64,000 bases of DNA from Enterovibrio sp. JCM 19048 (GTDB taxonomy: Bacteria; Pseudomonadota; Gammaproteobacteria; Enterobacterales; Vibrionaceae): NCBI GenBank assembly GCA_001310415.1, contig BAXE01000006.1, positions 1 to 64,000 of the forward strand, written 5' to 3'. The notes under the pieces were generated by a model, which made no database searches, was not told the DNA's origin, and saw only the letters and a program-made list of their open reading frames with translations. Positions 1-64,000 of the stretch are shown here, piece after piece. The first letter of the stretch is position 1, and each line of letters begins with the position of its first letter. Made by a program: the position numbers and the translations under genes.

Positions 1-61
1 CATATCCCAGCGTTGATCCCTTGGTATATGCTAACGTTTTGTCCGAGAGGTGCCTTGTTCC

Positions 62-424
62 ATGAAAAAAATCATCGCGTTGGTCGTCAGCTTTTTTGCT
101 GCCCTGTTTTCCATTCAACCGGCAATGGCCTCAGAGCGTGCCATGCAAGGCTGGAAGCTTATTGAGGAAGGCGCAGTGATTGTTGACGTTCGCACACCGG
201 CTGAATTCGCCCAGGGGCATCTGGAGCATGCCTTGAACTATCCTGTGCAGGAGCTGGATCAGCATGTCGCCAAACTCAACAAAGACGACATGATTGTCCT
301 CTACTGCCGCAGTGGCGCCAGAGTTGAGCGGGCTATCCAGTTTCTGCAATCGCAAGGCTTTACCAAGCTTCACAACGCGGGTGGACTGGCCGAGCTGGAG
401 CAGGCTGTCAAAGCGACCCAATAA
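62..424 (+). CDS. Periplasmic rhodanese-like sulfurtransferase
   Basis: This is a 120-residue single-domain rhodanese. The N-terminus is a signal peptide: MKK, then a hydrophobic stretch ending in AMA-SE near residue 24. The mature domain has the rhodanese start motif VIVDVRTPAEFAQGHL and the active-site loop LYCRSGAR, whose Cys carries the persulfide. The size and export signal resemble PspE-type thiosulfate sulfurtransferases. A GTG at 50 would add four residues, but the ATG at 62 sits behind GAGAGG and directly precedes the Lys-rich signal start, so I prefer it. The gene is convergent with mltC and shares the terminator that follows. The physiological sulfur acceptor is unknown. Confidence 0.85.
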   Translation: MKKIIALVVSFFAALFSIQPAMASERAMQGWKLIEEGAVIVDVRTPAEFAQGHLEHALNYPVQELDQHVAKLNKDDMIVLYCRSGARVERAIQFLQSQGFTKLHNAGGLAELEQAVKATQ

Positions 425-444
425 AAACGCAGAATTCAAAAGAA

Positions 445-475
445 ACGCCCCGGATTTGAGTCCGGGGCGTTTTTT
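445..475. terminator. Bidirectional rho-independent terminator
   Basis: A perfect 10-bp stem (ACGCCCCGGA at 445-454 and its complement at 461-470) encloses a 6-nt loop and is followed by T6. The complement strand also runs into a T-rich stretch. It lies between the convergent rhodanese gene and mltC and can serve both. Confidence 0.85.
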
Positions 476-501
476 ATTGGCGTGAAGGTGAAGGCAAAAA
501 C

Positions 502-1611
502 CTAAATTTTTCCTTCGTTAAACCCTTTCTGGAAATAGAGCACTTTTTGCAGGTAACGGCGCGCTTCGTCTTTCGGGTGTTTGGTGGTCAGCGCATCGTA
601 AACCTGTCTTGGTGAATGCTGGTTCAGCTTCGACATGGCAGTTTTTCTGTCTTTGTGAAAGGTTGCCAGCACGCCGCCAGTGCCACCGTTATACGCGGAA
701 ATCATACTGAAATGGCGAGACGACGGATTGGTCACGTCGCGCAGATAGCGGGTTTTCAGAATGTGCAGGTAGGCGGTACCGGTATCGATATTGTTGGCCG
801 GATCGAACAGGTACTCTTTGGTCGGCATCCCCGGCTTTTTCTTCACCAGATTGAACACATCGGCACCGGCAGTTTTCGGGATCACCTGCATCAAACCGTA
901 TGCACCAGCATGGCTTACCGCGTAAGGGTTAAAACTGCTTTCGGTTTTGATCACTGCATAAATCAGATCTTCAGGAATGTCGTAGCGTTTTGACGCATCG
1001 CGGACAAAATGGGCGTACTGGTATTCGCGCTGCTCTAGGTGGTCTTTCACCATGTCGATTTGCACGTAATAAGCTTTTCCGCGCTTGATGGTCTTACTTT
1101 TCAGCTTGTTGGCAATCAGGTATTCGGCAAAGCGGTTGGCGCGCCATTCCCACTCAATGGATTTTCCTTCCTGATCGACAATCTGGCCGAGGAAGAAAGG
1201 CTTACCTGTCAGCTGGATATCCTTGTCGGTGAACTGCTCTACATGCTCAGGATCAGCAGGCATCAGTACAGTCTGGACGATGGCTTTTTGCAGTTTTTCC
1301 ATCGGCTCGCGCTGCGCCACGGTCGAGACATAGATCTTGCCTGCTTCGAAGTCGATGTGGGCGCGGGTCTGGAAGCCATCGAGGTATTTCACATAACGGT
1401 GTTTGCCTGATTCCAGGTACTCGTCATCTCCCCACTGCTTTTTGGCCTGATTGGCAAGGTAGGCAAACAGGGCTTCCACCGCCTTTTTGTTGGCATCGGA
1501 AACCGGTTCACTGGTGACTGGCGGGGGGACGTTGGTGCAATCACACTCTGGCGGTGTGGACGAACAACCAGACAGCAAGGCTGCCGAGAGCATAAGAAGA
1601 GCTTTTTTCAT
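502..1611 (-). CDS. mltC: Membrane-bound lytic murein transglycosylase C
   Basis: This is a 369-residue lipoprotein, close to the roughly 360 of E. coli MltC. The chosen start gives MKKALLMLSAALLSGCSS, a lipoprotein signal with lipobox LSGC; longer in-frame extensions upstream do not encode a signal. The C-terminal half holds the SLT domain with the catalytic Glu in IKTESSFNPYAVS, followed by GAYGLMQVIPKTAG and a later SAYNGG. The enzyme cleaves the glycan strand of murein, forming 1,6-anhydromuramyl ends, at the inner face of the outer membrane. In enterics mltC follows mutY-yggX; here it stands alone. The frame is intact. Confidence 0.93.
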   Translation of the reverse strand: MKKALLMLSAALLSGCSSTPPECDCTNVPPPVTSEPVSDANKKAVEALFAYLANQAKKQWGDDEYLESGKHRYVKYLDGFQTRAHIDFEAGKIYVSTVAQREPMEKLQKAIVQTVLMPADPEHVEQFTDKDIQLTGKPFFLGQIVDQEGKSIEWEWRANRFAEYLIANKLKSKTIKRGKAYYVQIDMVKDHLEQREYQYAHFVRDASKRYDIPEDLIYAVIKTESSFNPYAVSHAGAYGLMQVIPKTAGADVFNLVKKKPGMPTKEYLFDPANNIDTGTAYLHILKTRYLRDVTNPSSRHFSMISAYNGGTGGVLATFHKDRKTAMSKLNQHSPRQVYDALTTKHPKDEARRYLQKVLYFQKGFNEGKI

Positions 1612-1945
1612 TATCGTGCTTTTACTTTTTCTGATCGGGTGGAAGCAGGGAGATGGGTTTACACCGCCCGGCATCACTGAATACGGTTTCTGAAACAGAG
1701 AGGCGACGATGCTATGCCCAACCTCAAGAAAAAGAAAGAGATTCATCGCCCAATTGGAGCAATGGTGTCTATTCGTGCACGAGTTGGTCAAGGATATGCC
1801 GGGTAATCAGGGAAAAAGGAAGAAGTGCAATCCATGATCATGCTTCCGCACCTGCGAAGGCTTTTTAGCCCGTTGAAAGGCCAAACAACCAGATGTGGGC
1901 AGAAAGGCGGTCTCGGGCGATGAAGCGTTACGGCGTGCGAGGCAG
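1612..1945. other. Intergenic region upstream of mltC
   Basis: This 334-bp gap separates mltC from the end of the upstream GGDEF/EAL gene on the same strand. It should carry the mltC promoter. An open frame continues upstream of mltC but shows no signal or conserved motif, so I treat it as untranslated. No RNA gene or repeat was seen. Confidence 0.4.
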
Positions 1946-4900
1946 CTACTTGAGATTGGCGGCCTGATCGTTCAGCCCTACTTGGGTGACGGATATCAGG
2001 CGTGAGAGAGGGGTTGGCTCACCGAAAACATAACCTTGAGAAAAGTCGAGACCAATCTCTCTGACCACCTTTAGGTCTGTTTCATCGTTGATTTTCTGTG
2101 CCGCTGTTTTCACATGGAGTGATTCACATATCTGCTTGATGGATTCGACTATACGGCGGTCAACCTGGCTAGATTTCATCAGCGAAATGATGGCACCATC
2201 AATTTTGATCAAGCTGATATTGAACTTGCGCAGGTAGTTAAAAGACGTCAGTTCAGCGCCAAAGTTATCGACGGCCACTTCACAACCCAATTTACGGAAA
2301 GCGGTGACAATCTCTTTGGCGCGGAGCACATCAATCAGCAGGGTACTCTCTTTCACTTCGATACAGAGCTGCGAAGCGGGAAGGGTGCTGCGTTCAATCA
2401 TATTCAGGCACTGTTTAATGAAACGCTCGTTGTAAAAGGTGCCGGTCGAAATATTGACCGCAATATGCAGGTTGGCATCGCGAAGGGCTGTACCGTTTTC
2501 AATCAACACCTCATTGAATACCCAGTTTTCAATGGTTGAAAGCCTTCCTGTCGGCTCTGCAGCAGCCAGGAACTCGTCAGGCATCAGCAAGTTTCCATCC
2601 TCTGTGAGCAGGCGGATCAGTACCTCATGCCAGGTTGCCTGTTTGTCATCGGTTGGAATCATAGGCATGGAAAGCAAACTGAAGGAACTATTGGCGATGG
2701 CTGAGTCAATATGTTGCAACAGGTTGTTGCGTTTCGAAGTGATGCCTTCCGACAACGTCGCTTTATCAAACACAGCAATGGCAGGATTGATCCCCTCGGT
2801 GACAGAATCCAGCGCGATTTGAGACTGGTAGATCATCTGGAACGGGGTGTTGATGGCAGACTCAGCGCCGGTGATCCCTGCTGTGTATTGCAACGGGAAA
2901 TTGCCACTTTGTGGGTAATCAATCGCTCCCAGTTTTTCGATAATGGCCGCGATCTTGGTTCTCCCTTCCGCAATCGTACTGCCTTCAAGTAAAGCGCCAA
3001 ACTGGTCGTTGCTTATCCGTGCCAGCGTGCCTTTTGCATTGAGGTGGGATTTTAGGATCAAGGCGGCGGATTTGATGACCTGATCACTGACCGGTGCCCC
3101 CAGCGCATTTGACATGGCGGTCAGCCCGCGAAACTCAATCACCGCAAAACAATGGGCGTTGGCCTGTTTGTGCAGGTTATCGATGTGGTTTTGCAATACA
3201 TGTTCAAGCCGCGCCGGTTAAGCAGGCCTGTCAGTACGTCTTTGAGTCCACTTTCCAATTCACTGTCTGTTGCGGTTTGTTTTGCAATATCCTGCTGAAC
3301 AGCATGGAATGAAAGCACCCAGCCATTCGGCGCATCACCAGCAGCAATTACGGGCGTGGCCTCCAGATACACCTTCACCTCAAACCCCCGCCGTGTTTGC
3401 AGGATAAACGTACCGTTGAGCTTGAACTCTTTCTGATAGGCTGAGAACAAATGGGCGAACGTAAACTGGGTTTCACGGTTGAAAATATTAAAGTGTTGGT
3501 CGATGTGCTCGCCGAGCAGCACAGATCTTTCTTCTTTGGTTAGCCGCAACGCCTTATCGTTTACCGAGGTAATGTGGAACAAAGAGTCGAGGATAATCAC
3601 GCCATCAGACACCACATCAATCGCGGCAGTGAGTTGGGCATTGTTCTGGCTCAGCACCATATTGCGTTTTTGCAGCGAAGTTGACTCTTTGCACAGCCCA
3701 ACCAAACGGGTGCCTTGGTTGTCGTGAATGACTTTCGCCAGAATGTTGTGGCTGATGGTGGAGCCTTCCGGTGTCAGGCGTTGAACATTCACCTCGATTT
3801 GACCGTCGTTCAGCCGTGCCATGCTGAAAACACTGTCGAGTATCGCCCGGTCGCTGCTCAGCAAATGGTCACGCCACATATCAATGGTCATCAGCTCGCC
3901 CTCGCTGATGCCATAAAGCGAATACATTCTGGGGTTCCAGTACAGGGTGCCGGACTTTGGTGTGAACTCCCACACCCCCAGATCGCAGACCAAATCGACC
4001 ACCTCTGAATATTTGGTCGCCATGATCTCCTGTTCAGACTTCACTTTTTCTTCCTGAATGTCGGAAATGGTTCCGATAACTTTGGTCGTGATGCCGTTAT
4101 TGTCGTGCTCAATGGGCTGGCAATGGTCCCGCACCCAACGGAAACACTTCTCATCGTCCATCAGACGGTACTCAATCGTGATCGTTTCCGAGCCAATGCG
4201 GGTCACGGCGTGCTGGTATTCGCGTAAGTCTTCAGGGTGAATGCGCGCCATCCACTCATAGAGACGGCGTATATCGCTGGAACGCACACCAATGGCCTGA
4301 AACGCATTGTCAGAAAGGTGAATGTACTTGGTATGACACTCCATTTCATACAGAGCGGTGCGGTTGATGCTGAGGGCAAATTCGAACTTCTTCGACCAAA
4401 GCTTGCGTTCATCATCAAAACGGCGTTCACGGTCGATATTCTGGATTTGAAAAACATATTGGGTGATGGCGCCACTCCACTGGTCACGCACTGCAGTCAC
4501 TCCTAACCGCGTCCATATTACCTGTTTGTTCTTCCGCGTCAGGCGCAACTCAACATGGCAACTTTCGGTTTTGGGGTCGGAAAAGGTGGCGAGTTGTTCC
4601 GAGAGTGCGCATTTGTCGCGGTGAAAAACCAATTGGTTAAAGGTTTTCTGTTTCAGCTCTTTCACGCTGAAACCGGTCAGGTCGATAAATGCATGATTGG
4701 CGTTGTGCATAAAGCGTCAGGTTGAACAACCACGGTACCAATCACGGATGACTGCATCGCATTGGCAAACAGGCTGGAGCGCTCATCACTTTGCTTTTTC
4801 AGATAAGTGAGTTGTGCGGATTTCACGGCCAGCAGTGCGCCCAGCAACATGGCGCCGGCGATAGGCAGCAGGCGTCCGGCGTGCTCAAAAATCTCGGAAG

Positions 4901-5774
4901 AAGCGCCAAGGTTTTCTGCCGGATTAAGCAACAACAAATCCAGCGTGACACAAACCAGAAAAGCAGTAGCAAAGGCGGATAAGCGATCCAGCACTGCGCT
5001 CGCCATGGTCAGTGCGATAGCGATAGCGATATAGGGGTGTGCCGCATGGATCATCATCCAGCCGCTGAAACTGGCGATAGCGATCATCAAGGCGACCGTA
5101 ACCGGTTTGTAGACGGACGAAGGAATGTCGCGCTGGCTTTGCAGCAAGCCATAAACCAGAGGGGTTGTGGAGATGATGCCGATGACATCTCCCAGATACC
5201 AGGCAGGGGCGACGGCAGAAAAGGGGACATTGACGGCGTATTGAAGCGCCAGACCACCAAACACCGCCCCTACGATAGGGCTGGCAAACGCAGTTAATGC
5301 GACAAAGGCGACAAAGGGCCGCAATTGCAGAAAGGGATCGCCGTCTCGTGAGATGTAGACAAGGGAATAGACGCCACAGGCAATGGTCATCACGTTGGCA
5401 AGACTGAGATGGACACTCTGGACTGGGTCATCGCCAAAGATGAGGTTTGCCAGCAAAATCGCGACAAACGCGGTACCGACCAGCGCCAGACGCTGCTTTT
5501 GAGGTGCAATGGCAATCATGGCGATACACAGGCCATTGGCGTACCAGATAAATGCCTCACTGCCGGGCTGACGCAGCAGATAAATCGCGCTCAGGGCAAG
5601 CATCAGGGTGCCAAGAAACACCAGCATGACACGGATCAACAGTGCATCGACCGGAAATACGTCTCTGGATTGAACCGGGGCTGTCTGGGTCTCTGCTACA
5701 GGATCCATAAGTTGAGTTTTATTCCTGTTTGCTGGGTGTCGGAGAGGCTGGGACATACGCCAAATGCTATCCAT
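1946..5774 (-). CDS. MASE1-PAS-GGDEF-EAL protein with degenerate catalytic motifs (two frameshifts)
   Basis: Read across breaks near 4700 and 3190, this is one protein of about 1276 residues. Domains in order: MASE1 membrane sensor (several TM helices, residues about 45-330), about four PAS folds, GGDEF, then EAL. The GGDEF domain keeps DVLTGLLNRRG, but the active site reads ARISNDQF instead of RxGGDEF. The EAL domain keeps the first Glu as HEVLIRLL (ExLxR) and the Asn in IAVNIS. However, DDFGTG has become DNFGAE, and the EGVE region reads QKIND. The layout resembles E. coli DgcE (YegE), which has an active GGDEF and a degenerate EAL. Here both look inactive for synthesis and hydrolysis, suggesting a c-di-GMP effector or an inert regulator; that is inference. 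AGGAGG directly abuts the ATG at 5774, so a start a few codons downstream is possible. Confidence 0.8.
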
Positions 5775-6073
5775 CCTCCTGAATAAAAGGCTGTATCAGA
5801 AGTGTAGTATATGTCTCAATGGTGCAGTGTTTGCTGATGTGATTTGGTTGTATTTTCGCCTGTTTTTATTTTCGGCTTGTGGCGACGTACTCACTACCCC
5901 CGTGTCGCGTATTCCCGCGTGTTTTTTCCGCTCTGCTCCCCGGATGCCTGACATAATTTCCCCATATCGCCTGTCCTGTTTTTGTGAATCCCAGTTATTT
6001 ACACCCGCGTTGAAAGAATTTTGCATCCAAAACTGTCTATTCTAACAAGAACATCCGAATACAGGCGTCGACC

Positions 6074-6650
6074 GTGAGTGACATTACCGCAACCTTACTG
6101 ACCTACTCTCCGATGACCTTTTTTTCGCGGTGATCCTGCTCTCCTACCTGTTTGAAGATATCGCCATCGTGACCGCCGCCGTCGCCGCATCGCAGGGTGT
6201 CATGCCTTTGTGGGGTGCTTTGTTGGCCATATTTATCGGCATTGCCAGTGGCGACGTTGGGCTCTATTGGCTAGGTATGTTAGCGAGGAGGTGGCGTGGC
6301 CTTCGTGGCTATTTGCTCACCAAATCCGGCGTGCGGGCGGTGCGGCGTAAATTGCGCGCCCATGCGTTTGGTAACTTGTTTTTGATCCGGTTTGTGCCGG
6401 GGCTGCGCTTTGTCGGCTTTTGTCTGAGCGGCTTTTTCCGGGTGGATATCAAAACATTTTTACTGTCGGTCATGGTGGCGACCGCAATCTGGACGGTTGC
6501 CGTGTTTACGCTGGTGTATCAGCTGGGAGAAAACAGCTGGATCAAACATAACCTCAACTGGGGATTGATCCCCTGGTGGTGATCCTGCTGGTTATCGTGA
6601 ACCGTGTTGCGGGGCGCAAGCTTAAGGAGAAAGCGGTTTGCACAGACTAA
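6074..6650 (+). CDS. DedA/SNARE-associated family membrane protein (two frameshifts)
   Basis: This is a reconstructed 192-residue integral membrane protein. It starts at a GTG (VSDITATLL...), loses one base near 6114 and another near 6570, and ends at 6650. It contains the DedA signatures GDVGLYWLGMLARRW and RFVPGLRFVGFCLSGFFR, with hydrophobic segments before, between and after. DedA proteins are half-transporters implicated in lipid carrier or phospholipid flipping and membrane homeostasis. The stop overlaps the TTG start of the next gene by 13 bp, so the two are probably cotranscribed. Confidence 0.8.
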
Positions 6651-7773
6651 AAATCGTGGATGAAAAATCCTCACCGGCACTGCCGGTCAATTACGGCATG
6701 CCACCTCTGGACATGAGCGGCAAGCCGGTATCGTTTTTTGAATTCTGGCCGGGTTGGGTGTTTTATGCGCCGGTCACCTTGCAGTGGATTGGTTACGGCT
6801 TCAAATACCGTAACTTCGCCCTGCCGTTGATTGCCAATCCGGGCATTGAACTCAGTGGCATGGTGGGGGAATCGAAAGATGCCATTTTGTCGCTGGCGGG
6901 CGAAAAAGCCAAAGATTGGATATTGCCTTACCTGACGTGGGAAAAATCAGCCATGCCGCCGGAAACCCAGTCCCATCAGGCGCTGACTGCCCTGCATAAC
7001 GCAGGTTTAGGGTTCCCTGTGGTCGCAAAACCAGACTTAGGGTGTCGCGGCGCAGGGGTGCGCCTGATTGAAAACAAAGCCGAGCTTGAAGAATACCTGC
7101 GCCTGTTTCCTCAAGGTGCCAAGCTGCTGTTGCAGAAAAAAGCGCCTTACAACGCAGAGGCGGGGGTTTTTTATGTGCGCTATCCCGGCGAGTCGCGCGG
7201 GCGCATATTTTCCATGACGCTGAAATATAACCCCTTTGTGATTGGCGATGGCGTTCGTCCCCTGTCTAAGCTGATTGAAGATGACCCTCGTGCCGGGAAA
7301 CTGGCGCACCTTTATTTTGCAAGGCATGGGGAAAAGCTCGATTGGGTACCGGCCGAAGGGGAAGTGTTCAGGTTGGCCTTTGCCGGCAGTCACTGTCGCG
7401 GCGCTATCTTCCGCGATGGCAGCGCGTACATTACTGACGCCCTGACGCGACGTCTGGACGAGATTTTTGATGATTTCCCCGGCTATCACTATGGCGCATT
7501 GACCTGAAATTTAAGGACATCGACAGCCTGATGCAGGGAGAGGATTTTGTGTTGCTGGAAGTCAACGGTGCCAGCAGTGAAGCCGCACACATCTGGGATC
7601 GGGGCGCATCCATCAAGGATGCTTTTACCACCTTGTTTGCCCAGTACCGGATGCTGTTTGAGATTGGAAACCTGCAACGAAAGGCAGGGCACAGGGTGCC
7701 ATCGCTGCGTGAACTGTTTCGTGCCTGGCGTAAAGAAAAAGCCTTGGTAAAAGACTATCCGTCTACCGATTAA
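6638..7773 (+). CDS. ATP-grasp family ligase (one frameshift)
   Basis: The reconstructed protein has about 378 residues, with the break near 7500. The TTG start is supported by AAGGAGA at 6624-6630, seven bases upstream. ATP-grasp features are VVAKPDLGCRGAGVRL (nucleotide-binding Lys and Gly loop), LLLQKKAP, and, beyond the frameshift, LLEVNGASSEA, which provides the Glu/Asn metal ligands. The fold suggests carboxylate-amine or carboxylate-thiol ligation. Similar proteins are often labelled D-Ala-D-Ala ligase-like, but I see no basis for a substrate. Coupling to DedA and to the DinB-like gene suggests one transcription unit. Confidence 0.7.
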
Positions 7774-7804
7774 AAGAAGCCAGAAGATGTTTGAAGGGGA
7801 ATGC

Positions 7805-8359
7805 ATGTTAGCAAACAAACCAGATCAGGATGCCGACAGGATAAGGCGGCCGGATGAAGTACAGGGGTGTCTTGATGTCGCCGCACAAGCGCAAACTCTG
7901 ATTACAGGGTTGAGTGATGAACAGTACACCCACATTGCGCTACCGTATCTGCAAAGTGCGATTGGTGGTCATATGCGCCACATTCTGGATGTCAATCATG
8001 CGGTGACTGGCTGGCCAGTGAACGCGCTGGTCGACTATGACGTTCGCCGCAGGGCGCACCCGGTAGAAACAGAGCGCGATATTGCTTTGCAGGAGTGGCG
8101 TCATATTGTGGACTGGCTGGAAACGCTGGACGAGGCCGATATGGTGAGCCCGGTGTCGGTGAAAAGCGAAGTCTGTCTGTCCCACCAGGCGTGTGCACAA
8201 ATGCCATCGACGCTGGGGCGTGAACTGGCGTTTGTCTCCAGCCATGCTGTGCACCACCTGGCGCTTATCCGAGTCAGCCTTTGTGCGCAGGGGATAGAGA
8301 CTGATGAACACTTTGGGTTGGCACCCGCCACCTTGAGTCATCAACGGGGAGAGAAATAA
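7805..8359 (+). CDS. DinB-like metal-binding four-helix protein
   Basis: An intact protein of about 184 residues, or 190 if the ATG at 7787 is used. The 7805 start has GAAGGGGA just upstream and the 7787 start has AGAAG, so the choice is uncertain. Candidate metal ligands are in GGHMRHILDVNH (about residues 55-65) and SSHAVHHLALI (about 148-158). That is the His...HxxxH pattern of DinB/YfiT-type four-helix bundles, many of which are thiol-dependent transferases or hydrolases. The substrate is unknown. Its stop abuts the ATG of the NRDE gene. Confidence 0.7.
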   Translation: MLANKPDQDADRIRRPDEVQGCLDVAAQAQTLITGLSDEQYTHIALPYLQSAIGGHMRHILDVNHAVTGWPVNALVDYDVRRRAHPVETERDIALQEWRHIVDWLETLDEADMVSPVSVKSEVCLSHQACAQMPSTLGRELAFVSSHAVHHLALIRVSLCAQGIETDEHFGLAPATLSHQRGEK

Positions 8360-9093
8360 ATGTGTACCGTTAGCTGGTTGCTGCACGATGCAGGGTATGA
8401 AGTATTTTTCAACCGTGATGAGCAAAAAGGCCGCGCCATCGCCAATCCGCCTGCTGTGTTTGATCGTGAAGGAACCCGCTACATGATGCCTGTCGACCCC
8501 GATGGCGGCGGCACCTGGATAGCCATGAACCAGCATGGCCTGTCACTTTGCTTGCTCAATTATTATCAGGGGGACATTCCCGATTTGCCCTGATAAGTCG
8601 TGGCTTGCTGGTCAAGATGCTGGCACCGGAGATGTCGGTGTCGGGCGTGGTTAACCGTTTGAATTCGCTGCACATGGGGTCATACGCTCCGTTTACTCTG
8701 TTGGTTTTCGCGCCGGATCTGAGCAACCGGCATGGTCATGTGATTGCGTTTCAATGGGATGGCCACGTACTCACTCAGCGACCAAGTGTCGAACCGATGA
8801 TTTCTTCCTCCGTCCGGTTTGAGGAAGTGATGGTGGCTCGCCGTGAAGCGTACCGCACCATCATGACCGAACCCAAAACCGTTGATAAAGCCTGGGCGTT
8901 TCACCGCAGCCATGTGCCGCAGGCAGGCTACCTCTCCGTTTGTATGCACCGTGATGATGCCAATACCGTCAGTTTCACCCACCTTAAAGTGACCACGGAT
9001 GTGATGGAAATGGTCTATGTTGATGGCTCACCCTGCGAAGGCGGAGAGCAAACGTCTACCGTTCTGGCAAGAACCGCGGGCCTTTTAAACTAG
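8360..9093 (+). CDS. NRDE family protein, TANGO2-like (one frameshift)
   Basis: The start is MCTVSWLL, with Cys at position 2 as in the family, followed by VFFNRDEQKGR with the diagnostic NRDE motif. The frame breaks near 8585 (after YYQGDIP) and resumes with LISRGLLVKML, giving about 244 residues. The N-terminal Cys suggests an Ntn-hydrolase-like fold. TANGO2 relatives have been linked to haem trafficking in eukaryotes; the bacterial role is open. It starts immediately after the DinB-like stop, so it is very likely in the same operon. Confidence 0.75.
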
Positions 9094-9183
9094 TGGCAAG
9101 TGACAGCCCTTAAATTGAAATTTTTCACCATATCTCCGGTTCTTAATCAGTGAACCTTATGACAAATAGACAGGAGTTTTGGT

Positions 9184-9611
9184 ATGGCCCGTTTACTGGT
9201 TTTGCTCAGCTTGTTTTTCTCTTCCGTGGCTTTTTCCGCGGACGAGATCTACACCGGATTTTCAGCAATAAAGCGGTCAGTGGCTATGATACTGTCTCGT
9301 TTTTCGAAGGAACGCCAGCCAAGGGCAGTTCGTCCTTCAAAACTGAATACAAAGGGGCGGACTGGTTGTTTATCAGTCAGGCGAATTTGGACAAATTCCT
9401 GGCCGACCCTGAAAAATACGCGCCGCAGTATGGCGGCTATTGCGCATGGGCTATTGCAGAAAAAGATGATTTAGCACCGGGCGACCCTGAATTCTGGACG
9501 ATTGTTGATAACAAGCTCTACCTGAATTACGACAATTCCGTGCAGAAAAAATGGGAAAAAGATATTCCCGGTTTTATCGAAACCGGCGACAAAAACTGGG
9601 CGAAGCGCTAA
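9184..9611 (+). CDS. Exported YHS domain protein (one frameshift)
   Basis: The start at 9184 follows CAGGAG and gives MARLLVLLSLFFSSVAFSA, a clear signal peptide. One T appears to be missing near 9262; beyond it the frame reads NKAVSGYDTVSFFEG, followed by the YHS core ending in YGGYCAWAI. The reconstructed length is about 142 residues. YHS domains are small, often Cys-containing putative metal-binding modules. Its periplasmic location is inferred from the signal. The role is unknown. Confidence 0.75.
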
Positions 9612-9640
9612 GCGCGACAAAGCCCGAACGAGGAGAATAA

Positions 9641-11387
9641 ATGGCCGTTAGTCCGTTTCAGATCCCACGTAAAACCCTCTTTGGTGTGGTTGAAAAAGCA
9701 CTAGAGTCAGTCACTGGCCTTAGGGCGCTGGATACCTATTACCGTCGTCGCCCGGAAGGCATTGATACCGACGACTTTCTCAAATACACACTGGATGTGT
9801 TGGGTATCGCTTATACGGTGCCTGAAGAGCAACTTGCCAATGTTCCCAAGACCGGCGGCACTGTGGTAGTAGCAAACCATCCCCTTGGTGGTGTGGAAGG
9901 GGTGATTCTTGCCAAGGTGCTTCGGCAAATCCGGCCGGATGTGAAAGTGCTGGCCAACTACTACCTCAAACGCATTCCGGAATTGAGCGATCTTTTTATC
10001 GGCGTGGACGTGTTTGAAGGGAGAGTGCCCAACGTGCCAACATGCGCGCATTGCGGGAAGCCCACCAACATGTCAGTGAAGGTGGCCTGTTACTGATTTT
10101 TCCGGCTGGTGAGGTATCAACCTTCGATCATAATGGAATGCTCAGTGACAAGGCTTGGAGTCGCTCTGCTGCCGTATTGGTGAAAAAGCACAAAGCGACC
10201 GTGGTACCTGTGTTTATCGGCGGGCAAAACAGCCGTAAATTCTACCGCGCCGGACGCATTCACCCCTTGCTGCGCACAGCATTGCTTGGCAGGGAATTGC
10301 TGAACAAAAAAGGCCGCTCGATACCGCTTTCCATTGGCGATCCTATTGCCTGGAAGGAGTACCGCGGCTTTGATAATGACGAAGCGCTGGTCAATTACCT
10401 GCGCCTCAATACCTATTTACTCAATGAAGATAAATCGCAGGCAACGCCAGTGATGGCACACCCCGGCGCAGCGCTGATCGCGGCCAAATCGCCAGAGGCT
10501 ATCGAAGCAGAACTCGACACACTTCCCGAGCAAGCCAAACTGCTCAGCAGCGGTGAGTTTGATGTTTATTGCTGCGGGAAGTCAGACATTCCCGTCATCA
10601 TTGAAGAAATCGGACGCATGCGCGAAATGAACTTCCGCGCAGTCGGCGAAGGCACGGGGCTGGAATGCGACTTGGATCAGTACGATGAGTACTACCTTCA
10701 CCTGTTTATCTGGGATCGTGAACAGCGCCAGATGGTCGGTGCGTACCGCCTTGGCAGGGTGAAGGATATCGTCGGTCAGCACGGCATTTCTGGCTCTATT
10801 CACGCAGCCTGTTCCAGTACGACCAGCGGTTTGTTGACAGCATGGGGGCGTCGCTGGAAATGGGACGCTCGGTGATTGATGAAAAATACCAGCGCAGCCT
10901 TTCTGCTCTGCTACTGCTTTGGAAAGGCATCGCCGAATACGTGCGCATCAACCCGGAAATCACTACTCTGTTTGGTCCTGTGAGTATCAGCAACGACTAC
11001 CCACAAAAGGCGCGTCGCCTGCTGGCAGAAAGCCTGAGTGTCCATCACTACGATACGCAGATTGCCGCACTGGTGAAGCCAACAACGCCGCTGGAAAGCT
11101 CAGAGCCCGTGCCCTGGCATACCTCTATGTTATCCGCCCTTGGCGACATGCAGATGCTTTCAAGGGTATTGGGACGGATGACCCACGGTCTTGGCGTGCC
11201 CGTGCTGCTGCGCCAATACCTTGGGTTGAATGGCAAACTGGTGTGTTTCAACGTTGACCCGGCGTTTAACGACGCGCTAGATGGTTTGATTGTGGTGGAT
11301 CTTCGCAATGTGACCGCCAAAACGCTTGGACGCTATATGGGCAAAGAGCAGGCGGAAAACTACCTTGCCCACCACGGCGTGAAATAA
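9641..11387 (+). CDS. olsF: Bifunctional PlsC-like/GNAT acyltransferase, OlsF-type (two frameshifts)
   Basis: The reconstructed protein of 582 residues has breaks near 10030 and 10800. The N-terminal half is a lysophospholipid acyltransferase with VVANHPLGGVEG (the HX4E catalytic motif) and LLIFPAGEVS. The C-terminal half matches the hemolysin/OlsB GNAT domain, with REMNFRAVGEGTG and MVGAYRLGRV. This fusion is the architecture of OlsF, which makes ornithine lipids by N- then O-acylation of ornithine; a Vibrio cholerae homologue is known to be phosphate-regulated. I infer the product from architecture only. No Pho box was identified in the short upstream gap. Confidence 0.75.
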
Positions 11388-11400
11388 CCGCGCCAAAAAC

Positions 11401-11429
11401 AGAAAAAGCGCCGTTCTGGCGCTTTTTCT
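11401..11429. terminator. Bidirectional terminator between convergent genes
   Basis: A perfect 12-bp inverted repeat (AGAAAAAGCGCC and its complement) surrounds a 5-nt loop, and the A/T runs act as a U-tract in either direction. It separates the acyltransferase gene from the convergent outer-membrane protein gene. Confidence 0.8.
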
Positions 11430-11443
11430 GATCAGTCTTCGTA

Positions 11444-11958
11444 TTAGAAGTTAAGTCTGGCACCGACAGAAATGGTGCTGGTTTCTGCGTTGCCGCGATC
11501 CTGATAACCCACTTCCAGCGCCATACCAGGCCGATAGCCGGTGCAAGGCTAATACCGACCGCACCCAACAGGCCCCAGCCATCTTCCGATTCATTGGCAT
11601 AGGTATTGTCGTAATAGTTACCGCCACCACGCACGTAGACATCACCAAGGACGATAGGCAGGGTGATCTGCAGCGCCAGAGGAATCGATGTAGAGGTGAA
11701 ATTCTGATCGACACCGTTGGCATCAGGGATGTCTGCCGTCGTCTCGCCGTAACCAGAATAAATGCTGGAGAAGGTGTTCAGTTTGAGGTTGCCGTTCACT
11801 GCCCAAAAGTAGCCGGTTGCGCTGCGGCCTTTGTATTTCACATCTGTCACACCACCATCGACACCCAGAGTTAGTGGAAGAATCAATGCAGACGCTGATG
11901 TTGCGAACAATGTGGCGCCCAGCGCCGTCAAAGTGAGCAGTTTCCGTGAAGTAGCCAT
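11444..11958 (-). CDS. Small outer-membrane beta-barrel protein, YfaZ-like (one frameshift)
   Basis: The start MATSRKLLTLTALGATLFAT is a signal peptide, with AAGGGGTG upstream of the ATG. The mature protein alternates polar and hydrophobic residues typical of beta strands. After a break near 11523 it reads GMALEVGYQDRGNAETSTI and ends SVGARLNF, a terminal Phe as recognised by the Bam machinery. About 171 residues in all. The pattern resembles YfaZ-family barrels, but this assignment is tentative. Function unknown. Confidence 0.65.
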
Positions 11959-12195
11959 AAAGTTCACCCCTTGTGAAAAATTCAAATTATCGCCGACTGT
12001 TGGGTATACCCGCTTTGTACAGTTATTCGGCACACTCTGGCTCAGTTTAGAAATGAATCGGCAGGTGGGATGAAAACTGAACAGTTTTTTGTCAATAGAT
12101 CAGCAATTTGTGACCGGAGGCGGGGCGGAAAGAAAACCGGGTGATAAAAAATGGCACCGCAAGGGTGCCACATTGTGAATCCAGTTTGCAGGCAG

Positions 12196-12903
12196 TTAAC
12201 CCGTGATCAGCGCAGATACTACACCGATAATACCGCCGAACACGCCGCCCCAGACAACCAGCCAGCCTAGGTGCTCGCGGATCATCTTCTGTACGATCTC
12301 TTTCACCAGCTCAGGCGTCAGTTCATCCAGACGTTGCTCAATCACTGACTCAATATTGGCTTTAATATCGCCTACCATTTCCGGCTGCTCCAACTGGCCT
12401 TTCAGCGCATCGCGGAAATTGTCCTGCTGCGTAATTTCCACCACCGATGTCTTCATCTTCTCCACAAACGGCTGGCGCAGCGGTGCCAGCGCTTCAGCGC
12501 CGCCAAACATTGCCAGCATGCCGCCGAAAGAGCTGTTGTTGATCACCTCAACCAGACCATCAAAGGTTGGGTTGAAGTCGATTTGCTCAATCACAGGGTC
12601 AAGGTTCAGGGTTGCACCGTTGGACATCTCTTTTTTCAGGAAGCGGTCCATATTTTCTGCGGTGAAGAACTGATCCATCATCAACGACTTGATACCAAGC
12701 TTGAACGCTTCAAAGCGCGCCTGAATGACGCCCGAGCCATAAAGCCCCGGTACCTTTTCAAACAGCATGTGAACTGCCAGCAGGTTGGTTAACGAGCCGG
12801 ACAGGGCGAACAGACCGCCATACAGGGCGACAGGTTGTGAAAAGTAGTAACCGGCAGCCGTGATCAGCGCAGCAATAAGGTTGGTTAAAAAGCTCTTGTT
12901 CAT
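12196..12903 (-). CDS. DUF445 family membrane protein
   Basis: An intact 235-residue protein starting MNKSFLTNLIAALITAAGYY. There are two N-terminal hydrophobic helices, a central helical and charged region (ERLDELTPELVKEIVQKMI), and a C-terminal hydrophobic helix (LVVWGGVFGGIIGVVSAL). The segment GSLTNLLAVHMLFEKVPG is the characteristic DUF445 stretch. The molecular role of this family is not established. A longer frame upstream lacks signal or coding character, so I chose the inner ATG. Confidence 0.8.
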   Translation of the reverse strand: MNKSFLTNLIAALITAAGYYFSQPVALYGGLFALSGSLTNLLAVHMLFEKVPGLYGSGVIQARFEAFKLGIKSLMMDQFFTAENMDRFLKKEMSNGATLNLDPVIEQIDFNPTFDGLVEVINNSSFGGMLAMFGGAEALAPLRQPFVEKMKTSVVEITQQDNFRDALKGQLEQPEMVGDIKANIESVIEQRLDELTPELVKEIVQKMIREHLGWLVVWGGVFGGIIGVVSALITG

Positions 12904-13081
12904 GAATTTACTCAATGTATGTCCAAGGAAGTGGCCAGATTTTAATGAAAACCCTGCCATGCAAACAACCATCAAACAACGGGATTTTACGATACAGCGC
13001 CCAACGCCGGGGTGAAGCACTTTCCAGCCGGGGCAGAGAGCACCTACACTTTTGTTTCCTTATGCAACCAAAGAATGTCAG

Positions 13082-13771
13082 ATGCTTTTGCGTGCCGGAG
13101 TGATCATGGTGCTGGCTTTTACCCTTGTCGCCTGCAGCAGTGGTAGCCGCCCCTTCGAATTTAAAAACCTTGCTAAAACCGACATGGATCTTATCACCGA
13201 CATTCATATTGCGGAGATAAGGGAGCTGGTGCGTGAATTGACCATCAAGCTATACAAGCGTAACCCCCGCGAGCTGGCAAAAGTACCGGAAGCCACGGTG
13301 AATGGGCGTTTGGATGCCTTGATGACCGTCGACCGCCCTGTTGGCGGCTATGCCGAGTTAGGCGGGCGGGACGGGGTTGCCGCGCTTTATCTGGCCTTTG
13401 ACGAAACCTACACCGGTGACAGAGTATTCGCCCTGATGGTTGGCATCAGCGGCATGATCAGCGAAAGCTACAATCATCAGCTCGAATTCTACCTTCTCGA
13501 TGATATCGACCAGCAAAAACTCTATAACAGCGCCCGCAACCTCGAAATCCTCGCCTGGCTGCTCAACACCCGAAAAGACCTGCAGGGTGAACTGATGCTC
13601 CTCAGCAACGGCATCGCCGACGATGGCACCCCCAATTACAGCTACGAACGCTTGCTAAGCAAGATGATCGTCATTCAGGACATGATGGCCAAAATGGTCG
13701 CCGACCGCACCAACCGCGCAATAAACCAGGTGGTACATGGCGTCGCGTCGATGACGTTTTTTCCTATTTGA
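13082..13771 (+). CDS. Conserved lipoprotein of unknown function
   Basis: An intact 229-residue protein beginning MLLRAGVIMVLAFTLVACSS, a lipoprotein signal with lipobox LVAC; Ser after the Cys predicts outer-membrane sorting. The body is rich in charged helices (IAEIRELVRELTIKLYKRNP) and contains the conserved-looking MVGISGMISESYN. I do not recognise a domain. It is transcribed away from the DUF445 gene, leaving a shared promoter region at about 12904-13081. It is the last core-type gene before the accessory island. Confidence 0.7.
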   Translation: MLLRAGVIMVLAFTLVACSSGSRPFEFKNLAKTDMDLITDIHIAEIRELVRELTIKLYKRNPRELAKVPEATVNGRLDALMTVDRPVGGYAELGGRDGVAALYLAFDETYTGDRVFALMVGISGMISESYNHQLEFYLLDDIDQQKLYNSARNLEILAWLLNTRKDLQGELMLLSNGIADDGTPNYSYERLLSKMIVIQDMMAKMVADRTNRAINQVVHGVASMTFFPI

Positions 13772-13845
13772 TTGGTTTTGTTGCGGGCAAAGCTTCAAAT
13801 GTGAAGTCGTCGCCCAAACCTAATTGCGCCACTGGCTTTTAGTCC

Positions 13846-13876
13846 CTTCCCCTTTTCAAGGGGAAGGTTAGGGTGG
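13846..13876. repeat. Palindromic dispersed repeat, left copy
   Basis: The core CCTTCCCCTTTTCAAGGGG, followed by AAGGTTAGGGTGG, is nearly self-complementary. The same sequence with one extra C/G pair lies in reverse orientation at about 17026-17052. The two copies bracket the accessory island. It looks like a REP-type dispersed element; I cannot tell whether it was used in recombination. Confidence 0.7.
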
Positions 13877-13977
13877 TACAGCTACTTTTAGGGCATGTGA
13901 AACTTGATAACACCATTCGCTATCTCGGTGTCGAGATCGAAGATGTGCTCAATATTTCCGAAGATACAGATATATAG
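13876..13977 (+). pseudogene. C-terminal remnant of a tyrosine recombinase (integrase)
   Basis: This frame reads VQLLLGHVKLDNTIRYLGVE and continues through IEDVLNISEDTDI to a TAG. LLLGH...TIRYLGVE is the C-terminal signature of phage-type integrases: the box II LGH and the catalytic Tyr in RY. Only 33 codons remain, and upstream the sequence turns straight into the palindromic repeat. It is therefore a 3' scar of a recombinase gene, marking a former integration event at the left edge of the accessory island. Confidence 0.75.
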
Positions 13978-14102
13978 AGATGTGGTTGATAAAATCCGTT
14001 TTGAATAAATTGATTAGCTAAAAGCTGTATAAACGATACAACGTGAAAATTGCCTGTACCTCTTTGGGATGCAGGCGATTTCTTTCCACTGGAGAAGATG
14101 AA

Positions 14103-14849
14103 ATGGAACTTTCACCCAGCGAGTTGGCTATTCAGAAAAAGGCCTTGGAATATGCTAAGAAAAATCGTACTAGGATTTGTCGCAGACTGACCGACACCAG
14201 TATCTACATTCCAGAGCACCAGCCAGTTTCTGTGTTTATGAGCGGATCTCCAGGCGCAGGGAAAACAGAGTCTTCTAAGGAGTTGGTCGCAGCTTTAACT
14301 GAGGATGGCGGGCATGTTTTGCGCCTAGATCCCGATGATTTAAGGGAGGAGTTTGAAGATTACAATGGTAACAATTCATACTTATTCCAAGCGGCGGTGA
14401 TTACTCTTGTTGAACGTGCCATGGATATGATTTTTAAGAATAACCAGAGTTTTCTTCTGGATGGAACGTTGGCTAGCTTTCATGTGGCGGATAAAAACAT
14501 TCGCCGCTCGCTAAGAAAGGACAGGATGGTATTAGTGGTTTTTGTCTATCAACGACCTGAGCTGGCGTGGAACTTTGTAAAGGCAAGAGAGAAGGTCGAA
14601 GGGAGAAAAATCTTACCAGAGCATTTTGTTGAACAGTTCTTTGGTTCTCAGCAAGTTATCGAACAACTTAAAGAAAAATATGGCTCTCAAATTCAGGTGG
14701 ATTTGCTTCTTAAAGATAACGATGGAACGACCCACAGCCATCACAGCGATGTGAGCAGTTTGCAACCGTATTTGGATCCAGCGTATACTTTGGACGTTGT
14801 AAGAGAAATCGTAGGTGCTAGTATGCACCAGGAGAAGCGTGATGATTGA
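14103..14849 (+). CDS. Zeta-toxin family P-loop kinase
   Basis: An intact 248-residue protein, with a GGAGAAG ribosome-binding site before the ATG. The Walker A motif is SGSPGAGKTES (residues 47-57). It is followed by LRLDPDDLREEFEDYNG, the zeta-type Asp-rich substrate loop, and FLLDGTLAS, all typical of zeta/PezT kinases. Family members phosphorylate UDP-N-acetylglucosamine and block peptidoglycan synthesis; some relatives use other small molecules. No classical epsilon/PezA antitoxin lies upstream. Its last codons overlap the start of a 52-residue ORF. It sits in the island next to an integrase scar, which suggests acquisition by transfer. Confidence 0.85.
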   Translation: MELSPSELAIQKKALEYAKKNRTRICRRLTDTSIYIPEHQPVSVFMSGSPGAGKTESSKELVAALTEDGGHVLRLDPDDLREEFEDYNGNNSYLFQAAVITLVERAMDMIFKNNQSFLLDGTLASFHVADKNIRRSLRKDRMVLVVFVYQRPELAWNFVKAREKVEGRKILPEHFVEQFFGSQQVIEQLKEKYGSQIQVDLLLKDNDGTTHSHHSDVSSLQPYLDPAYTLDVVREIVGASMHQEKRDD

Positions 14850-15000
14850 TTCTAAAGCCAACAATGCTGCCTCACCGCTTGCGAGATTTGTGCGTAACAC
14901 GTCTGCGGGTGATAAAAGCAAGGTTTATAAGCGCGTCATTGTCGCAGCGACAGAGTCTCAAAACAAAACTATCCAGAAAGCCCATTCTGTTCAGGAATAA
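14842..15000 (+). CDS. 52-residue protein coupled to the zeta toxin
   Basis: Its ATG lies inside the toxin's last codons, with an 8-bp overlap. AGGAGAAG at 14830-14837 is placed ideally for it. The product has a Ser/Pro/Arg segment (SPLARFVRNTSAGDKSKVY), then a basic and polar helix ending ATESQNKTIQKAHSV. There is no signal peptide and no membrane segment. The strict translational coupling suggests a functional partner, possibly an antitoxin or toxin modulator. That is inference, since I do not recognise a named family. Confidence 0.6.
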   Translation: MIDSKANNAASPLARFVRNTSAGDKSKVYKRVIVAATESQNKTIQKAHSVQE

Positions 15001-15364
15001 TATTATTCTGCTTGCCAGTCATGAACGATGATTGGCAAATAACAAACTTCAAAGCCCAGCAACTTCAGTACATAGCCCTTCTGAGTCTCCATCATTTTTG
15101 CCCCTTTTCGTGCTGGCTAAAGCTAATGGAATAAATTTCCCATCGAGAACTTCCATGAAACCCCTAATGCCAGTCATGAGGTGCGTGGGTATACTCATTC
15201 TGTCGTATTTCCTCGTTATCGCTTTTGATACAGTCCGTGATATCCTGATGAAAACATGCATTTACGGTGGATTTTGATATTAGTTACATTCTTGGAAATT
15301 CCAAAGGGGAGTGTTGAATTACACCACTTTGGGACCTAATGATTTTCATGCTAAGAGAGGGGGT
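15001..15364. other. Intergenic region inside the island
   Basis: This 364-bp gap follows the 52-residue ORF. A hairpin (TTGCCAGTCAT at 15012-15022, ATGATTGGCAA at 15028-15038, one wobble pair) could end the zeta operon, but no T-tract follows. The short open frames on both strands at 15032-15277 lack a ribosome-binding site and protein-like composition. The last part should hold the promoter of the next gene. Confidence 0.4.
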
Positions 15365-15958
15365 ATGAGTAGTATTTATGCAGCATCAGCAGCTTTGATA
15401 GCAGCATGGTTAACCGCAGCATTCGCATTCTTCACATTGCTATCATCAAAGCATTCAAAGGTGTCTGAGTTTAGACAAGATTGGATAAATAAATTGAGAG
15501 ATGAAATCTCAGGCTTTGTTCGTGACTTTAATAGATGTCAGCTAATCCAGAAAAAAAGAGACCGGTTAAGGAATCAGGAAGAAGAAAAAGCAAGGAATAA
15601 ACTAGACGAACAGTTTTATGACTATTATAGCTCTTTGCTTCGTCACAAAGCTCAGATTCGCTTAAGGGTCAACCTCAAAGACTCAGATAAAAAGCTCAAA
15701 GACGAAAATACAAAATTAATCGCCTATCTGAGTGTTGCAGAAGATGCTTTGAATGAGCATCAAGTAAAGATCTCTCAAGATATCACAGACAAAATAGTTT
15801 GCACCTCTAGTGAGATTTTAAAATTGGAATGGGAAAGAGTAAAGAAAGGGGAGCGAGGCTTTCGTATATTACTCGTAACTTGTTCTATGATCCTTCTTAT
15901 TGGATTGTTTGGTATTGCTTTTGTATTGAAGGCTTTGCCATCAGTAGCAGTCGCCTAA
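15365..15958 (+). CDS. Two-TM coiled-coil membrane protein, unknown function
   Basis: An intact 197-residue protein; the ATG at 15365 follows GAGAGGGGG. TM1 lies at about residues 6-27 (ALIAAWLTAAFAFFTLL) and TM2 at about 173-194 (LLVTCSMILLIGLFGIAFVL). Between them is a highly charged helical region with EFRQDWINKLRDEISGFVRD and a KKRDRLRNQEEEKAR stretch, likely a coiled coil facing the cytoplasm. The codon use is AT-richer than the flanking core genes. The nuclease-like gene starts 127 bp downstream on the same strand. I do not recognise the family. The two-TM-plus-nuclease neighbourhood resembles some phage-defence modules, but that is only inference. Confidence 0.65.
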   Translation: MSSIYAASAALIAAWLTAAFAFFTLLSSKHSKVSEFRQDWINKLRDEISGFVRDFNRCQLIQKKRDRLRNQEEEKARNKLDEQFYDYYSSLLRHKAQIRLRVNLKDSDKKLKDENTKLIAYLSVAEDALNEHQVKISQDITDKIVCTSSEILKLEWERVKKGERGFRILLVTCSMILLIGLFGIAFVLKALPSVAVA

Positions 15959-16085
15959 CAAGAGAATTAACAAGGGATGTTTTCTTGTCGCGTATTCTTT
16001 CCTCCAAAAAAAACAGTAATATGGAATCTTCAAACAGTTTGGTTGGTAAACGCCCGCTTTTCATACCTTGGGTTCAGAGGCTATC

Positions 16086-16814
16086 ATGGATGAACAAAGA
16101 TTATTTAAAACCATCGACGATTTCGTTGATGGCAATCATCAGGTCAACATTGAAAAGATCTTGTGCAAAAAATTAGCAGAGATAAGAAAGTCGAAGAGCG
16201 TCGAAATTTCGAAAAAACATAAGTTATTTAATAGTGAAAGCGAGCTAAAAAAGTGGTTCAAACAACATCTTGAAGCTGATTTTCGTATAAGAACTGAAGT
16301 TGAGGGTGTCTATGGAGATAGCAAAGTCAAGATTGACTTTATGCTTGTACCAAGAAAACACCTTATCGAAGAGGGTTTTATCAAAGAACCTATCGGGGTT
16401 GAGGTTAAGTATTTTGATGTGACAAAGAAGTTCACTAAAAAAGCTAGTCGTGCTATTTGGCAGACAGTTTCGTATAAACACTCAGAGTTTAAAGCTGAGA
16501 CTGGAGAGCGCTATACTCCTGCTTATTGTGTTTTGTTCTCAAATCTGTCGTTCGAGCATGAAAGGGAGTTATTACTAAAATATGTCCCAACAGGTGCTGA
16601 AAATGATGAAATGGAGTGGAGAGGAATGCTTCACCTAGCTAATCACGCAGGTGTTGGTACCTTTGAAATTAGTGGATCGAGAAAATACTATAATGGTTGG
16701 GCTATTAGGTCTGTAGGAGGTGTTTATTTCAGAGCTTACTTCTATAACGACTCTAAAACTTATCACCTGTCAAACCCTAAACTCATTTCAAAAGAACGCC
16801 ACGGCAATTTCTAA
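16086..16814 (+). CDS. PD-(D/E)XK nuclease-like protein
   Basis: An intact 242-residue protein, chosen from the ATG at 16086 with CAGAGG upstream. The region RTEVEGVYGDSKVKIDFML supplies Asp84, and GVEVKYFDVTKKF supplies Glu106-x-Lys108. The spacing and strand pattern fit the core of the restriction-endonuclease-like fold. The N-terminal third is helical and basic. The C-terminal part has several aromatic strands (YYNGWAIRSVGGVYFRAYFY). There is no recognisable methyltransferase or helicase partner nearby; the two-TM protein is the only close neighbour. Nuclease activity is inferred from the motif alone. Confidence 0.55.
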   Translation: MDEQRLFKTIDDFVDGNHQVNIEKILCKKLAEIRKSKSVEISKKHKLFNSESELKKWFKQHLEADFRIRTEVEGVYGDSKVKIDFMLVPRKHLIEEGFIKEPIGVEVKYFDVTKKFTKKASRAIWQTVSYKHSEFKAETGERYTPAYCVLFSNLSFEHERELLLKYVPTGAENDEMEWRGMLHLANHAGVGTFEISGSRKYYNGWAIRSVGGVYFRAYFYNDSKTYHLSNPKLISKERHGNF

Positions 16815-17073
16815 TCCTAACACATATGAGCCCAACTCCGGTCAACAGGCAATAGCCTTCTTTTGGCTGCGATAGCAGCCAATGCTATCGAACAACAAAG
16901 TCGTCTACTCCATTTTCCCCAAATTAAAGTTATCCGAAGTTAGCGAACTAGAATACTGACCCTAACTCGTTTTTGTCCCTTTCCAATTCACGCCACCAAA
17001 GCACAAAAAGCCAAAACCCCCATCTAACTTCCCCCTTGAAAAGGGGGAAGGACAAAGAGCCAGTCCGCTAACT
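16815..17073. other. Right edge of island with palindromic repeat copy
   Basis: This non-coding stretch contains a small hairpin (GGCTGCGATAGCAGCC near 16866). At about 17026-17052 it carries the inverted copy of the palindromic repeat (CTTCCCCCTTGAAAAGGGGG). No open frame with coding character was seen. Confidence 0.5.
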
Positions 17074-17162
17074 TTTCTAGTCTCTAGTCTCTAGTCTCTA
17101 GTCTCTAGTCTCTAGTCTCTAGTCTCTAGTCTCTAGTCTCTAGTCTCTAGTCTCTAGTCTTC
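17074..17162. repeat. Heptanucleotide tandem repeat (TCTCTAG)n
   Basis: Eleven perfect TCTCTAG units run from 17081 to 17157, with degraded units on both sides. A related but more diverged array lies at 49601-49656. The length of such arrays usually varies between isolates. It lies between the island and the outer-membrane operon. Confidence 0.95.
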
Positions 17163-17452
17163 TATCCCCCAAACATCTTGTTTCGACAGCTTCACCTGAA
17201 GGCTTTTATAACATGTTCTGAAAGAGGGCTTTCGTTCCATTTTTGTACTGCAGTTCAATGACAAGCTGAACAGTAGCTTTCTAAAAGTACACTTTTGAGT
17301 TTACTTTGGTTGATAGATAAGTATGATATGCATCACATTATAATGCGCTGCATTTTTTGACCCGTTTCGGTAACAAAATGCAATAACAGCCTACGCATGT
17401 GTTACTTCAAGCCAACACGTTTGCGAAGCTCCGATCAGGACACTTTTGGTAT
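17163..17452. promoter_or_regulatory. Promoter region of the outer-membrane operon with candidate CRP site
   Basis: TATGATATGCATCACA at 17322-17337 matches the CRP consensus TGTGA-N6-TCACA in nine of ten defined bases, with the usual A/T flanks. It lies about 115 bp before the start codon. Just upstream, AAAAGT-AC-ACTTTT (17284-17297) is a short palindrome of unknown use. I see no coding sequence here. Confidence 0.55.
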
Positions 17453-18387
17453 ATGTCTTTAGCAACCCGTCTTCTCGCAACTGGCCTTTTGCTGTGCTCA
17501 ACATCAAGCTGGGCGAGCTCATTTTCGCTGCCTATCTGGAAAGAGGAGGCGGAATCCCGTGGCTATGTGCTGCCGAAACCAATCGGTTTGAACCTCAGTT
17601 ATATGAGCATGGAGCAGGGTATTGCAGTAGATTCCATTGGATTTGAAGGGCTAGCGTACAAACAAGACCCGATTCCGGTATTCCCTGGTGTAACGATTCC
17701 CGGGTTTGAAGTACCAATTGGACCTGAAATGATTGATATCAGCGCTGCACCGGGTCGTCAGAAAAGTGAAGTGCTTTCACTGCGCGCAGATGTGTGGATT
17801 TTCCCGTTCCTGAACGTTTACGGCATGTGGGTAAGCTGACCGGGTATTCAGAAACAGATGTCACCATCGACGGTATCCGTATCTCAGACAAAATTTACCT
17901 GAAAAATCCAAACCCTGAAGCGATCCCGTTCCGTCTGGACCTGAATGGCAACCTCTATGGAGGTGGTTTTGTGCTGGCAGGCGGCTACGGCAACTGGTTT
18001 GGTCTGGTCGATGCGAGCTACACCCAAACTGAACTGACCGTGGTTGACGGTGCGATCGACGCCATTGTGGTGTCTCCCCGTGTCGGTTACGACTTTACCA
18101 AGAAGGGTCTGCCACTTCGCCTGTGGGCTGGCGCGATGTATCAGGATGTTGAGCAATCGCTCTCTGGCAGCCTGTCATCGCTGGATTTGCCTGCGGGCCT
18201 GTCGGGGCTGCTTGGTAGCGTGAACAAAGACAACGAAGGCCGTTTCAACGTTGAACAACGTTTAACCACGCCTTGGAACCCTATCGTCGGCATGCAGTAC
18301 CAAATTTCACCGAACCTTTATCTGCTTGGCGAAGTGGGCTTGGGCGATCGCCAGAGCCTGTTCTTAACCGTTGATATGCGCTACTGA
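17453..18387 (+). CDS. Outer-membrane beta-barrel protein (one frameshift)
   Basis: The start MSLATRLLATGLLLCSTSSW is a signal peptide. The frame breaks near 17826 (after PFLNVYG) and resumes with GKLTGYSETDVTIDGI, giving about 311 residues. Alternating strand patterns (NLYGGGFVLAGGYGNWFGLV, PRVGYDF) and the C-terminus SLFLTVDMRY, ending in an aromatic residue, indicate a barrel. The precise family is not recognised. The next gene starts 8 bp after its stop, so the two are probably cotranscribed. Confidence 0.65.
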
Positions 18388-18395
18388 GGGGTTCG

Positions 18396-19513
18396 ATGAA
18401 AGCCATAACTTCATTGCCACTGCTGGTGATGTTGCCGACCGCTGTGTTTGCGCAGGAACAAGAGCAGGATTGGATTGACAACCTGCTGACCGAGCTTGGC
18501 TCAAGCGAAACCATCAATGTCGAAGACGGTATTGACTGGGGCGTATTGCCGGGGCCGTTTGTGAACCCAGAGCAGGGGTTTGGCTTTGGTGTGGCGGCGG
18601 TGGGTCTTTATGCGCCGTCAGATTGGGTGGAAACAACGCCCTATTCCACGGTGGCGGTGAAATCCTATGTGTCGACGTCAGGCTCTTATGGCCTTGGCGT
18701 TGAAAACCGTACCTACCTGAAAGGCGATACCCTGCGTTTCCTTGCCGATGGCTGGATCAGCCATGCCCCGGTTATTACTGGGGTGTGGGTAGGGATGCGG
18801 CTGAAAGCAGCAACAACAAAACCAAGCAACAGGCGCAGATTTTGCGCGTTACGCCAAAAGTCTCCTACCAGTTCCTGCCGGAAACCTATGCCACGATCGG
18901 TTGGGATTTCCAGCGCTATACGGATCAGGAATCGGACGGTCCACTGCTGATGGGCGCAGCGCTTGAGGATTCAATCAGCAGTGCTGCTGTGCTCGCGCTG
19001 GAATATGACAGCCGTGATTTTGAACCTAATCCGGAATCGGGTCGCCTGCTGAGTATGGAATGGGCGTCGTACCGTGAGGCATTTGGTTCGGACAACAATT
19101 ACGACCGCGTCACCCTGAATTACCGCGAGTACCAACGCCTGTCGCCGGACAGCATTCTGGCATGGGATGTTTATGGTCAGGGCGTGACCGGCGATGTGCC
19201 TTGGTATGCCTATTCCGAATTGGGTAGCGATAAGCGCATGCGTGGCTATTATATCGGCCAGTACCGCGATAACTACCAGCTTTCAGCGCAGGTTGAATGG
19301 CGACATCAGTTCAATGCCCGGCATGGGATGGTGACCTGGGTCGGCGCAGGCAATGTGGCCTCCGACGTGGATGGTCTGTTTGACCGCAGTTGGTTGCCCA
19401 CCGCCGGCATCGGTTATCGGTTTGCGTTCAAGCCGCGTATTAACGTCCGCTTTGATTTCGGTATCGGGAAAGACAGCAGCGGATTCTATTTCCACATTAA
19501 CGAAGCATTTTAA
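18396..19513 (+). CDS. POTRA-less Omp85/BamA-like surface-antigen barrel (one frameshift)
   Basis: The start MKAITSLPLLVMLPTAVFA is a signal peptide. About 372 residues are reconstructed across a break near 18778. After a short acidic linker the protein goes straight into barrel strands. Signatures of the bacterial surface antigen (D15) barrel include EYDSRDFEPNPESGRLLSME, GSDKRMRGYYIGQYRDN, and the end NVRFDFGIGKDSSGFYFHI. It closes with EAF, a terminal Phe. No POTRA repeats are present, unlike BamA/TamA. It may be a small Omp85-type pore or lipid-related barrel; function unknown. Confidence 0.7.
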
Positions 19514-19519
19514 AACCCC

Positions 19520-20603
19520 ATGAGCAAAAGAGTGATCAGATACAGCCGCGTCTGTCACGCGGTGTTAGGCAGCGCCCTCCTGCTGTCAGCCATCTTGCAT
19601 TGGCCGACGCGCCGGTAGGTGTGCGTCCTTGTTGTGCCTTTGGCAAGGATTTGAAAGCGCAGGTCGGGAATGTCCCTGTGCCGTTCTTTTCAGTCGGAAA
19701 CGTATTGGCTGCTGATGAGATTGGCAACCATATCTATAACGATGGCTCCCAAGGGGTTTCCCGCAGTTTGCTGGGGCTGGGTGATGAGCATAACGGGCTT
19801 ATCTTCACCACCCAGGGCGGCTTTATTGATACCGCGCATGTGCGGGATACGGCAGACTTCACCTATTACCTGTTTGGCGAAATCCGCCAAAAGCTGGGTA
19901 CGGACGCGGTTATCACCCTGCCAAACGAACTTCGCCAGCGCGCCATTGTGTTGAAGCAAAAAACCAAGCCGAAAAATGTCGTGCAAGCGGATTTACTGGC
20001 GCTCGATATCGCGGGTGTGATGGCATTCCGATTGGCGCAGTGGCATGAAATAGCGCAGTGGTTTGGCATGGAATCGGTGCCCGGATTTAAAGAGTTCGCC
20101 TCGGCGTTTTCGCCGGAAGATCTCTATTCGAATATGCTGGGCGCGACACTGGCGATGGAAGTCTTGCGCCTGCAACCGGATATGGATGTGAAAGCCTTTG
20201 GCCGTGAAATGGACAGGGTAACCCAGCGCGCACTGAAAGCCTTGGGGGCGGTGTCAGCCAGTGAAACCACAAAACGCATTGATGCGCTTGATGGCAAATG
20301 GTGGGACAGCAGCAAGCGCCTGCCGGATAAATGGGTGCTGCGTAAACGTGATTACGATTTGTCCCTGTCGCTGTCACCGAATGGCGTTGCAGATGGCACG
20401 ACGCTGCAGTTGTCTGAGGATCTGCATGATGGCGGAACGGTGTCGGATTGGGCGCAGTTTGAATTGCGTAAAACAAGCCTGGATGGCGCGTTTGCGCGTT
20501 GCCGGCTGCGATGAAAACTATGAACGTGTGGACACCTGAGCAGTTCCAGCGCATTGCGGATATCGCAAAGTCGAGTGATGCCGCAGCACTGAAAAACCAG
20601 TGA
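19520..20603 (+). CDS. DUF4056 domain protein (two frameshifts)
   Basis: It starts 6 bp after the barrel gene with MSKRVIRYSRVCHAVLGSAL, an export-type N-terminus. One T appears to be lost near 19598; the frame then reads VGVRPCCAFG, the signature start of DUF4056. IGNHIYNDG and GGFIDTAHVRDTADFTYY follow, rich in His/Asp and suggestive of a metal or catalytic site. A second break near 20500 moves the end to 20603 (KSSDAAALKNQ). The reconstruction has about 361 residues. The biochemical role is not known. Cotranscription with two barrels suggests an envelope function. Confidence 0.75.
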
Positions 20604-20626
20604 AAACAGCGAATAACAGATAACCG

Positions 20627-20651
20627 AAGGGCGCCGCTTGGCGCCCTTTTT
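20627..20651 (+). terminator. Rho-independent terminator of the outer-membrane operon
   Basis: A 9-bp stem (AAGGGCGCC with its complement) and a GCTT loop, followed by T5, lie 24 bp past the DUF4056 stop. It can also act on the convergent dgkA transcript. Confidence 0.8.
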
Positions 20652-20683
20652 GCGTTTCAACCTGCAGGTTTTCGCTGCCGGGA

Positions 20684-21029
20684 TTAAAACAGCAGAATGC
20701 TGCCCCAGGTAACAACGACCAGCATTAAAGCCATAAATACGGCAGCAGAGCCGATGTCTTTTGCGCGGCCACTCAGTTCATGCGTTCAGGGCCAATACGG
20801 TCGACCACGCTTCAATCGCCGAGTTAACAAGCTCCACAATCACCACCACAAACAGGGTTGCAATCATCAGCAGTTGTTCAAGGTGTGTCACTGGCAAAAA
20901 GAAAGAGATGGTTGTCATTACCACCAGCAGTACAGCTTCCTGACGGAAAGCGGCTTCATTGCGCCATGCAGCTTTAAGCCCTTGAAAGGAATAGCCGGTT
21001 GCATCCACGATGCGTTTCAGCAGTGGCAT
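20684..21029 (-). CDS. dgkA: Diacylglycerol kinase (two frameshifts)
   Basis: It begins MPLLKRIVDATGYSFQGLKA, followed by WRNEAAFRQE, both typical of DgkA. After TM1 and TM2 comes the catalytic region VELVNSAIEA. Two lost bases near 20775-20790 then disrupt VVDRIGPE-HELSGRAKDIGS. TM3 and the end (VVVTWGSILLF) are in the third frame. The total is about 115 residues, against 122 in E. coli. The enzyme phosphorylates membrane diacylglycerol to phosphatidic acid, recycling the by-product of osmoregulated glucan or LPS modification. Confidence 0.88.
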
Positions 21030-21338
21030 TGGGTTTCATGTTCTTGTTCTCGCCGGTGTCATTGATTAATCAGGTCGCATATTGTGAGGCTTAACGTCAT
21101 AAATTTCTATGTTTTAGGGAGACTTTCTCCGTTGTGACTGGTTGTTTTTTCAGTCTATTGACTACCTGCCAGTGGGGCGAATTTGAACCTGCCTCCGAAC
21201 GCTTCATTTTTATGCCTGACCGCTGTCTGCTGCTTTTCTCTCAATTAAGTACTATTTCACTTATTTTCCTGACCTTGGAGCGCGCATCAGCATCAGATTC
21301 GACGAGTATTGATAAAACGCTCCCCGATAAGGAAAACG

Positions 21339-22160
21339 ATGATGGTGACACAAGGTAAACGATGGATATTGTGGTGCTTTGCGCTGATGTTTGCAGCGTC
21401 AAGCCAGGCGGCGGTTTCTGATAAATCCCTGAATGAATTGCTCTCTGCCTCAGGTGTCGAGCAGATGGTGAACGAGTTTCCGCAAACCGTAAAACTGGGC
21501 TGGTGGAAGCATTTAAACAGCAGCCGGATACGTCCCAAAAAGAAGTGGATGACATGATCCGTGCGATGGATGAAACCATCGTGCCGGAGCAAATTATTGC
21601 TGAAATCAAGCAATCCTTGTCTACAAAGCTTAGCGACGCTGAGGTTTCAAGTCTGCTGACGTGGTATCGCTCACCCCTTGGCCGCGCTTTTACCGAAGCG
21701 GAATCCAAAAGCAGCACGGAAGAAGCCTTCGCGGCCATGTCTCAGGAAGCCCCGGCATTGTTAAAGCGGAAAGCGCTGATGGATCAGGTTGGACAGATTG
21801 AAACTTGATGGATTTGACCACCCTGACGGTAGACTTCTTCGAGAAAGTACAGCTCGCAGTGTTTGCCGGTTTGATGTCAGTGATGGAGCCGCAAGCGCCG
21901 GTAGGGCTGGAGATGATGCAAAAAGAGCTAGATGCGGTGCGCAAACAGTCTGAAGCCAATGTGGAGCAGATGATGAAAGTGTCGCTGGCGTATGCTATAA
22001 GGATTTCACGCCGGAGGAAATGGATAAGTACATTGCCTTCTTGTCGACGCCGGAAGCGAAAAAGTTCAACCTGACAGCCACACAAAGCATGTTTGACAGC
22101 CTGGAAAAAAGCTTCCACAACTGGGCGAAGAAAATGGGTGCAGAACTCGACGAGGTATAG
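21339..22160 (+). CDS. Exported DUF2059 domain protein (three frameshifts)
   Basis: The start at 21339 follows AAGGA and yields a signal peptide (KRWILWCFALMFAASSQA). Breaks near 21500, 21808 and 22000 are bridged to give about 274 residues. The tail FTPEEMDKYIAFLSTPEAKK is the DUF2059 signature. An earlier LSDAEVSSLLTWYRSPLG is a second copy of the same helical motif. It is probably a periplasmic helical protein; function unknown. Confidence 0.7.
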
Positions 22161-22181
22161 CCTTGAGAGCGTTGTGCACAA

Positions 22182-22211
22182 AAAAGCGCTGCCTCGTGCA
22201 GCGCTTTTGTT
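22182..22211. terminator. Terminator after the DUF2059 gene
   Basis: An 11-bp stem (AAAAGCGCTGC with its complement) and a CTCGT loop are flanked by A and T runs, so it can work in both directions. It lies between the convergent DUF2059 and glutaredoxin genes. Confidence 0.8.
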
Positions 22212-22252
22212 TTCAGTCCCTGCGCGGGTTTATGCGTGGGCAGGTGCGCGAA

Positions 22253-22516
22253 TTACTGCGCAAAGTTGTCGCGGAAGTAGTCGATGATATCGTCCGACTC
22301 ATACATCCATTCCACCGAACCATCTTCATGGTCAATGCGCAGGCAAGGCACCATGCTGCGGCCGCCACCGTTGATCAGTGCCTGTCGTGCTTCCGGATCC
22401 CTAACGGTATCGACCATTTCAATTTCAAGCTGCATGGCTTGCAGCGCTGAGCGTACCTTCACGCAAAACGGGCAGTATGGGCTTTGGTACAGGCTGTGTG
22501 CACTTAGTGGTGGCAT
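22253..22516 (-). CDS. Glutaredoxin-like protein
   Basis: An intact 87-residue thioredoxin-fold protein. The redox motif CPFC is in LYQSPYCPFCVKVRSALQ. The cis-Pro loop is SMVPCLRID, and the GST-N-type ending is YESDDIIDYFRDNF. It should act as a GSH-dependent dithiol oxidoreductase in the cytoplasm. The C-terminal YESDDIIDYF pattern is shared with glutathione S-transferase N-domains, so it may belong to that subgroup. It is followed in the same direction by nothing obvious and lies just downstream of lacZ. Confidence 0.85.
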   Translation of the reverse strand: MPPLSAHSLYQSPYCPFCVKVRSALQAMQLEIEMVDTVRDPEARQALINGGGRSMVPCLRIDHEDGSVEWMYESDDIIDYFRDNFAQ

Positions 22517-22614
22517 GGCATATTCCTTTCAACATCAAATGAAATAGATACCCACTCCACCGCAATTGAGGGTCTGGATAGGGCGCCGGAATGTTACCAG
22601 AAAGTGTACGGCCG

Positions 22615-25705
<3,091 letters not shown>

Positions 25706-25967
25706 GTTGCTTGTCTCTTCTGGTGTGTGAGCCGGGCCATGACTAGGTGGATCTGGCTATTAGAAAACAGCGAAATAGCAAGTCAGGTACAAAGACAACA
25801 ACATGGCGTTTTATGGTTTACCCGAAACACACGGTGCCCTTGAAAGGGTATGCCGTTGCCGGGGTGTGATACTGGAAAGTTTAGATCAAATTGGTTTTCT
25901 ACAAAGCGGCGCTTTCGGTGAAGAGTGATTCTTTGACGCAGGCATTCATTTGTTTCAAAGAGAAAAA
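25706..25967. other. Gap between lacI-type gene and lacZ
   Basis: A 262-bp non-coding gap that probably holds a lacZ promoter. An odd-length palindrome, AAAGCGGCGCTTT (about 25904-25916), is present, but no T-tract follows it. No copy of the TGGAAACGTTTACA operator was found here. Confidence 0.35.
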
Positions 25968-26990
25968 TCAGTTGTCTGTGGCCGGAGAAGAAACGGAGTC
26001 GCGCAACACCAGACTGGGCTTGTAGTTGCTGTCCAAGGCGGGGGCGGGTTGGTTGTCAGCCAGCGATATCGCGAGAGTAGCGGCTTTGGCAGCCATCTCT
26101 TCAATCGGGTAACGAACCGTCGTCAGTTTGGGGTACATGTAGCGGGCAATGGCACTGTTATCGAACCCGACCACAGAGATCTCCTGCGGCACATGGATTT
26201 TGCGCTCAGTGAGCAGGGAAACTGCGCCGGCTGCCATTACATCGTTGTAGCAAAACACGGCGGTGACAGACGGCATCTTTTCCAGCAGCGAAGCCATAGC
26301 CAGCTCACCGCCGGTTTCATCCGGAATGCCTTGCGCCGCGCAGCGCGTTTCGTCCGTACCTGATTCGCACAGCAGACCGTGGGCTTTCAGGGCATCATGA
26401 AAGCATGATATCGCTGCTCGGTATCTTCAATGCCGTGGTTGGAACCCAGATATCCTATGTGTTTATGCCCTTTGCCAATCAGGTGTTCGGTAGCGAGATA
26501 CGCGCGTGGTAGTTATCAAGATAAATGCAGCGACCTGCCAGACCGGGAATATGGCGGTTGATAAACACCACGGCGCTGTGTTCTTCCGCGTACTTTTTCA
26601 GGGTGTCATCATCCAGTGCTTTGCTGTGGATGATGAGCGACCCCACCTGATTCTGGATCAGGGATTCGATGGTCTGTTTTTCCCGCTCGGCGTTGTGATA
26701 ACCATTGCCAATCAAGACGTGATAGCCTGAGCGTGGGCAATGGTATCGACATGCTTAACCAGAGTGCCGAAAAAGGGGTCGGCAACGTCAGCGACCACCA
26801 CGCCAATGGCGCGGTTCTTTTTGGTGACCAAGGTGCGAGCGGCGGCGTTGGGGCGGTAACCGAGCTGTTGCATGGTTTTCTTCACCAGCGCCACGGTATC
26901 GGGACGGGTCTGTGGCGACCCGTTGATCACCCGCGAGACAGTGGCTACCGATACCCCGGCAACACGCGCAACATCCTTGATGGTTGCCAT
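25968..26990 (-). CDS. LacI/GalR family transcriptional regulator (three frameshifts)
   Basis: The N-terminal helix-turn-helix is MATIKDVARVAGVSVATVSR, followed by the hinge and KKNRAIGVVVADVADPFFG of the periplasmic-binding-like sugar domain. Breaks lie near 26735, 26500 and 26370. The C-terminal part includes VFCYNDVMAAGAVSLL and VVGFDNSAIARYM. About 341 residues in all. The ATG follows 1 bp after the stop of the upstream ATPase gene. It likely represses the locus, and the sugar inducer is probably a beta-galactoside; the ligand assignment is inferred from neighbours. Confidence 0.88.
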
Positions 26991-26991
26991 A

Positions 26992-28098
26992 TTAAGCGAC
27001 CTCAGCGTCCGTCAGCTCGCGCGCTGTCAGTGCCTGCTCGTTACTGTCGAAGACGTGCACATCATCCGGTGAGCAGTAGAGGGCAACGTGCTGGAAGGCT
27101 TTAACCGCGTTGTCACCGGGAATGTGCACCTTGAAACCGTCTACACCGGCATATTGGCCGAACAGGTAGGTACTGTTGCCAGGCGTTCAACCACTTCACT
27201 GTGGAAGGAAAAGTTGAACCCGGCACCTTCGCCAATGCAATGTGCTCAGGACGGATCCCCACAGTGACGGATTCGCCTTCGTTGACCGGGCGGATCAGGG
27301 AAACGGTCAGCGTTTGGCCGTCCGGCATCTCAAGTTGGGCATCGTTGCCATTGCAGGCAGCTACCCGCGCAGGGACAAAGTTCATCTTCGGCGAGCGATA
27401 AAGCCAGCAACGAAGAGATTGGCGGGGTTATGGTAAAGCGCCAGCGGTGAACCGACCTGTTCAACGTTCCCGTCACGGAGTACCACGATCTTGTCCGCCA
27501 ACGTCATGGCTTCGACCTGATCATGGGTGACATAAATCATGGTGTTCTTTAGCTCCTGGTGGAGCTTGGCAATTTGCAGGCGCATCTCAACACGAAGCTC
27601 TGCGTCGAGGTTGGAGAGCGGTTCGTCGAACAAAAACACCTTTGGATCGCGCACAATCGCGCGGCCGATTGCCACACGTTGGCGCTGGCCGCCCGACAAC
27701 GCTTTGGGCTTTCTGTCCAGCAGGGCATCAAGTTGCAGCGTTTTCGCAGCGCGGCTGACCTGTGCGTCAATAACGTCCTTGGCGACGCCGGTCATCTTCA
27801 GCCCAAAACCCATGTTTTCGCGCACTGTCATGTGCGGGTAAAGGGCGTAAGACTGGAATACCATGGCAACACCGCGATCGGCAGGGTCGACATCGGTGAC
27901 GTTATTCCCATCAATGTGCACCGTGCCTTCTGTCAGGGTTTCCAACCCGGCGATCAAACGGAGCAGTGTCGACTTCCCGCAACCGGATGGCCCGACGAAA
28001 ACCACAAACTCGCCGCTCGAAATGTCCAAGTCAATACCGTGAATGGTTTCCACTTTGCCAAAGCGCTTCACCACTTTGTTGAGCGTAATATCTGCCAT
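26992..28098 (-). CDS. Sugar ABC transporter ATPase, UgpC/MsmK type (three frameshifts)
   Basis: The first 230 residues are intact: Walker [11 protein letters not shown]-loop [12 protein letters not shown], signature [14 protein letters not shown], Walker [13 protein letters not shown] and H-loop VTHDQVEA. After a break near 27390 the MalK-type regulatory domain begins ([16 protein letters not shown]). Further breaks near 27190 lead to the end at 26992. It should power import through the two divergently encoded permeases. The CUT1 subfamily typically imports di- and oligosaccharides. Confidence 0.9.
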
Positions 28099-28234
28099 GT
28101 CTACTCCTTGTTTTCCCTGTGACCTGAATCCTTGGTTCTCTGGTCATCTGAATATATGCAATCCGTTTCTATGACGTTTTCGCAAATCGTTGCGTGCGTC
28201 ACCCTTTTATCAAAATAGTCCCTTTTTTGCGCTA

Positions 28235-28248
28235 TGGAAACGTTTACA
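28235..28248. promoter_or_regulatory. LacI-family operator between divergent transport arms
   Basis: TGGAAACGTTTACA is a 14-bp near-perfect palindrome (one mismatched pair) around the central CG typical of LacI/GalR operators. It lies between the leftward ATPase-regulator-lacZ arm (start 28098) and the rightward permease arm (start 28371). One site could therefore control both arms. Confidence 0.65.
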
Positions 28249-28370
28249 TTGCATGAATTGTGAACTAGTTTTAATTCCAAGATAATTATTCGTTACATTT
28301 TTATAACTTTTAGTCTGGGTTGCATATCAGGAAAACGGTGCAGCCTTTTCCATCGACAAAAGGGTGTATT

Positions 28371-29271
28371 ATGGCCGGAACTGCCTCAATCACTTCTTCA
28401 GCGCCGCCGAGAAAACGGAGCCAACTCTATGTTGCCCCGTGGTTGTTTCTGGCGCCCGCTATCATCATTTTCAGCGTGTATGTGCTGTACCCGATTGGCC
28501 AGAGTGTTTGGCTGAGTTTCTTTTCCTGGGATGGGCTGGGAGAGAAACCTGGGTCGGGTTGGATAACTATGCCGAGCTGTTTGATTCTGACGCCTTCTTT
28601 ACCTCGCTGAAAAACAACCTGCTGTGGCTGGTTCTTTTCATGCTGGCTCCGCCGATTGGCCTGTTAATCGCCTTGTTCCTGAACCAGCAGGTGGCGGGGA
28701 TCCGGTTAATCAAAGCGCTGTTTTTCTTCCCGTTCGTGATTTCCCAGGTGGTCGTCGGTCTGGTGTTCGCGTGGTTTTATGACCCCTCGTTTGGCCTTCT
28801 GACTGAATTTATGACCGCACTGGGTTTTGAACCGGTTTCTATTCTCGCGGATGAAAAGCTGGTGACCTACGGCATTATCGCCGCCGGTCTCTGGCCGCAG
28901 ATCGCCTACTGCATGATTTTGTATCTCACCGGCTTGAATACCTCGACCCAGAGCAACTGGAAGCGGCGCGTCTTGACGGTGCAAAAGGCTGGCGCATGCT
29001 TTGGTATGTGGTGGTGCCGCAACTCAAACCCGCCACCTTTATTGCGGTGGTGGTCACTGTAATTGGCGCACTGCGTTCGTTTGATTTGGTGGCGACCATG
29101 ACGGCGGGCGGCCCTTGGGGCAGCTCAACCGTGCTGGCCTACCTGATGTATGAAGAGTCCATCTTTAATTACCGCATGGGCTACGGCGCAGCGGTTGCCG
29201 TGGTGCTGTTCCTTATCATGGATATCTATATCGCCTGGTTCCTGTGGCGCATGCTGAGAGGAGAACGCTGA
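28371..29271 (+). CDS. Sugar ABC transporter permease, MalF-like (two frameshifts)
   Basis: About 300 residues starting MAGTASITSS. The first TM is LYVAPWLFLAPAIIIFSVYV. Breaks near 28550 and 28945 interrupt the frame. The EAA loop is visible as GAKGWRMLWYVVVPQLKPAT, the cytoplasmic coupling motif that docks on the ATPase. The stop overlaps the ATG of the next permease by one base. Subunit of the CUT1-type importer in this locus. Confidence 0.85.
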
Positions 29272-30120
29272 TGTTTCCCCGTCCTATTGAACAGCGTGGC
29301 CCGGTTGCCAATGTCACCTACCGCTTCGCGCTCTATATTGCTGTTGCACTTTGGCTGATACCGCTCGCGGCGGTGATCATGACCTCTGTGCGCTCTATTG
29401 CCGATATCAATGCCGGTAATTACTGGGGGATGCCGGATGAATTGCAGCTGGTGGAAAACTATACCAGGTGTTTGTCGCGACACCCATGGGGCGTTACCTG
29501 CTCAACAGCCTGCTGATTTGTCTTCCTGCCGTTGCAGGGCTGTCGCCCTTTCCACACTGGCTGGCTATGCGCTGGCGAAATACCGTTTTCGCGCCAACAT
29601 CTGGCTGTTTGCCCTTTTTATCGGTGGAAACTTTGTGCCTTTCCAAATCCTGATGATCCCGGTGCGTGACCTGACCATCAGCTTCGGGCTTTACGACACC
29701 CACTGGGCACTGATCTTTTTCCATATCGCCTTCCAGGCAGGGTTCTGCACCCTGTTTATGCGCAACTTTATTGTCGGCATTCCAGATGCCTTGATTGAAG
29801 CGGCGCGGGTTGAAGGGGTCAGCGAATGGCGCATTTTCTGGTTTGTGGTGTTGCCATTGGTAAGGCCCGCACTGGCAGCGCTGTCGGTATTGGTCTTTAC
29901 CTTTATCTGGAACGATTTCTTCTGGGCGCTGGTGCTGGTGCAAAGCGATGAAGTCCGTCCTGTGACGGCGGGGCTGAATGCGTTGCAAGGGCAGTGGCTG
30001 GCGTCATGGCAATACATGTCGGCAGGGGCGGTGGTCGCCGCACTGCCGCCGGTGGCACTGTTTTTCACCATGCAGCGCCACTTTATCGCCGGGCTGACGC
30101 TTGGCGCGACCAAAGGTTAA
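29271..30120 (+). CDS. Sugar ABC transporter permease, MalG-like (two frameshifts)
   Basis: The start is MFPRPIEQRGPVANVTYRFA, and the frame breaks near 29466 and 29540. About 283 residues in all. The EAA motif is LIEAARVEGVSEWRIFWFVV, followed by LPLVRPALAALSVLVF. The C-terminal segment FFTMQRHFIAGLTLGATKG is characteristic of MalG/UgpE-type permeases. It partners with the preceding permease. Confidence 0.87.
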
Positions 30121-30191
30121 AACACAGCGAGTTAGGACAAAAAGCAAGACACACAGGGTCTGTCTGATAACGACGAAAAAGGATGAATACT

Positions 30192-31426
30192 ATGAGAACG
30201 CTTGCGAAAAAAGGCATAGGTATTTTGGGCAGTCTGCTACTGATGCTCAGTGGCTCTGCGTTGGCGGGTACCTTGGTGATCAACTCGGATGCGTCAGATC
30301 CGGCACCGAAAAAAGCGTGGGCAGAGGTGATTGAGAAGTTCGAGGAAACCTATCCGGATATTGAGGTGAAGTACAACCTCTACGATCACGAAGCTACAAA
30401 ACCACCATCCGTAACTGGCTGGTGACTTCGCCACCGGATGTGGTGTTCTGGTATGCCGGTAACCGCATGAAAACCTTTGTTGACCGTGGCCTGTTCGAAG
30501 ACGTGAGCGATATCTGGCAGGCCAATGGCATGAATAAAAGCTTTGCCAGTGCCATGCCGGCAATGACGGTAAAAGGCAAACAATACGGCGTGCCCTATAC
30601 CTATTACCAGTGGGGTATTTACTACCGTAAGGACTTGTTCGACAAATACGGCATTCCTGTGCCGAAAACCTGGGAAGATCTGGTTGCTGCGTCGAAAACC
30701 CTGAAAGAAAACGGCGTCACGCCTTTCACTATCGGTACCAAATACCTCTGGACGGCCGCAGGCTGGTTTGACTACCTCAACATGCGCATCAACGGTCTGG
30801 ATTTTCATATCGACCTGATGGACGGCAAAATCCCGTATACCGACCCGCGCGTAAAAGCCGTGTTTGAGAAATGGAATGAACTGGTTGAGCCGGGTTACTA
30901 CCTCGACAACCACGCTTCTTACTCCTGGCAGGAAGCGCAGCCATTCCTCTACAACGGCGACGCAGCCATGTACCTGATGGGGAATTTCCTTGCCGCTAAC
31001 TTTACCGATGAAGTGCGTCCAAGCATGGGTTTCTTCCAATTCCCTGTGATCGACCCGAGCGTGCCAATGGCGGAAGATGCGCCCATGGATACGATTCACA
31101 TTCCGGCCAAAGCAAAAAACAAGGAAGACGCACGTAAGTTCCTGGAATTTGTTGCCCGTCCTGAAATCCAGACCATGATCAACGAGGCGATGCTGCAAAT
31201 CCCGACCAACAACCAGGCAAAACCGAAAGAAGATGAGTTCCTGAATGCCGGTGTGGTGATGTTGGGTGAAGCGGCGGGTACTGCGCAGTTTTATGACCGC
31301 GATACCGATCCGGCCATGGCGAAAGAAGGCATGAAGGGCTTCCAGCAATACATGGTGCACCCTGACCGCATTGACAAAATTCTCGAAAACCTTGAGAAGA
31401 CCCGTCAACGCACCTTTAAGCAATAA
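30192..31426 (+). CDS. Sugar ABC transporter substrate-binding protein (one frameshift)
   Basis: The start at 30192, behind AAGGATG, gives MRTLAKKGIGILGSLLLMLS with cleavage near ALAG. The ATG at 30183 is possible but too close to the ribosome-binding site. The frame breaks near 30397 (YDHE). The body has the extracellular solute-binding family 1 pattern: SPPDVVFWYAGN, YGVPYTYYQWGIYYRKDLFD, and YNGDAAMYLMGNF. About 411 residues. It is presumed to capture beta-galactosides or galacto-oligosaccharides in the periplasm; this specificity comes from the adjacent lacZ, not from the sequence. Confidence 0.87.
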
Positions 31427-31453
31427 CTGAAAAAATATCAATCTGTTATCGAA

Positions 31454-31492
31454 ACAAGCAAGCGCTGTTGGTACGGCGCTTGCTTGTTTTTT
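31454..31492 (+). terminator. Terminator of the sugar transport operon
   Basis: A 12-bp perfect stem (ACAAGCAAGCGC with its complement) and a 10-nt loop run into T6, 28 bp after the binding-protein stop. Confidence 0.85.
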
Positions 31493-31579
31493 ATACGGCA
31501 AATAATCAGCCAGTAAACAAGAGTTGTACTAAATTTAAGATTCTACTGTTAGACAGGCTGACGATAACAGGATCCGCAA

Positions 31580-31942
31580 ATGGCAAACCTCATCAACACC
31601 AGTTATTCGACCAACATGTACCTCAACGCGCGCCAGCGCGAGAAAGAGGATGCGCAGAATGAAATGCGCAAGGATGACATGATGAGAACCGGTGCCTCCT
31701 CGCCAGCAGAAGAGCGTAATGAGCGTGTCGATAACCGCCGCGAAGAAGCGATGGAAACCGACAAAATGCAGGAAGAAGCGGCACAGCGAGGTGACTATCG
31801 TGGCCTGATTGACCGCGTGGCAGAGCGTGAAGCCAAAATGGCCAAGTTTTCGGCCTATACCCAGGGTCAGCAGCAGCTTCTGAAAGCGGTGGAAAATACC
31901 ATACAGCCAAACGGCGACCGCAGTTACGATTTTAAGGTCTGA
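31580..31942 (+). CDS. Small charged helical protein, unknown function
   Basis: An intact 120-residue protein beginning MANLINTSYSTNMYLNARQ. It is rich in Glu, Arg, Gln and Met and likely all-helical (RREEAMETDKMQEEAAQRGD). There is no signal, TM or cysteine. It is framed by its own terminator, and the upstream gap (31493-31579) leaves room for a promoter. I recognise no family; the N-terminal part recalls short flagellar or chaperone-like helical proteins only in composition. Confidence 0.6.
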   Translation: MANLINTSYSTNMYLNARQREKEDAQNEMRKDDMMRTGASSPAEERNERVDNRREEAMETDKMQEEAAQRGDYRGLIDRVAEREAKMAKFSAYTQGQQQLLKAVENTIQPNGDRSYDFKV

Positions 31943-31976
31943 CAGCAATAACCCGATAAAACACAGTTTTCAACGA

Positions 31977-32006
31977 AAAGGGCACGGCAATCCGTGCCCT
32001 TTTTTC
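31977..32006 (+). terminator. Terminator after the small helical protein gene
   Basis: An 11-bp perfect stem (AAAGGGCACGG with its complement) and a CAAT loop, with T6 at the 3' side. Confidence 0.85.
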
Positions 32007-32102
32007 GCCACTATATTCCGTGACATTGCCATTTTTCACCCGCCGGTTTGCAAGTTTGTTTCGCTTTAATCGTTCCTATAGAAACCTATAGAGGACGAGA
32101 CA

Positions 32103-32213
32103 ATGCGAAACACGCAATTCCAACACCCAACCCGCTTTTCTTTCGGTATCCCAACCTGGCTGTGGCCGGTGCTTATAAGCATGGTGTGGGTTATTCAGCT
32201 TGCGTCGGCGTAG
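32103..32213 (+). CDS. Possible 36-residue membrane peptide
   Basis: ATG with GAGGA seven bases upstream. The product begins MRNTQFQHPTRF and carries one hydrophobic segment (IPTWLWPVLISMVWVIQLAS), a layout seen in small inner-membrane proteins. Its end overlaps the 3' end of the convergent transporter gene by 23 bp. Coding status is uncertain, since a chance ORF of this length is easy to obtain. Confidence 0.3.
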   Translation: MRNTQFQHPTRFSFGIPTWLWPVLISMVWVIQLASA

Positions 32214-33099
32214 TGCGTCGCCAGCGTTTGAGGGGTTCAGGAATACCGAAAACACGCAGGTTACCGGCAAGCACTAACAGAACGCCGAGCGCAGACTGCC
32301 ATGTCCAGACATACCCTTCAAACAGGGTAGACAGGGAAAGCGCTACCAGCGGAAACAAGACGGTGCAGTAAGCGGCTTTGGCTGCGCCGATACGGCCGAC
32401 AAGCGCCAGATAGGTATTGAACCCAACCACAGAGCCGATGATAGCGAGATAGATCAACGCAGACAGATATAGCGGCGTGGTGCTGAACGCCAGTGAATGC
32501 CCCATCGCCAGTGCAATGGCGAACACATACAGGCGCCATAGCCATAGCCCAAGCCGTGGTTGGCAGTAAAGGCATCCCTTTTTGCTGGGCGCGGGCAGAG
32601 ACCAGATTACCCATGGAAAAGAAATAGGTGCCGACAAAGGTGAGCCCAAGGCCAAGCAGCACGGTTGTGTCCATGGCCGCATTGAGGAACTGGGCACCGA
32701 ACAGGGTGACGACACCGGCAAAGCCCATCAGGCTCCCTGGATAAAGGTACTGCTGGGACGGCGCTTTTCCAGCCACCAGAGGTTCAATGCATTAAAAATG
32801 GGGGCGAGCGAAAAAACCACCGCATTCAGGCCGCTGGGCAGATACTGGGTTGCGGCATAGAAGCAGAGGAAGTTGTTGGAAAACAGGCAAAGGGCGAGCA
32901 GTATCGCCATTTTGTGGTTTTCACGGGAAAGGGTTGGCAGTTTGCCGCGTAGCGCGAGCCATGCCAGCAGGAAAACAGACGCGAGGGCAAAACGCCATCC
33001 GACCGATACCACCACCGGCGTATCCCCCATCTGGTAGGCAATCGCGAGCCAGGTTGAGCCCCAAATAAATACGGTTATCACATACAAGAAGGCGTTCAT
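32191..33099 (-). CDS. DMT-superfamily (EamA) transporter (three frameshifts)
   Basis: About 303 residues reconstructed. The start MNAFLYVITVFIWGSTWLAI is the classical EamA opening. The first EamA repeat ends near LNLWWLEKRRP. The second repeat is split by breaks near 32735, 32560 and 32545, with LVSARAQQKGMPLLPTTAWA on one side and YLALVGRIGAAKAAYCTVLF on the other. About ten TM helices are expected. Members export amino acids or metabolites. It is divergent from an AraC-type regulator, which probably controls it. Confidence 0.85.
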
Positions 33100-33275
33100 G
33101 CTACATCTCCAATAAAACATCCCTGACCACAACATAACGGGAAACAGCGAAGGGTGGCTTTCATCTTCCTGCGATTTTTATAGATTCTTGCGCTTTTTTT
33201 GTTGAGCGCGTGTTAAAAGCCTGCGGGTGCCGATATATTGTCAGAAGCCATCAAGAGGGATTGAATACAACAGCG

Positions 33276-34159
33276 ATGCAGGAAAGGGATAAACAAGGCG
33301 TTTACACCGTGTTGAAAAACAATACGGCACAACTGAACAATGAAGTCTGGCTGGACAATGGCTTGGGCGCCGCTGTGTGGACAAACAGCCACGGCAGTGC
33401 CAGCTATGAAAAGCCCGGACACCATACCCTCAGCTTTTATCTCAGCGGCGGGCAGAATACCAAACGTTGTATCTCCGGCGGGGACATGTACGGCGGTGAA
33501 AACAAGCTGTGTTTAATGCCCCAGGATCACCGTTCGTCGTGGGCATTTGCAGACCCATTCAGTTTTTTCCATTTCTATTTTGAACAAAAACACCTTCAGG
33601 ATTTTGCTGAGCAGGTATTTGACAAAGAAGGCCGCCACATCGAACTCAAAGAGTGCACCTTTGTGGATGATCCCTTTGTTATCCAGCTTATCCGCCAAAC
33701 CATGATGCAACTGGACTGGCGAAGCGATACCGACAAGCTGATGATGTCCCATGCCCAACAAATGCTGTTGTTGCACCTTGTTCGGCGTTACTGTCAACAA
33801 CCGCTGTTTTTCCCGCCGGTTAAAGGCGGTTTATCTCCGCAAAACCAGCGCCGGGTTGCCGATTATATTGAAGCGCACCTGCCGCAAACCCTTTCACTGG
33901 GGGAGCTGGCGAACTTGGTTCAGCTCAGTGAATTTCACTTTGCGCGTATGTTTAAAGCCAGTTTTGACTGCACGCCGCACCAATATGTTCTCGCCCGCCG
34001 GATTGCGAAGCAAAAGCCCTGCTTGAAGAAAATATCCTCACCCTGACTGATATCGCTGACGCCAGTGGCTTTTCTTCCCAACAACACCTGACAATGCAAT
34101 TCAAACAAAGGGTTGGCGTGTCACCCGCTGCCTACCGCCGTGAACAGGGCAAGCGCTGA
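33276..34159 (+). CDS. AraC-family transcriptional regulator (one frameshift)
   Basis: About 294 residues. The N-terminal cupin-type part includes GHHTLSFYLSGGQNTKR. The C-terminal double helix-turn-helix starts at LSLGELANLVQLSEFHFARM and, beyond a break near 34010, continues LTLTDIADASGFSSQQHLTM and VGVSPAAYRREQ. The start is uncertain: the ATG at 33276 or a TTG at 33258 preceded by AAGAGGG. It is divergent from the DMT transporter across 176 bp, suggesting a regulator-exporter pair. Confidence 0.82.
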
Positions 34160-34335
34160 ACTCCCCAACCATGCCTTTTTAAGCCATCAACCTGCCTGAA
34201 TACTCAATTTTGATACACAAAATGGTCGCGCCGACGCATAGATTGAAGAGTTAGCGACACCTCGCTAACCCCTGTTTCTGAATGAAAAAAGTGGCTGGCA
34301 TGGTATCCGTTTTTGCGCGCAACAGGAGAGTATTC

Positions 34336-34689
34336 ATGACATCTCAAAATCCCACGCCCGTAGACCTGTTTGTCATGGTCTCATGCGAAAGCGGCGCGAT
34401 ATGGGGCCTGTATTGTGACGATGGCTGGGTGATTTGTGATTCTGCCATTTACGAAGAAACCGACGTGATGCCGTTCTGGTCATCGCGGGAAGCCGCCGCT
34501 ATCCATTGTGTTGATGAATGGTCAGATTTTGAACCTGTCGCCATCCCCCTTGAAACGTTTATTGACCAGTGGCTGGTGGATCTCGCGGATGATGGCGTGA
34601 TGCTTGGCCCCGACTGGGGAATGGATTTAAGCGGGGAAGAGGTTGAAGCGGCTGATATTGCAGATAAATATCTGACCATCAGCGCCTGA
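34336..34689 (+). CDS. DUF2750 domain protein
   Basis: An intact 117-residue acidic protein, with CAGGAGAG before the ATG. The core matches DUF2750: GAIWGLYCDDGWVICDS, ETDVMPFWSSREAA, HCVDEWSDFEP and FIDQWLVDLADDGVMLGPDW. It lacks signal and TM segments. Function unknown. Confidence 0.8.
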   Translation: MTSQNPTPVDLFVMVSCESGAIWGLYCDDGWVICDSAIYEETDVMPFWSSREAAAIHCVDEWSDFEPVAIPLETFIDQWLVDLADDGVMLGPDWGMDLSGEEVEAADIADKYLTISA

Positions 34690-34865
34690 GCGGATGCTCT
34701 GAACCGCTCACTGTCAATCCAGCTGTACAAAATCACCTTTACACCTCACAAGGCTGTAGCACGAGGGGTTGCTTTGCCGATCTTTCTTACCGACTGCTAT
34801 TCGTTATTCATGCTGTCACAGCGAGTGATGGCCGTGATGAATAGGCTTGGTAGGAGGAAACCAAC

Positions 34866-35937
34866 ATGGCACAGACAACAATCAATCCGATGGGAACTGA
34901 CGGCTTTGAGTTTGTTGAGTACACCGCGCCGGATGCAAAAGGGATTGCACAGTTAAAAGCCCTGTTTTCGCTGATGGGTTTTGCAGAAATTGCCAAGCAC
35001 AAACACAAAGCGGTATGCTGTACCGCCAGGGGGATATCAACTTTATCGTCAATGGCGAACTGGATTCGCAGGCGGAAGGTTTCGCCCGTGTGCACGGTGC
35101 GAGCGTAAACGCTATGGCGTTCCGGGTGAAAGACGCACAACACGCTGTGGCTTATGCCGTCAAGCAGGGCGCAACGGCGTGCGAGCCACGTATTGGTCCC
35201 ATGGAGCTGAACATTCCCGCCATTCATGGTATTGGGGATTCCTATCTCTACTTGGTTGACCGTTATGGCGACAGCGATATCTACGGCATTGATTTTGACT
35301 TCTATCCTGACTGGCAGGCGCGTTTGGCAGATTCAGACGCTGGCCTTAAGGTGATTGACCACCTTACCCACAATGTGGAAAAGGGCAACATGGACGTGTG
35401 GGCAGACTTCTATGACCGCATTGCCAATTTCAAGGAAATCCGCTTTTTCGACATTGAAGGCAAGCTGACCGGGCTGAAATCCCGCGCGCTGACGGCACCT
35501 TGTGGAAAAATCCGTATTCCAATCAACGAGTCCAGTGATGATAAATCCCAAATCGCCGAATACCTCAAAGAGTACAACGGCGAGGGTATCCAGCATATTG
35601 CCCTTAGTACGGATGACATTTACCAGACGGTAGAAACGCTGAAAAAACGCGGAATGGGCTTTATGGATACACCGGATACTTACTATGAGAAAGTGGATGC
35701 GCGTGTAGAAGGCCACGGTGAGGATGTCGCGAAGCTGCGTAACATGCGTATTCTTATCGACGGTAACGTCAGCAGTGGCATCCTGCTGCAGATCTTTACC
35801 GATACCGTGATTGGCCCTGTGTTCTTTGAAATCATCCAGCGTAAAGGCAATCAGGCTTTGGCGAGGGGAATTTCCAGGCGCTGTTTGAGTCCATCGAGCT
35901 GGATCAGATCCGCCGTGGTGTACTGGACGCGGGATAA
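34866..35937 (+). CDS. hppD: 4-hydroxyphenylpyruvate dioxygenase (two frameshifts)
   Basis: The reconstructed length of 357 residues matches bacterial enzymes. The breaks lie near 35010 and 35862. The non-haem iron ligands are visible as His in VIDHLTHNV, His in GIQHIALST and Glu in PVFFEIIQRKG. The enzyme converts 4-hydroxyphenylpyruvate to homogentisate in tyrosine catabolism, a route that can yield pyomelanin. A GGAGG-type ribosome-binding site precedes the ATG. The other homogentisate pathway genes are not adjacent. An imperfect hairpin at about 35957-35981 may terminate it. Confidence 0.92.
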
Positions 35938-35984
35938 TCCGAAAGTCACTAAAAACCAATCAGGCCGCTCGCGGCTGATTGTGT

Positions 35985-36665
35985 TTATACCTCAAGGGAT
36001 TTGTCGTTGGCGCGCAAATCAAACAGGAACTGGTAAAACAACTCTTTTCGCAGGGTCAGTTCGCTGCTGTCGAACCGGATCCCGGCTTTGGGAATAGAGG
36101 CGTCATTGTTCACCCCCACCACTTTACCCGTCAGCTTCCCGGTCAGATCGCTGCCGTATTCAAGGTTCAGGGTCAGGGTTTCATCTTCAAAAAACAGGTG
36201 GTCGTCCGCCTTGGCTTCCAGACAGCAGCCGGAAACGGAATAATCAATCATCACGCCGGTAAAGTTGCCGGTGTCACTTTCGATTTGCATTGACAGCTTG
36301 GTATCCAGACGTGGTTCTTGACGGATCTGGCGGTGTGCCACATTTTCAGGGATGGAGACAATCAGCAGGCGGATAGGTTTTTGAATGACACCCATCACCA
36401 AAGACCGAAAGGCGATGACATCCCTGAATTCACTGTCGGTAATGGCACGGATAATAAGTTCGTTATTGGGTATGAAGAAGCGCTCAAGATTTGGCGTGTT
36501 CCCTGAGGGGCAGTCAATCAGCAAGAACTGATCTTTGCGGTAACCCACCAAACGCGAGTTGACCTGCATTTTTTTAGGGTCGTCAGCCAACTCCAGATTC
36601 AGCCTCGCGCCAACGGAAAGTAACCGGTAAAAACTGTCGGACGATTCTGTCTTGATGGTTTTCAT
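35985..36665 (-). CDS. PilZ-domain c-di-GMP receptor, YcgR-like
   Basis: An intact 226-residue protein. An N-terminal YcgR-N-like beta domain (about 1-105) precedes the PilZ domain. The c-di-GMP motifs are RQIRQEPRLDTKL (RxxxR region) and DYSVSGCCLEA (DxSxxG). Such proteins slow flagellar motors or tune other outputs when c-di-GMP is high. The domain order resembles V. cholerae PlzD, but the target here is not indicated by neighbours. Confidence 0.8.
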   Translation of the reverse strand: MKTIKTESSDSFYRLLSVGARLNLELADDPKKMQVNSRLVGYRKDQFLLIDCPSGNTPNLERFFIPNNELIIRAITDSEFRDVIAFRSLVMGVIQKPIRLLIVSIPENVAHRQIRQEPRLDTKLSMQIESDTGNFTGVMIDYSVSGCCLEAKADDHLFFEDETLTLNLEYGSDLTGKLTGKVVGVNNDASIPKAGIRFDSSELTLRKELFYQFLFDLRANDKSLEV

Positions 36666-36716
36666 GGCGGGAATGGCTCCTGTGTTTTCCTGGCGCTAAA
36701 GCGTGACGAAAAGTGG

Positions 36717-37499
36717 TTATCGGTAATGATTGATAATAGTGTCCAATTCACCATTGGCCTTCATTTCGCCCAGCCGTTTTTCCATAAACTGCTGAATGTC
36801 ACTATCCAAGCCCGGAGAATAAGCGAGGTGGATGTTGTATCTGGGGATCAAGCTATTCACTTTCTGCAAAGCGTAGTCTTTGTCTGATAAGCCGAGTCGG
36901 CGAAGGTTGTATTTCAGACGAAGATCCATCTCTACAAATCCTCCGGCGTTCTTCAGCCTGTCGACCACACGGAAGGCCGCATCGTAGTTTTTCACCCGAA
37001 CTTCACTGACGCTTCCTTTGGCAATTTTGTTATCCAGACCAGGATAGTTAAAACCAAATAACAGCACGGCTATTTTTCCATCCAGATCGTCGGGCTTTTT
37101 ATAGTCAAAAGGGTTATCCCTGCGGGTAAGTAAACTGTGCTCAACTTCCAGAATGGGCTCGGCCGATAGGTTGGCCGCTTGCCATTGTCCCCAAAGTGGG
37201 CTGCCGTATGTCACCCAGTTCTTGTCTTTGTTCTGCCCAAGTTCAGCAATCACACGGTTAAACGGGTAGGTATGAATATTCAACTGATGATCAGAGCCTG
37301 CCAGCGCCTTTTGCACGATCTCGGTAACGATGCCGCGGTGATTCTGACCATTTTCCTGGATTTGCAGGGGTTCTGCCTGATCCTGCACCACATAATAATT
37401 CAGCGTCCACGCCTGCGACGGCAAGGGTGAAAGCAGGGCGAACAGCGTGGCGAGGGCAGCTTTTGCGGTTCTGCCCACATTGAACTCATTTCTCGACAT
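36717..37499 (-). CDS. Periplasmic solute-binding protein family 3-like
   Basis: An intact 260-residue protein with a signal peptide (AALATLFALLSPLPSQA). It carries the family 3 pattern: GIVTEIVQKAL, YPFNRVIAELGQN, NWVTYGSPLW and the C-terminal FMEKRLGEMKANGELDTIIN. No ABC permease is nearby. The divergent neighbour, 81 bp away, is a hybrid sensor kinase with a periplasmic domain. This protein may therefore be a ligand-binding sensor subunit and not a transporter part; that is inference. Confidence 0.72.
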   Translation of the reverse strand: MSRNEFNVGRTAKAALATLFALLSPLPSQAWTLNYYVVQDQAEPLQIQENGQNHRGIVTEIVQKALAGSDHQLNIHTYPFNRVIAELGQNKDKNWVTYGSPLWGQWQAANLSAEPILEVEHSLLTRRDNPFDYKKPDDLDGKIAVLLFGFNYPGLDNKIAKGSVSEVRVKNYDAAFRVVDRLKNAGGFVEMDLRLKYNLRRLGLSDKDYALQKVNSLIPRYNIHLAYSPGLDSDIQQFMEKRLGEMKANGELDTIINHYR

Positions 37500-37579
37500 A
37501 GTTGAGCATCCAATTTTACGAATCGTGACTATTCTTAGAGATGGATGTTTTATAAATAAGACATTAATAAGCCTAGACT

Positions 37580-39900
37580 ATGTTGAATCAAAAAGAGAAT
37601 TTCACTCCATCTTCCAGCATGGCAGCCAGATTGGTTGGCCGTGTTCTGCTCGTTTGTACTTTGCTGGCTTTTATGGTCGCTGCCTTTGCCCTCTACCTCG
37701 ACTACCAATCGCGCACTGAACAGCTGCGGGAAAATGCGCTTTTGATTCAGCAAACAGATCTGGACAGCATCACTCACAGCGTATGGCAGGAAGACATTGA
37801 GCAGGTCAACGTGATTGCAAAAGGGGTGTACAGCGACCCGGAGATTTCCTTCATTAAGGTGTTTGATGAAAACCGGGTGCTGGCGGAATTCGGTACACCG
37901 CCCCCAGATCCGAAATTCTCTTACCGGTGGCCTTTGGTACATGACGAATTTGGGCAAACCTATTCTCTGGGATATTTGCAGGTCGATGTGAGCCTGGAAG
38001 GCATTTATAACGATCTGTCCCGCCAGTTCATTATGTTGTTGCTGTTTCTGGGCGGCGTAACCCTGATTCTGGGTGGAGTGGTGTTCGCCATTGTGTATGT
38101 CGATGTTGTGCGCCCTTTGTCCTGGATATCAAAAAGGGTGAGCCAGTTTGACGCGGATAATATGCCCGTGCCGATTGTTGTGCCGGAACGCCCCATGGGT
38201 GAAGAACTGGTCACCCTCTACAGCCATTACAACAACACCATCGGCAAAATGCGCCAATACTATGCCGAGCTGAAAGACACCACCTTGCAGGCTGAACTCG
38301 CGAACCAGAAAAAGAGCGAGTTCCTCGCAATATGAGCCATGAAATCCGCACCCCAATGAACGGAATCATCGGCATGGCTTCCCTTTTAAAGGGCACCAAA
38401 CTTGATGATGAGCAGCGTGAATTTATTGAAATGCTGGAAACCTCGTCGCTTTCTCTACTCGACATCATCAACGATATTCTGGACTTCTCGAAAATCGAGG
38501 CGGGCAAGCTGGAGCTGGATTTTGTTGAACTGAACCTGTTTGAACTCAACAAAGATATCGAGCACCTCTTCCGTCTGCGCACCAAAGAGAAGGGTTTGAC
38601 CCTTGAGTGCAACGTAGACGAACAGCTTTCCCCCTTATTAATGGGCGATGCGCCGCGCTTACGCCAGGTAATGATTAACCTGGTTGGGAATGCGGTGAAG
38701 TTTACCCAGGAGGGCAAAATCGCTGTGCATATCCGGCTCCTAAAAGAAACGGGTGACACCCTGACGGTGCAGTTTGAGGTGGAAGATACCGGCATCGGTA
38801 TTCCGGAAGACAAACAGCAGGCCATTTTCGAGAAGTTCGAACAGGCGGACGGCAGTATGAGCCGCAATTTTGGCGGTACTGGCCTTGGCCTTGCGATTTC
38901 CAGCCAGATTGTCGAGCTGATGGGTGGCAAGCTTGAACTGGAAAGTGAGGAAGGCGTGGGCAGCCGCTTCTTCTTTACTGCGACCTTTGACCGCGCTGCT
39001 GTACCAGAGAGTACCCCGATTGATGCCCTGATGTTTTCTGATGCTGCCATGTTGCTGGTGGACGACAGCCGCCTGAATATGCGCATTACCAGTGCGCAGC
39101 TCAGCAACCTGGGTTGTCAGGTTACCTGCTGTGTCCAACCGGAAGACGCGGCGGATATGATTGCCGAGCGCATGGAAACGTCCAAGCCGTTCAAGATTGT
39201 TATTCTGGATAAACTGATGCCCCAGTCAGACGGTTTTTCTATCGCGTCGACATTGCGTAAACGCTTCGGCAAACGCTGCCCGAGCTTGGTGATGATCACG
39301 GCAGCGCCGGAAGTGCACGACAACGTTAAACTGGAAAGCTTCAATATCGAGGGATACCTGTCGCGCCCTTACAAATTCAACGATCTTCGCAGTACTCTGA
39401 CCCGTATCCTGCGCAACCAGCAGGCCAGTCTGGGAGTCATTTCACTTTCCGGCGTTAAGAAAGAGAAACCCAAAACCGTCGCCCGACCCCAGGAGTCCTC
39501 CTCCTATCACGGCAGGGTTCTGGTAGTGGAGGACACATTGGTCAACCAGCGTGTCACGCAGGCCATGCTGCTCAGACTTGGTGTGGATGTGGTGCTGGCT
39601 GAAAACGGCAAGATTGCGCTGGAGCTTTGCAAAACGGATTCGTTCGATCTGATTTTTATGGATTGCCAGATGCCGGTAATGGATGGCTACCAGGCAGCAA
39701 GGCTGCTGCGTGAATATGGGTATGCGTCGCAAACACCGATTGTTGCCCTGACCGCCAACGCGACCTCACAGGACAGGGAAGAGTGCCTGAAAGCGGGAAT
39801 GGATGATTACATCGCCAAGCCGGTGAGCAAAGCGGATTTGGAAAAGATGATAAAACTGCACATGCCGGGGGCTGAAATAGAACGGGCGGGGTGGGTGTAA
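37580..39900 (+). CDS. Hybrid sensor histidine kinase with two receiver domains (one frameshift)
   Basis: Reconstructed to 773 residues; one base is missing near 38332. TM1 is at about 17-40, a periplasmic domain of about 115 residues follows, then TM2 at about 155-178 and a HAMP-like linker. HisKA has the phospho-His in MSHEIRTPMNGIIG. HATPase has VGNAVKFT, DTGIGIPEDK and GGTGLGLAIS. Receiver 1 (VILDKLMPQSDG) and receiver 2 (LIFMDCQMPVMDG) both keep the Asp, and receiver 2 ends with the Lys in DDYIAKPVSK. No Hpt domain or response regulator is adjacent. It is BarA-like in layout and divergent from the binding protein. Confidence 0.88.
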
Positions 39901-39965
39901 GCCTGAATATCCGGGATCAAAAACGCTGCTTGCGCAGGCGTTTTTTTTCGCTAACTATCAGCAGA

Positions 39966-41693
39966 TTACATCGCTGATTTCCATTGCTGAAGCAGTTCTT
40001 CATAAGCAATGGTTTGGCCTTTTGGCTTCTCGTTAGAGAGTTTGGCTTTCGGCGCACCCGGCAGTTTCAGCCAGTATTCTGGGTCGCGTGGCTCGTTAAG
40101 TTTTGGACCACACGCGCCTTGAACGTTGGCACGCTCCAGACGTTGCATGACGCGATCCTGCGCTTGTGCCAATCCATCCAGTGCTTCCTGTGGTGATTTC
40201 TCACCGTTGGCCGCTTCTGCGATAAATTGCCACCACAGCTGCGCCAGTTTTGGATAGTCAGGCACGTTGGTACCGGTTGGCGTCCACTGAACACGCGCCG
40301 GGCTGCGGTAGAACTCTACCAGACCACCCAGTTTTGGTGCCACGTCGGTCATTGCCTGCGAGTTGATATCAGACTCGCGGATTGGCGTCAGACCTACCAG
40401 GGTTTTCTTGAGTGATACGGTTTTCGACACAGTGAACTGCGCATAAAGCCACGCTGCCATGCGGCGTTTTGGCTCGGTAGCTTGCATCAGTGTCCATGAG
40501 CTGCGTCCTGATAACCCAGTTTCATGCCATCTTCAGTATGGCCGCGTGGAGACGGTGCCATACGCCACTTCGGTGTACCGTCTTCGTTCACAACAGGCAG
40601 ACCTGGTTTGGTCATGTCAGCGGTAAACGCGGTGTACCAGAAGATTTGCTGGGCGATAGAGCCTTGCGCCGGCACAGGGCCGCTTCAGAGAAGGTCATGC
40701 CTTGTGCTTCCGGTGGCGCATACTCGCGCAGCCAATCCACGTATTTGGTGGTGGCGTACACAGCCGCCGGGCCATTGGTTGCGCCGCCGCGTGCAACGCT
40801 TGAACCGACAGGCGAACAACCATCTACGCGGATACCCCATTCATCAACCGGAATACCGTTTGGAATGCCTTTGTCACCTGCGCCTGCCATGGAGAACCAG
40901 GCATCGGTGAAGCGCCAGCCTAAGGATGGGTCTTTCTTACCGTAATCCATGTGACCGTAAACGCGCTGACCATCGATTTCCTTCACGTGAACCGAGAAGA
41001 ATTCCGCAATGTCTTCATACGCTGACCAGTTAACCGGTACACCCAGCTCATAGCCGTAAATATCACGGAACTGTTTCTTCAGATCGTCACGGGCAAACCA
41101 GTCAGCACGGAACCAGTAAAGGTTGGCAAACTGCTGATCAGGCAGTTGGTAGATTTTTCCGTCCGGGCCAGTGGTAAAGCTGATGCCGATAAAGTCATCC
41201 AGATCCAGCGTTGGCAGAGTCACGTCCTTACCTTCGCTCTCGATATAGTCACTGATAGGGTACGCTTTGCCGTAGCGGAAGTGGGTACCAATCAGGTCTG
41301 AATCGTTAATGTACGCATCGTAAATGCTGCGGTTCGACTGCATTTCAGTTTGCAGTTTTTCCACCACGTCACCTTCCTGAATCAAATCATGGGTCAGTTT
41401 GATCCCCGTGATTTCTTCGAAGGCTTTCGCCAGCACTTTAGACTCGTACTCATGGGTGGTGATGGTCTCTGAGACCACCTTGATCTCCATCCCGCGGAAG
41501 GGTTTAGCAGCTTCCGTAAACCATGCCATTTCTTTTAGCTGCTCTTCCTGACTGAGCGTGGAAGGGGTAAATTCACCTGATACCCACTTCTTCGCCGCGT
41601 CGCTGTACTGGTCGGCGAAAGCCGCCGGTGCCAATAGCATGCTTATCATGAGCCCAAGAGGGTCCATTTCTTTACAGCAGGCGTTTGCTTCAT
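39966..41693 (-). CDS. Glycerol-type ABC transporter substrate-binding protein, GlpV-like (three frameshifts)
   Basis: 576 residues reconstructed over breaks near 41650, 40690 and 40500. The signal peptide region is ISMLLAPAAFADQYS, after MKQTPAVKKW. It has landmarks such as GDVVEKLQTEMQSNRSIYDA, YRSPARVQWTPTGTNVPDYP and LNEPRDPEYWLKLPGAPKA. The large size, and the order SBP after a DUF2160 gene, two permeases and two ATPases, match the Rhizobium glpSTPQV glycerol importer. Last gene of the operon. Specificity for glycerol is inferred from operon structure. Confidence 0.8.
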
Positions 41694-41711
41694 AGTTTTG
41701 CTCCTTTGTCG

Positions 41712-41981
41712 TTAACCCCAACGCAGAACGGAAATAAGCCAGACAATGGAAATCCCGAAGATACCAAATAGGCAAGTCCGTCATGCCGATGAAGAACAGG
41801 TGGATATAGGCGCTGCCAAGCAGGCCTATAAAGAGTCGATCACCCCGGGTAGTGCGGATAGCAAAAATCCCTTCCTTTCCACACATGGCCGAAGTACTTC
41901 GAAGACGGTCATCACCAGCAACATGCAGGCAATGGTGATAAAAAACAGGGCGCTGGGGAGTGTCCAAGCCATCCATCCCAT
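41712..41981 (-). CDS. DUF2160 small membrane protein (about three frameshifts)
   Basis: About 90 residues. It starts MGWMAWTLPSALFFITIACM and continues in another frame as RLFIGLLGSAYIHLFFIGMT and DLPIWY. It ends with WLISVLRWG shortly before the GlpV-like gene. Two or three TM helices are expected. DUF2160 genes regularly sit between the permeases and binding protein of GlpSTPQV-type systems. The role is unknown. Confidence 0.7.
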
Positions 41982-41992
41982 AACGTTTCTCC

Positions 41993-42790
41993 TTATACCC
42001 TTCCCAGTGCAAAGCCTTTGGCGACGTGGTTGCGAACAAACCAGATCACCAGTAATCCCGGTACGATTGTCAGAACACCCGCTGCCGCCAGTACGCCCCA
42101 GTCAATACCCGAGGCGCTCACGGTACGGGTCATGGTCGCCACGATGGGTTTCGCGTTGACCGAGGTGAGCGTGCGGGCGAGCAGCAGCTCTACCCAACTG
42201 AACATAAAGCAGAAGAAAGCCGTCACGCCGATACCGGAGCGGATCATGGGAATAAAGATCCGCACGAAAAAGCGGGGGAAACTGTAGCCATCGATATAGG
42301 CGGTTTCGTCGATTTCCTTTGGCACGCCGCTCATAAAGCCTTCCAGAATCCACACTGCCAGTGGCACGTTGAACAGACAGTGCGCCAGTGCCACGGCGAT
42401 ATGGGTATCGAACAGGCCGACCGAGCTGTAGAGCTGGAAAAAGGGCAGCAGGAACACCGCAGGTGGCGCCATACGGTTGGTCAGCAGCCAGAAAAAGAGG
42501 TGCTTATCGCCGATAAAGCGGTAGCGCGAGAACGCATACGCCGCAGGCAGGGCAACCGCCAGTGACATCAGGGTGTTGATGGTCACGTAAGTCAGTGAGT
42601 TGAGGTAGCCCGAGTACCAACTGGGGTCAGAGAAGATCACGATGTAGTTATCTAACGTGAAGCTCTGCGGCCAGAAGGTGAGGCCACCCAGGATCTCCTC
42701 ATTGGTTTTGAACGACATCATCAGCAGCCAGTAAATCGGCAGCATCAGGAACAGGATGTAGGCGAGAAGGCCAATCGTCTTACGGTTCAT
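41993..42790 (-). CDS. Glycerol-type ABC permease, GlpQ-like
   Basis: An intact 265-residue permease, MNRKTIGLLAYILFLMLPIY. The EAA loop is DETAYIDGYSFPRFFVRIFI. About six TM helices are expected. It ends with RNHVAKGFALGRV, typical of the MalG-type partner. It is separated by 3 bp from the upstream permease and by 11 bp from the DUF2160 gene, so transcription should be continuous. Confidence 0.85.
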   Translation of the reverse strand: MNRKTIGLLAYILFLMLPIYWLLMMSFKTNEEILGGLTFWPQSFTLDNYIVIFSDPSWYSGYLNSLTYVTINTLMSLAVALPAAYAFSRYRFIGDKHLFFWLLTNRMAPPAVFLLPFFQLYSSVGLFDTHIAVALAHCLFNVPLAVWILEGFMSGVPKEIDETAYIDGYSFPRFFVRIFIPMIRSGIGVTAFFCFMFSWVELLLARTLTSVNAKPIVATMTRTVSASGIDWGVLAAAGVLTIVPGLLVIWFVRNHVAKGFALGRV

Positions 42791-42793
42791 GAC

Positions 42794-43662
42794 TTATTTC
42801 CCCTTGTCCATGTTGGTCATCGCGGTATAGAACACCCAACACACTAAAAGAATGATTAGAAAGTAAATGATGGAGAATGCCGCCGCCGGGCCAAGGTCAA
42901 ACTGGCCGACCGCCATTTTGGTCAGTGCCTGCGACAGGAATGTCGTGGCGTTGCCGGGGCCACCGCCTGTGAGCACAAACGGCTCGGTGTAAATCATAAA
43001 GCTGTCCATAAACCGCAGCAGGACACCGAGCAGCAAAACGCTTTTGAGCTTCGGCAACTGGATGTAGCGGAACACCGCCCAGTTAGAGGCGCGGTCGATT
43101 TTCGCTGCCTGATAGTAAACATCCGGAATGGCACGAAGGCCGGAGTAACAGAGCAGGGCGACCAGCGATGTCCAATGCCACACGTCCATTACCAGCACGG
43201 TGATCCAAGCATCAATCGGATCGGCGGCGTAGTTGTATTCAACGCCAATACTGTTTAAAAACCACCCAGCAGGCCGATATCAGCTCGACCGAAGATCTGC
43301 CAGATTGTGCCGACCACGTTCCATGGGATCAGCAGCGGAATGGCCAGGACAATCAACACCAGCGAGGCTTTCAGGCCACGGGCTGGCATGCAAAGTGCCA
43401 CAGCAATACCGAGCGGGATTTCAATCGCCAGCACGCAGAAGGAGTAGATAAACTGGCGTACCAGCGAATCGTGCAGGCGGGGGTCGTTAAGGATTTCGCG
43501 GTACCATTCGGTGCCGACAAAATAGCGGGTGTTCTGGTCGAAAATATCCTGAATGGAATAGTTCACCACCGTCATCAGCGGAATGATGGCGGAGAAAGCA
43601 ACCAGGAGGAAAACCGGCAGCACCAGAAGCCATGCACGGTTGTTTTCGGTTTTAGTCTGCAT
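42794..43662 (-). CDS. Glycerol-type ABC permease, GlpP-like (one frameshift)
   Basis: About 289 residues from MQTKTENNRAWLLVLPVFLL. A T is missing near 43258 in GGFLNSIG. The EAA-like loop is QAAKIDRASNWAVFRYIQL. The start overlaps the 3' end of the upstream ATPase gene by 11 bp, supporting translational coupling. MalF-type member of the importer. Confidence 0.85.
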
Positions 43663-44781
43663 CCTGACCTCCTGTCGCTTCAGCGTCCTGCGGCTCGCCA
43701 ATCAGGTATTCGTCGATATAAAGTTTCAGCACTGTGCGGGGAAGCTGATATGGGCGAACTCCTTGGGCACCGGCGCTTCTTCGGCAATGCGCAGCTTGAT
43801 GGGCTCAGAGCCAAATTGCACCGTGACGATTTTGTAGGTGCCGAGATCTTCCACATACTGCACCGGCACTTTCCATGAATCGGGCGCGCTTCCTGCCACA
43901 CATGAATAAACTCCGGCCGGATGCCGACTTTCACATTCTGACTTTGCGTTGCTGCCAATGCGTCACGTTGGCTTTGGGTCAACGTGATGGCGGTATCTTC
44001 AAACTGCACATTGCCATCACTTGTGCGGGACACCGGAAGCAGGTTCATGCCTGGGCTGCCGATAAAGAAGCCGACAAAGGTATGGTTGGGGCGTTCAAAC
44101 AGTTCGCGCGGTGAACCGAACTGCACAATCGCGCCGTCGTACATCACCGCGATTTCCTCGGCGAACGTGGCCGCTTCCAACTGGTCATGGGTGACGTAAA
44201 TCATGGTGATATGGAATTGCTCGTGGATTTGGCGCAGCTTACGACGCAGTTTCCACTTGAGGTGCGGGTCGATCACCGTGAGCGGTTCATCGAACAGAAT
44301 GGCGGAGACATCTTCACGCACCAGACCGCGCCCCATAGAGACTTTCTGCTTTTCATCAGCGGTGAGGTTGCTGGCACGTTTATCGAGTACCGTGTTGAGT
44401 TCCAAAAGTTCTGCCACTTCGCTGACGCGGGATCGCACCTTGGCTTCCGGTGTTTTCATGTTACGCAGCGGAAAGGCGAGGTTGTCGTACACCGTCATGG
44501 TGTCGTACACCACGGGGAACTGGAACACCTGCGCGATGTTGCGCTCCTGCGGTGCCAGCTGGCTGACGTCCTGCTTGTCGAAAATGACTTTGCCTCAGAC
44601 GGGATAAGCAGGCCGGAAATGATATTGAGCATGGTGCTTTTGCCACATCCCGACGGGCCAAGCAGGGCATAGCGCCGCCGTTACGCCAGGTATGCGTCAT
44701 CTTACGGATAGCGTAATCATGGCGATGCTGGGGCGAGGCCGAGTAGGAATGAGCCAGGGATTCGAGAACAATTTCAGCCAT
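43652..44781 (-). CDS. ABC ATPase, GlpT-like (about four frameshifts)
   Basis: About 377 residues from MAEIVLESLAHSYSA. Breaks near 44672 and 44593 disrupt the N-terminal P-loop region, which reads [12 protein letters not shown] across frames. Further breaks near 43870 and 43738 affect the C-terminal TOBE-like part. Walker B is AILFDEPLTVIDPH and the H-loop is VTHDQLEA. The signature is LTADEKQKVSMGRGL in place of LSGGQ, a deviation that pairs with a normal signature in the partner ATPase. Second ATPase of the importer. Confidence 0.82.
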
Positions 44782-44785
44782 GGTC

Positions 44786-45870
44786 TTACCCCCTGATCCG
44801 TCGTGCTGACTGGATCAGCTTTTGTGAATGGTCGAACACATAGAGTTTGTGGGTCGGCACATAGATGCTGATTTTTTCGTCCACGTCGTAGTCGTGAACG
44901 CCAGGCAGATGCAGCACCATGGCGATGTCGCGGTTGCGCACGTGCAGGAAGGTTTCACTGCCGCTGATCTCGGCAAGCTCCACATCCACAGAAAGCTCTA
45001 AATCGTCGTCGTTATGCGGTACCAGACTCAGGTGGTTAGGGCGGATACCGAACTGGTAATCACCGTCTTTTAACTCGCCAGATCGGTGTTGAGAGGAAAG
45101 TGAATGTGGGTGTCAAACGAGACATTCCCGCCACCGACACTGCCGCGGATAAGGTTGATGGGCGGTTCGCCGAACAGTTCCGCGCTGGTGACTGACGCAG
45201 GGTGGTGATACACCTCAGGTGTCGCACCGGACTGGATCACCTTGCCTTCGTGCATCAACACCACGTTACCGCCCAGCGCCAGTGCTTCATTGGGTTCGGT
45301 CGTGGCGTAAACCGCGATGGTATTGCGCTCGGCGAACAGCTCGCGCATTTCCAGGCGCAATTCTTCACGCAGTTTGTAGTCGAGGTTAACCAGAGGTTCA
45401 TCGAACAGGATAAGGTCAGCGTTTTTGACCAGTGCCCGCGCCATGGCGGTGCGCTGTTGCTGACCACCGGAAAGCTCCAGTGGCAGGCGGTTGAGGTACT
45501 GCTCGATGTGAAGCATCTTGGCGGTTTCCTGCACTTTTTCGCGGATCAGATCCTCCGGCTGCTTTTCAAGGCGCAGCGGTGAGGCGATATTTTCGAAAAC
45601 GGTGAGGTTGGGGTAGTTAATAAACTGCTGGTAGACCATGGAAACGTTACGTTTGCGCACCGGAATGCCGGTAACGTCCTGTCCGTTAAACAGCACCCGT
45701 CCTGATGTGGGTTTGTCTAACCCTGCCATCAGGCGCATCAGGCTGGTTTTTCCTGCCAGCGTCCTGCCGAGCAAGACGTTAAAAGAGCCGGGCTCAATCC
45801 GCAGGTTAATGTCGTCCAGCCAGACTTCGTTATTGCTTATTCGTGTGACCTTCTCTAATTCGAGCGACAT
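44786..45870 (-). CDS. ABC ATPase, GlpS-like (one frameshift)
   Basis: About 361 residues from MSLELEKVTRISNNEVW. The break is near 45075. The P-loop is LLGRTLAGKTSLMR, an unusual GxxxxGKT spelling. The signature LSGGQQQRTAMARAL and Walker B LILFDEPLVNLD are regular, but the H-loop is ATTEPNEA, lacking the switch His. The C-terminal part is TOBE-like (FGIRPNHLSLVPHNDDDL). First gene of the operon, downstream of a sigma-54-type promoter. Two different ATPases per transporter is the hallmark of GlpST systems. Confidence 0.82.
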
Positions 45871-45963
45871 GAATACTCCCTGTTCGGTAATAGGTGTCAT
45901 CCTTCACTAGGACACTTGACCGAGCGCGCGAATGCGCATCTTCGTCACAATCTGGATGACATA

Positions 45964-45979
45964 CGCGAGAACCGTGCCA
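45964..45979 (-). promoter_or_regulatory. Sigma-54 (RpoN) promoter for the glpS-like operon
   Basis: On the minus strand the sequence is TGGCACGGTTCTCGCG. It has the invariant -24 GG and -12 GC exactly 10 bases apart and a perfect TGGCAC block. It points at the GlpS-like gene about 94 bp away. A sigma-54 activator gene faces it. The palindrome CTGTTAACAG (46072-46081), further upstream, is a candidate activator site. Confidence 0.75.
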
Positions 45980-46140
45980 AAGGTTAAATAAATGTTAATG
46001 CATTGATTTAAATGGACTGTCAGAAAGTGTGCACTGTTCAGCTGTGTAAAAAGTGTCAACCGGATTGTTGACTGTTAACAGAATGTGAACAATGCTTAAC
46101 GCTCATACTGGCGGTCGAACGCGCATGGAAGGGCAGCAAA

Positions 46141-48001
46141 ATGAGCGATCCAGCTCACACTCATAAAGCAGTTATTGAGGCTTCTTGGCAGCGGTGCCGA
46201 TCGTTTGGTCTGAATCCGAAAAGTGCGCCGTCTATAGTCCAGCTAAACAGGGGGGACTGGCAGGATGCCCAGGACAAGTCCAAAGAGCTGATCGTGACCA
46301 CCCAGGAGCAGGTGCTGCCTTTCTACGAAAATATTCTGGTGAACAGCAACAGTCTGGTGCTGCTTGCAGACCGGGACGGCAACCTGTTAAGCCGCTGGGG
46401 CAGGCCGGGATTCGTTAACCAGATGGAAAACCATTTGTTTGAACCCGGTACCAGCTGGCAGGAACGCTTCAACGGCACCAATGCGGTAGGAACGGCGCTG
46501 CAAACGGGGCAATCTGTGGTGGTGGGGCGAGACGAACATTACCTGATTGCCAACCGTTACATGGCGGCTTCTGCCGCCCCCATTTACAACTGTGAACGTG
46601 AACTGGTCGGGGTGTTAAATATCTCGTCCGATGCCTATCTGCCGACCTCCCATGTCGATGGGATGGTCAAGGTGATGACCCAGTCGGTCGAAAACCAGCT
46701 CATCATGGCGACTTACCGCCACCAACACTACATGCTGGTGTTCAACACCGGCATGGACAACCACACCAGCCAATGGGCAGGACTGGTGGTGTTTGATGCT
46801 GCGGGTCAGGTGGTAGCAGCCAACCGCCGTGCTGATCTTCTTGTCGGCCATACCCTGGTTGGCCTGGATATTGAAGCGGTGACAGGCATTGCCATGTTGC
46901 AGCTTTCCGCACACCCGGAAAACCAGACCCTCTCTTTTGTCGGCCTGTCCAATTACCGCCTGTTTGGCACCATCAAACGGCCGATGGAAACGGTGATCCG
47001 CGCGCCTGTCGCCCCGCGTGCCCCTGCATCTCCCAAAGTGCAGCCGGTTTCACCCCAGAAAAAAGGGTTACACCAGCTTGATTTAGGCGACCCGAAAATG
47101 CAGAAAGCCATCAAGCAGGCGTTGAGTGTGGTAAACAGCGATATTCCACTGGTGATACAGGGCGAAACCGGTGTGGGAAAGGAAGTGTTCGCCAAGGCGG
47201 TTCACACCTCTTCTGACAGGCGGGTGCCAAATTTGTGGCGGTAAACTGCGCTGCCATTCCGTCAGAGCTGGTGGAGTCTGAGCTGTTTGGTTATGTGAAA
47301 GGCGCATTTACCGGTGCGAGCAATAAAGGAAGCATGGGGTATATCCGTCAGGCAGATGGCGGCACCTTGCTTCTGGATGAAATTGGCGATATGCCTTGCG
47401 CGTGCAGGCCAGGCTGTTGCGGGTATTGCAGGAAAAAACCGTGACACCCCTTGGCAGCACAGAAAGCTATCCGGTTGATTTTCGTGTTATTTGCGCGACG
47501 CACCAACTGCGGCAGGCAGTGGCAGAAAAACGGTTCAGGGATGACCTTTATTACCGCATCAATGGGCTGACGCTGTTTTTACCCGCACTGCGTGAACGTA
47601 AGGATATTCCGTCTCTGGTGCAGACGTTGCTCTCTGAATTGGCATCAGATACATCGGTTGCGATAAGCAGTGATGTTCAAGCGTTGTTTGGCCGCCATAC
47701 CTGGCCAGGCAACATACGCCAGTTGCAGAATGTGCTTAGGGTAGCGCTGGCACTGTCTGCACAGCGTACCGTCTATAAACAACACCTGCCGGATGACTTT
47801 TTTCTCGATCTGGATCAGAACGCGGTGTTACCAGTGAAAGAAAAGAGAGATCACACCCCCTCGAATGATCAATCACACTGGCGGGAAAGCCTGCCATCCC
47901 TTTATTCCTCTACAGATGGAAATATCACCCGAATCGCGGAGATTTCAGGTGTGAGTCGCAACACCGTCTACAAACGGCTGAGATCCCTTGGATTGAAATA
48001 A
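46141..48001 (+). CDS. Sigma-54-dependent activator, AcoR/DhaR type (two frameshifts)
   Basis: About 620 residues. The N-terminus has [15 protein letters not shown], then a GAF sensor with [20 protein letters not shown] as in AcoR/DhaR regulators. The AAA+ domain has Walker [13 protein letters not shown], the sigma-54 contact loop GAFTGA intact, and Walker [11 protein letters not shown]. Breaks lie near 47222 and 47400. The C-terminal Fis-type helix-turn-helix is [19 protein letters not shown]. It is divergent from the glycerol-type importer, so a glycerol or related polyol is the likely signal. No dhaK or dhaL gene is nearby. Confidence 0.88.
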
Positions 48002-48454
48002 CCCACTTAAATTGCCTTGATAATTGAACACATTGTTTTAAATGTTAGCGCGCTGTTATGCGAATTAACTGTGCTTCACTAGTTCAAATGGATCATAATT
48101 GCTATAAAAATATTTTCATATAATTGAAATGACTCGCAAAAATGCCCTCCAGTTTTCTGTCTGTACTGGTTAATGAGTGCACGTGGTAAACAGGGTAATT
48201 CCGCTGATGACGGATACAGTATGGTGAATGGTATGTCACTAAAATGAGTCATTCGTAACTATTTAGTGACAATTTCTGCGTAAATCCCCCATTTTTCACG
48301 CCTCCCACTCCGTGGTCAATAATCAGTCAATTGCGCTGTCAATTGTTATTTTTGTTAAAAAATATATCGTTGTTTCCTGTGTTTCTTGGATGTTAATTTT
48401 TGTAGTGCAACAACATTGCAAATGGAATGTATAAGAAATACAGGAACGTATTCT
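48002..48454. promoter_or_regulatory. Long upstream region of the porin gene
   Basis: A 453-bp AT-rich non-coding region. It contains perfect 9-bp inverted arms GTCACTAAA (48235-48243) and TTTAGTGAC (48262-48270), spaced by 18 bp. A second inverted AGAAATAC/GTATTCT pair lies near the ribosome-binding site AGGAACG. It probably holds the porin promoter and regulator sites; none can be named. Confidence 0.45.
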
Positions 48455-49504
48455 ATGAATAAGAAATTTTTAGCAGTCGCTATTCCGGCAGTACTTTTAG
48501 CAGGCAACGCCAACGCATTCGAGGCATACAGTGGTGATGCCGGTTCAGTTGAAGTTTATGGTCAACTTCGCGCCAACCTGATGAAAAGCCCTAATCAAGA
48601 CCTGGTGCTTGATGATGTAGGTTCCCGCACCGGTGTTAACGCACTTTACTCTCTGACAGATAACATCAACGTGCTGGCTACGCTTGAATACAGCCTGGAC
48701 TGGGACGCTGATGCAATGGAAAACCGCCTGGGCTTTTTCGGTTTTTCCGGTGATTTCGGCCAGGTTCAGATTGGTAAACAATATCTGACCGCTGACGACC
48801 TGTGGGGCGTTGATAACTCCTACTGGTTTGGCGGCAGCCACATCGTTGAAGGCACCGTTTCTGGTGCGAAACACGAAAACGCAATCCGCTACATGGTTTC
48901 CACCGACTTCGTCAACATCGATGCGAGCTACGGCTTGCCGGAAGATGGCTCTGCGGCCGAAGTGTTTGAACTGTTCCTGAGCAAAGAGATTGCGGGCTTT
49001 TCTGTGACGGCGGGTGTTTCACACGCTTCCCAAGACCACAAAGCATTCAAGATCGACACCGTAGATGTGAAAGCGGGCTCATTTGACGACCTTTACTACA
49101 CCGTTTGGGCTGAGCGTTCATTTGGCGACCTGACTGTGGGCGTTCAGTATGCATCGAGCAACATTGAAAGTGACGCACTGGCAGTAGACGTCGACCGCGA
49201 CGGTTACACACTGGCGCTGTCTTACGGCTTGTCTGACAAGTCAACGGTTTACGGTGGCTACGAATATTCCGAATTTGAAATTGATGCCAAACCGCTGAAT
49301 GTTGTTGTCCAGGATGACTTCACTAACCTGTACGTCGGTGCGGTACACAAGTTTAACCAGTACTTCCGTCTGTGGGCTGAAATGGGCTACTCGGACGGTG
49401 TCACTGCCGGTTACTCAAACAACAAAAATGAAGGTTTTGCGGTTGCGCCAAGCGCAGTCGACAGCGAAGCGAAATACGCTATCGGTGCACGTGTTTACTG
49501 GTAA
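48455..49504 (+). CDS. General outer-membrane porin, Vibrio type
   Basis: An intact 349-residue protein. The signal peptide is MNKKFLAVAIPAVLLAGNANA. The mature start is VEVYGQLRANLM, with GSRTGVNALYSLTDNINVLA next; RLGFFGFSGDFGQVQIGKQY marks strands around the constriction region. It ends YAIGARVYW, with an aromatic terminal residue. It should form a trimeric diffusion pore. OmpU/OmpL-like, but the subgroup cannot be fixed. The long regulated upstream region suggests strong environmental control. Confidence 0.88.
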   Translation: MNKKFLAVAIPAVLLAGNANAFEAYSGDAGSVEVYGQLRANLMKSPNQDLVLDDVGSRTGVNALYSLTDNINVLATLEYSLDWDADAMENRLGFFGFSGDFGQVQIGKQYLTADDLWGVDNSYWFGGSHIVEGTVSGAKHENAIRYMVSTDFVNIDASYGLPEDGSAAEVFELFLSKEIAGFSVTAGVSHASQDHKAFKIDTVDVKAGSFDDLYYTVWAERSFGDLTVGVQYASSNIESDALAVDVDRDGYTLALSYGLSDKSTVYGGYEYSEFEIDAKPLNVVVQDDFTNLYVGAVHKFNQYFRLWAEMGYSDGVTAGYSNNKNEGFAVAPSAVDSEAKYAIGARVYW

Positions 49505-49542
49505 TCACACCACCTAACACGCTTAAACTTCACACTGTCATT

Positions 49543-49572
49543 AAAGTCCAGCCAAGCGCTGGGCTTTGTTGT
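49543..49572 (+). terminator. Porin terminator
   Basis: A 10-bp stem (AAAGTCCAGC with GCTGGGCTTT, one G-T pair) and a T-rich tail, 38 bp after the porin stop. Confidence 0.7.
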
Positions 49573-49600
49573 TCTTGCTTTCTCTTTCTGCTTCTTCCAA

Positions 49601-49656
49601 TCTCCAGCCTCTAATCTCTAATCTCTAATCTCTGGTCTCCAGCCTCCAGCCTCTAA
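49601..49656. repeat. Degenerate heptanucleotide repeat array
   Basis: Eight 7-bp units fit YCTCYRR (TCTCCAG, CCTCTAA, TCTCTAA and so on), in exact 7-bp register over 56 bp. It is related to the perfect TCTCTAG array at 17081-17157. Confidence 0.85.
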
Positions 49657-49942
49657 AATTATCCCTTTTCAACATACACCCTGCGATTCTCCCTTCCGGC
49701 TCACCTATGCGGCCGCAGGTTTTGTACAGTAACTAAACAAGGCTTAGAAAGGCACACAATGAATGGGCTGCAATCCGGACGAAATATCGCCAAATGGTGG
49801 TCTTACCTATCAGAAAGATAGGTAGAACCAATTAAACGCAATGTAAAATGCTGTTACTTTATAGCGATCTTATAAAGGTCATCGACCTTGGACACTTTTG
49901 TCGATATAAATCCGGTTTATCGCCCATCTCAGGGAAATCCAC
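49657..49942. promoter_or_regulatory. Upstream region of zwf
   Basis: A non-coding region containing an imperfect 13-bp inverted repeat (GGTCTTACCTATC at 49799-49811, GATAGGTAGAACC at 49817-49829). A shorter AAGGTC-ATC-GACCTT palindrome lies near 49877-49891. No clear HexR box was found. These are candidate control elements for zwf. Confidence 0.4.
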
Positions 49943-51435
49943 ATGGCGAAAGAAAACAACAATATCGTGATTTTTGGTGCATCCGGCGATCTTACAAAAC
50001 GTAAGCTGATCCCGGCCTTTTATCACCTGTATGCAAACGGCATGATGCCAGAGAATTTCTCGATTCTTGGCGTTAGCCGCACCGAATATTCCGATGACGC
50101 TTTCCGCGAAAAGCTGTCAGCGTTCCTGAAAGCGAATGAAAAAGTAAATGAAGAGACGCTGGAGCGTTTCTGCCAGCATCTCTACTACCTCCCGCTCGAT
50201 CCGGCTGATTCGGCAAATTACGACCAATTGGCTGTTCGTCTGGATGCGCTCAGTGAAAAGCACAACACCGGCACAATAACCTTTACTATCTGGCGACACC
50301 GCCAAGCCTTTACGGCGTGATCCCAGAATGCCTTGCCAACCATAACCTCCACGACCAATCAAGCGGCTGGAAACGCCTGATTGTCGAGAAGCCGTTTGGC
50401 TATGACACCGCATCAGCCGAAGCGCTGGATAAAAAACTGCACGATCAATTTGATGAAAACCAGCTTTACCGTATCGACCATTATCTGGGTAAAGAGACGG
50501 TACAAAACCTGCTGGTATTCCGCTTCTCCAACGGTATGTTTGAGCCGCTCTGGAACCGCAACTTCATTGATTACGTCGAGATCACCGGCGCTGAATTCCT
50601 TGGTGTAGAAGGCCGTGGTGGCTACTACGACGGATCAGGCGCTGTGCGCGACATGTTCCAGAATCACCTGCTTCAAGTGCTGGGCATGGTGGCGATGGAG
50701 CCACCGGCGGCAATCCGCTCTGACTCCATCCGTGATGAAGTCACCAAAGTGATGCAAAGCTTCCGCCCAATCAGCGATGACGATCTGAAGAACAATCTGG
50801 TTCTGGGACAATACACAGGCTCGACAGTGCGCGGTGAAACCTGCCGGGTTACCGTGAAGAGCCGGGCGTTGCGGAAGACTCGCGCACCGAACTTACGTTG
50901 GCCTGAAAATGTTCGTGGATACCTGGCGCTGGAATGGCGTGCCTTTCTACGTCCGCACAGGTAAACGTTTGCCAACACGAGTGACGGAAGTGGTCATTCA
51001 CTTCAAGAAAACGCCGCATCCTGTGTTTGGTGCCAATGCGCCGGAAAACAAACTGGTTATCCGTATTCAGCCTGATGAAGGTATCCTGATGAGCTTTGGC
51101 TTGAAAAAGCCTGGTGCAGGATTTGAAGCCAAAGAAGTGGCGATGCAGTTCCACTACCAGAACCTGGAAGAAGCGCAACTGCTGACCGCTTACGAGCGCC
51201 TGCTGCTGGATGCCATCAAAGGCGATTCCACCTTGTTTGCGCGTTCCGATGCGGTGAAAGCATGCTGGGAATTTGTTGAGCCAATTCTGCGCTACAAAGA
51301 AGACCCAGATTCCCTGTTTGGTTATGCCGCAGGCACCTGGGCCCGGAAAAAGCGGATGAACTGTTGAAACGTGATGGACGCGAATGGCGTTATCCGTGTA
51401 AAAACCTAACCAACACCGAATACTGCGAGCTGTGA
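49943..51435 (+). CDS. zwf: Glucose-6-phosphate 1-dehydrogenase (about four frameshifts)
   Basis: A 498-residue reconstruction (E. coli Zwf is 491). Breaks fall near 50274, two close to 50850-50890, and one near 51345. The NADP loop is [15 protein letters not shown]. The active-site motif RIDHYLGKE is intact, and IVEKPFGYD is present. It oxidises glucose 6-phosphate to 6-phosphogluconolactone and forms NADPH. The stop is 1 bp from the pgl start, so the genes are cotranscribed. Confidence 0.93.
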
Positions 51436-51436
51436 T

Positions 51437-52156
51437 ATGAAGGAATTTCGTATTCTAGACAACGCTGACGCTGTCGTTCTTGAACTGGCGGCGTCAATGA
51501 AAAGCCTGAGTGAGCAAGGACGCCCGGTTCACATCTCTCTTTCTGGCGGCAGCACACCGAAACTGCTGTTCAAACTGCTGGCGCAACCGGAATGGGCGAA
51601 CAGCATCCAGTGGCAAAACCTGCACTTCTGGTGGGGTGACGAGCGCTGCGTGGCACCGGACGATGCCGAAAGCAATTACGGCGAAGCGAATGCCCTGCTG
51701 TTCAGTCAAATTGCGATTCCGGCTGAGAACATTCACCGTATCCGCGGTGAAGATGATTCACAGCAAGAGGCAAAACGTCTGGCCGACGAAATCAAGGCAG
51801 AAGTGCCGGAGAAAAATGGCCTACCAGCTTTTGACTGGATTTTGCTTGGCATGGGCGATGACGGCCACACAGCGTCGCTGTTCCCGGGTCAGACTGACTA
51901 CGATGAGCCTGCGCTTACCCTGGTTGCAGCGCATCCACAATCTGGTCAGCTTCGCGTGTCGAAAAGTGCACGCCTGCTGAATAATGCCGACCGCATCAGC
52001 TATTTGGTGCTGGGCGCGGGCAAAGCGGAAATGATTGAAGCGATCCACGGTAAAAACGCGAAGGCGGATTTGCCGTATCCCGCCGCGCACATTGCTTCTG
52101 CGCACGGCATAACGGAATGGTATTTGGACGCTGCTGCCGCAAAGGCATTGGCATAA
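51437..52156 (+). CDS. pgl: 6-phosphogluconolactonase
   Basis: An intact 239-residue protein of the DevB/SOL type. The motifs are HISLSGGSTPKLLFKLL, FWWGDERCVAPDD and DWILLGMGDDGHTASLFPG. It hydrolyses the lactone to 6-phosphogluconate. It starts 1 bp after the zwf stop and is followed by gnd after 103 bp, giving the complete oxidative pentose-phosphate branch. Confidence 0.94.
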   Translation: MKEFRILDNADAVVLELAASMKSLSEQGRPVHISLSGGSTPKLLFKLLAQPEWANSIQWQNLHFWWGDERCVAPDDAESNYGEANALLFSQIAIPAENIHRIRGEDDSQQEAKRLADEIKAEVPEKNGLPAFDWILLGMGDDGHTASLFPGQTDYDEPALTLVAAHPQSGQLRVSKSARLLNNADRISYLVLGAGKAEMIEAIHGKNAKADLPYPAAHIASAHGITEWYLDAAAAKALA

Positions 52157-52259
52157 GCGACTTTTTAGGGCATTTTTCGTCACGAACTTGCCGCGATTAA
52201 ATATCCTGATGATTGCCAGATAGGGAATACGCCAGTCATCAGGAAATAAGGAGTTAAAA

Positions 52260-53708
52260 ATGAAAGGCGATATCGGTGTAATTGGTCTGGCAGTAATGGG
52301 CCAGAACCTTATCCTGAACATGAACGACAACGGCTTCAAAGTGGTTGCTTACAACCGCACTACGTCAAAAGTTGACGAGTTCCTGGAAGGCGCAGCGAAA
52401 GGCACTAACATCATCGGTGCATACTCACTGGAAGATCTGGTAGAGAAGCTCGAAAAACCACGCAAAGTGATGCTGATGGTGCGCGCAGGTGATGTTGTTG
52501 ATCAGTTCATCGACGCACTGACGCCGCTGCTGGATGAAGGCGATATCATCATTGACGGTGGTAACTCTAACTACCCAGACAGCACACGCCGCATGAAATC
52601 TCTGGAAGAGAAAGGCCTGATCTTCATCGGTGCCGGTGTTTCCGGTGGTGAAGAAGGCGCGCGCTTCGGACCATCAATCATGCCAGGTGGTAACCCAGCA
52701 GGCTGGCCAGCCGTTAAGCCTATCTTCCAGGCGATTTCTGCCAAGACTGACAGCGGCGAAGCATGCTGTGACTGGGTTGGCCGTGAAGGTGCTGGCCACT
52801 TCGTGAAGATGGTTCACAACGGTATTGAATACGGCGACATGCAGCTGATCAGTGAAGCTTACCACTTCATGAAAGAAGGTCTGGGCATGAACCACGATGA
52901 AATGCAGGCGACGATGACTGCATGGAACAAAACCGAACTCGACAGCTACCTGATGGAAATCAGTGCTGAGATCGTGGGTTACCGCGATGAAAACGGCGAA
53001 ATCGTGCTGGAGAAAATCCTGGATACTGCAGGCCAGAAAGGCACCGGTAAATGGACAGGCATCAATGCACTGGACTTCGGTATTCCACTGACCCTGATCA
53101 CTGAATCTGTTTTTGCACGCGCACTGTCTGCACGCAAAGAAGAGCGTGAAGAAGCGGCGGCACTGTTCCAACACAAGATTGGTGCAGTAGAAGGAGACCG
53201 CGAAGTGTGGCTGGAAGCACTGCGTAAAGCGCTGCTGGCAGCGAAGATCATCTCTTACGCACAAGGCTTTATGCTGCTGCGTGAAGCATCAGAGCAATAT
53301 AACTGGGAACTGAACTACGGCAACGTGGCGCTGCTGTGGCGTGGCGGTTGTATCATCCGCAGTGCATTCCTTGGCAACATCCGCGATGCATACGAAGCAA
53401 ATCCAGATCTGAAATTCCTGGGTTCAGACGAGTACTTCAAGAACATTCTGGAAGATTGCATGGGTTCATGGCGTAAGGTGGTGGCGAAGACATTTGAAAT
53501 CGGTCTGCCATCGCCAGGTCTGTCTTCAGCACTGACCTTCCTTGACGGTTACACCACCGCACGTCTGCCTGCGAACATGCTGCAAGCACAGCGCGACTAC
53601 TTCGGTGCGCACACTTACGAGCGCATTGACCGTCCACGTGGTGAGTTCTTCCACACCAACTGGACCGGTAAAGGCGGCGACACTGTGTCGACTACCTACA
53701 ACAGCTAA
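52260..53708 (+). CDS. gnd: 6-phosphogluconate dehydrogenase, decarboxylating
   Basis: An intact 482-residue enzyme with AAGGAG upstream. It has the NADP-binding VIGLAVMGQNLILNMND and the catalytic region GREGAGHFVKMVHNGIEYGD. The long C-terminal helical part ends HTNWTGKGGDTVSTTYNS. It makes ribulose 5-phosphate, CO2 and NADPH. The 103-bp gap to pgl is longer than operon-internal gaps upstream, so it may have an additional promoter. Confidence 0.96.
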   Translation: MKGDIGVIGLAVMGQNLILNMNDNGFKVVAYNRTTSKVDEFLEGAAKGTNIIGAYSLEDLVEKLEKPRKVMLMVRAGDVVDQFIDALTPLLDEGDIIIDGGNSNYPDSTRRMKSLEEKGLIFIGAGVSGGEEGARFGPSIMPGGNPAGWPAVKPIFQAISAKTDSGEACCDWVGREGAGHFVKMVHNGIEYGDMQLISEAYHFMKEGLGMNHDEMQATMTAWNKTELDSYLMEISAEIVGYRDENGEIVLEKILDTAGQKGTGKWTGINALDFGIPLTLITESVFARALSARKEEREEAAALFQHKIGAVEGDREVWLEALRKALLAAKIISYAQGFMLLREASEQYNWELNYGNVALLWRGGCIIRSAFLGNIRDAYEANPDLKFLGSDEYFKNILEDCMGSWRKVVAKTFEIGLPSPGLSSALTFLDGYTTARLPANMLQAQRDYFGAHTYERIDRPRGEFFHTNWTGKGGDTVSTTYNS

Positions 53709-53725
53709 GGGCTGTTACTGAAGAC

Positions 53726-53756
53726 AAAGGGAGCCGAAAATGGGCTCCCTTTTCTT
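53726..53756. terminator. Terminator between gnd and the RTX gene
   Basis: A 10-bp stem (AAAGGGAGCC with its complement) with a 7-nt loop and a T-rich tail. It lies between convergent genes and the stem is symmetric enough for both directions. Confidence 0.8.
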
Positions 53757-53772
53757 TGCTTTGGAGAAGGGT

Positions 53773-54795
53773 TTAAACCATCAAACTGGTCACAAAGTCC
53801 ACATCGACATAGTTCAGGCCGTAGTACCAGCACTCCAATGTCACTTCTGTGCCATCGGCAAATCCGAGCGTGGTGCCATAGGAATCGATGGTGACATTGA
53901 TATCCGCAGCCGAAGTTGCGAGGCTTTGGTGGATCTGGATAGTGTCCTGGTACCAACAAAAATCCTTGATCACATTGCTGCCATCGGTGTGGTCAAAGTA
54001 GAACAGGTCACAACCAGAACCGCCCCAGAGGAGGTCGTTACCGGCAGAGGCCGCCAAAACATCGTTACCACAACCGCCAATCAGCCAGTCATCACCGGCA
54101 CCGGCCCAGATGTCATCATCGCCATATTCGCCCCAGAGTTTGTCGCAGCCTTCACCACCTTCCAGTTTATCGTTGCCGCAACCGCCCACTAAGGTGTCAT
54201 TGCCTTCCTGACCAAATAGCATGTCGTTGCCATCGCCGCCCCAGATGCAGTCATCACCGCCATGACCGAATGCCGTATCATCGCCGGAACCACCCAGAAT
54301 GGTGTCTTTGCCATCCCAACCCCAGATGTAGTCAGCCCCGGCACCGCCATCGATGTAATCATCACCGCCTTCACCATGGATGATGTCATCGCCACACCCA
54401 CCCAGCAGGGTGTCGTTATCTGCGCCGCCAAACAGACGGTCATTGCCATAGCCACCATCAAGGTAATCGCATCCGTTCCCGCCGATCAGCAAATCATCGC
54501 CGCAGCCGCCGTAAATTACGTCATTACCGTCACCACCATCAATACGGTCGTTGCCATCTTGTCCGTAGAGCCAGTCGTTACCGCCGTAACCATAGATTTG
54601 GTCATTGCCCCAACCACCGTAAACGACATCACAGTTTGCACCACCAAAAACGGTATCGTGACCACCGCCGGCATAGACATAATTCAGCCCGTCACCGGTC
54701 CGAATGAGATCATCACCGTCATAGGCGTATATACAGTCGTTTGAAGCTGTACCTTCCAATGTTTCGCTGTCATTGGTACCAATTACATATGCCAT
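53773..54795 (-). CDS. Cysteine-rich RTX nonapeptide-repeat protein
   Basis: An intact 340-residue protein made almost wholly of calcium-binding GGxGxDxhx repeats from about residue 20 to 285 (GGDGNDVIYGGCGDDLLIGG is typical), more than twenty units. A C-terminal region of about 55 residues (DTIQIHQSLATSAADI and following) is the usual type I secretion end. There is no enzymatic domain and no N-terminal signal. Twelve cysteines occur, most inside repeats (GGCGDD, GNGCDYL, EGCDKL, SGCDLFYF). That is very unusual, since RTX proteins are generally Cys-free. No T1SS genes are adjacent. Function unknown; adhesin or S-layer-like coat protein are possibilities. Confidence 0.85.
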   Translation of the reverse strand: MAYVIGTNDSETLEGTASNDCIYAYDGDDLIRTGDGLNYVYAGGGHDTVFGGANCDVVYGGWGNDQIYGYGGNDWLYGQDGNDRIDGGDGNDVIYGGCGDDLLIGGNGCDYLDGGYGNDRLFGGADNDTLLGGCGDDIIHGEGGDDYIDGGAGADYIWGWDGKDTILGGSGDDTAFGHGGDDCIWGGDGNDMLFGQEGNDTLVGGCGNDKLEGGEGCDKLWGEYGDDDIWAGAGDDWLIGGCGNDVLAASAGNDLLWGGSGCDLFYFDHTDGSNVIKDFCWYQDTIQIHQSLATSAADINVTIDSYGTTLGFADGTEVTLECWYYGLNYVDVDFVTSLMV

Positions 54796-55360
54796 GCTCT
54801 TGTCCTCTGTCCTGATATGTCATTGTTATTTGGCCGTGCTGCGTGAAAACCCGCCGCCCAGAAAATCCTAGATGGGTTAAGGCTACTTTAGGTCTCACTG
54901 ATGAAACGACGGGGACGGGAGATCAGGAAAACGATGGATCGCAGTAGAAAAGTACCAAACACAGAGGTTCGAAATCGCCAACACTTGCTTGATACATCAA
55001 GCGGTCGGAAGGGACGGGCTGAAGCCATTCAGATGGCCAGATTGGATGTCAGAGAAGTGGTGAAATCCTCACATAAGAAACGAAAGGACAAAGGGGAGGT
55101 GACGCAGCCAATGAATTTTTTCGGTATTTTCCAAAAGCCTATATTAGTACCTTCTCAGTCGTAAGAAGCAGAGAATCCAAGGCGCATTACAATGCTCGTT
55201 TCAGTTCCGACACAGTGCTACGGGTTTGGGGATTCCAGAGGGAGGCAGTGGGAGTGCTTTGGATAAAATAATGGCCTACCCTAAGTTGTACATTTTCAAC
55301 TTGAAGTAGGCCATAACATTGCAGCCGAAGTTGAAAACTCAGCTGCAGGAGAGGGAAGAA
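54796..55360. other. Intergenic region with palindromic element
   Basis: A 565-bp stretch. An Arg/Lys-rich open frame at 54901-55164 has no ribosome-binding site and poor composition, so I reject it as a gene. The notable content is the 44-bp palindrome at 55271-55314, listed separately. An inverted TGCAGC/GCTGCA pair near 55320-55348 may end the tmaR transcript. Confidence 0.45.
55271..55314. repeat. 44-bp palindrome related to the tnsA leader
   Basis: Arms ATGGCCTAC and GTAGGCCAT are perfect, and inner AAGTTG and CAACTT also pair. The reverse complement of the tnsA leader at 60608-60652 aligns along its whole length with few differences. This shows common descent of the two elements. Confidence 0.8.
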
Positions 55361-55669
55361 TTACTTCTTGCCTTCTTTATCCAGGCGAGTCAATTCTTTG
55401 ATTTGACGTGAAATTTCGCGACGCTCCTTCGAAATTTCCGCGCTCTTGATGATGTGGTCATCTACACGGTCTTCGTAGTCTGCTTTCATGTTCTTGACGA
55501 TCTCAACGATTTCTTCGTGAGTCATTTCTGGCTGAATGTAGTCAAGCAGGTTCTCAAGCAGGGTAACGCGCTTTTGGTTGTCGCGGATTTTCTTTTCGTT
55601 GTCCTGAATTTCCCGCTTCAGTTTGTTTTTGCGACGAGAGAACTTAACGATCTCGAATACATTGTTCAT
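55361..55669 (-). CDS. tmaR: DUF496 protein, TmaR/YeeX family
   Basis: An intact 102-residue coiled-coil protein. The family core is evident in [37 protein letters not shown] and [14 protein letters not shown]. In E. coli TmaR localises to cell poles and sequesters phosphotransferase enzyme I, tuning sugar uptake. The match to YeeX is strong along the whole length. Confidence 0.9.
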
Positions 55670-55917
55670 AGGTTTATAACCTTCTTTGTGTGATCCTGAC
55701 GAAATTAAACCACATTGATAGCTGCGGAAACAGTCTTTTGATCAAGGAAAAGTGACTATTTTCAAAGAAGGTTTAATGACCAATCACCGGCCACTAATAA
55801 GGCGACGGTTGGCGAAAAATGTGGCAGTGACGGCGGGGTAAATGGCGGGCTATTAGGCTGGGAAAAGTAAAAACGGCGCGACAATAAACCGCGCGTTTTA
55901 GCAAAAATGAAAGTAAG

Positions 55918-56839
55918 TTACTCGACTGCGCCTTCAAGCCGGACATGCTCTCCTTCCAGCTTCAGGTTCGCTCCGCGGAGCATGGCGTTAACCAACTCAG
56001 TTGCATCGAACTTGGTCAGGGCTTCGTGGGCACCGACCTGCTTGGCACGGTCAACGCTGATGGCGCTCGACAATGAGGTATGCAGGATAAGGTAAGCCTC
56101 AGAAAGAGGTTCATTGCTGCGGATTTCGAAAGCCAATTCGTAACCATCGATGCCAGGCATTTCAATATCGCTCACGACAATATCGAATGGACGTCTTTCA
56201 CGGGCAGATGTTTTCATCTTTTCCAATGCGTCGAGACCATTTGAACTGACGACATAGGGTATGTTGATACTGTCGAGTGCCTCTGACAATTGTCGCCGTG
56301 CAAGGCTACTGTCATCAACCAGCAGGATATGCATCGGTTTGAGCTTTTCCCTGTCGACGTCGGCAAGGATAGGATGCAGTTTGTCTTGCGGCATCGGGAA
56401 GATTTTCGACATAACCAATTCTACGTCGAGCAATTGAACCAGTTTGTTGTCGACGTTCATCACGCCGGTGAGGAATGCGCGTGTACCTAGCGTTTCCGGT
56501 GGCGGAGTGATGTTGCGCCAGTCACATTCACTGATCTTTTCTATCCCACGCACCAAAAACCGACAACCTTGCGCTGGCAGTCGGTGATGATAATGAAGCA
56601 GTTTTCGTACTCTTCTTTGCTGACGGGCGAATACCCGATGCTTTTGCCATATCAATCACCGGGGTGGTGATTCCGCGGATATTGGCGGTGCCGATCACAG
56701 TGTGGTGAGAGCCGGGCAGCGCAGTGAGATGGCGAAAAGGGACGATTTCACGAACCTTAAGCGTGCCGATCGCAAACATCTGCGTTGCAGACAATCTAAA
56801 CAGCAGCATTCCCTGAGATTCATTGGCTTTGCTTTTCAT
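55918..56839 (-). CDS. cheV: CheV chemotaxis coupling protein (two frameshifts)
   Basis: About 307 residues from MKSKANESQGMLLFRLSATQ. The CheW-like domain has KVREIVPFRHLTALPGS and IGTANIRGITTPVIDMA, then breaks near 56640 and 56555. The C-terminal receiver has ILLVDDSSLARRQLSEAL and the phospho-Asp in IVVSDIEMPGIDGYEL. It links chemoreceptors to CheA, with phosphorylation-dependent adaptation. It is divergent from the second CheV gene. Confidence 0.9.
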
Positions 56840-57301
56840 ATCGCGCCTGTGGTGTCTGGTGTGCCTTTTACACCCCAAGTACCTTTAATTTCAGCCAATT
56901 CAGGTACCGCGGGTATAATGCTTTTTCAGGTAAGTGTAGCGTTTCATATCGGGGATAACACCTCTGTTCTTTGGTTTTTCTGCGTTTAGAAGTGTAACTT
57001 TCTCTGCGAGGCATGGCACAAGGCGAGTGAAAGGTTACTTTCCATTTGCAGTGTGAATGGCCTTTGATATTTCAGCGAAATGGTGAATATCTTGTTCTGT
57101 CCAAAGAGCAAAATCGAAAAGGGTTTTTGTTGAATTTCGCTTTCTTCAAGGACTTTTTCTACTATTAATAAGAATTGATAAACTACGCGCTAAATCAGTA
57201 CACCGTATACCGACGTGGTTTTGTATGTGGTTTACTGGGTTCTGCATAAGAAAAAATGAGAAATCACAGAGTGATGTGATCACAGGGCGGTTAAAGACCT
57301 C
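56840..57301. other. Divergent promoter region between two cheV genes
   Basis: A 462-bp AT-rich gap. TGGCACAAGGCGAGT (57015-57029) has a -24-like block but no GC at -12, so it is not a sigma-54 promoter. No coding sequence or strong repeat was seen. Confidence 0.4.
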
Positions 57302-58243
57302 ATGACAAGTATTTTAGATTCAGTAGACTCACGTACCCGCCTGGTGGGGGAAAACCGGCTTGAGCTGCTTATATTCCAGCTTGGGACCCGCCAACTGTTT
57401 GCTATCAACGTATTCAAGGTACGGGAAGTGCTCAAAGTCCCGCACCTTAACCAAATGCCGGGTTCGCACCCCAAAATCTGTGGTGTTGCGACCATCCGCG
57501 GCCACTCTATCCCTGTGATTGATATGCGCCAGTCTATTGGCATGCGCCCGCTTGAGAAAGATCAGGAAACCAACCTCATCGTGACGGAGTACAACCGCAC
57601 CGTACAGGCATTTTTGGTCGGTAAAGTGGTGTACATCAAAAACATGGGTTGGGATGAAATCATGGAGCCGCCAAGCACCGGTCGCTCTAACTACCTTACT
57701 GCGATTACAAAGCTTGAGCATGAAAACGAGAACAAGCTGGTAGAAATCATCGACGTTGAAAAAGTACTGGCAGAGATTGTTTCTTACGATATCGATATTT
57801 CAGAAGGTGTACTGGATGACCAATTAACCAATCACCTGGTGGGACAAAAAGTGCTGGTGGTGGACGATTCATCAACGGCGCGCAAGCAGGTTTCAGAGAC
57901 CCTTGGCCAGCTTGGCATCGAATGTATCGAGATGAAAAACGGTGCGCAGGCACTGAGATTGCTTAAAGGCTGGTGTGACGAAGGAAAAACGGTCACTGAT
58001 GAAATCCTGTTGATGATCACCGATGCGGAAATGCCGGAAATGGACGGCTATAAGCTGACCTCTGAAATCCGTGCAGACAGCCGTATGAGCAACCTTTACA
58101 TTGCACTGAATACTTCGCTCAGTGGCAGTTTTAACGAAGCCATGGTGGAAAAAGTGGGCTGTAACCGCTTTGTCTCCAAATTCCAGCCAGATTTGCTGGT
58201 TGATGTTGTTCAAACCCACATGCGCGAACGACTGGAAAAATAG
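57302..58243 (+). CDS. cheV: CheV chemotaxis coupling protein, second paralogue
   Basis: An intact 313-residue protein. The CheW domain is VFKVREVLKVPHLNQMPGSH with CGVATIRGHSIPVIDMR. The receiver domain is VLVVDDSSTARKQVSETL with LMITDAEMPEMDGYKLT and a C-terminal Lys in CNRFVSKFQP. Same architecture as the divergent neighbour, and an old duplication. Presumably each serves a different receptor set. Confidence 0.95.
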   Translation: MTSILDSVDSRTRLVGENRLELLIFQLGTRQLFAINVFKVREVLKVPHLNQMPGSHPKICGVATIRGHSIPVIDMRQSIGMRPLEKDQETNLIVTEYNRTVQAFLVGKVVYIKNMGWDEIMEPPSTGRSNYLTAITKLEHENENKLVEIIDVEKVLAEIVSYDIDISEGVLDDQLTNHLVGQKVLVVDDSSTARKQVSETLGQLGIECIEMKNGAQALRLLKGWCDEGKTVTDEILLMITDAEMPEMDGYKLTSEIRADSRMSNLYIALNTSLSGSFNEAMVEKVGCNRFVSKFQPDLLVDVVQTHMRERLEK

Positions 58244-58399
58244 GTCTGCAGCAGGTTGGGCAGAGAAATTCATGCCCAACCTCACCATCTTCCCCATCAC
58301 TTTTCCGTACACCGTGGGCTTACCGTCCACACCTGACAATGACGTCGCTTCATGCAGGTGAAGACAACCACCAAAGGTCAACAGACCCTGGGAATTGCT

Positions 58400-58894
58400 G
58401 TGAAATTTCTCTTTCTGACGCGCCATGCGAAATCCTGTTGGGACGACCCGACACTGAACGACCACGACAGACCACTCAATAAACGTGGGAAGAAAGATGC
58501 GCCCCAAATGGGAAAAAGGTTGGCGGCATGGCAGGGGATGCCAGAAGTGATTGTGAGCAGCAGTGCGACGAGGGCGCAAGACACCGCTGGCCTTGTCGCA
58601 GAACAGTTTACCCATTCGCCCCGTTTATTGGTGTTTCCAAGCCTGTATACCGAAGATTGGGAAGACATTGCCGCAGTGATTGAAGATTTGGATGAGGAAT
58701 ACCAGAGTGCCATGTTGGTAGGGCATAACCCTGCCTTGAACCACTTTCTGGCACAGGTGCCTTTTGAGCTTGATAACCTGCCAACCTGTGGCGTGGTGGT
58801 GATCAGGCTGGATAGCAGAAGCTGGCGCGATTGGCGTGAAGGCAGCAAACAAGTGATGTGGCTGGATTACCCTAAGCGCTTGAAGAAAAATTAG
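58400..58894 (+). CDS. sixA: Phosphohistidine phosphatase SixA-like
   Basis: 164 residues from a GTG (VKFLFLTRHAKS) with GGGAA about six bases upstream. An ATG at 58352 would add 16 residues lacking in the family. The phospho-His pocket is LTRHAKSCWDD, followed by RPLNKRGKKDAPQMGKRL, SSATRAQDTA and the second His in MLVGHNPALNHFL. SixA removes phosphate from His residues such as the nitrogen PTS NPr or ArcB in E. coli. Confidence 0.85.
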   Translation: MKFLFLTRHAKSCWDDPTLNDHDRPLNKRGKKDAPQMGKRLAAWQGMPEVIVSSSATRAQDTAGLVAEQFTHSPRLLVFPSLYTEDWEDIAAVIEDLDEEYQSAMLVGHNPALNHFLAQVPFELDNLPTCGVVVIRLDSRSWRDWREGSKQVMWLDYPKRLKKN

Positions 58895-59147
58895 AGTTAT
58901 GCACTTTTTCTGTGGATAACCCGGTTAATCACCCGGTAAGAAAATCCCCGTTTGCCCCATTTTACTGCGGGGATCCCCAAAACCGAATTTACTGGTCAAA
59001 AAGTGTCCACTCGGTGTGGGCGGGGTGTGGAAGATGACTGCATGATAAAAAAATTCGTTATAAACTAGCCCGGCATATACCCAAGATTTCTACTGGAACA
59101 GATTGCTTGGGTATATGAAATGGCTCGTCATGGTTTGGAGTACATAA
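58895..59147. other. Gap upstream of the conserved membrane protein
   Basis: A 253-bp region. A stem of ATCCCCG (58944-58950) and CGGGGAT (58968-58974) may be a weak terminator for sixA. Nothing else was recognised. Confidence 0.35.
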
Positions 59148-60506
59148 TTGATCTCTGTTGAAAAATATGAGGGATTAACCGCACGGATCGCGCTGATAAA
59201 CGAAGAGATAAAACGACAGGATGTCGAATTCTACCTGTTTGTTCCCGGTGAACTTAACTTCTCTAACAATGTGCTTAGTGAAGACGGGTTTTATAATCAG
59301 GTTCTTTCCAATACCCGCACTTACTTTTCGTCGCAATATCACTTGCCGCTGGTACATTCGCGTCTGGCGAGCCGGGACAAACTGCCGTCTGACAAATACC
59401 GCGTCAGCTTGAGTTTGTACGCCTATCAATATGCACTCTCACTGGAAAAAACCACCCACAGATTCTTTGATACCGTTGCCGATGTTGAAGAGGAAGAGGC
59501 GGTAGAGCAGCTTGAAGTCATCACCGATATGGCGGTGGAGATCCTCCGTCGTTTGCGTCGTTACGTGCCGAAAGACGAAGGCTTGATCAAATACTACAAC
59601 AACGTCGATAACTACCTGTCATGGTTAACCGAGCAGCGATTCCTTTCGCTGGTGGCTCACATGCCAAGAAGTGCGGCATTCAAACCGATCCGCGAGCAAT
59701 TGATAGCGTTCTGTGAGTCTGAAGCTGCCTACCGGATTGAGCAAAACTACAACTCTGTCAAAGCGCAGCGTGACCCGACGCGAATGGTCAACAAGATGCG
59801 CCTTGCCCGTCGCCTGATTGAATATCCGGTTACCATTCGTCAGAAAGATGTGTTGCTTGGGCAAAACCTCAACAAAATCGTAAAGGGTGCCGCCGCCGGT
59901 CTGGTGATGATTTTCGTTACCTTCGCCATTATCCGTATGCGCAGTTTCCTTGGTGAAATTACCCTTTCGTTTGTCATGGCGATGGCAGGCCTGTATGCCA
60001 TGCGCGAGATATTCAAAGACGATTTACGTGAAGTGCTGTGGCGCTGGCTACGTAAAGGCCGTCCGAAATGGCGCAAGGTCTTTACGGATCCAACTTCAGG
60101 GCAAACCATAGGTAACCAGCTTGAATGGCTGGATTACATCCCGTTTGACAAGATCCCGGAAGACGTAAAGAAAATCCGCAAAGGCAAGTTGCGTCAGCGG
60201 GAAGAATCGGTTGTCCGCATCAAGATGGTTACCAATATGTCGACCACCAAATTCCTCAGTGGTTATGACATGACCCGGGAAGTATGGCGTGTTGATTTCA
60301 GACCGTTTTCCCGCTTGATGGCACGTGGTAAGCAACGTTTTTACGCCTTGAATGACGGTCAGGTCTCCCACGAGTCTATCGACAAACGTCACCAGTTCAA
60401 TCTGGTATCCAAGCAGAAAAACCAGGATGGCAGCTTTACTGTCCAGCGTTGGAAAATAACAGTAAACCGCTCCAAGGTGATCGACGTCGAAGAGGTGTTC
60501 TCATAA
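59148..60506 (+). CDS. Conserved two-TM protein of unknown function
   Basis: An intact 452-residue protein. The start TTG has GGAG seven bases upstream. The N-terminal 240 residues are soluble and helical (VEEEEAVEQLEVITDMAVEI), two TM helices follow at about 245-290, then a basic C-terminal domain (WRWLRKGRPKWRK, WRVDFRPFSRLM). I recognise no named domain. Its 3' end lies 36 bp before the inferred end of the Tn7-like element, so it may be the target gene of that element. Confidence 0.65.
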   Translation: MISVEKYEGLTARIALINEEIKRQDVEFYLFVPGELNFSNNVLSEDGFYNQVLSNTRTYFSSQYHLPLVHSRLASRDKLPSDKYRVSLSLYAYQYALSLEKTTHRFFDTVADVEEEEAVEQLEVITDMAVEILRRLRRYVPKDEGLIKYYNNVDNYLSWLTEQRFLSLVAHMPRSAAFKPIREQLIAFCESEAAYRIEQNYNSVKAQRDPTRMVNKMRLARRLIEYPVTIRQKDVLLGQNLNKIVKGAAAGLVMIFVTFAIIRMRSFLGEITLSFVMAMAGLYAMREIFKDDLREVLWRWLRKGRPKWRKVFTDPTSGQTIGNQLEWLDYIPFDKIPEDVKKIRKGKLRQREESVVRIKMVTNMSTTKFLSGYDMTREVWRVDFRPFSRLMARGKQRFYALNDGQVSHESIDKRHQFNLVSKQKNQDGSFTVQRWKITVNRSKVIDVEEVFS

Positions 60507-60529
60507 CGTCTGTCGTTTTCTCAGACGTC
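60507..60529 (+). terminator. Weak hairpin after the conserved membrane protein gene
   Basis: A 7-bp stem (ACGTCTG with CAGACGT) and a 9-nt loop, directly after the stop. No T-tract follows, so it may instead be part of a target or binding site. Confidence 0.4.
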
Positions 60530-60607
60530 AGATAGAATCGCTTGTGGCTGGAACCATAAGATGACATTTGGGACATAGTAAGTGTCATTTTGGACAGCTA
60601 AGTTGTC

Positions 60608-60652
60608 ATGGTCTACTTTTAGGTTGTAAATTTACAACTTGGGGTAGGCCAT
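60608..60652. promoter_or_regulatory. Palindrome overlapping the tnsA start
   Basis: Arms ATGGTCTAC (60608-60616) and GTAGGCCAT (60644-60652), with TTGTAAATTTACAA as a perfect inner palindrome. The right arm includes the A and T of the tnsA ATG, an ideal position for a repressor or an attenuating hairpin. A related copy lies at 55271-55314. Confidence 0.6.
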
Positions 60653-61280
60653 GTATCCAAATACCATCAAAAAGCCGCACGCTAAGAAAAATATCTTCAA
60701 ATTCATTAGCGTTAAAAATAGCGCCATCATCATGTGCGAATCATCGCTCGAGTTTGATGCCTGTTTTCATCTCGAATACCACCCCAACGTCGTTTCATTC
60801 GAAAGCCAACCCTTCTGCTTTAACTACCAGTTAGAGGACGGCTCTCACAGCTACACGCCAGATTTCCTCGTCACACTCAAAAGCGGTCATAAGTCACTGC
60901 AAGAAACCAAAGATTCAAAGTTCTGTCTAACACCTGAATACCTCCATATTTTCGAAGCCATGCAAAAAGGTAGCGAGGCTATCGGATTTCCTTTGCACCT
61001 AGTCACGGAGCAACAAATTCGTAAAGGATTCATCTTAGACAACCTTAAATTGATTCATCGATATGCAGGCTCAAAACATATTTGTGATTTTAAAAAGTCA
61101 GTGATTGAAGTTATTCAGAATCAGGGGCTGTCGACACCTGGCAAGCTTGTCTGCGTTTTCGGCAAGTCCATTGGTTTTATGAACCGAGAGTTATTGGAGC
61201 TCATGAGCCTTGGTTTAGTTAAGGCCCATCTGGAAAACTCTCTGTTTAATGAAGACACGGAACTATGGGTGAAAGAATGA
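60651..61280 (+). CDS. tnsA: Tn7-like transposase endonuclease subunit TnsA
   Basis: An intact 209-residue protein. The catalytic core of the restriction-endonuclease fold is CESSLEFD (Glu), SYTPDFLV (Asp71) and QETKDSKF (Glu85-x-Lys87). The C-terminal half is a winged-helix-type domain (STPGKLVCVFGKSIGFMNRE). With TnsB it makes the 5' cuts for cut-and-paste transposition. Its stop overlaps the tnsB ATG (ATGA). Confidence 0.9.
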   Translation: MYPNTIKKPHAKKNIFKFISVKNSAIIMCESSLEFDACFHLEYHPNVVSFESQPFCFNYQLEDGSHSYTPDFLVTLKSGHKSLQETKDSKFCLTPEYLHIFEAMQKGSEAIGFPLHLVTEQQIRKGFILDNLKLIHRYAGSKHICDFKKSVIEVIQNQGLSTPGKLVCVFGKSIGFMNRELLELMSLGLVKAHLENSLFNEDTELWVKE

Positions 61281-63180
61281 GCGATATCGGCCCATTCGAT
61301 GACGAATCTAGACGTGAACTGGTAAGTAACAACGAGAGTCACCCTGATGATGTTTCTAAGGAAGACTCAGAGCTTTGTTACCGCCCTCTAAATACAGTAA
61401 CGGTTTATGAACGAGATTTAGACAGTTTCCCAGAAGAACGAAAAAATGAGGCCTTAGAAAGATTTAAGCTCTTGTCACTTATTGGAAAGGAACTCAACGG
61501 GCCTTGGCCGTTAGACCAAGTAAAAGCGTTAATCGAAAAGCATAAAGATGACATCACGATTTCTACTCCTAGTCCAAGAACAGTGTTGCGCTGGAGGGAA
61601 CGTTACGAGAGAAGCGACGGCGATTTGAAGTCTCTAATCGTTAGAAATCATGCTAAGGGCAACCGAAAACCCAAGGTCGTGGGAGATGAGTATTACTTCG
61701 ATTTAGCCGTCCAAAGTTGGCTTGAGGCGGAAAGGCCAAAAATTTCTAAAGCCTATGAACGCTACTCAGACTCTATTGATGTCGCCAATGAAAACATTGT
61801 TGCCGGGAAAATACCCTGCGTCAGCTATAAAACGTTCTCAAGACGGCTCAAACAGCTCCCACCTTATGCTGTTGCCCTGCAAAGGCATGGCAAGTACTTC
61901 GCAGATCTCTGGTATCGCCATAATGCTAAACATAAACCGCCGACGCGAGTGTTAGAACGCGTTGAAATCGATCATACACAGCTCGATTTGATGCTGCTCC
62001 ATGATGAGTACCTTGTCCCTATTGGGCGCCCTTGTTTAACCATGCTTATCGATGTCTTTAGTGGCTGCATCATTGGTTTCCATCTCGGTTTTCATGCCCC
62101 CGGATATGCAACAGTTGCTAAGGCGTTACTTAATGCCATGAAGCCTAAAGATTACGTTAAAGACTTACCGATTGAGCTTAACAACCAGTGGCTTTGCGAG
62201 GGAAAAATCGAAAGGTTGGTGATGGACAATGGGGCTGAATTTTGGTCAAAAAGTATCGATGATGCCTGTAAAGAACTCAACATTGCAGTCCAATACAATC
62301 CTGTAAAAAAGCCTTGGTTAAAACCTTTCATAGAAAGGTCATTCGGTATTCTGAATCAAACTTTACTCGACACCATTCCGGGAAAGACGTTTTCAAATGT
62401 CCTGGAAAAAGGTGACTATGACGCTGCCAACAAGGCGGTTATGAAGTTTTCCACGTTTGTTGAAGAACTGCATCGATGGATTATCGATGTTCACAACGCG
62501 AAGGCCGATTCTAGAAACAATCGCTTGCCCAATTTATATTGGCGTCAAAGCGTGAAAACGCTTCCGCTCCCCGCCTCCCTGTGAAGGACAGCAAGCAACT
62601 TTCTATTATCATGGGGCTTTTAGATAAGCGGAAACTGACAGAGAAAGGCTTTCAATATGAAGACTTATTCTATCGCAGCCAAGCACTCGCTGATTACCGC
62701 GCAAGGTTTCCACAGACGAAAGAATCTGCGATGAAAACCATCAAAGTCGACCCAGATGACATGTCGAGAATTTTCGTTTTTCTAGAGGAACTTGATGGCT
62801 ATATTGAAGTGCCCTGTGATGATCCCGTCGGCTACACCAAGCACCTTTCGCTTCATGAACATCTCATTATCAAACGTGCTCATAAATTATACATAAAAGG
62901 ACATGTAGACACGCTTTCGCTGGCCAAAGCTCGGCTGGCATTGGCGGCTCGAATGGAAGAAGAAACCGAAGATCTACGCACTTTTAAAAGGAAGCGTAAG
63001 CCACCTAAAAATATGAAAAAGATAGCAGAATTTTCAGGCATTAGCAGTGCAGAAATTGAGTCTAAGCCTCCGACTCAAAAGGAAAAAGCACCGAAAAACA
63101 GCAAAGATGAAGAATTGAAGAAAGCGGCTGAATTTTTGGACGAATGGGAAGAGATACTTGGAGAGTTAGATGACGAATAG
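61277..63180 (+). CDS. tnsB: Tn7-like transposase TnsB, DDE type (one frameshift)
   Basis: About 634 residues, with a break near 62570. The ATG at 61277 lies in an ATGA overlap with tnsA; an ATG at 61265 would add four residues. The DDE triad is Asp232 in VEIDHTQLD, Asp317 in LVMDNGAEFW and Glu353 in KPFIERSFG. N-terminal helix-turn-helix regions include STPSPRTVLRWRERYERSDG. The C-terminal tail is Lys/Glu-rich (KRKRKPPKNMKK), the part that contacts TnsC in the family. Confidence 0.9.
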
Positions 63181-64000
63181 CAGCATGAATGAGGTAGAGC
63201 TGCTCGTCTCTAATTTCAATCAGTCTTTTGCATTGTTTCCGCCCTTTGACGCGATTCTTGGCGACCTTGAAAAGTTACGTATTAAAAGTGCGAGAGCTGG
63301 CTTTAAATCCTCAATGTTGGTTTTCGGTGACACAGGTGCGGGTAAATCAGCATTGCTTGAGCATTTCACCAAATCAAGCCAGACAAAAACGGGCCCAAAG
63401 GTACTAAGGACGAGAGTCCGGCCATCACTGCAAGAAACACTTACCTGGACTCTTCACGATTTGAACCCACACCGAAAAAACGATCGATTTATAAAAAAGG
63501 CTTCTGAAATCGGCTTAACAGATATGGTAATCCGAGAGTTGAAACAGTCGAATATAGGTATGGTGATTATTGATGAGTGTCAGGAGTTTGTGGAAATTCG
63601 TTCAGGCGACGACAAAAAAGACATCAGTAATCGATTAAAAATGATCAGTGAAGAAGCTTCCGTCTCAATGGTGTTTGTCGGTATGCTTGGTCAAAGGAAA
63701 TTGCTAGAGATAGTCAGTGGGAGTCTAGAATTCGCATCGTAAGGGAGATCCCTTATTTCAAAGTGATCAACGATGATGGCAGTAACAACAAAGAGGAAAT
63801 GAAGCGGTTTGCTCTGAGTTTGAAAGCAATCTCCAATTTGATGCCCTTTTCGAAGCGCCCTGAATTAGAACTGCCCAAGTTGAGTTTTCCACTTTTGGCT
63901 TACTCTAGGGGAGAAATGAGAGCGCTGAAAGATTTGTTGGCTGATGCTCTAGAGCTTGCATTGCTTGAAGGTGCAGAAACTCTGACTAGAAACCATTTAA
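63170..64000 (+). CDS. tnsC: Tn7-like AAA+ regulator TnsC, partial (one frameshift, runs off window)
   Basis: It starts MTNSSMNEVELLVSN, overlapping the tnsB stop by 11 bp. Walker A is VFGDTGAGKSALLEHF and Walker B is MVIIDECQEFVE. A base is missing near 63718; the frame then reads QWESRIRIVREIPYFKV to the window end. This AAA+ ATPase links target selectors such as TniQ/TnsD to the TnsAB transposase. The C-terminus is outside the window. Confidence 0.88.

Follow-up and report, generated by a model that had tools for sequence, protein, structure and literature searches.

Our analysis of the window (the whole stretch analysed: 64,000 nt of contig BAXE01000006.1 from Enterovibrio sp. JCM 19048, genome G000) and of the contig beyond it reveals an element that, judged from its sequence, is most probably (probability about 0.93) a type I-F3 CRISPR-associated transposon (CAST), nearest to I-F3b, that homes by guide RNA. 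In particular, the element has the anatomy of such a CAST, two matching ends, a target-site duplication, a guide match at the expected spacing, and relatives at the same site. Its homing gene encodes a 452-aa conserved membrane protein; we did not find this gene described as a landing site in the portions of the literature covered, and we regard it as a new homing site for a known kind of element.

Extent and ends of the element

The CAST spans contig positions 60543–90771 (30.2 kb, the contig being extended past the window) and is flanked by the TCGCT duplication that the original prediction had named. The features at its gene-proximal side are:

59148..60506, + strand: gene for the 452-aa conserved membrane protein, attachment (homing) gene, with homologues in relatives
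60538..60542, no strand: first copy of the target-site duplication TCGCT (second copy at contig 90772–90776)
60543..60650, + strand: tnsA-proximal end (conventionally the R end) in which three TAAG boxes lie close together, by sequence inspection
60604..60652, no strand: palindrome over the tnsA start, seen in the sequence, perhaps a regulator's operator
60651..61280, + strand: tnsA (Pfam PF08722, E 2.1e-9)
61265..63180, + strand: tnsB, in two overlapping frames in the assembly (one 642-aa frame in V. nyctiphanis, 95% identity over the 436 residues compared)
63170..64000, + strand: tnsC, split over two frames and continuing beyond the window as far as contig 64191 (a single 350-aa frame in V. 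nyctiphanis)

The first end, TGTGGCTGGAACCATAAG (60543–60560), lies 36 bp from the TAA (60504–60506) of the 59148–60506 gene and is accompanied by TAAG boxes at 60557, 60579, and 60599. The second end, CTTATCGTCCTCGCCACA (90754–90771), differs in reverse complement from the first at 4 of 18 letters and is directly followed by TCGCT (90772–90776), the same five bases as at 60538–60542. Its ends are thus of the TGT/ACA kind with several TnsB boxes, and the duplicated target measures 5 bp. The original prediction, made from the window, had placed one end of a Tn7-like element, with three TAAG boxes, 36 bp past this stop codon; the end and boxes are where it put them, and tnsABC, the second end, and the duplication, the latter two found on extending the contig, bear out the assignment.

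The same ends occur in relatives. Specifically, the tnsA-proximal end shares 97% identity, across 117 bp, with ends found in G401, G490, and G491, and CTTATCGTCCTCGCCACA is present letter for letter in related elements at the same gene in G401 and G400, which have no clean duplication (TGCGG/TGCGT and AATCC/GTCAC, respectively). The 18-bp end, with at most 2 mismatches, occurs four times on both strands of 416,567 bases of relatives (three times at the 3′ end of the 452-aa gene and once at that of the neighbouring DUF496 gene), these bases having been picked largely around the two genes and therefore providing no random-genome control. End matches with up to 4 mismatches located 1.4–2.8 kb past the gene in L064, L065, L068, and L069 were chance-like and were not counted as traces. 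In a flank-joining comparison with empty sites, only the 3′ end of the gene matched, and blastn gave no match for the 6-kb right flank in the stretches from relatives, so that the argument for the insertion rests on the duplication and the matching ends.

Gene content

The element contains tnsABC, one tniQ, cas8/5-cas7-cas6, an Xre-type gene, defence cargo, and a short CRISPR array. The tnsA, tnsB, and tnsC genes are of Tn7 type, with TnsB relatives at 49–95% identity and with Pfam matches to rve (1.5e-7; 32.1 bits, slightly below the curated cut-off of 32.6), Mu-transpos_C (1.2e-5), and TniB (1.6e-13). TniQ, Cas7/Csy3, and Cas6/Csy4 were identified by Pfam/NCBIfam profile matches, the tniQ match being located at contig 81989–82381, before cas8. 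For the Cas8/5 pieces, neither Pfam nor NCBIfam gave a useful match; compared with solved I-F3 Cas8/5 chains, they match 7u5d at 5e-28 and 9e-34. No match to Cas1 or I-F Cas3 is present in the genome as assembled, so that tniQ and subtype I-F cas8/5, cas7, and cas6 occur here without cas1 and I-F cas3.

This gene content bears on the means of homing. The original prediction had offered two possibilities for the part then unseen, TniQ with a Cascade or a TnsD recognising the 3′ end of the gene, of which the first is present and the second was not found. Protein-guided homing, in which, on the model of Tn7 or Tn7017, a TnsD-type TniQ reads the gene's 3′ end, would also place an element downstream of a conserved gene, and a TnsD could have been missed in a genome that is 87.5% complete by the tool's figure. 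However, the whole genome as assembled yields a single TniQ match and no second long TniQ (TnsD). Moreover, an open piece after the tniQ match resembles the C-terminal part of the TniQ chains of solved complexes, which comprise 358–432 aa, indicating that the element's TniQ is of the short kind. With a guide match that accounts for the site, we consider protein-guided homing extremely improbable.

The homing gene

Homologues of the 452-aa gene are present in 128/394 genomes of the order and in 17/18 of the genus. The protein has a hydrophobic stretch at about residues 241–285 and has no match in Pfam (E ≤ 0.001), NCBIfam (E ≤ 0.01), or the PDB (E ≤ 1). The gene is none of guaC, yciA, ffs, rsmJ, parE, cobO, or the hypothetical-protein gene of Shewanella sp. 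ANA-3: guaC, yciA, rsmJ, parE, and cobO are set aside by the absence of a Pfam or NCBIfam match, which their products would presumably give, and ffs is an RNA gene. The ANA-3 gene, behind which an I-F3b-type element lies (L160; from the part of PMC12452197 covered), was rejected as a candidate, the 452-aa protein having no match in L160 at E ≤ 1e-8. As the original prediction had held, the gene is not among the att sites on the published lists as far as covered, a set that leaves out the two main primary surveys (Petassi et al. 2020; Klompe et al. 2022).

Guide, protospacer, and PAM

The CRISPR array has four repeats, the last of which is diverged, and the last (att) spacer is flanked by a variant repeat on one side and an atypical repeat on the other. 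Att guides typically stand beside an atypical repeat. The target of this spacer lies in the 3′ coding end of the 452-aa gene:

60460..60461, + strand: PAM, CA (CA, CG, or CT in 19/19 homologues checked)
60462..60494, + strand: protospacer of the array's last spacer (23/33 identical)

The match is the best in the window (next best, 21), with P about 1e-7, and the insertion lies 48 bp beyond the protospacer, within the I-F3 protospacer-to-insertion range of 47–51 bp given in the part of PMC12452197 covered. All 10 mismatches fall at third codon positions; 7 are synonymous and 3 alter the residue. This confinement suggests a guide that tracks the protein sequence and not the precise DNA, and that can be used in different species. 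Counting against guided homing, the mismatches affect both the seed side (positions 3 and 9) and the PAM-distal side (27 and 33). In the 17 genus members with the gene, the guide matches it at 21–27/33 positions with CN PAMs, and a Thr codon directly precedes the protospacer in 17/17 genus members. The guide evidence for the 452-aa gene comes directly from one element; in the G401 copy, no array was detected. Neither spacer 1 nor spacer 2 has a plasmid match; spacer 2 has no phage match, and spacer 1 has weak phage matches only (7 records, E 0.9, 66% of query).

We propose that TniQ-Cascade would carry a crRNA made from the last array spacer, that this crRNA, if active, would pair with the conserved 3′ coding end of the gene next to a CN PAM that is fixed by the protein itself (Thr codon ACN), and that TnsC and TnsAB would then place the element 48 bp beyond the protospacer, the tnsA end being the one nearest the gene. 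Such an insertion would make the 5-bp duplication and leave the 452-aa gene intact.

Recurrence at two neighbouring genes

A CAST or remnant is present at the 452-aa gene in 7/19 Enterovibrio/Grimontia/Veronia genomes: insertions in G000, G401, G400, and G396, 36–38 bp beyond the stop codon; array-end remnants in G395 and G406; and, in V. nyctiphanis, the tnsA start of another CAST lineage. Between G401 and G000, the first 1000 bp of the element are 90.5% identical and the 3′ end of the gene (204 bp) is 75.5% identical, which suggests separate arrival. A second gene nearby also carries traces:

55361..55669, − strand: DUF496 gene (Pfam PF04363), homing gene of the sister element in Veronia
55271..55318, − strand: CAST tnsA-leader remnant, some 42 bp beyond the stop codon of DUF496 (whole-genome search: E 5.5e-7, 84% identity across 48 bp)

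The remnant has a local score of 57, compared with a maximum of 31 in 300 shuffles, and is probably the trace of an older insertion. Traces are present at the DUF496 gene in 6/14 genomes, and the two genes lie 2.8–3.5 kb apart (2.8 kb in V. nyctiphanis).

These distributions bear on whether the element arrived only once, by an ordinary spacer or by chance, with the 452-aa gene being no real homing site. None of 76 named TnsB relatives (those with at least 1.5 kb before tnsA) lies at this gene, and the att guide of the sister element is directed to DUF496. Against a one-off event, insertions in four genomes lie at the same gene at nearly the same distance, two further genomes hold array-end remnants there, V. 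nyctiphanis holds the tnsA start of a different lineage, and the guide stands beside the atypical repeat in the manner of an att guide; we judge a one-off event very improbable. The association with this gene in relatives, whose absence would have refuted the original prediction, is found. The closest sister homes on a different gene nearby, indicating that the lineage is not bound to one site.

In G395 and G406, the stop codon of the 452-aa gene abuts directly on the end of a CAST array, made up of atypical repeat and terminator; in the G000 register, this joint is 12 nt beyond the protospacer rather than at the protospacer edge. A speculative and improbable reading is that the two genes form a paired docking station from which the guide itself could be renewed, the joint appearing as if spacer and protospacer had recombined. 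If so, such a joint would put host gene sequence in the spacer's place before the atypical repeat, att guides could be made or refreshed without Cas1 and Cas2, and the switching of one lineage between neighbouring genes could be explained. A plain deletion would also explain the joint.

The copy in G000 may be dead, that is, decaying with real frameshifts, a reading that concerns present activity, not arrival, and is compatible with guide-RNA homing. Five core genes (tnsB, tnsC, tniQ, cas8/5, and cas6) are all broken into more than one frame in the assembly, one cas8 break is shared at the same place with V. nyctiphanis (where cas8/5 is in three frames), and degradation is seen in most of the other copies at both sites. 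However, 12/27 host genes compared in the same window are split as well, indicating an assembly full of indels in which the element's frameshifts say little; the two ends, the duplication, the array, and cas7 show no damage; and TnsB, TnsC, TniQ, Cas7, and Cas6 of V. nyctiphanis are whole. We therefore regard decay as possible but on balance unlikely.

To our knowledge, I-F3 CASTs lack spacer-acquisition genes. Here, two sister elements with TnsB 95% identical carry different guides for two nearby genes, with older remnants at both, so that guide switching can be studied in close relatives. The third-codon mismatches and the Thr-codon CN PAM illustrate the way in which a guide can keep to a protein from one species to another. 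Four loci account for 94% of I-F3 CAST homing cases in the part of PMC12774636 covered.

Comparison with known elements

The best PDB match of both Cas7 and TniQ is 7u5d (324 and 152 bits), compared with 146 and 38 bits for the Tn6677 entries 6pig/6pif. We take 7u5d to be Tn6900 of Aeromonas salmonicida, an I-F3b element. I-F3b elements have a highly diverged atypical repeat and an RtbC-type Xre; the diverged last repeat seen here and the Xre-type gene, which may be of the RtaC or the RtbC type, would, with this proximity of Cas7 and TniQ, fit a probable I-F3b placement. Like Tn6900-type I-F3b CASTs, it has tnsABC, a single TniQ, a Cascade without Cas3, an Xre gene after tnsC, and an att guide beside an atypical repeat.

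In a TnsB tree of 83 rows (att calls including 12 "other" and 1 "unknown", counted as such), the element forms a group (100/100) with those of Veronia and G597, next to Vibrio elements at ffs and AraC sites. The sister element in V. nyctiphanis CAIM 600 (L133, G490 contig 60) is 91% identical in TnsA, 95% in TnsB, 87% in Cas7, and 95% in Xre, shares the tnsA-proximal end (97%, 117 bp), and carries its last guide next to an atypical repeat of the same type. It differs in that its att guide and site correspond to the DUF496 gene (27/32 nt, CA PAM, 51 bp); its other end was not found within the 40 kb examined. The G597 element (a Vibrio genome, 285-kb contig) is 85–87% identical in TnsB and 79% in TnsA, but its TniQ and Cas proteins are 42–52% identical and its last guide resembles, by eye, the AraC-gene guide: the tns module is paired there with another Cascade. 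Separately, an AraC-family att site is seen in Vibrio (L089, L102), where the L089 guide provides a lead (21/32 match, spacer length uncertain, 37-bp gap).

The att sites of I-F3b elements are ffs and rsmJ in the part of PMC11406308 covered; the element described here differs from them in homing, by our reading, to neither.

Boundaries and gene content of the element

The genome (5.27 Mb) is assembled into 70 contigs. Contig C6 (BAXE01000006.1) is 248,241 bases long, and the window is its first 64,000 bases, so coordinates agree. The original prediction had a Tn7-like element beginning just past a conserved membrane-protein gene (the 452-aa gene) and running out of the window; the contig contains both ends, and sequence reading places TCGCT on both sides, before the first end and after the second, giving a total length of 30,229 bp.

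Features of the element and its homing gene (contig coordinates)
59148-60506, + strand: 452-aa gene
60543, start: tnsA-proximal end, TGTGGCTGGAACCATAAG, 36 bp past the 452-aa gene stop
64188-64502, divergent: Xre-type regulator, after tnsC
87044-87252: CRISPR array, after cas6
90771, limit: far end, reverse complement TGTGGCGAGGACGATAAG, TCGCT directly after

In the tnsA end, the TAAG boxes lie close together, at positions 15, 37 and 57; in the far end, box-like sites are more widely spaced (15, 70 and 93). The gene order is tnsA, tnsB, tnsC; Xre; cargo; tniQ, cas8/5, cas7, cas6; the CRISPR array; and a 3.5-kb stretch. The cargo between Xre and tniQ consists of a type I restriction-modification system plus PDC-M26A/B (PADLOC name), a candidate defence system. 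The 3.5-kb stretch contains a colicin-type DNase domain; pyocin/colicin-type DNase pieces at 87641-89180, between array and right end, are possible bacteriocin cargo. Genome-wide, TniQ has a single match and Cas1 and I-F Cas3 have none; with genome completeness estimated by the tool at 87.5%, these absences are not absolute. We assign the element, from its sequence, to the guide-RNA-homed type I-F3 CRISPR-associated transposons (CASTs), closest to I-F3b.

Five element genes (tnsB, tnsC, tniQ, cas8/5 and cas6) are split. So are 12 of the 27 host genes in the window that were compared with G403, of the same genus, and the breaks in the element therefore cannot be read as decay. In Veronia nyctiphanis, cas8/5 lies in three frames, and TnsB, TnsC, TniQ, Cas7 and Cas6 are whole. 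The cas8 frame break at 84160-84240 is common to the V. nyctiphanis equivalent (L094/L095) in a separate assembly and may be real; candidate readings are a split gene, a lesion common to both or a frameshift signal.

Among the host flanks, the right side from ~91285 carries long ORFs in several frames, one with an SpvB domain, and 53773-54795 encodes a 340-aa protein consisting mostly of RTX calcium-binding repeats.

The last spacer matches the 3' end of the 452-aa gene

The first two array repeats are identical, the third has two changes (93%), and the fourth is 71% identical to the first. The last spacer, GTCAATCGATCCAAAGTTATGGAAGTAGATGAA, sits between the third and fourth. Its best match in the window is 60462-60494, at 23 of 33 positions (runner-up 21). 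Because 200 shuffled spacers reached 22 over 24 kb (mean 19.2), the count alone is weak. The match is carried by the mismatch pattern, the CA and the spacing: all ten mismatches fall at third codon positions (for ten random positions, ~1e-7), the protospacer follows a CA, and the insertion lies 48 bp beyond. The translations are VNRSKVMEVDE (spacer) and VNRSKVIDVEE (target), with seven of the ten changes synonymous. Across 19 homologues, the guide matches the 452-aa gene at 20-27 of 33 positions, with mismatches mostly at third positions; the two preceding bases are CA, CG or CT, and belong to a Thr codon in 17/17 genus members. According to PMC11406308 and PMC12774636, I-F3 att sites tolerate wobble mismatches, and the PAM at yciA can be CA or CG.

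A sister element uses the neighbouring gene

The closest element (TnsB 95%), in V. nyctiphanis, lies 14 bp downstream of the DUF496 stop codon (gene at 55361-55669, - strand, in the window). Its last spacer matches that gene at 27/32 positions, with a CA PAM and the insertion 51 bp away. The two genes adjoin divergently, start-to-start 3.5 kb in the window and 2.8 kb in V. nyctiphanis. Named relatives indicate that the host genus is Enterovibrio/Grimontia. We sampled 17 genus genomes with the 452-aa gene (G000, the JCM 19048 genome, included; the gene is not present in the 18th) and two Veronia. A CAST or trace is present at the 3' end of the 452-aa gene in 7/19, with none detected in 12. For the DUF496 site, 14 genomes were examined (G405 and G409 lie outside this sample; stretches taken from G406, G410, G399 and G394 gave no DUF496 match), and 6/14 carry traces; scores in the remaining eight are no higher than shuffles.

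CASTs and traces at the two sites
452-aa gene, G000: full element
452-aa gene, G401: tnsA with a partial tnsB; right end immediately followed by a second end-like sequence
452-aa gene, G400 (L071): both CAST ends, 3,684 bp in total, 38 bp past the stop
452-aa gene, G396: first end only, two changes
452-aa gene, G395 (L072) and G406 (L073): array end immediately behind the stop codon
452-aa gene, G490 (V. nyctiphanis): beginning of a more distantly related tnsA (47% over 45 aa)
DUF496 gene, G490: sister element
DUF496 gene, G491: degraded element; tnsA piece, then array-end remnant
DUF496 gene, G404: 20-bp end
DUF496 gene, G000: tnsA leader remnant, score 57 (shuffle maximum 31)
DUF496 gene, G407: weaker leader remnant, 34 (shuffle 23)
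DUF496 gene, G401: tnsA-start-like stretch, 33% over 55 aa (E 3e-6, three short stretches searched); leader score 17, not above shuffles (123/300 as high)

Compared with the Veronia array end, those of G395 and G406 score 92 and 93, and shuffles reach at most 27. In both, an atypical CRISPR repeat and the array terminator are joined onto the stop codon; such joints are possibly scars of recombination or deletion between guide and target. The 3,684-bp element of G400, in which tns and cas proteins have no match, is perhaps a non-autonomous CAST; G400 also carries a full CAST set behind an ffs-like sequence (L084). The G401 and G000 elements are 90.5% identical over 1000 bp and 204 bp of the gene end 75.5%, which points to separate arrival, a reading tempered by similar protein identities (TnsA 93%, 452-aa protein 90%).

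Relatives of the element

A TnsB-alignment scan of named species genomes yielded 202 relatives. In the best 80 of 202, the gene beside tnsA, labelled from short motifs recognised by eye rather than family searches, is ffs (45), rsmJ (15), ANA-3-type (3), cobO (2), AraC (1), DUF496 (1), other (12) or unknown (1), with at least 1.5 kb before tnsA in 76/80 loci. The 452-aa protein is matched in one of these 80, the Veronia locus, as a neighbour. The TnsB tree unites the elements of G000, Veronia and G597 (100/100), beside ffs and AraC elements, and pairs G000 with Veronia at 99/69.

Related CASTs lie behind an AraC-family gene at L089 (G249) and L102 (G511); the last spacer at L089 resembles the 3' end of that gene and may be shortened. 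In the G597 element (L096, 285-kb contig C3), the tns module is close to that of G000, the Cascade is distant and the guide is AraC-like, a combination we interpret as module swapping; the element adjoins a CRISPR-repeat-like stretch at its insertion. At three Vibrio-group loci (L221, L222 and L223, in G675, G627 and G579), a gene with a C-terminus that is RNA helicase-like by eye is followed, 6 bp beyond its stop, by a 30-33-bp CAST end, an old scar at a possible further att site.

Comparison with known attachment sites

In the literature, I-F3 att sites are given as four main ones plus parE (review PMC11406308), with 94% of homing at the four (PMC12774636); SRP-RNA, IMPDH/guaC and yciA sites are reported in Vibrio (PMC6360697), and Shewanella adds cobO, ParM/StbA and hypothetical proteins (PMC12452197). 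In the passages seen, PMC10293859 and PMC8649781 name no site resembling the one here, and among the CAST papers listed we found no description of 452-aa, AraC or DUF496 att sites; the tables of two main primary surveys may contain an entry. Within that literature, the 452-aa gene is a homing site for which we found no earlier description, and the sister element uses another, at the adjacent gene. Elements of this kind are already known; noteworthy are both sites, the neighbour-to-neighbour switch and the array-end joints.
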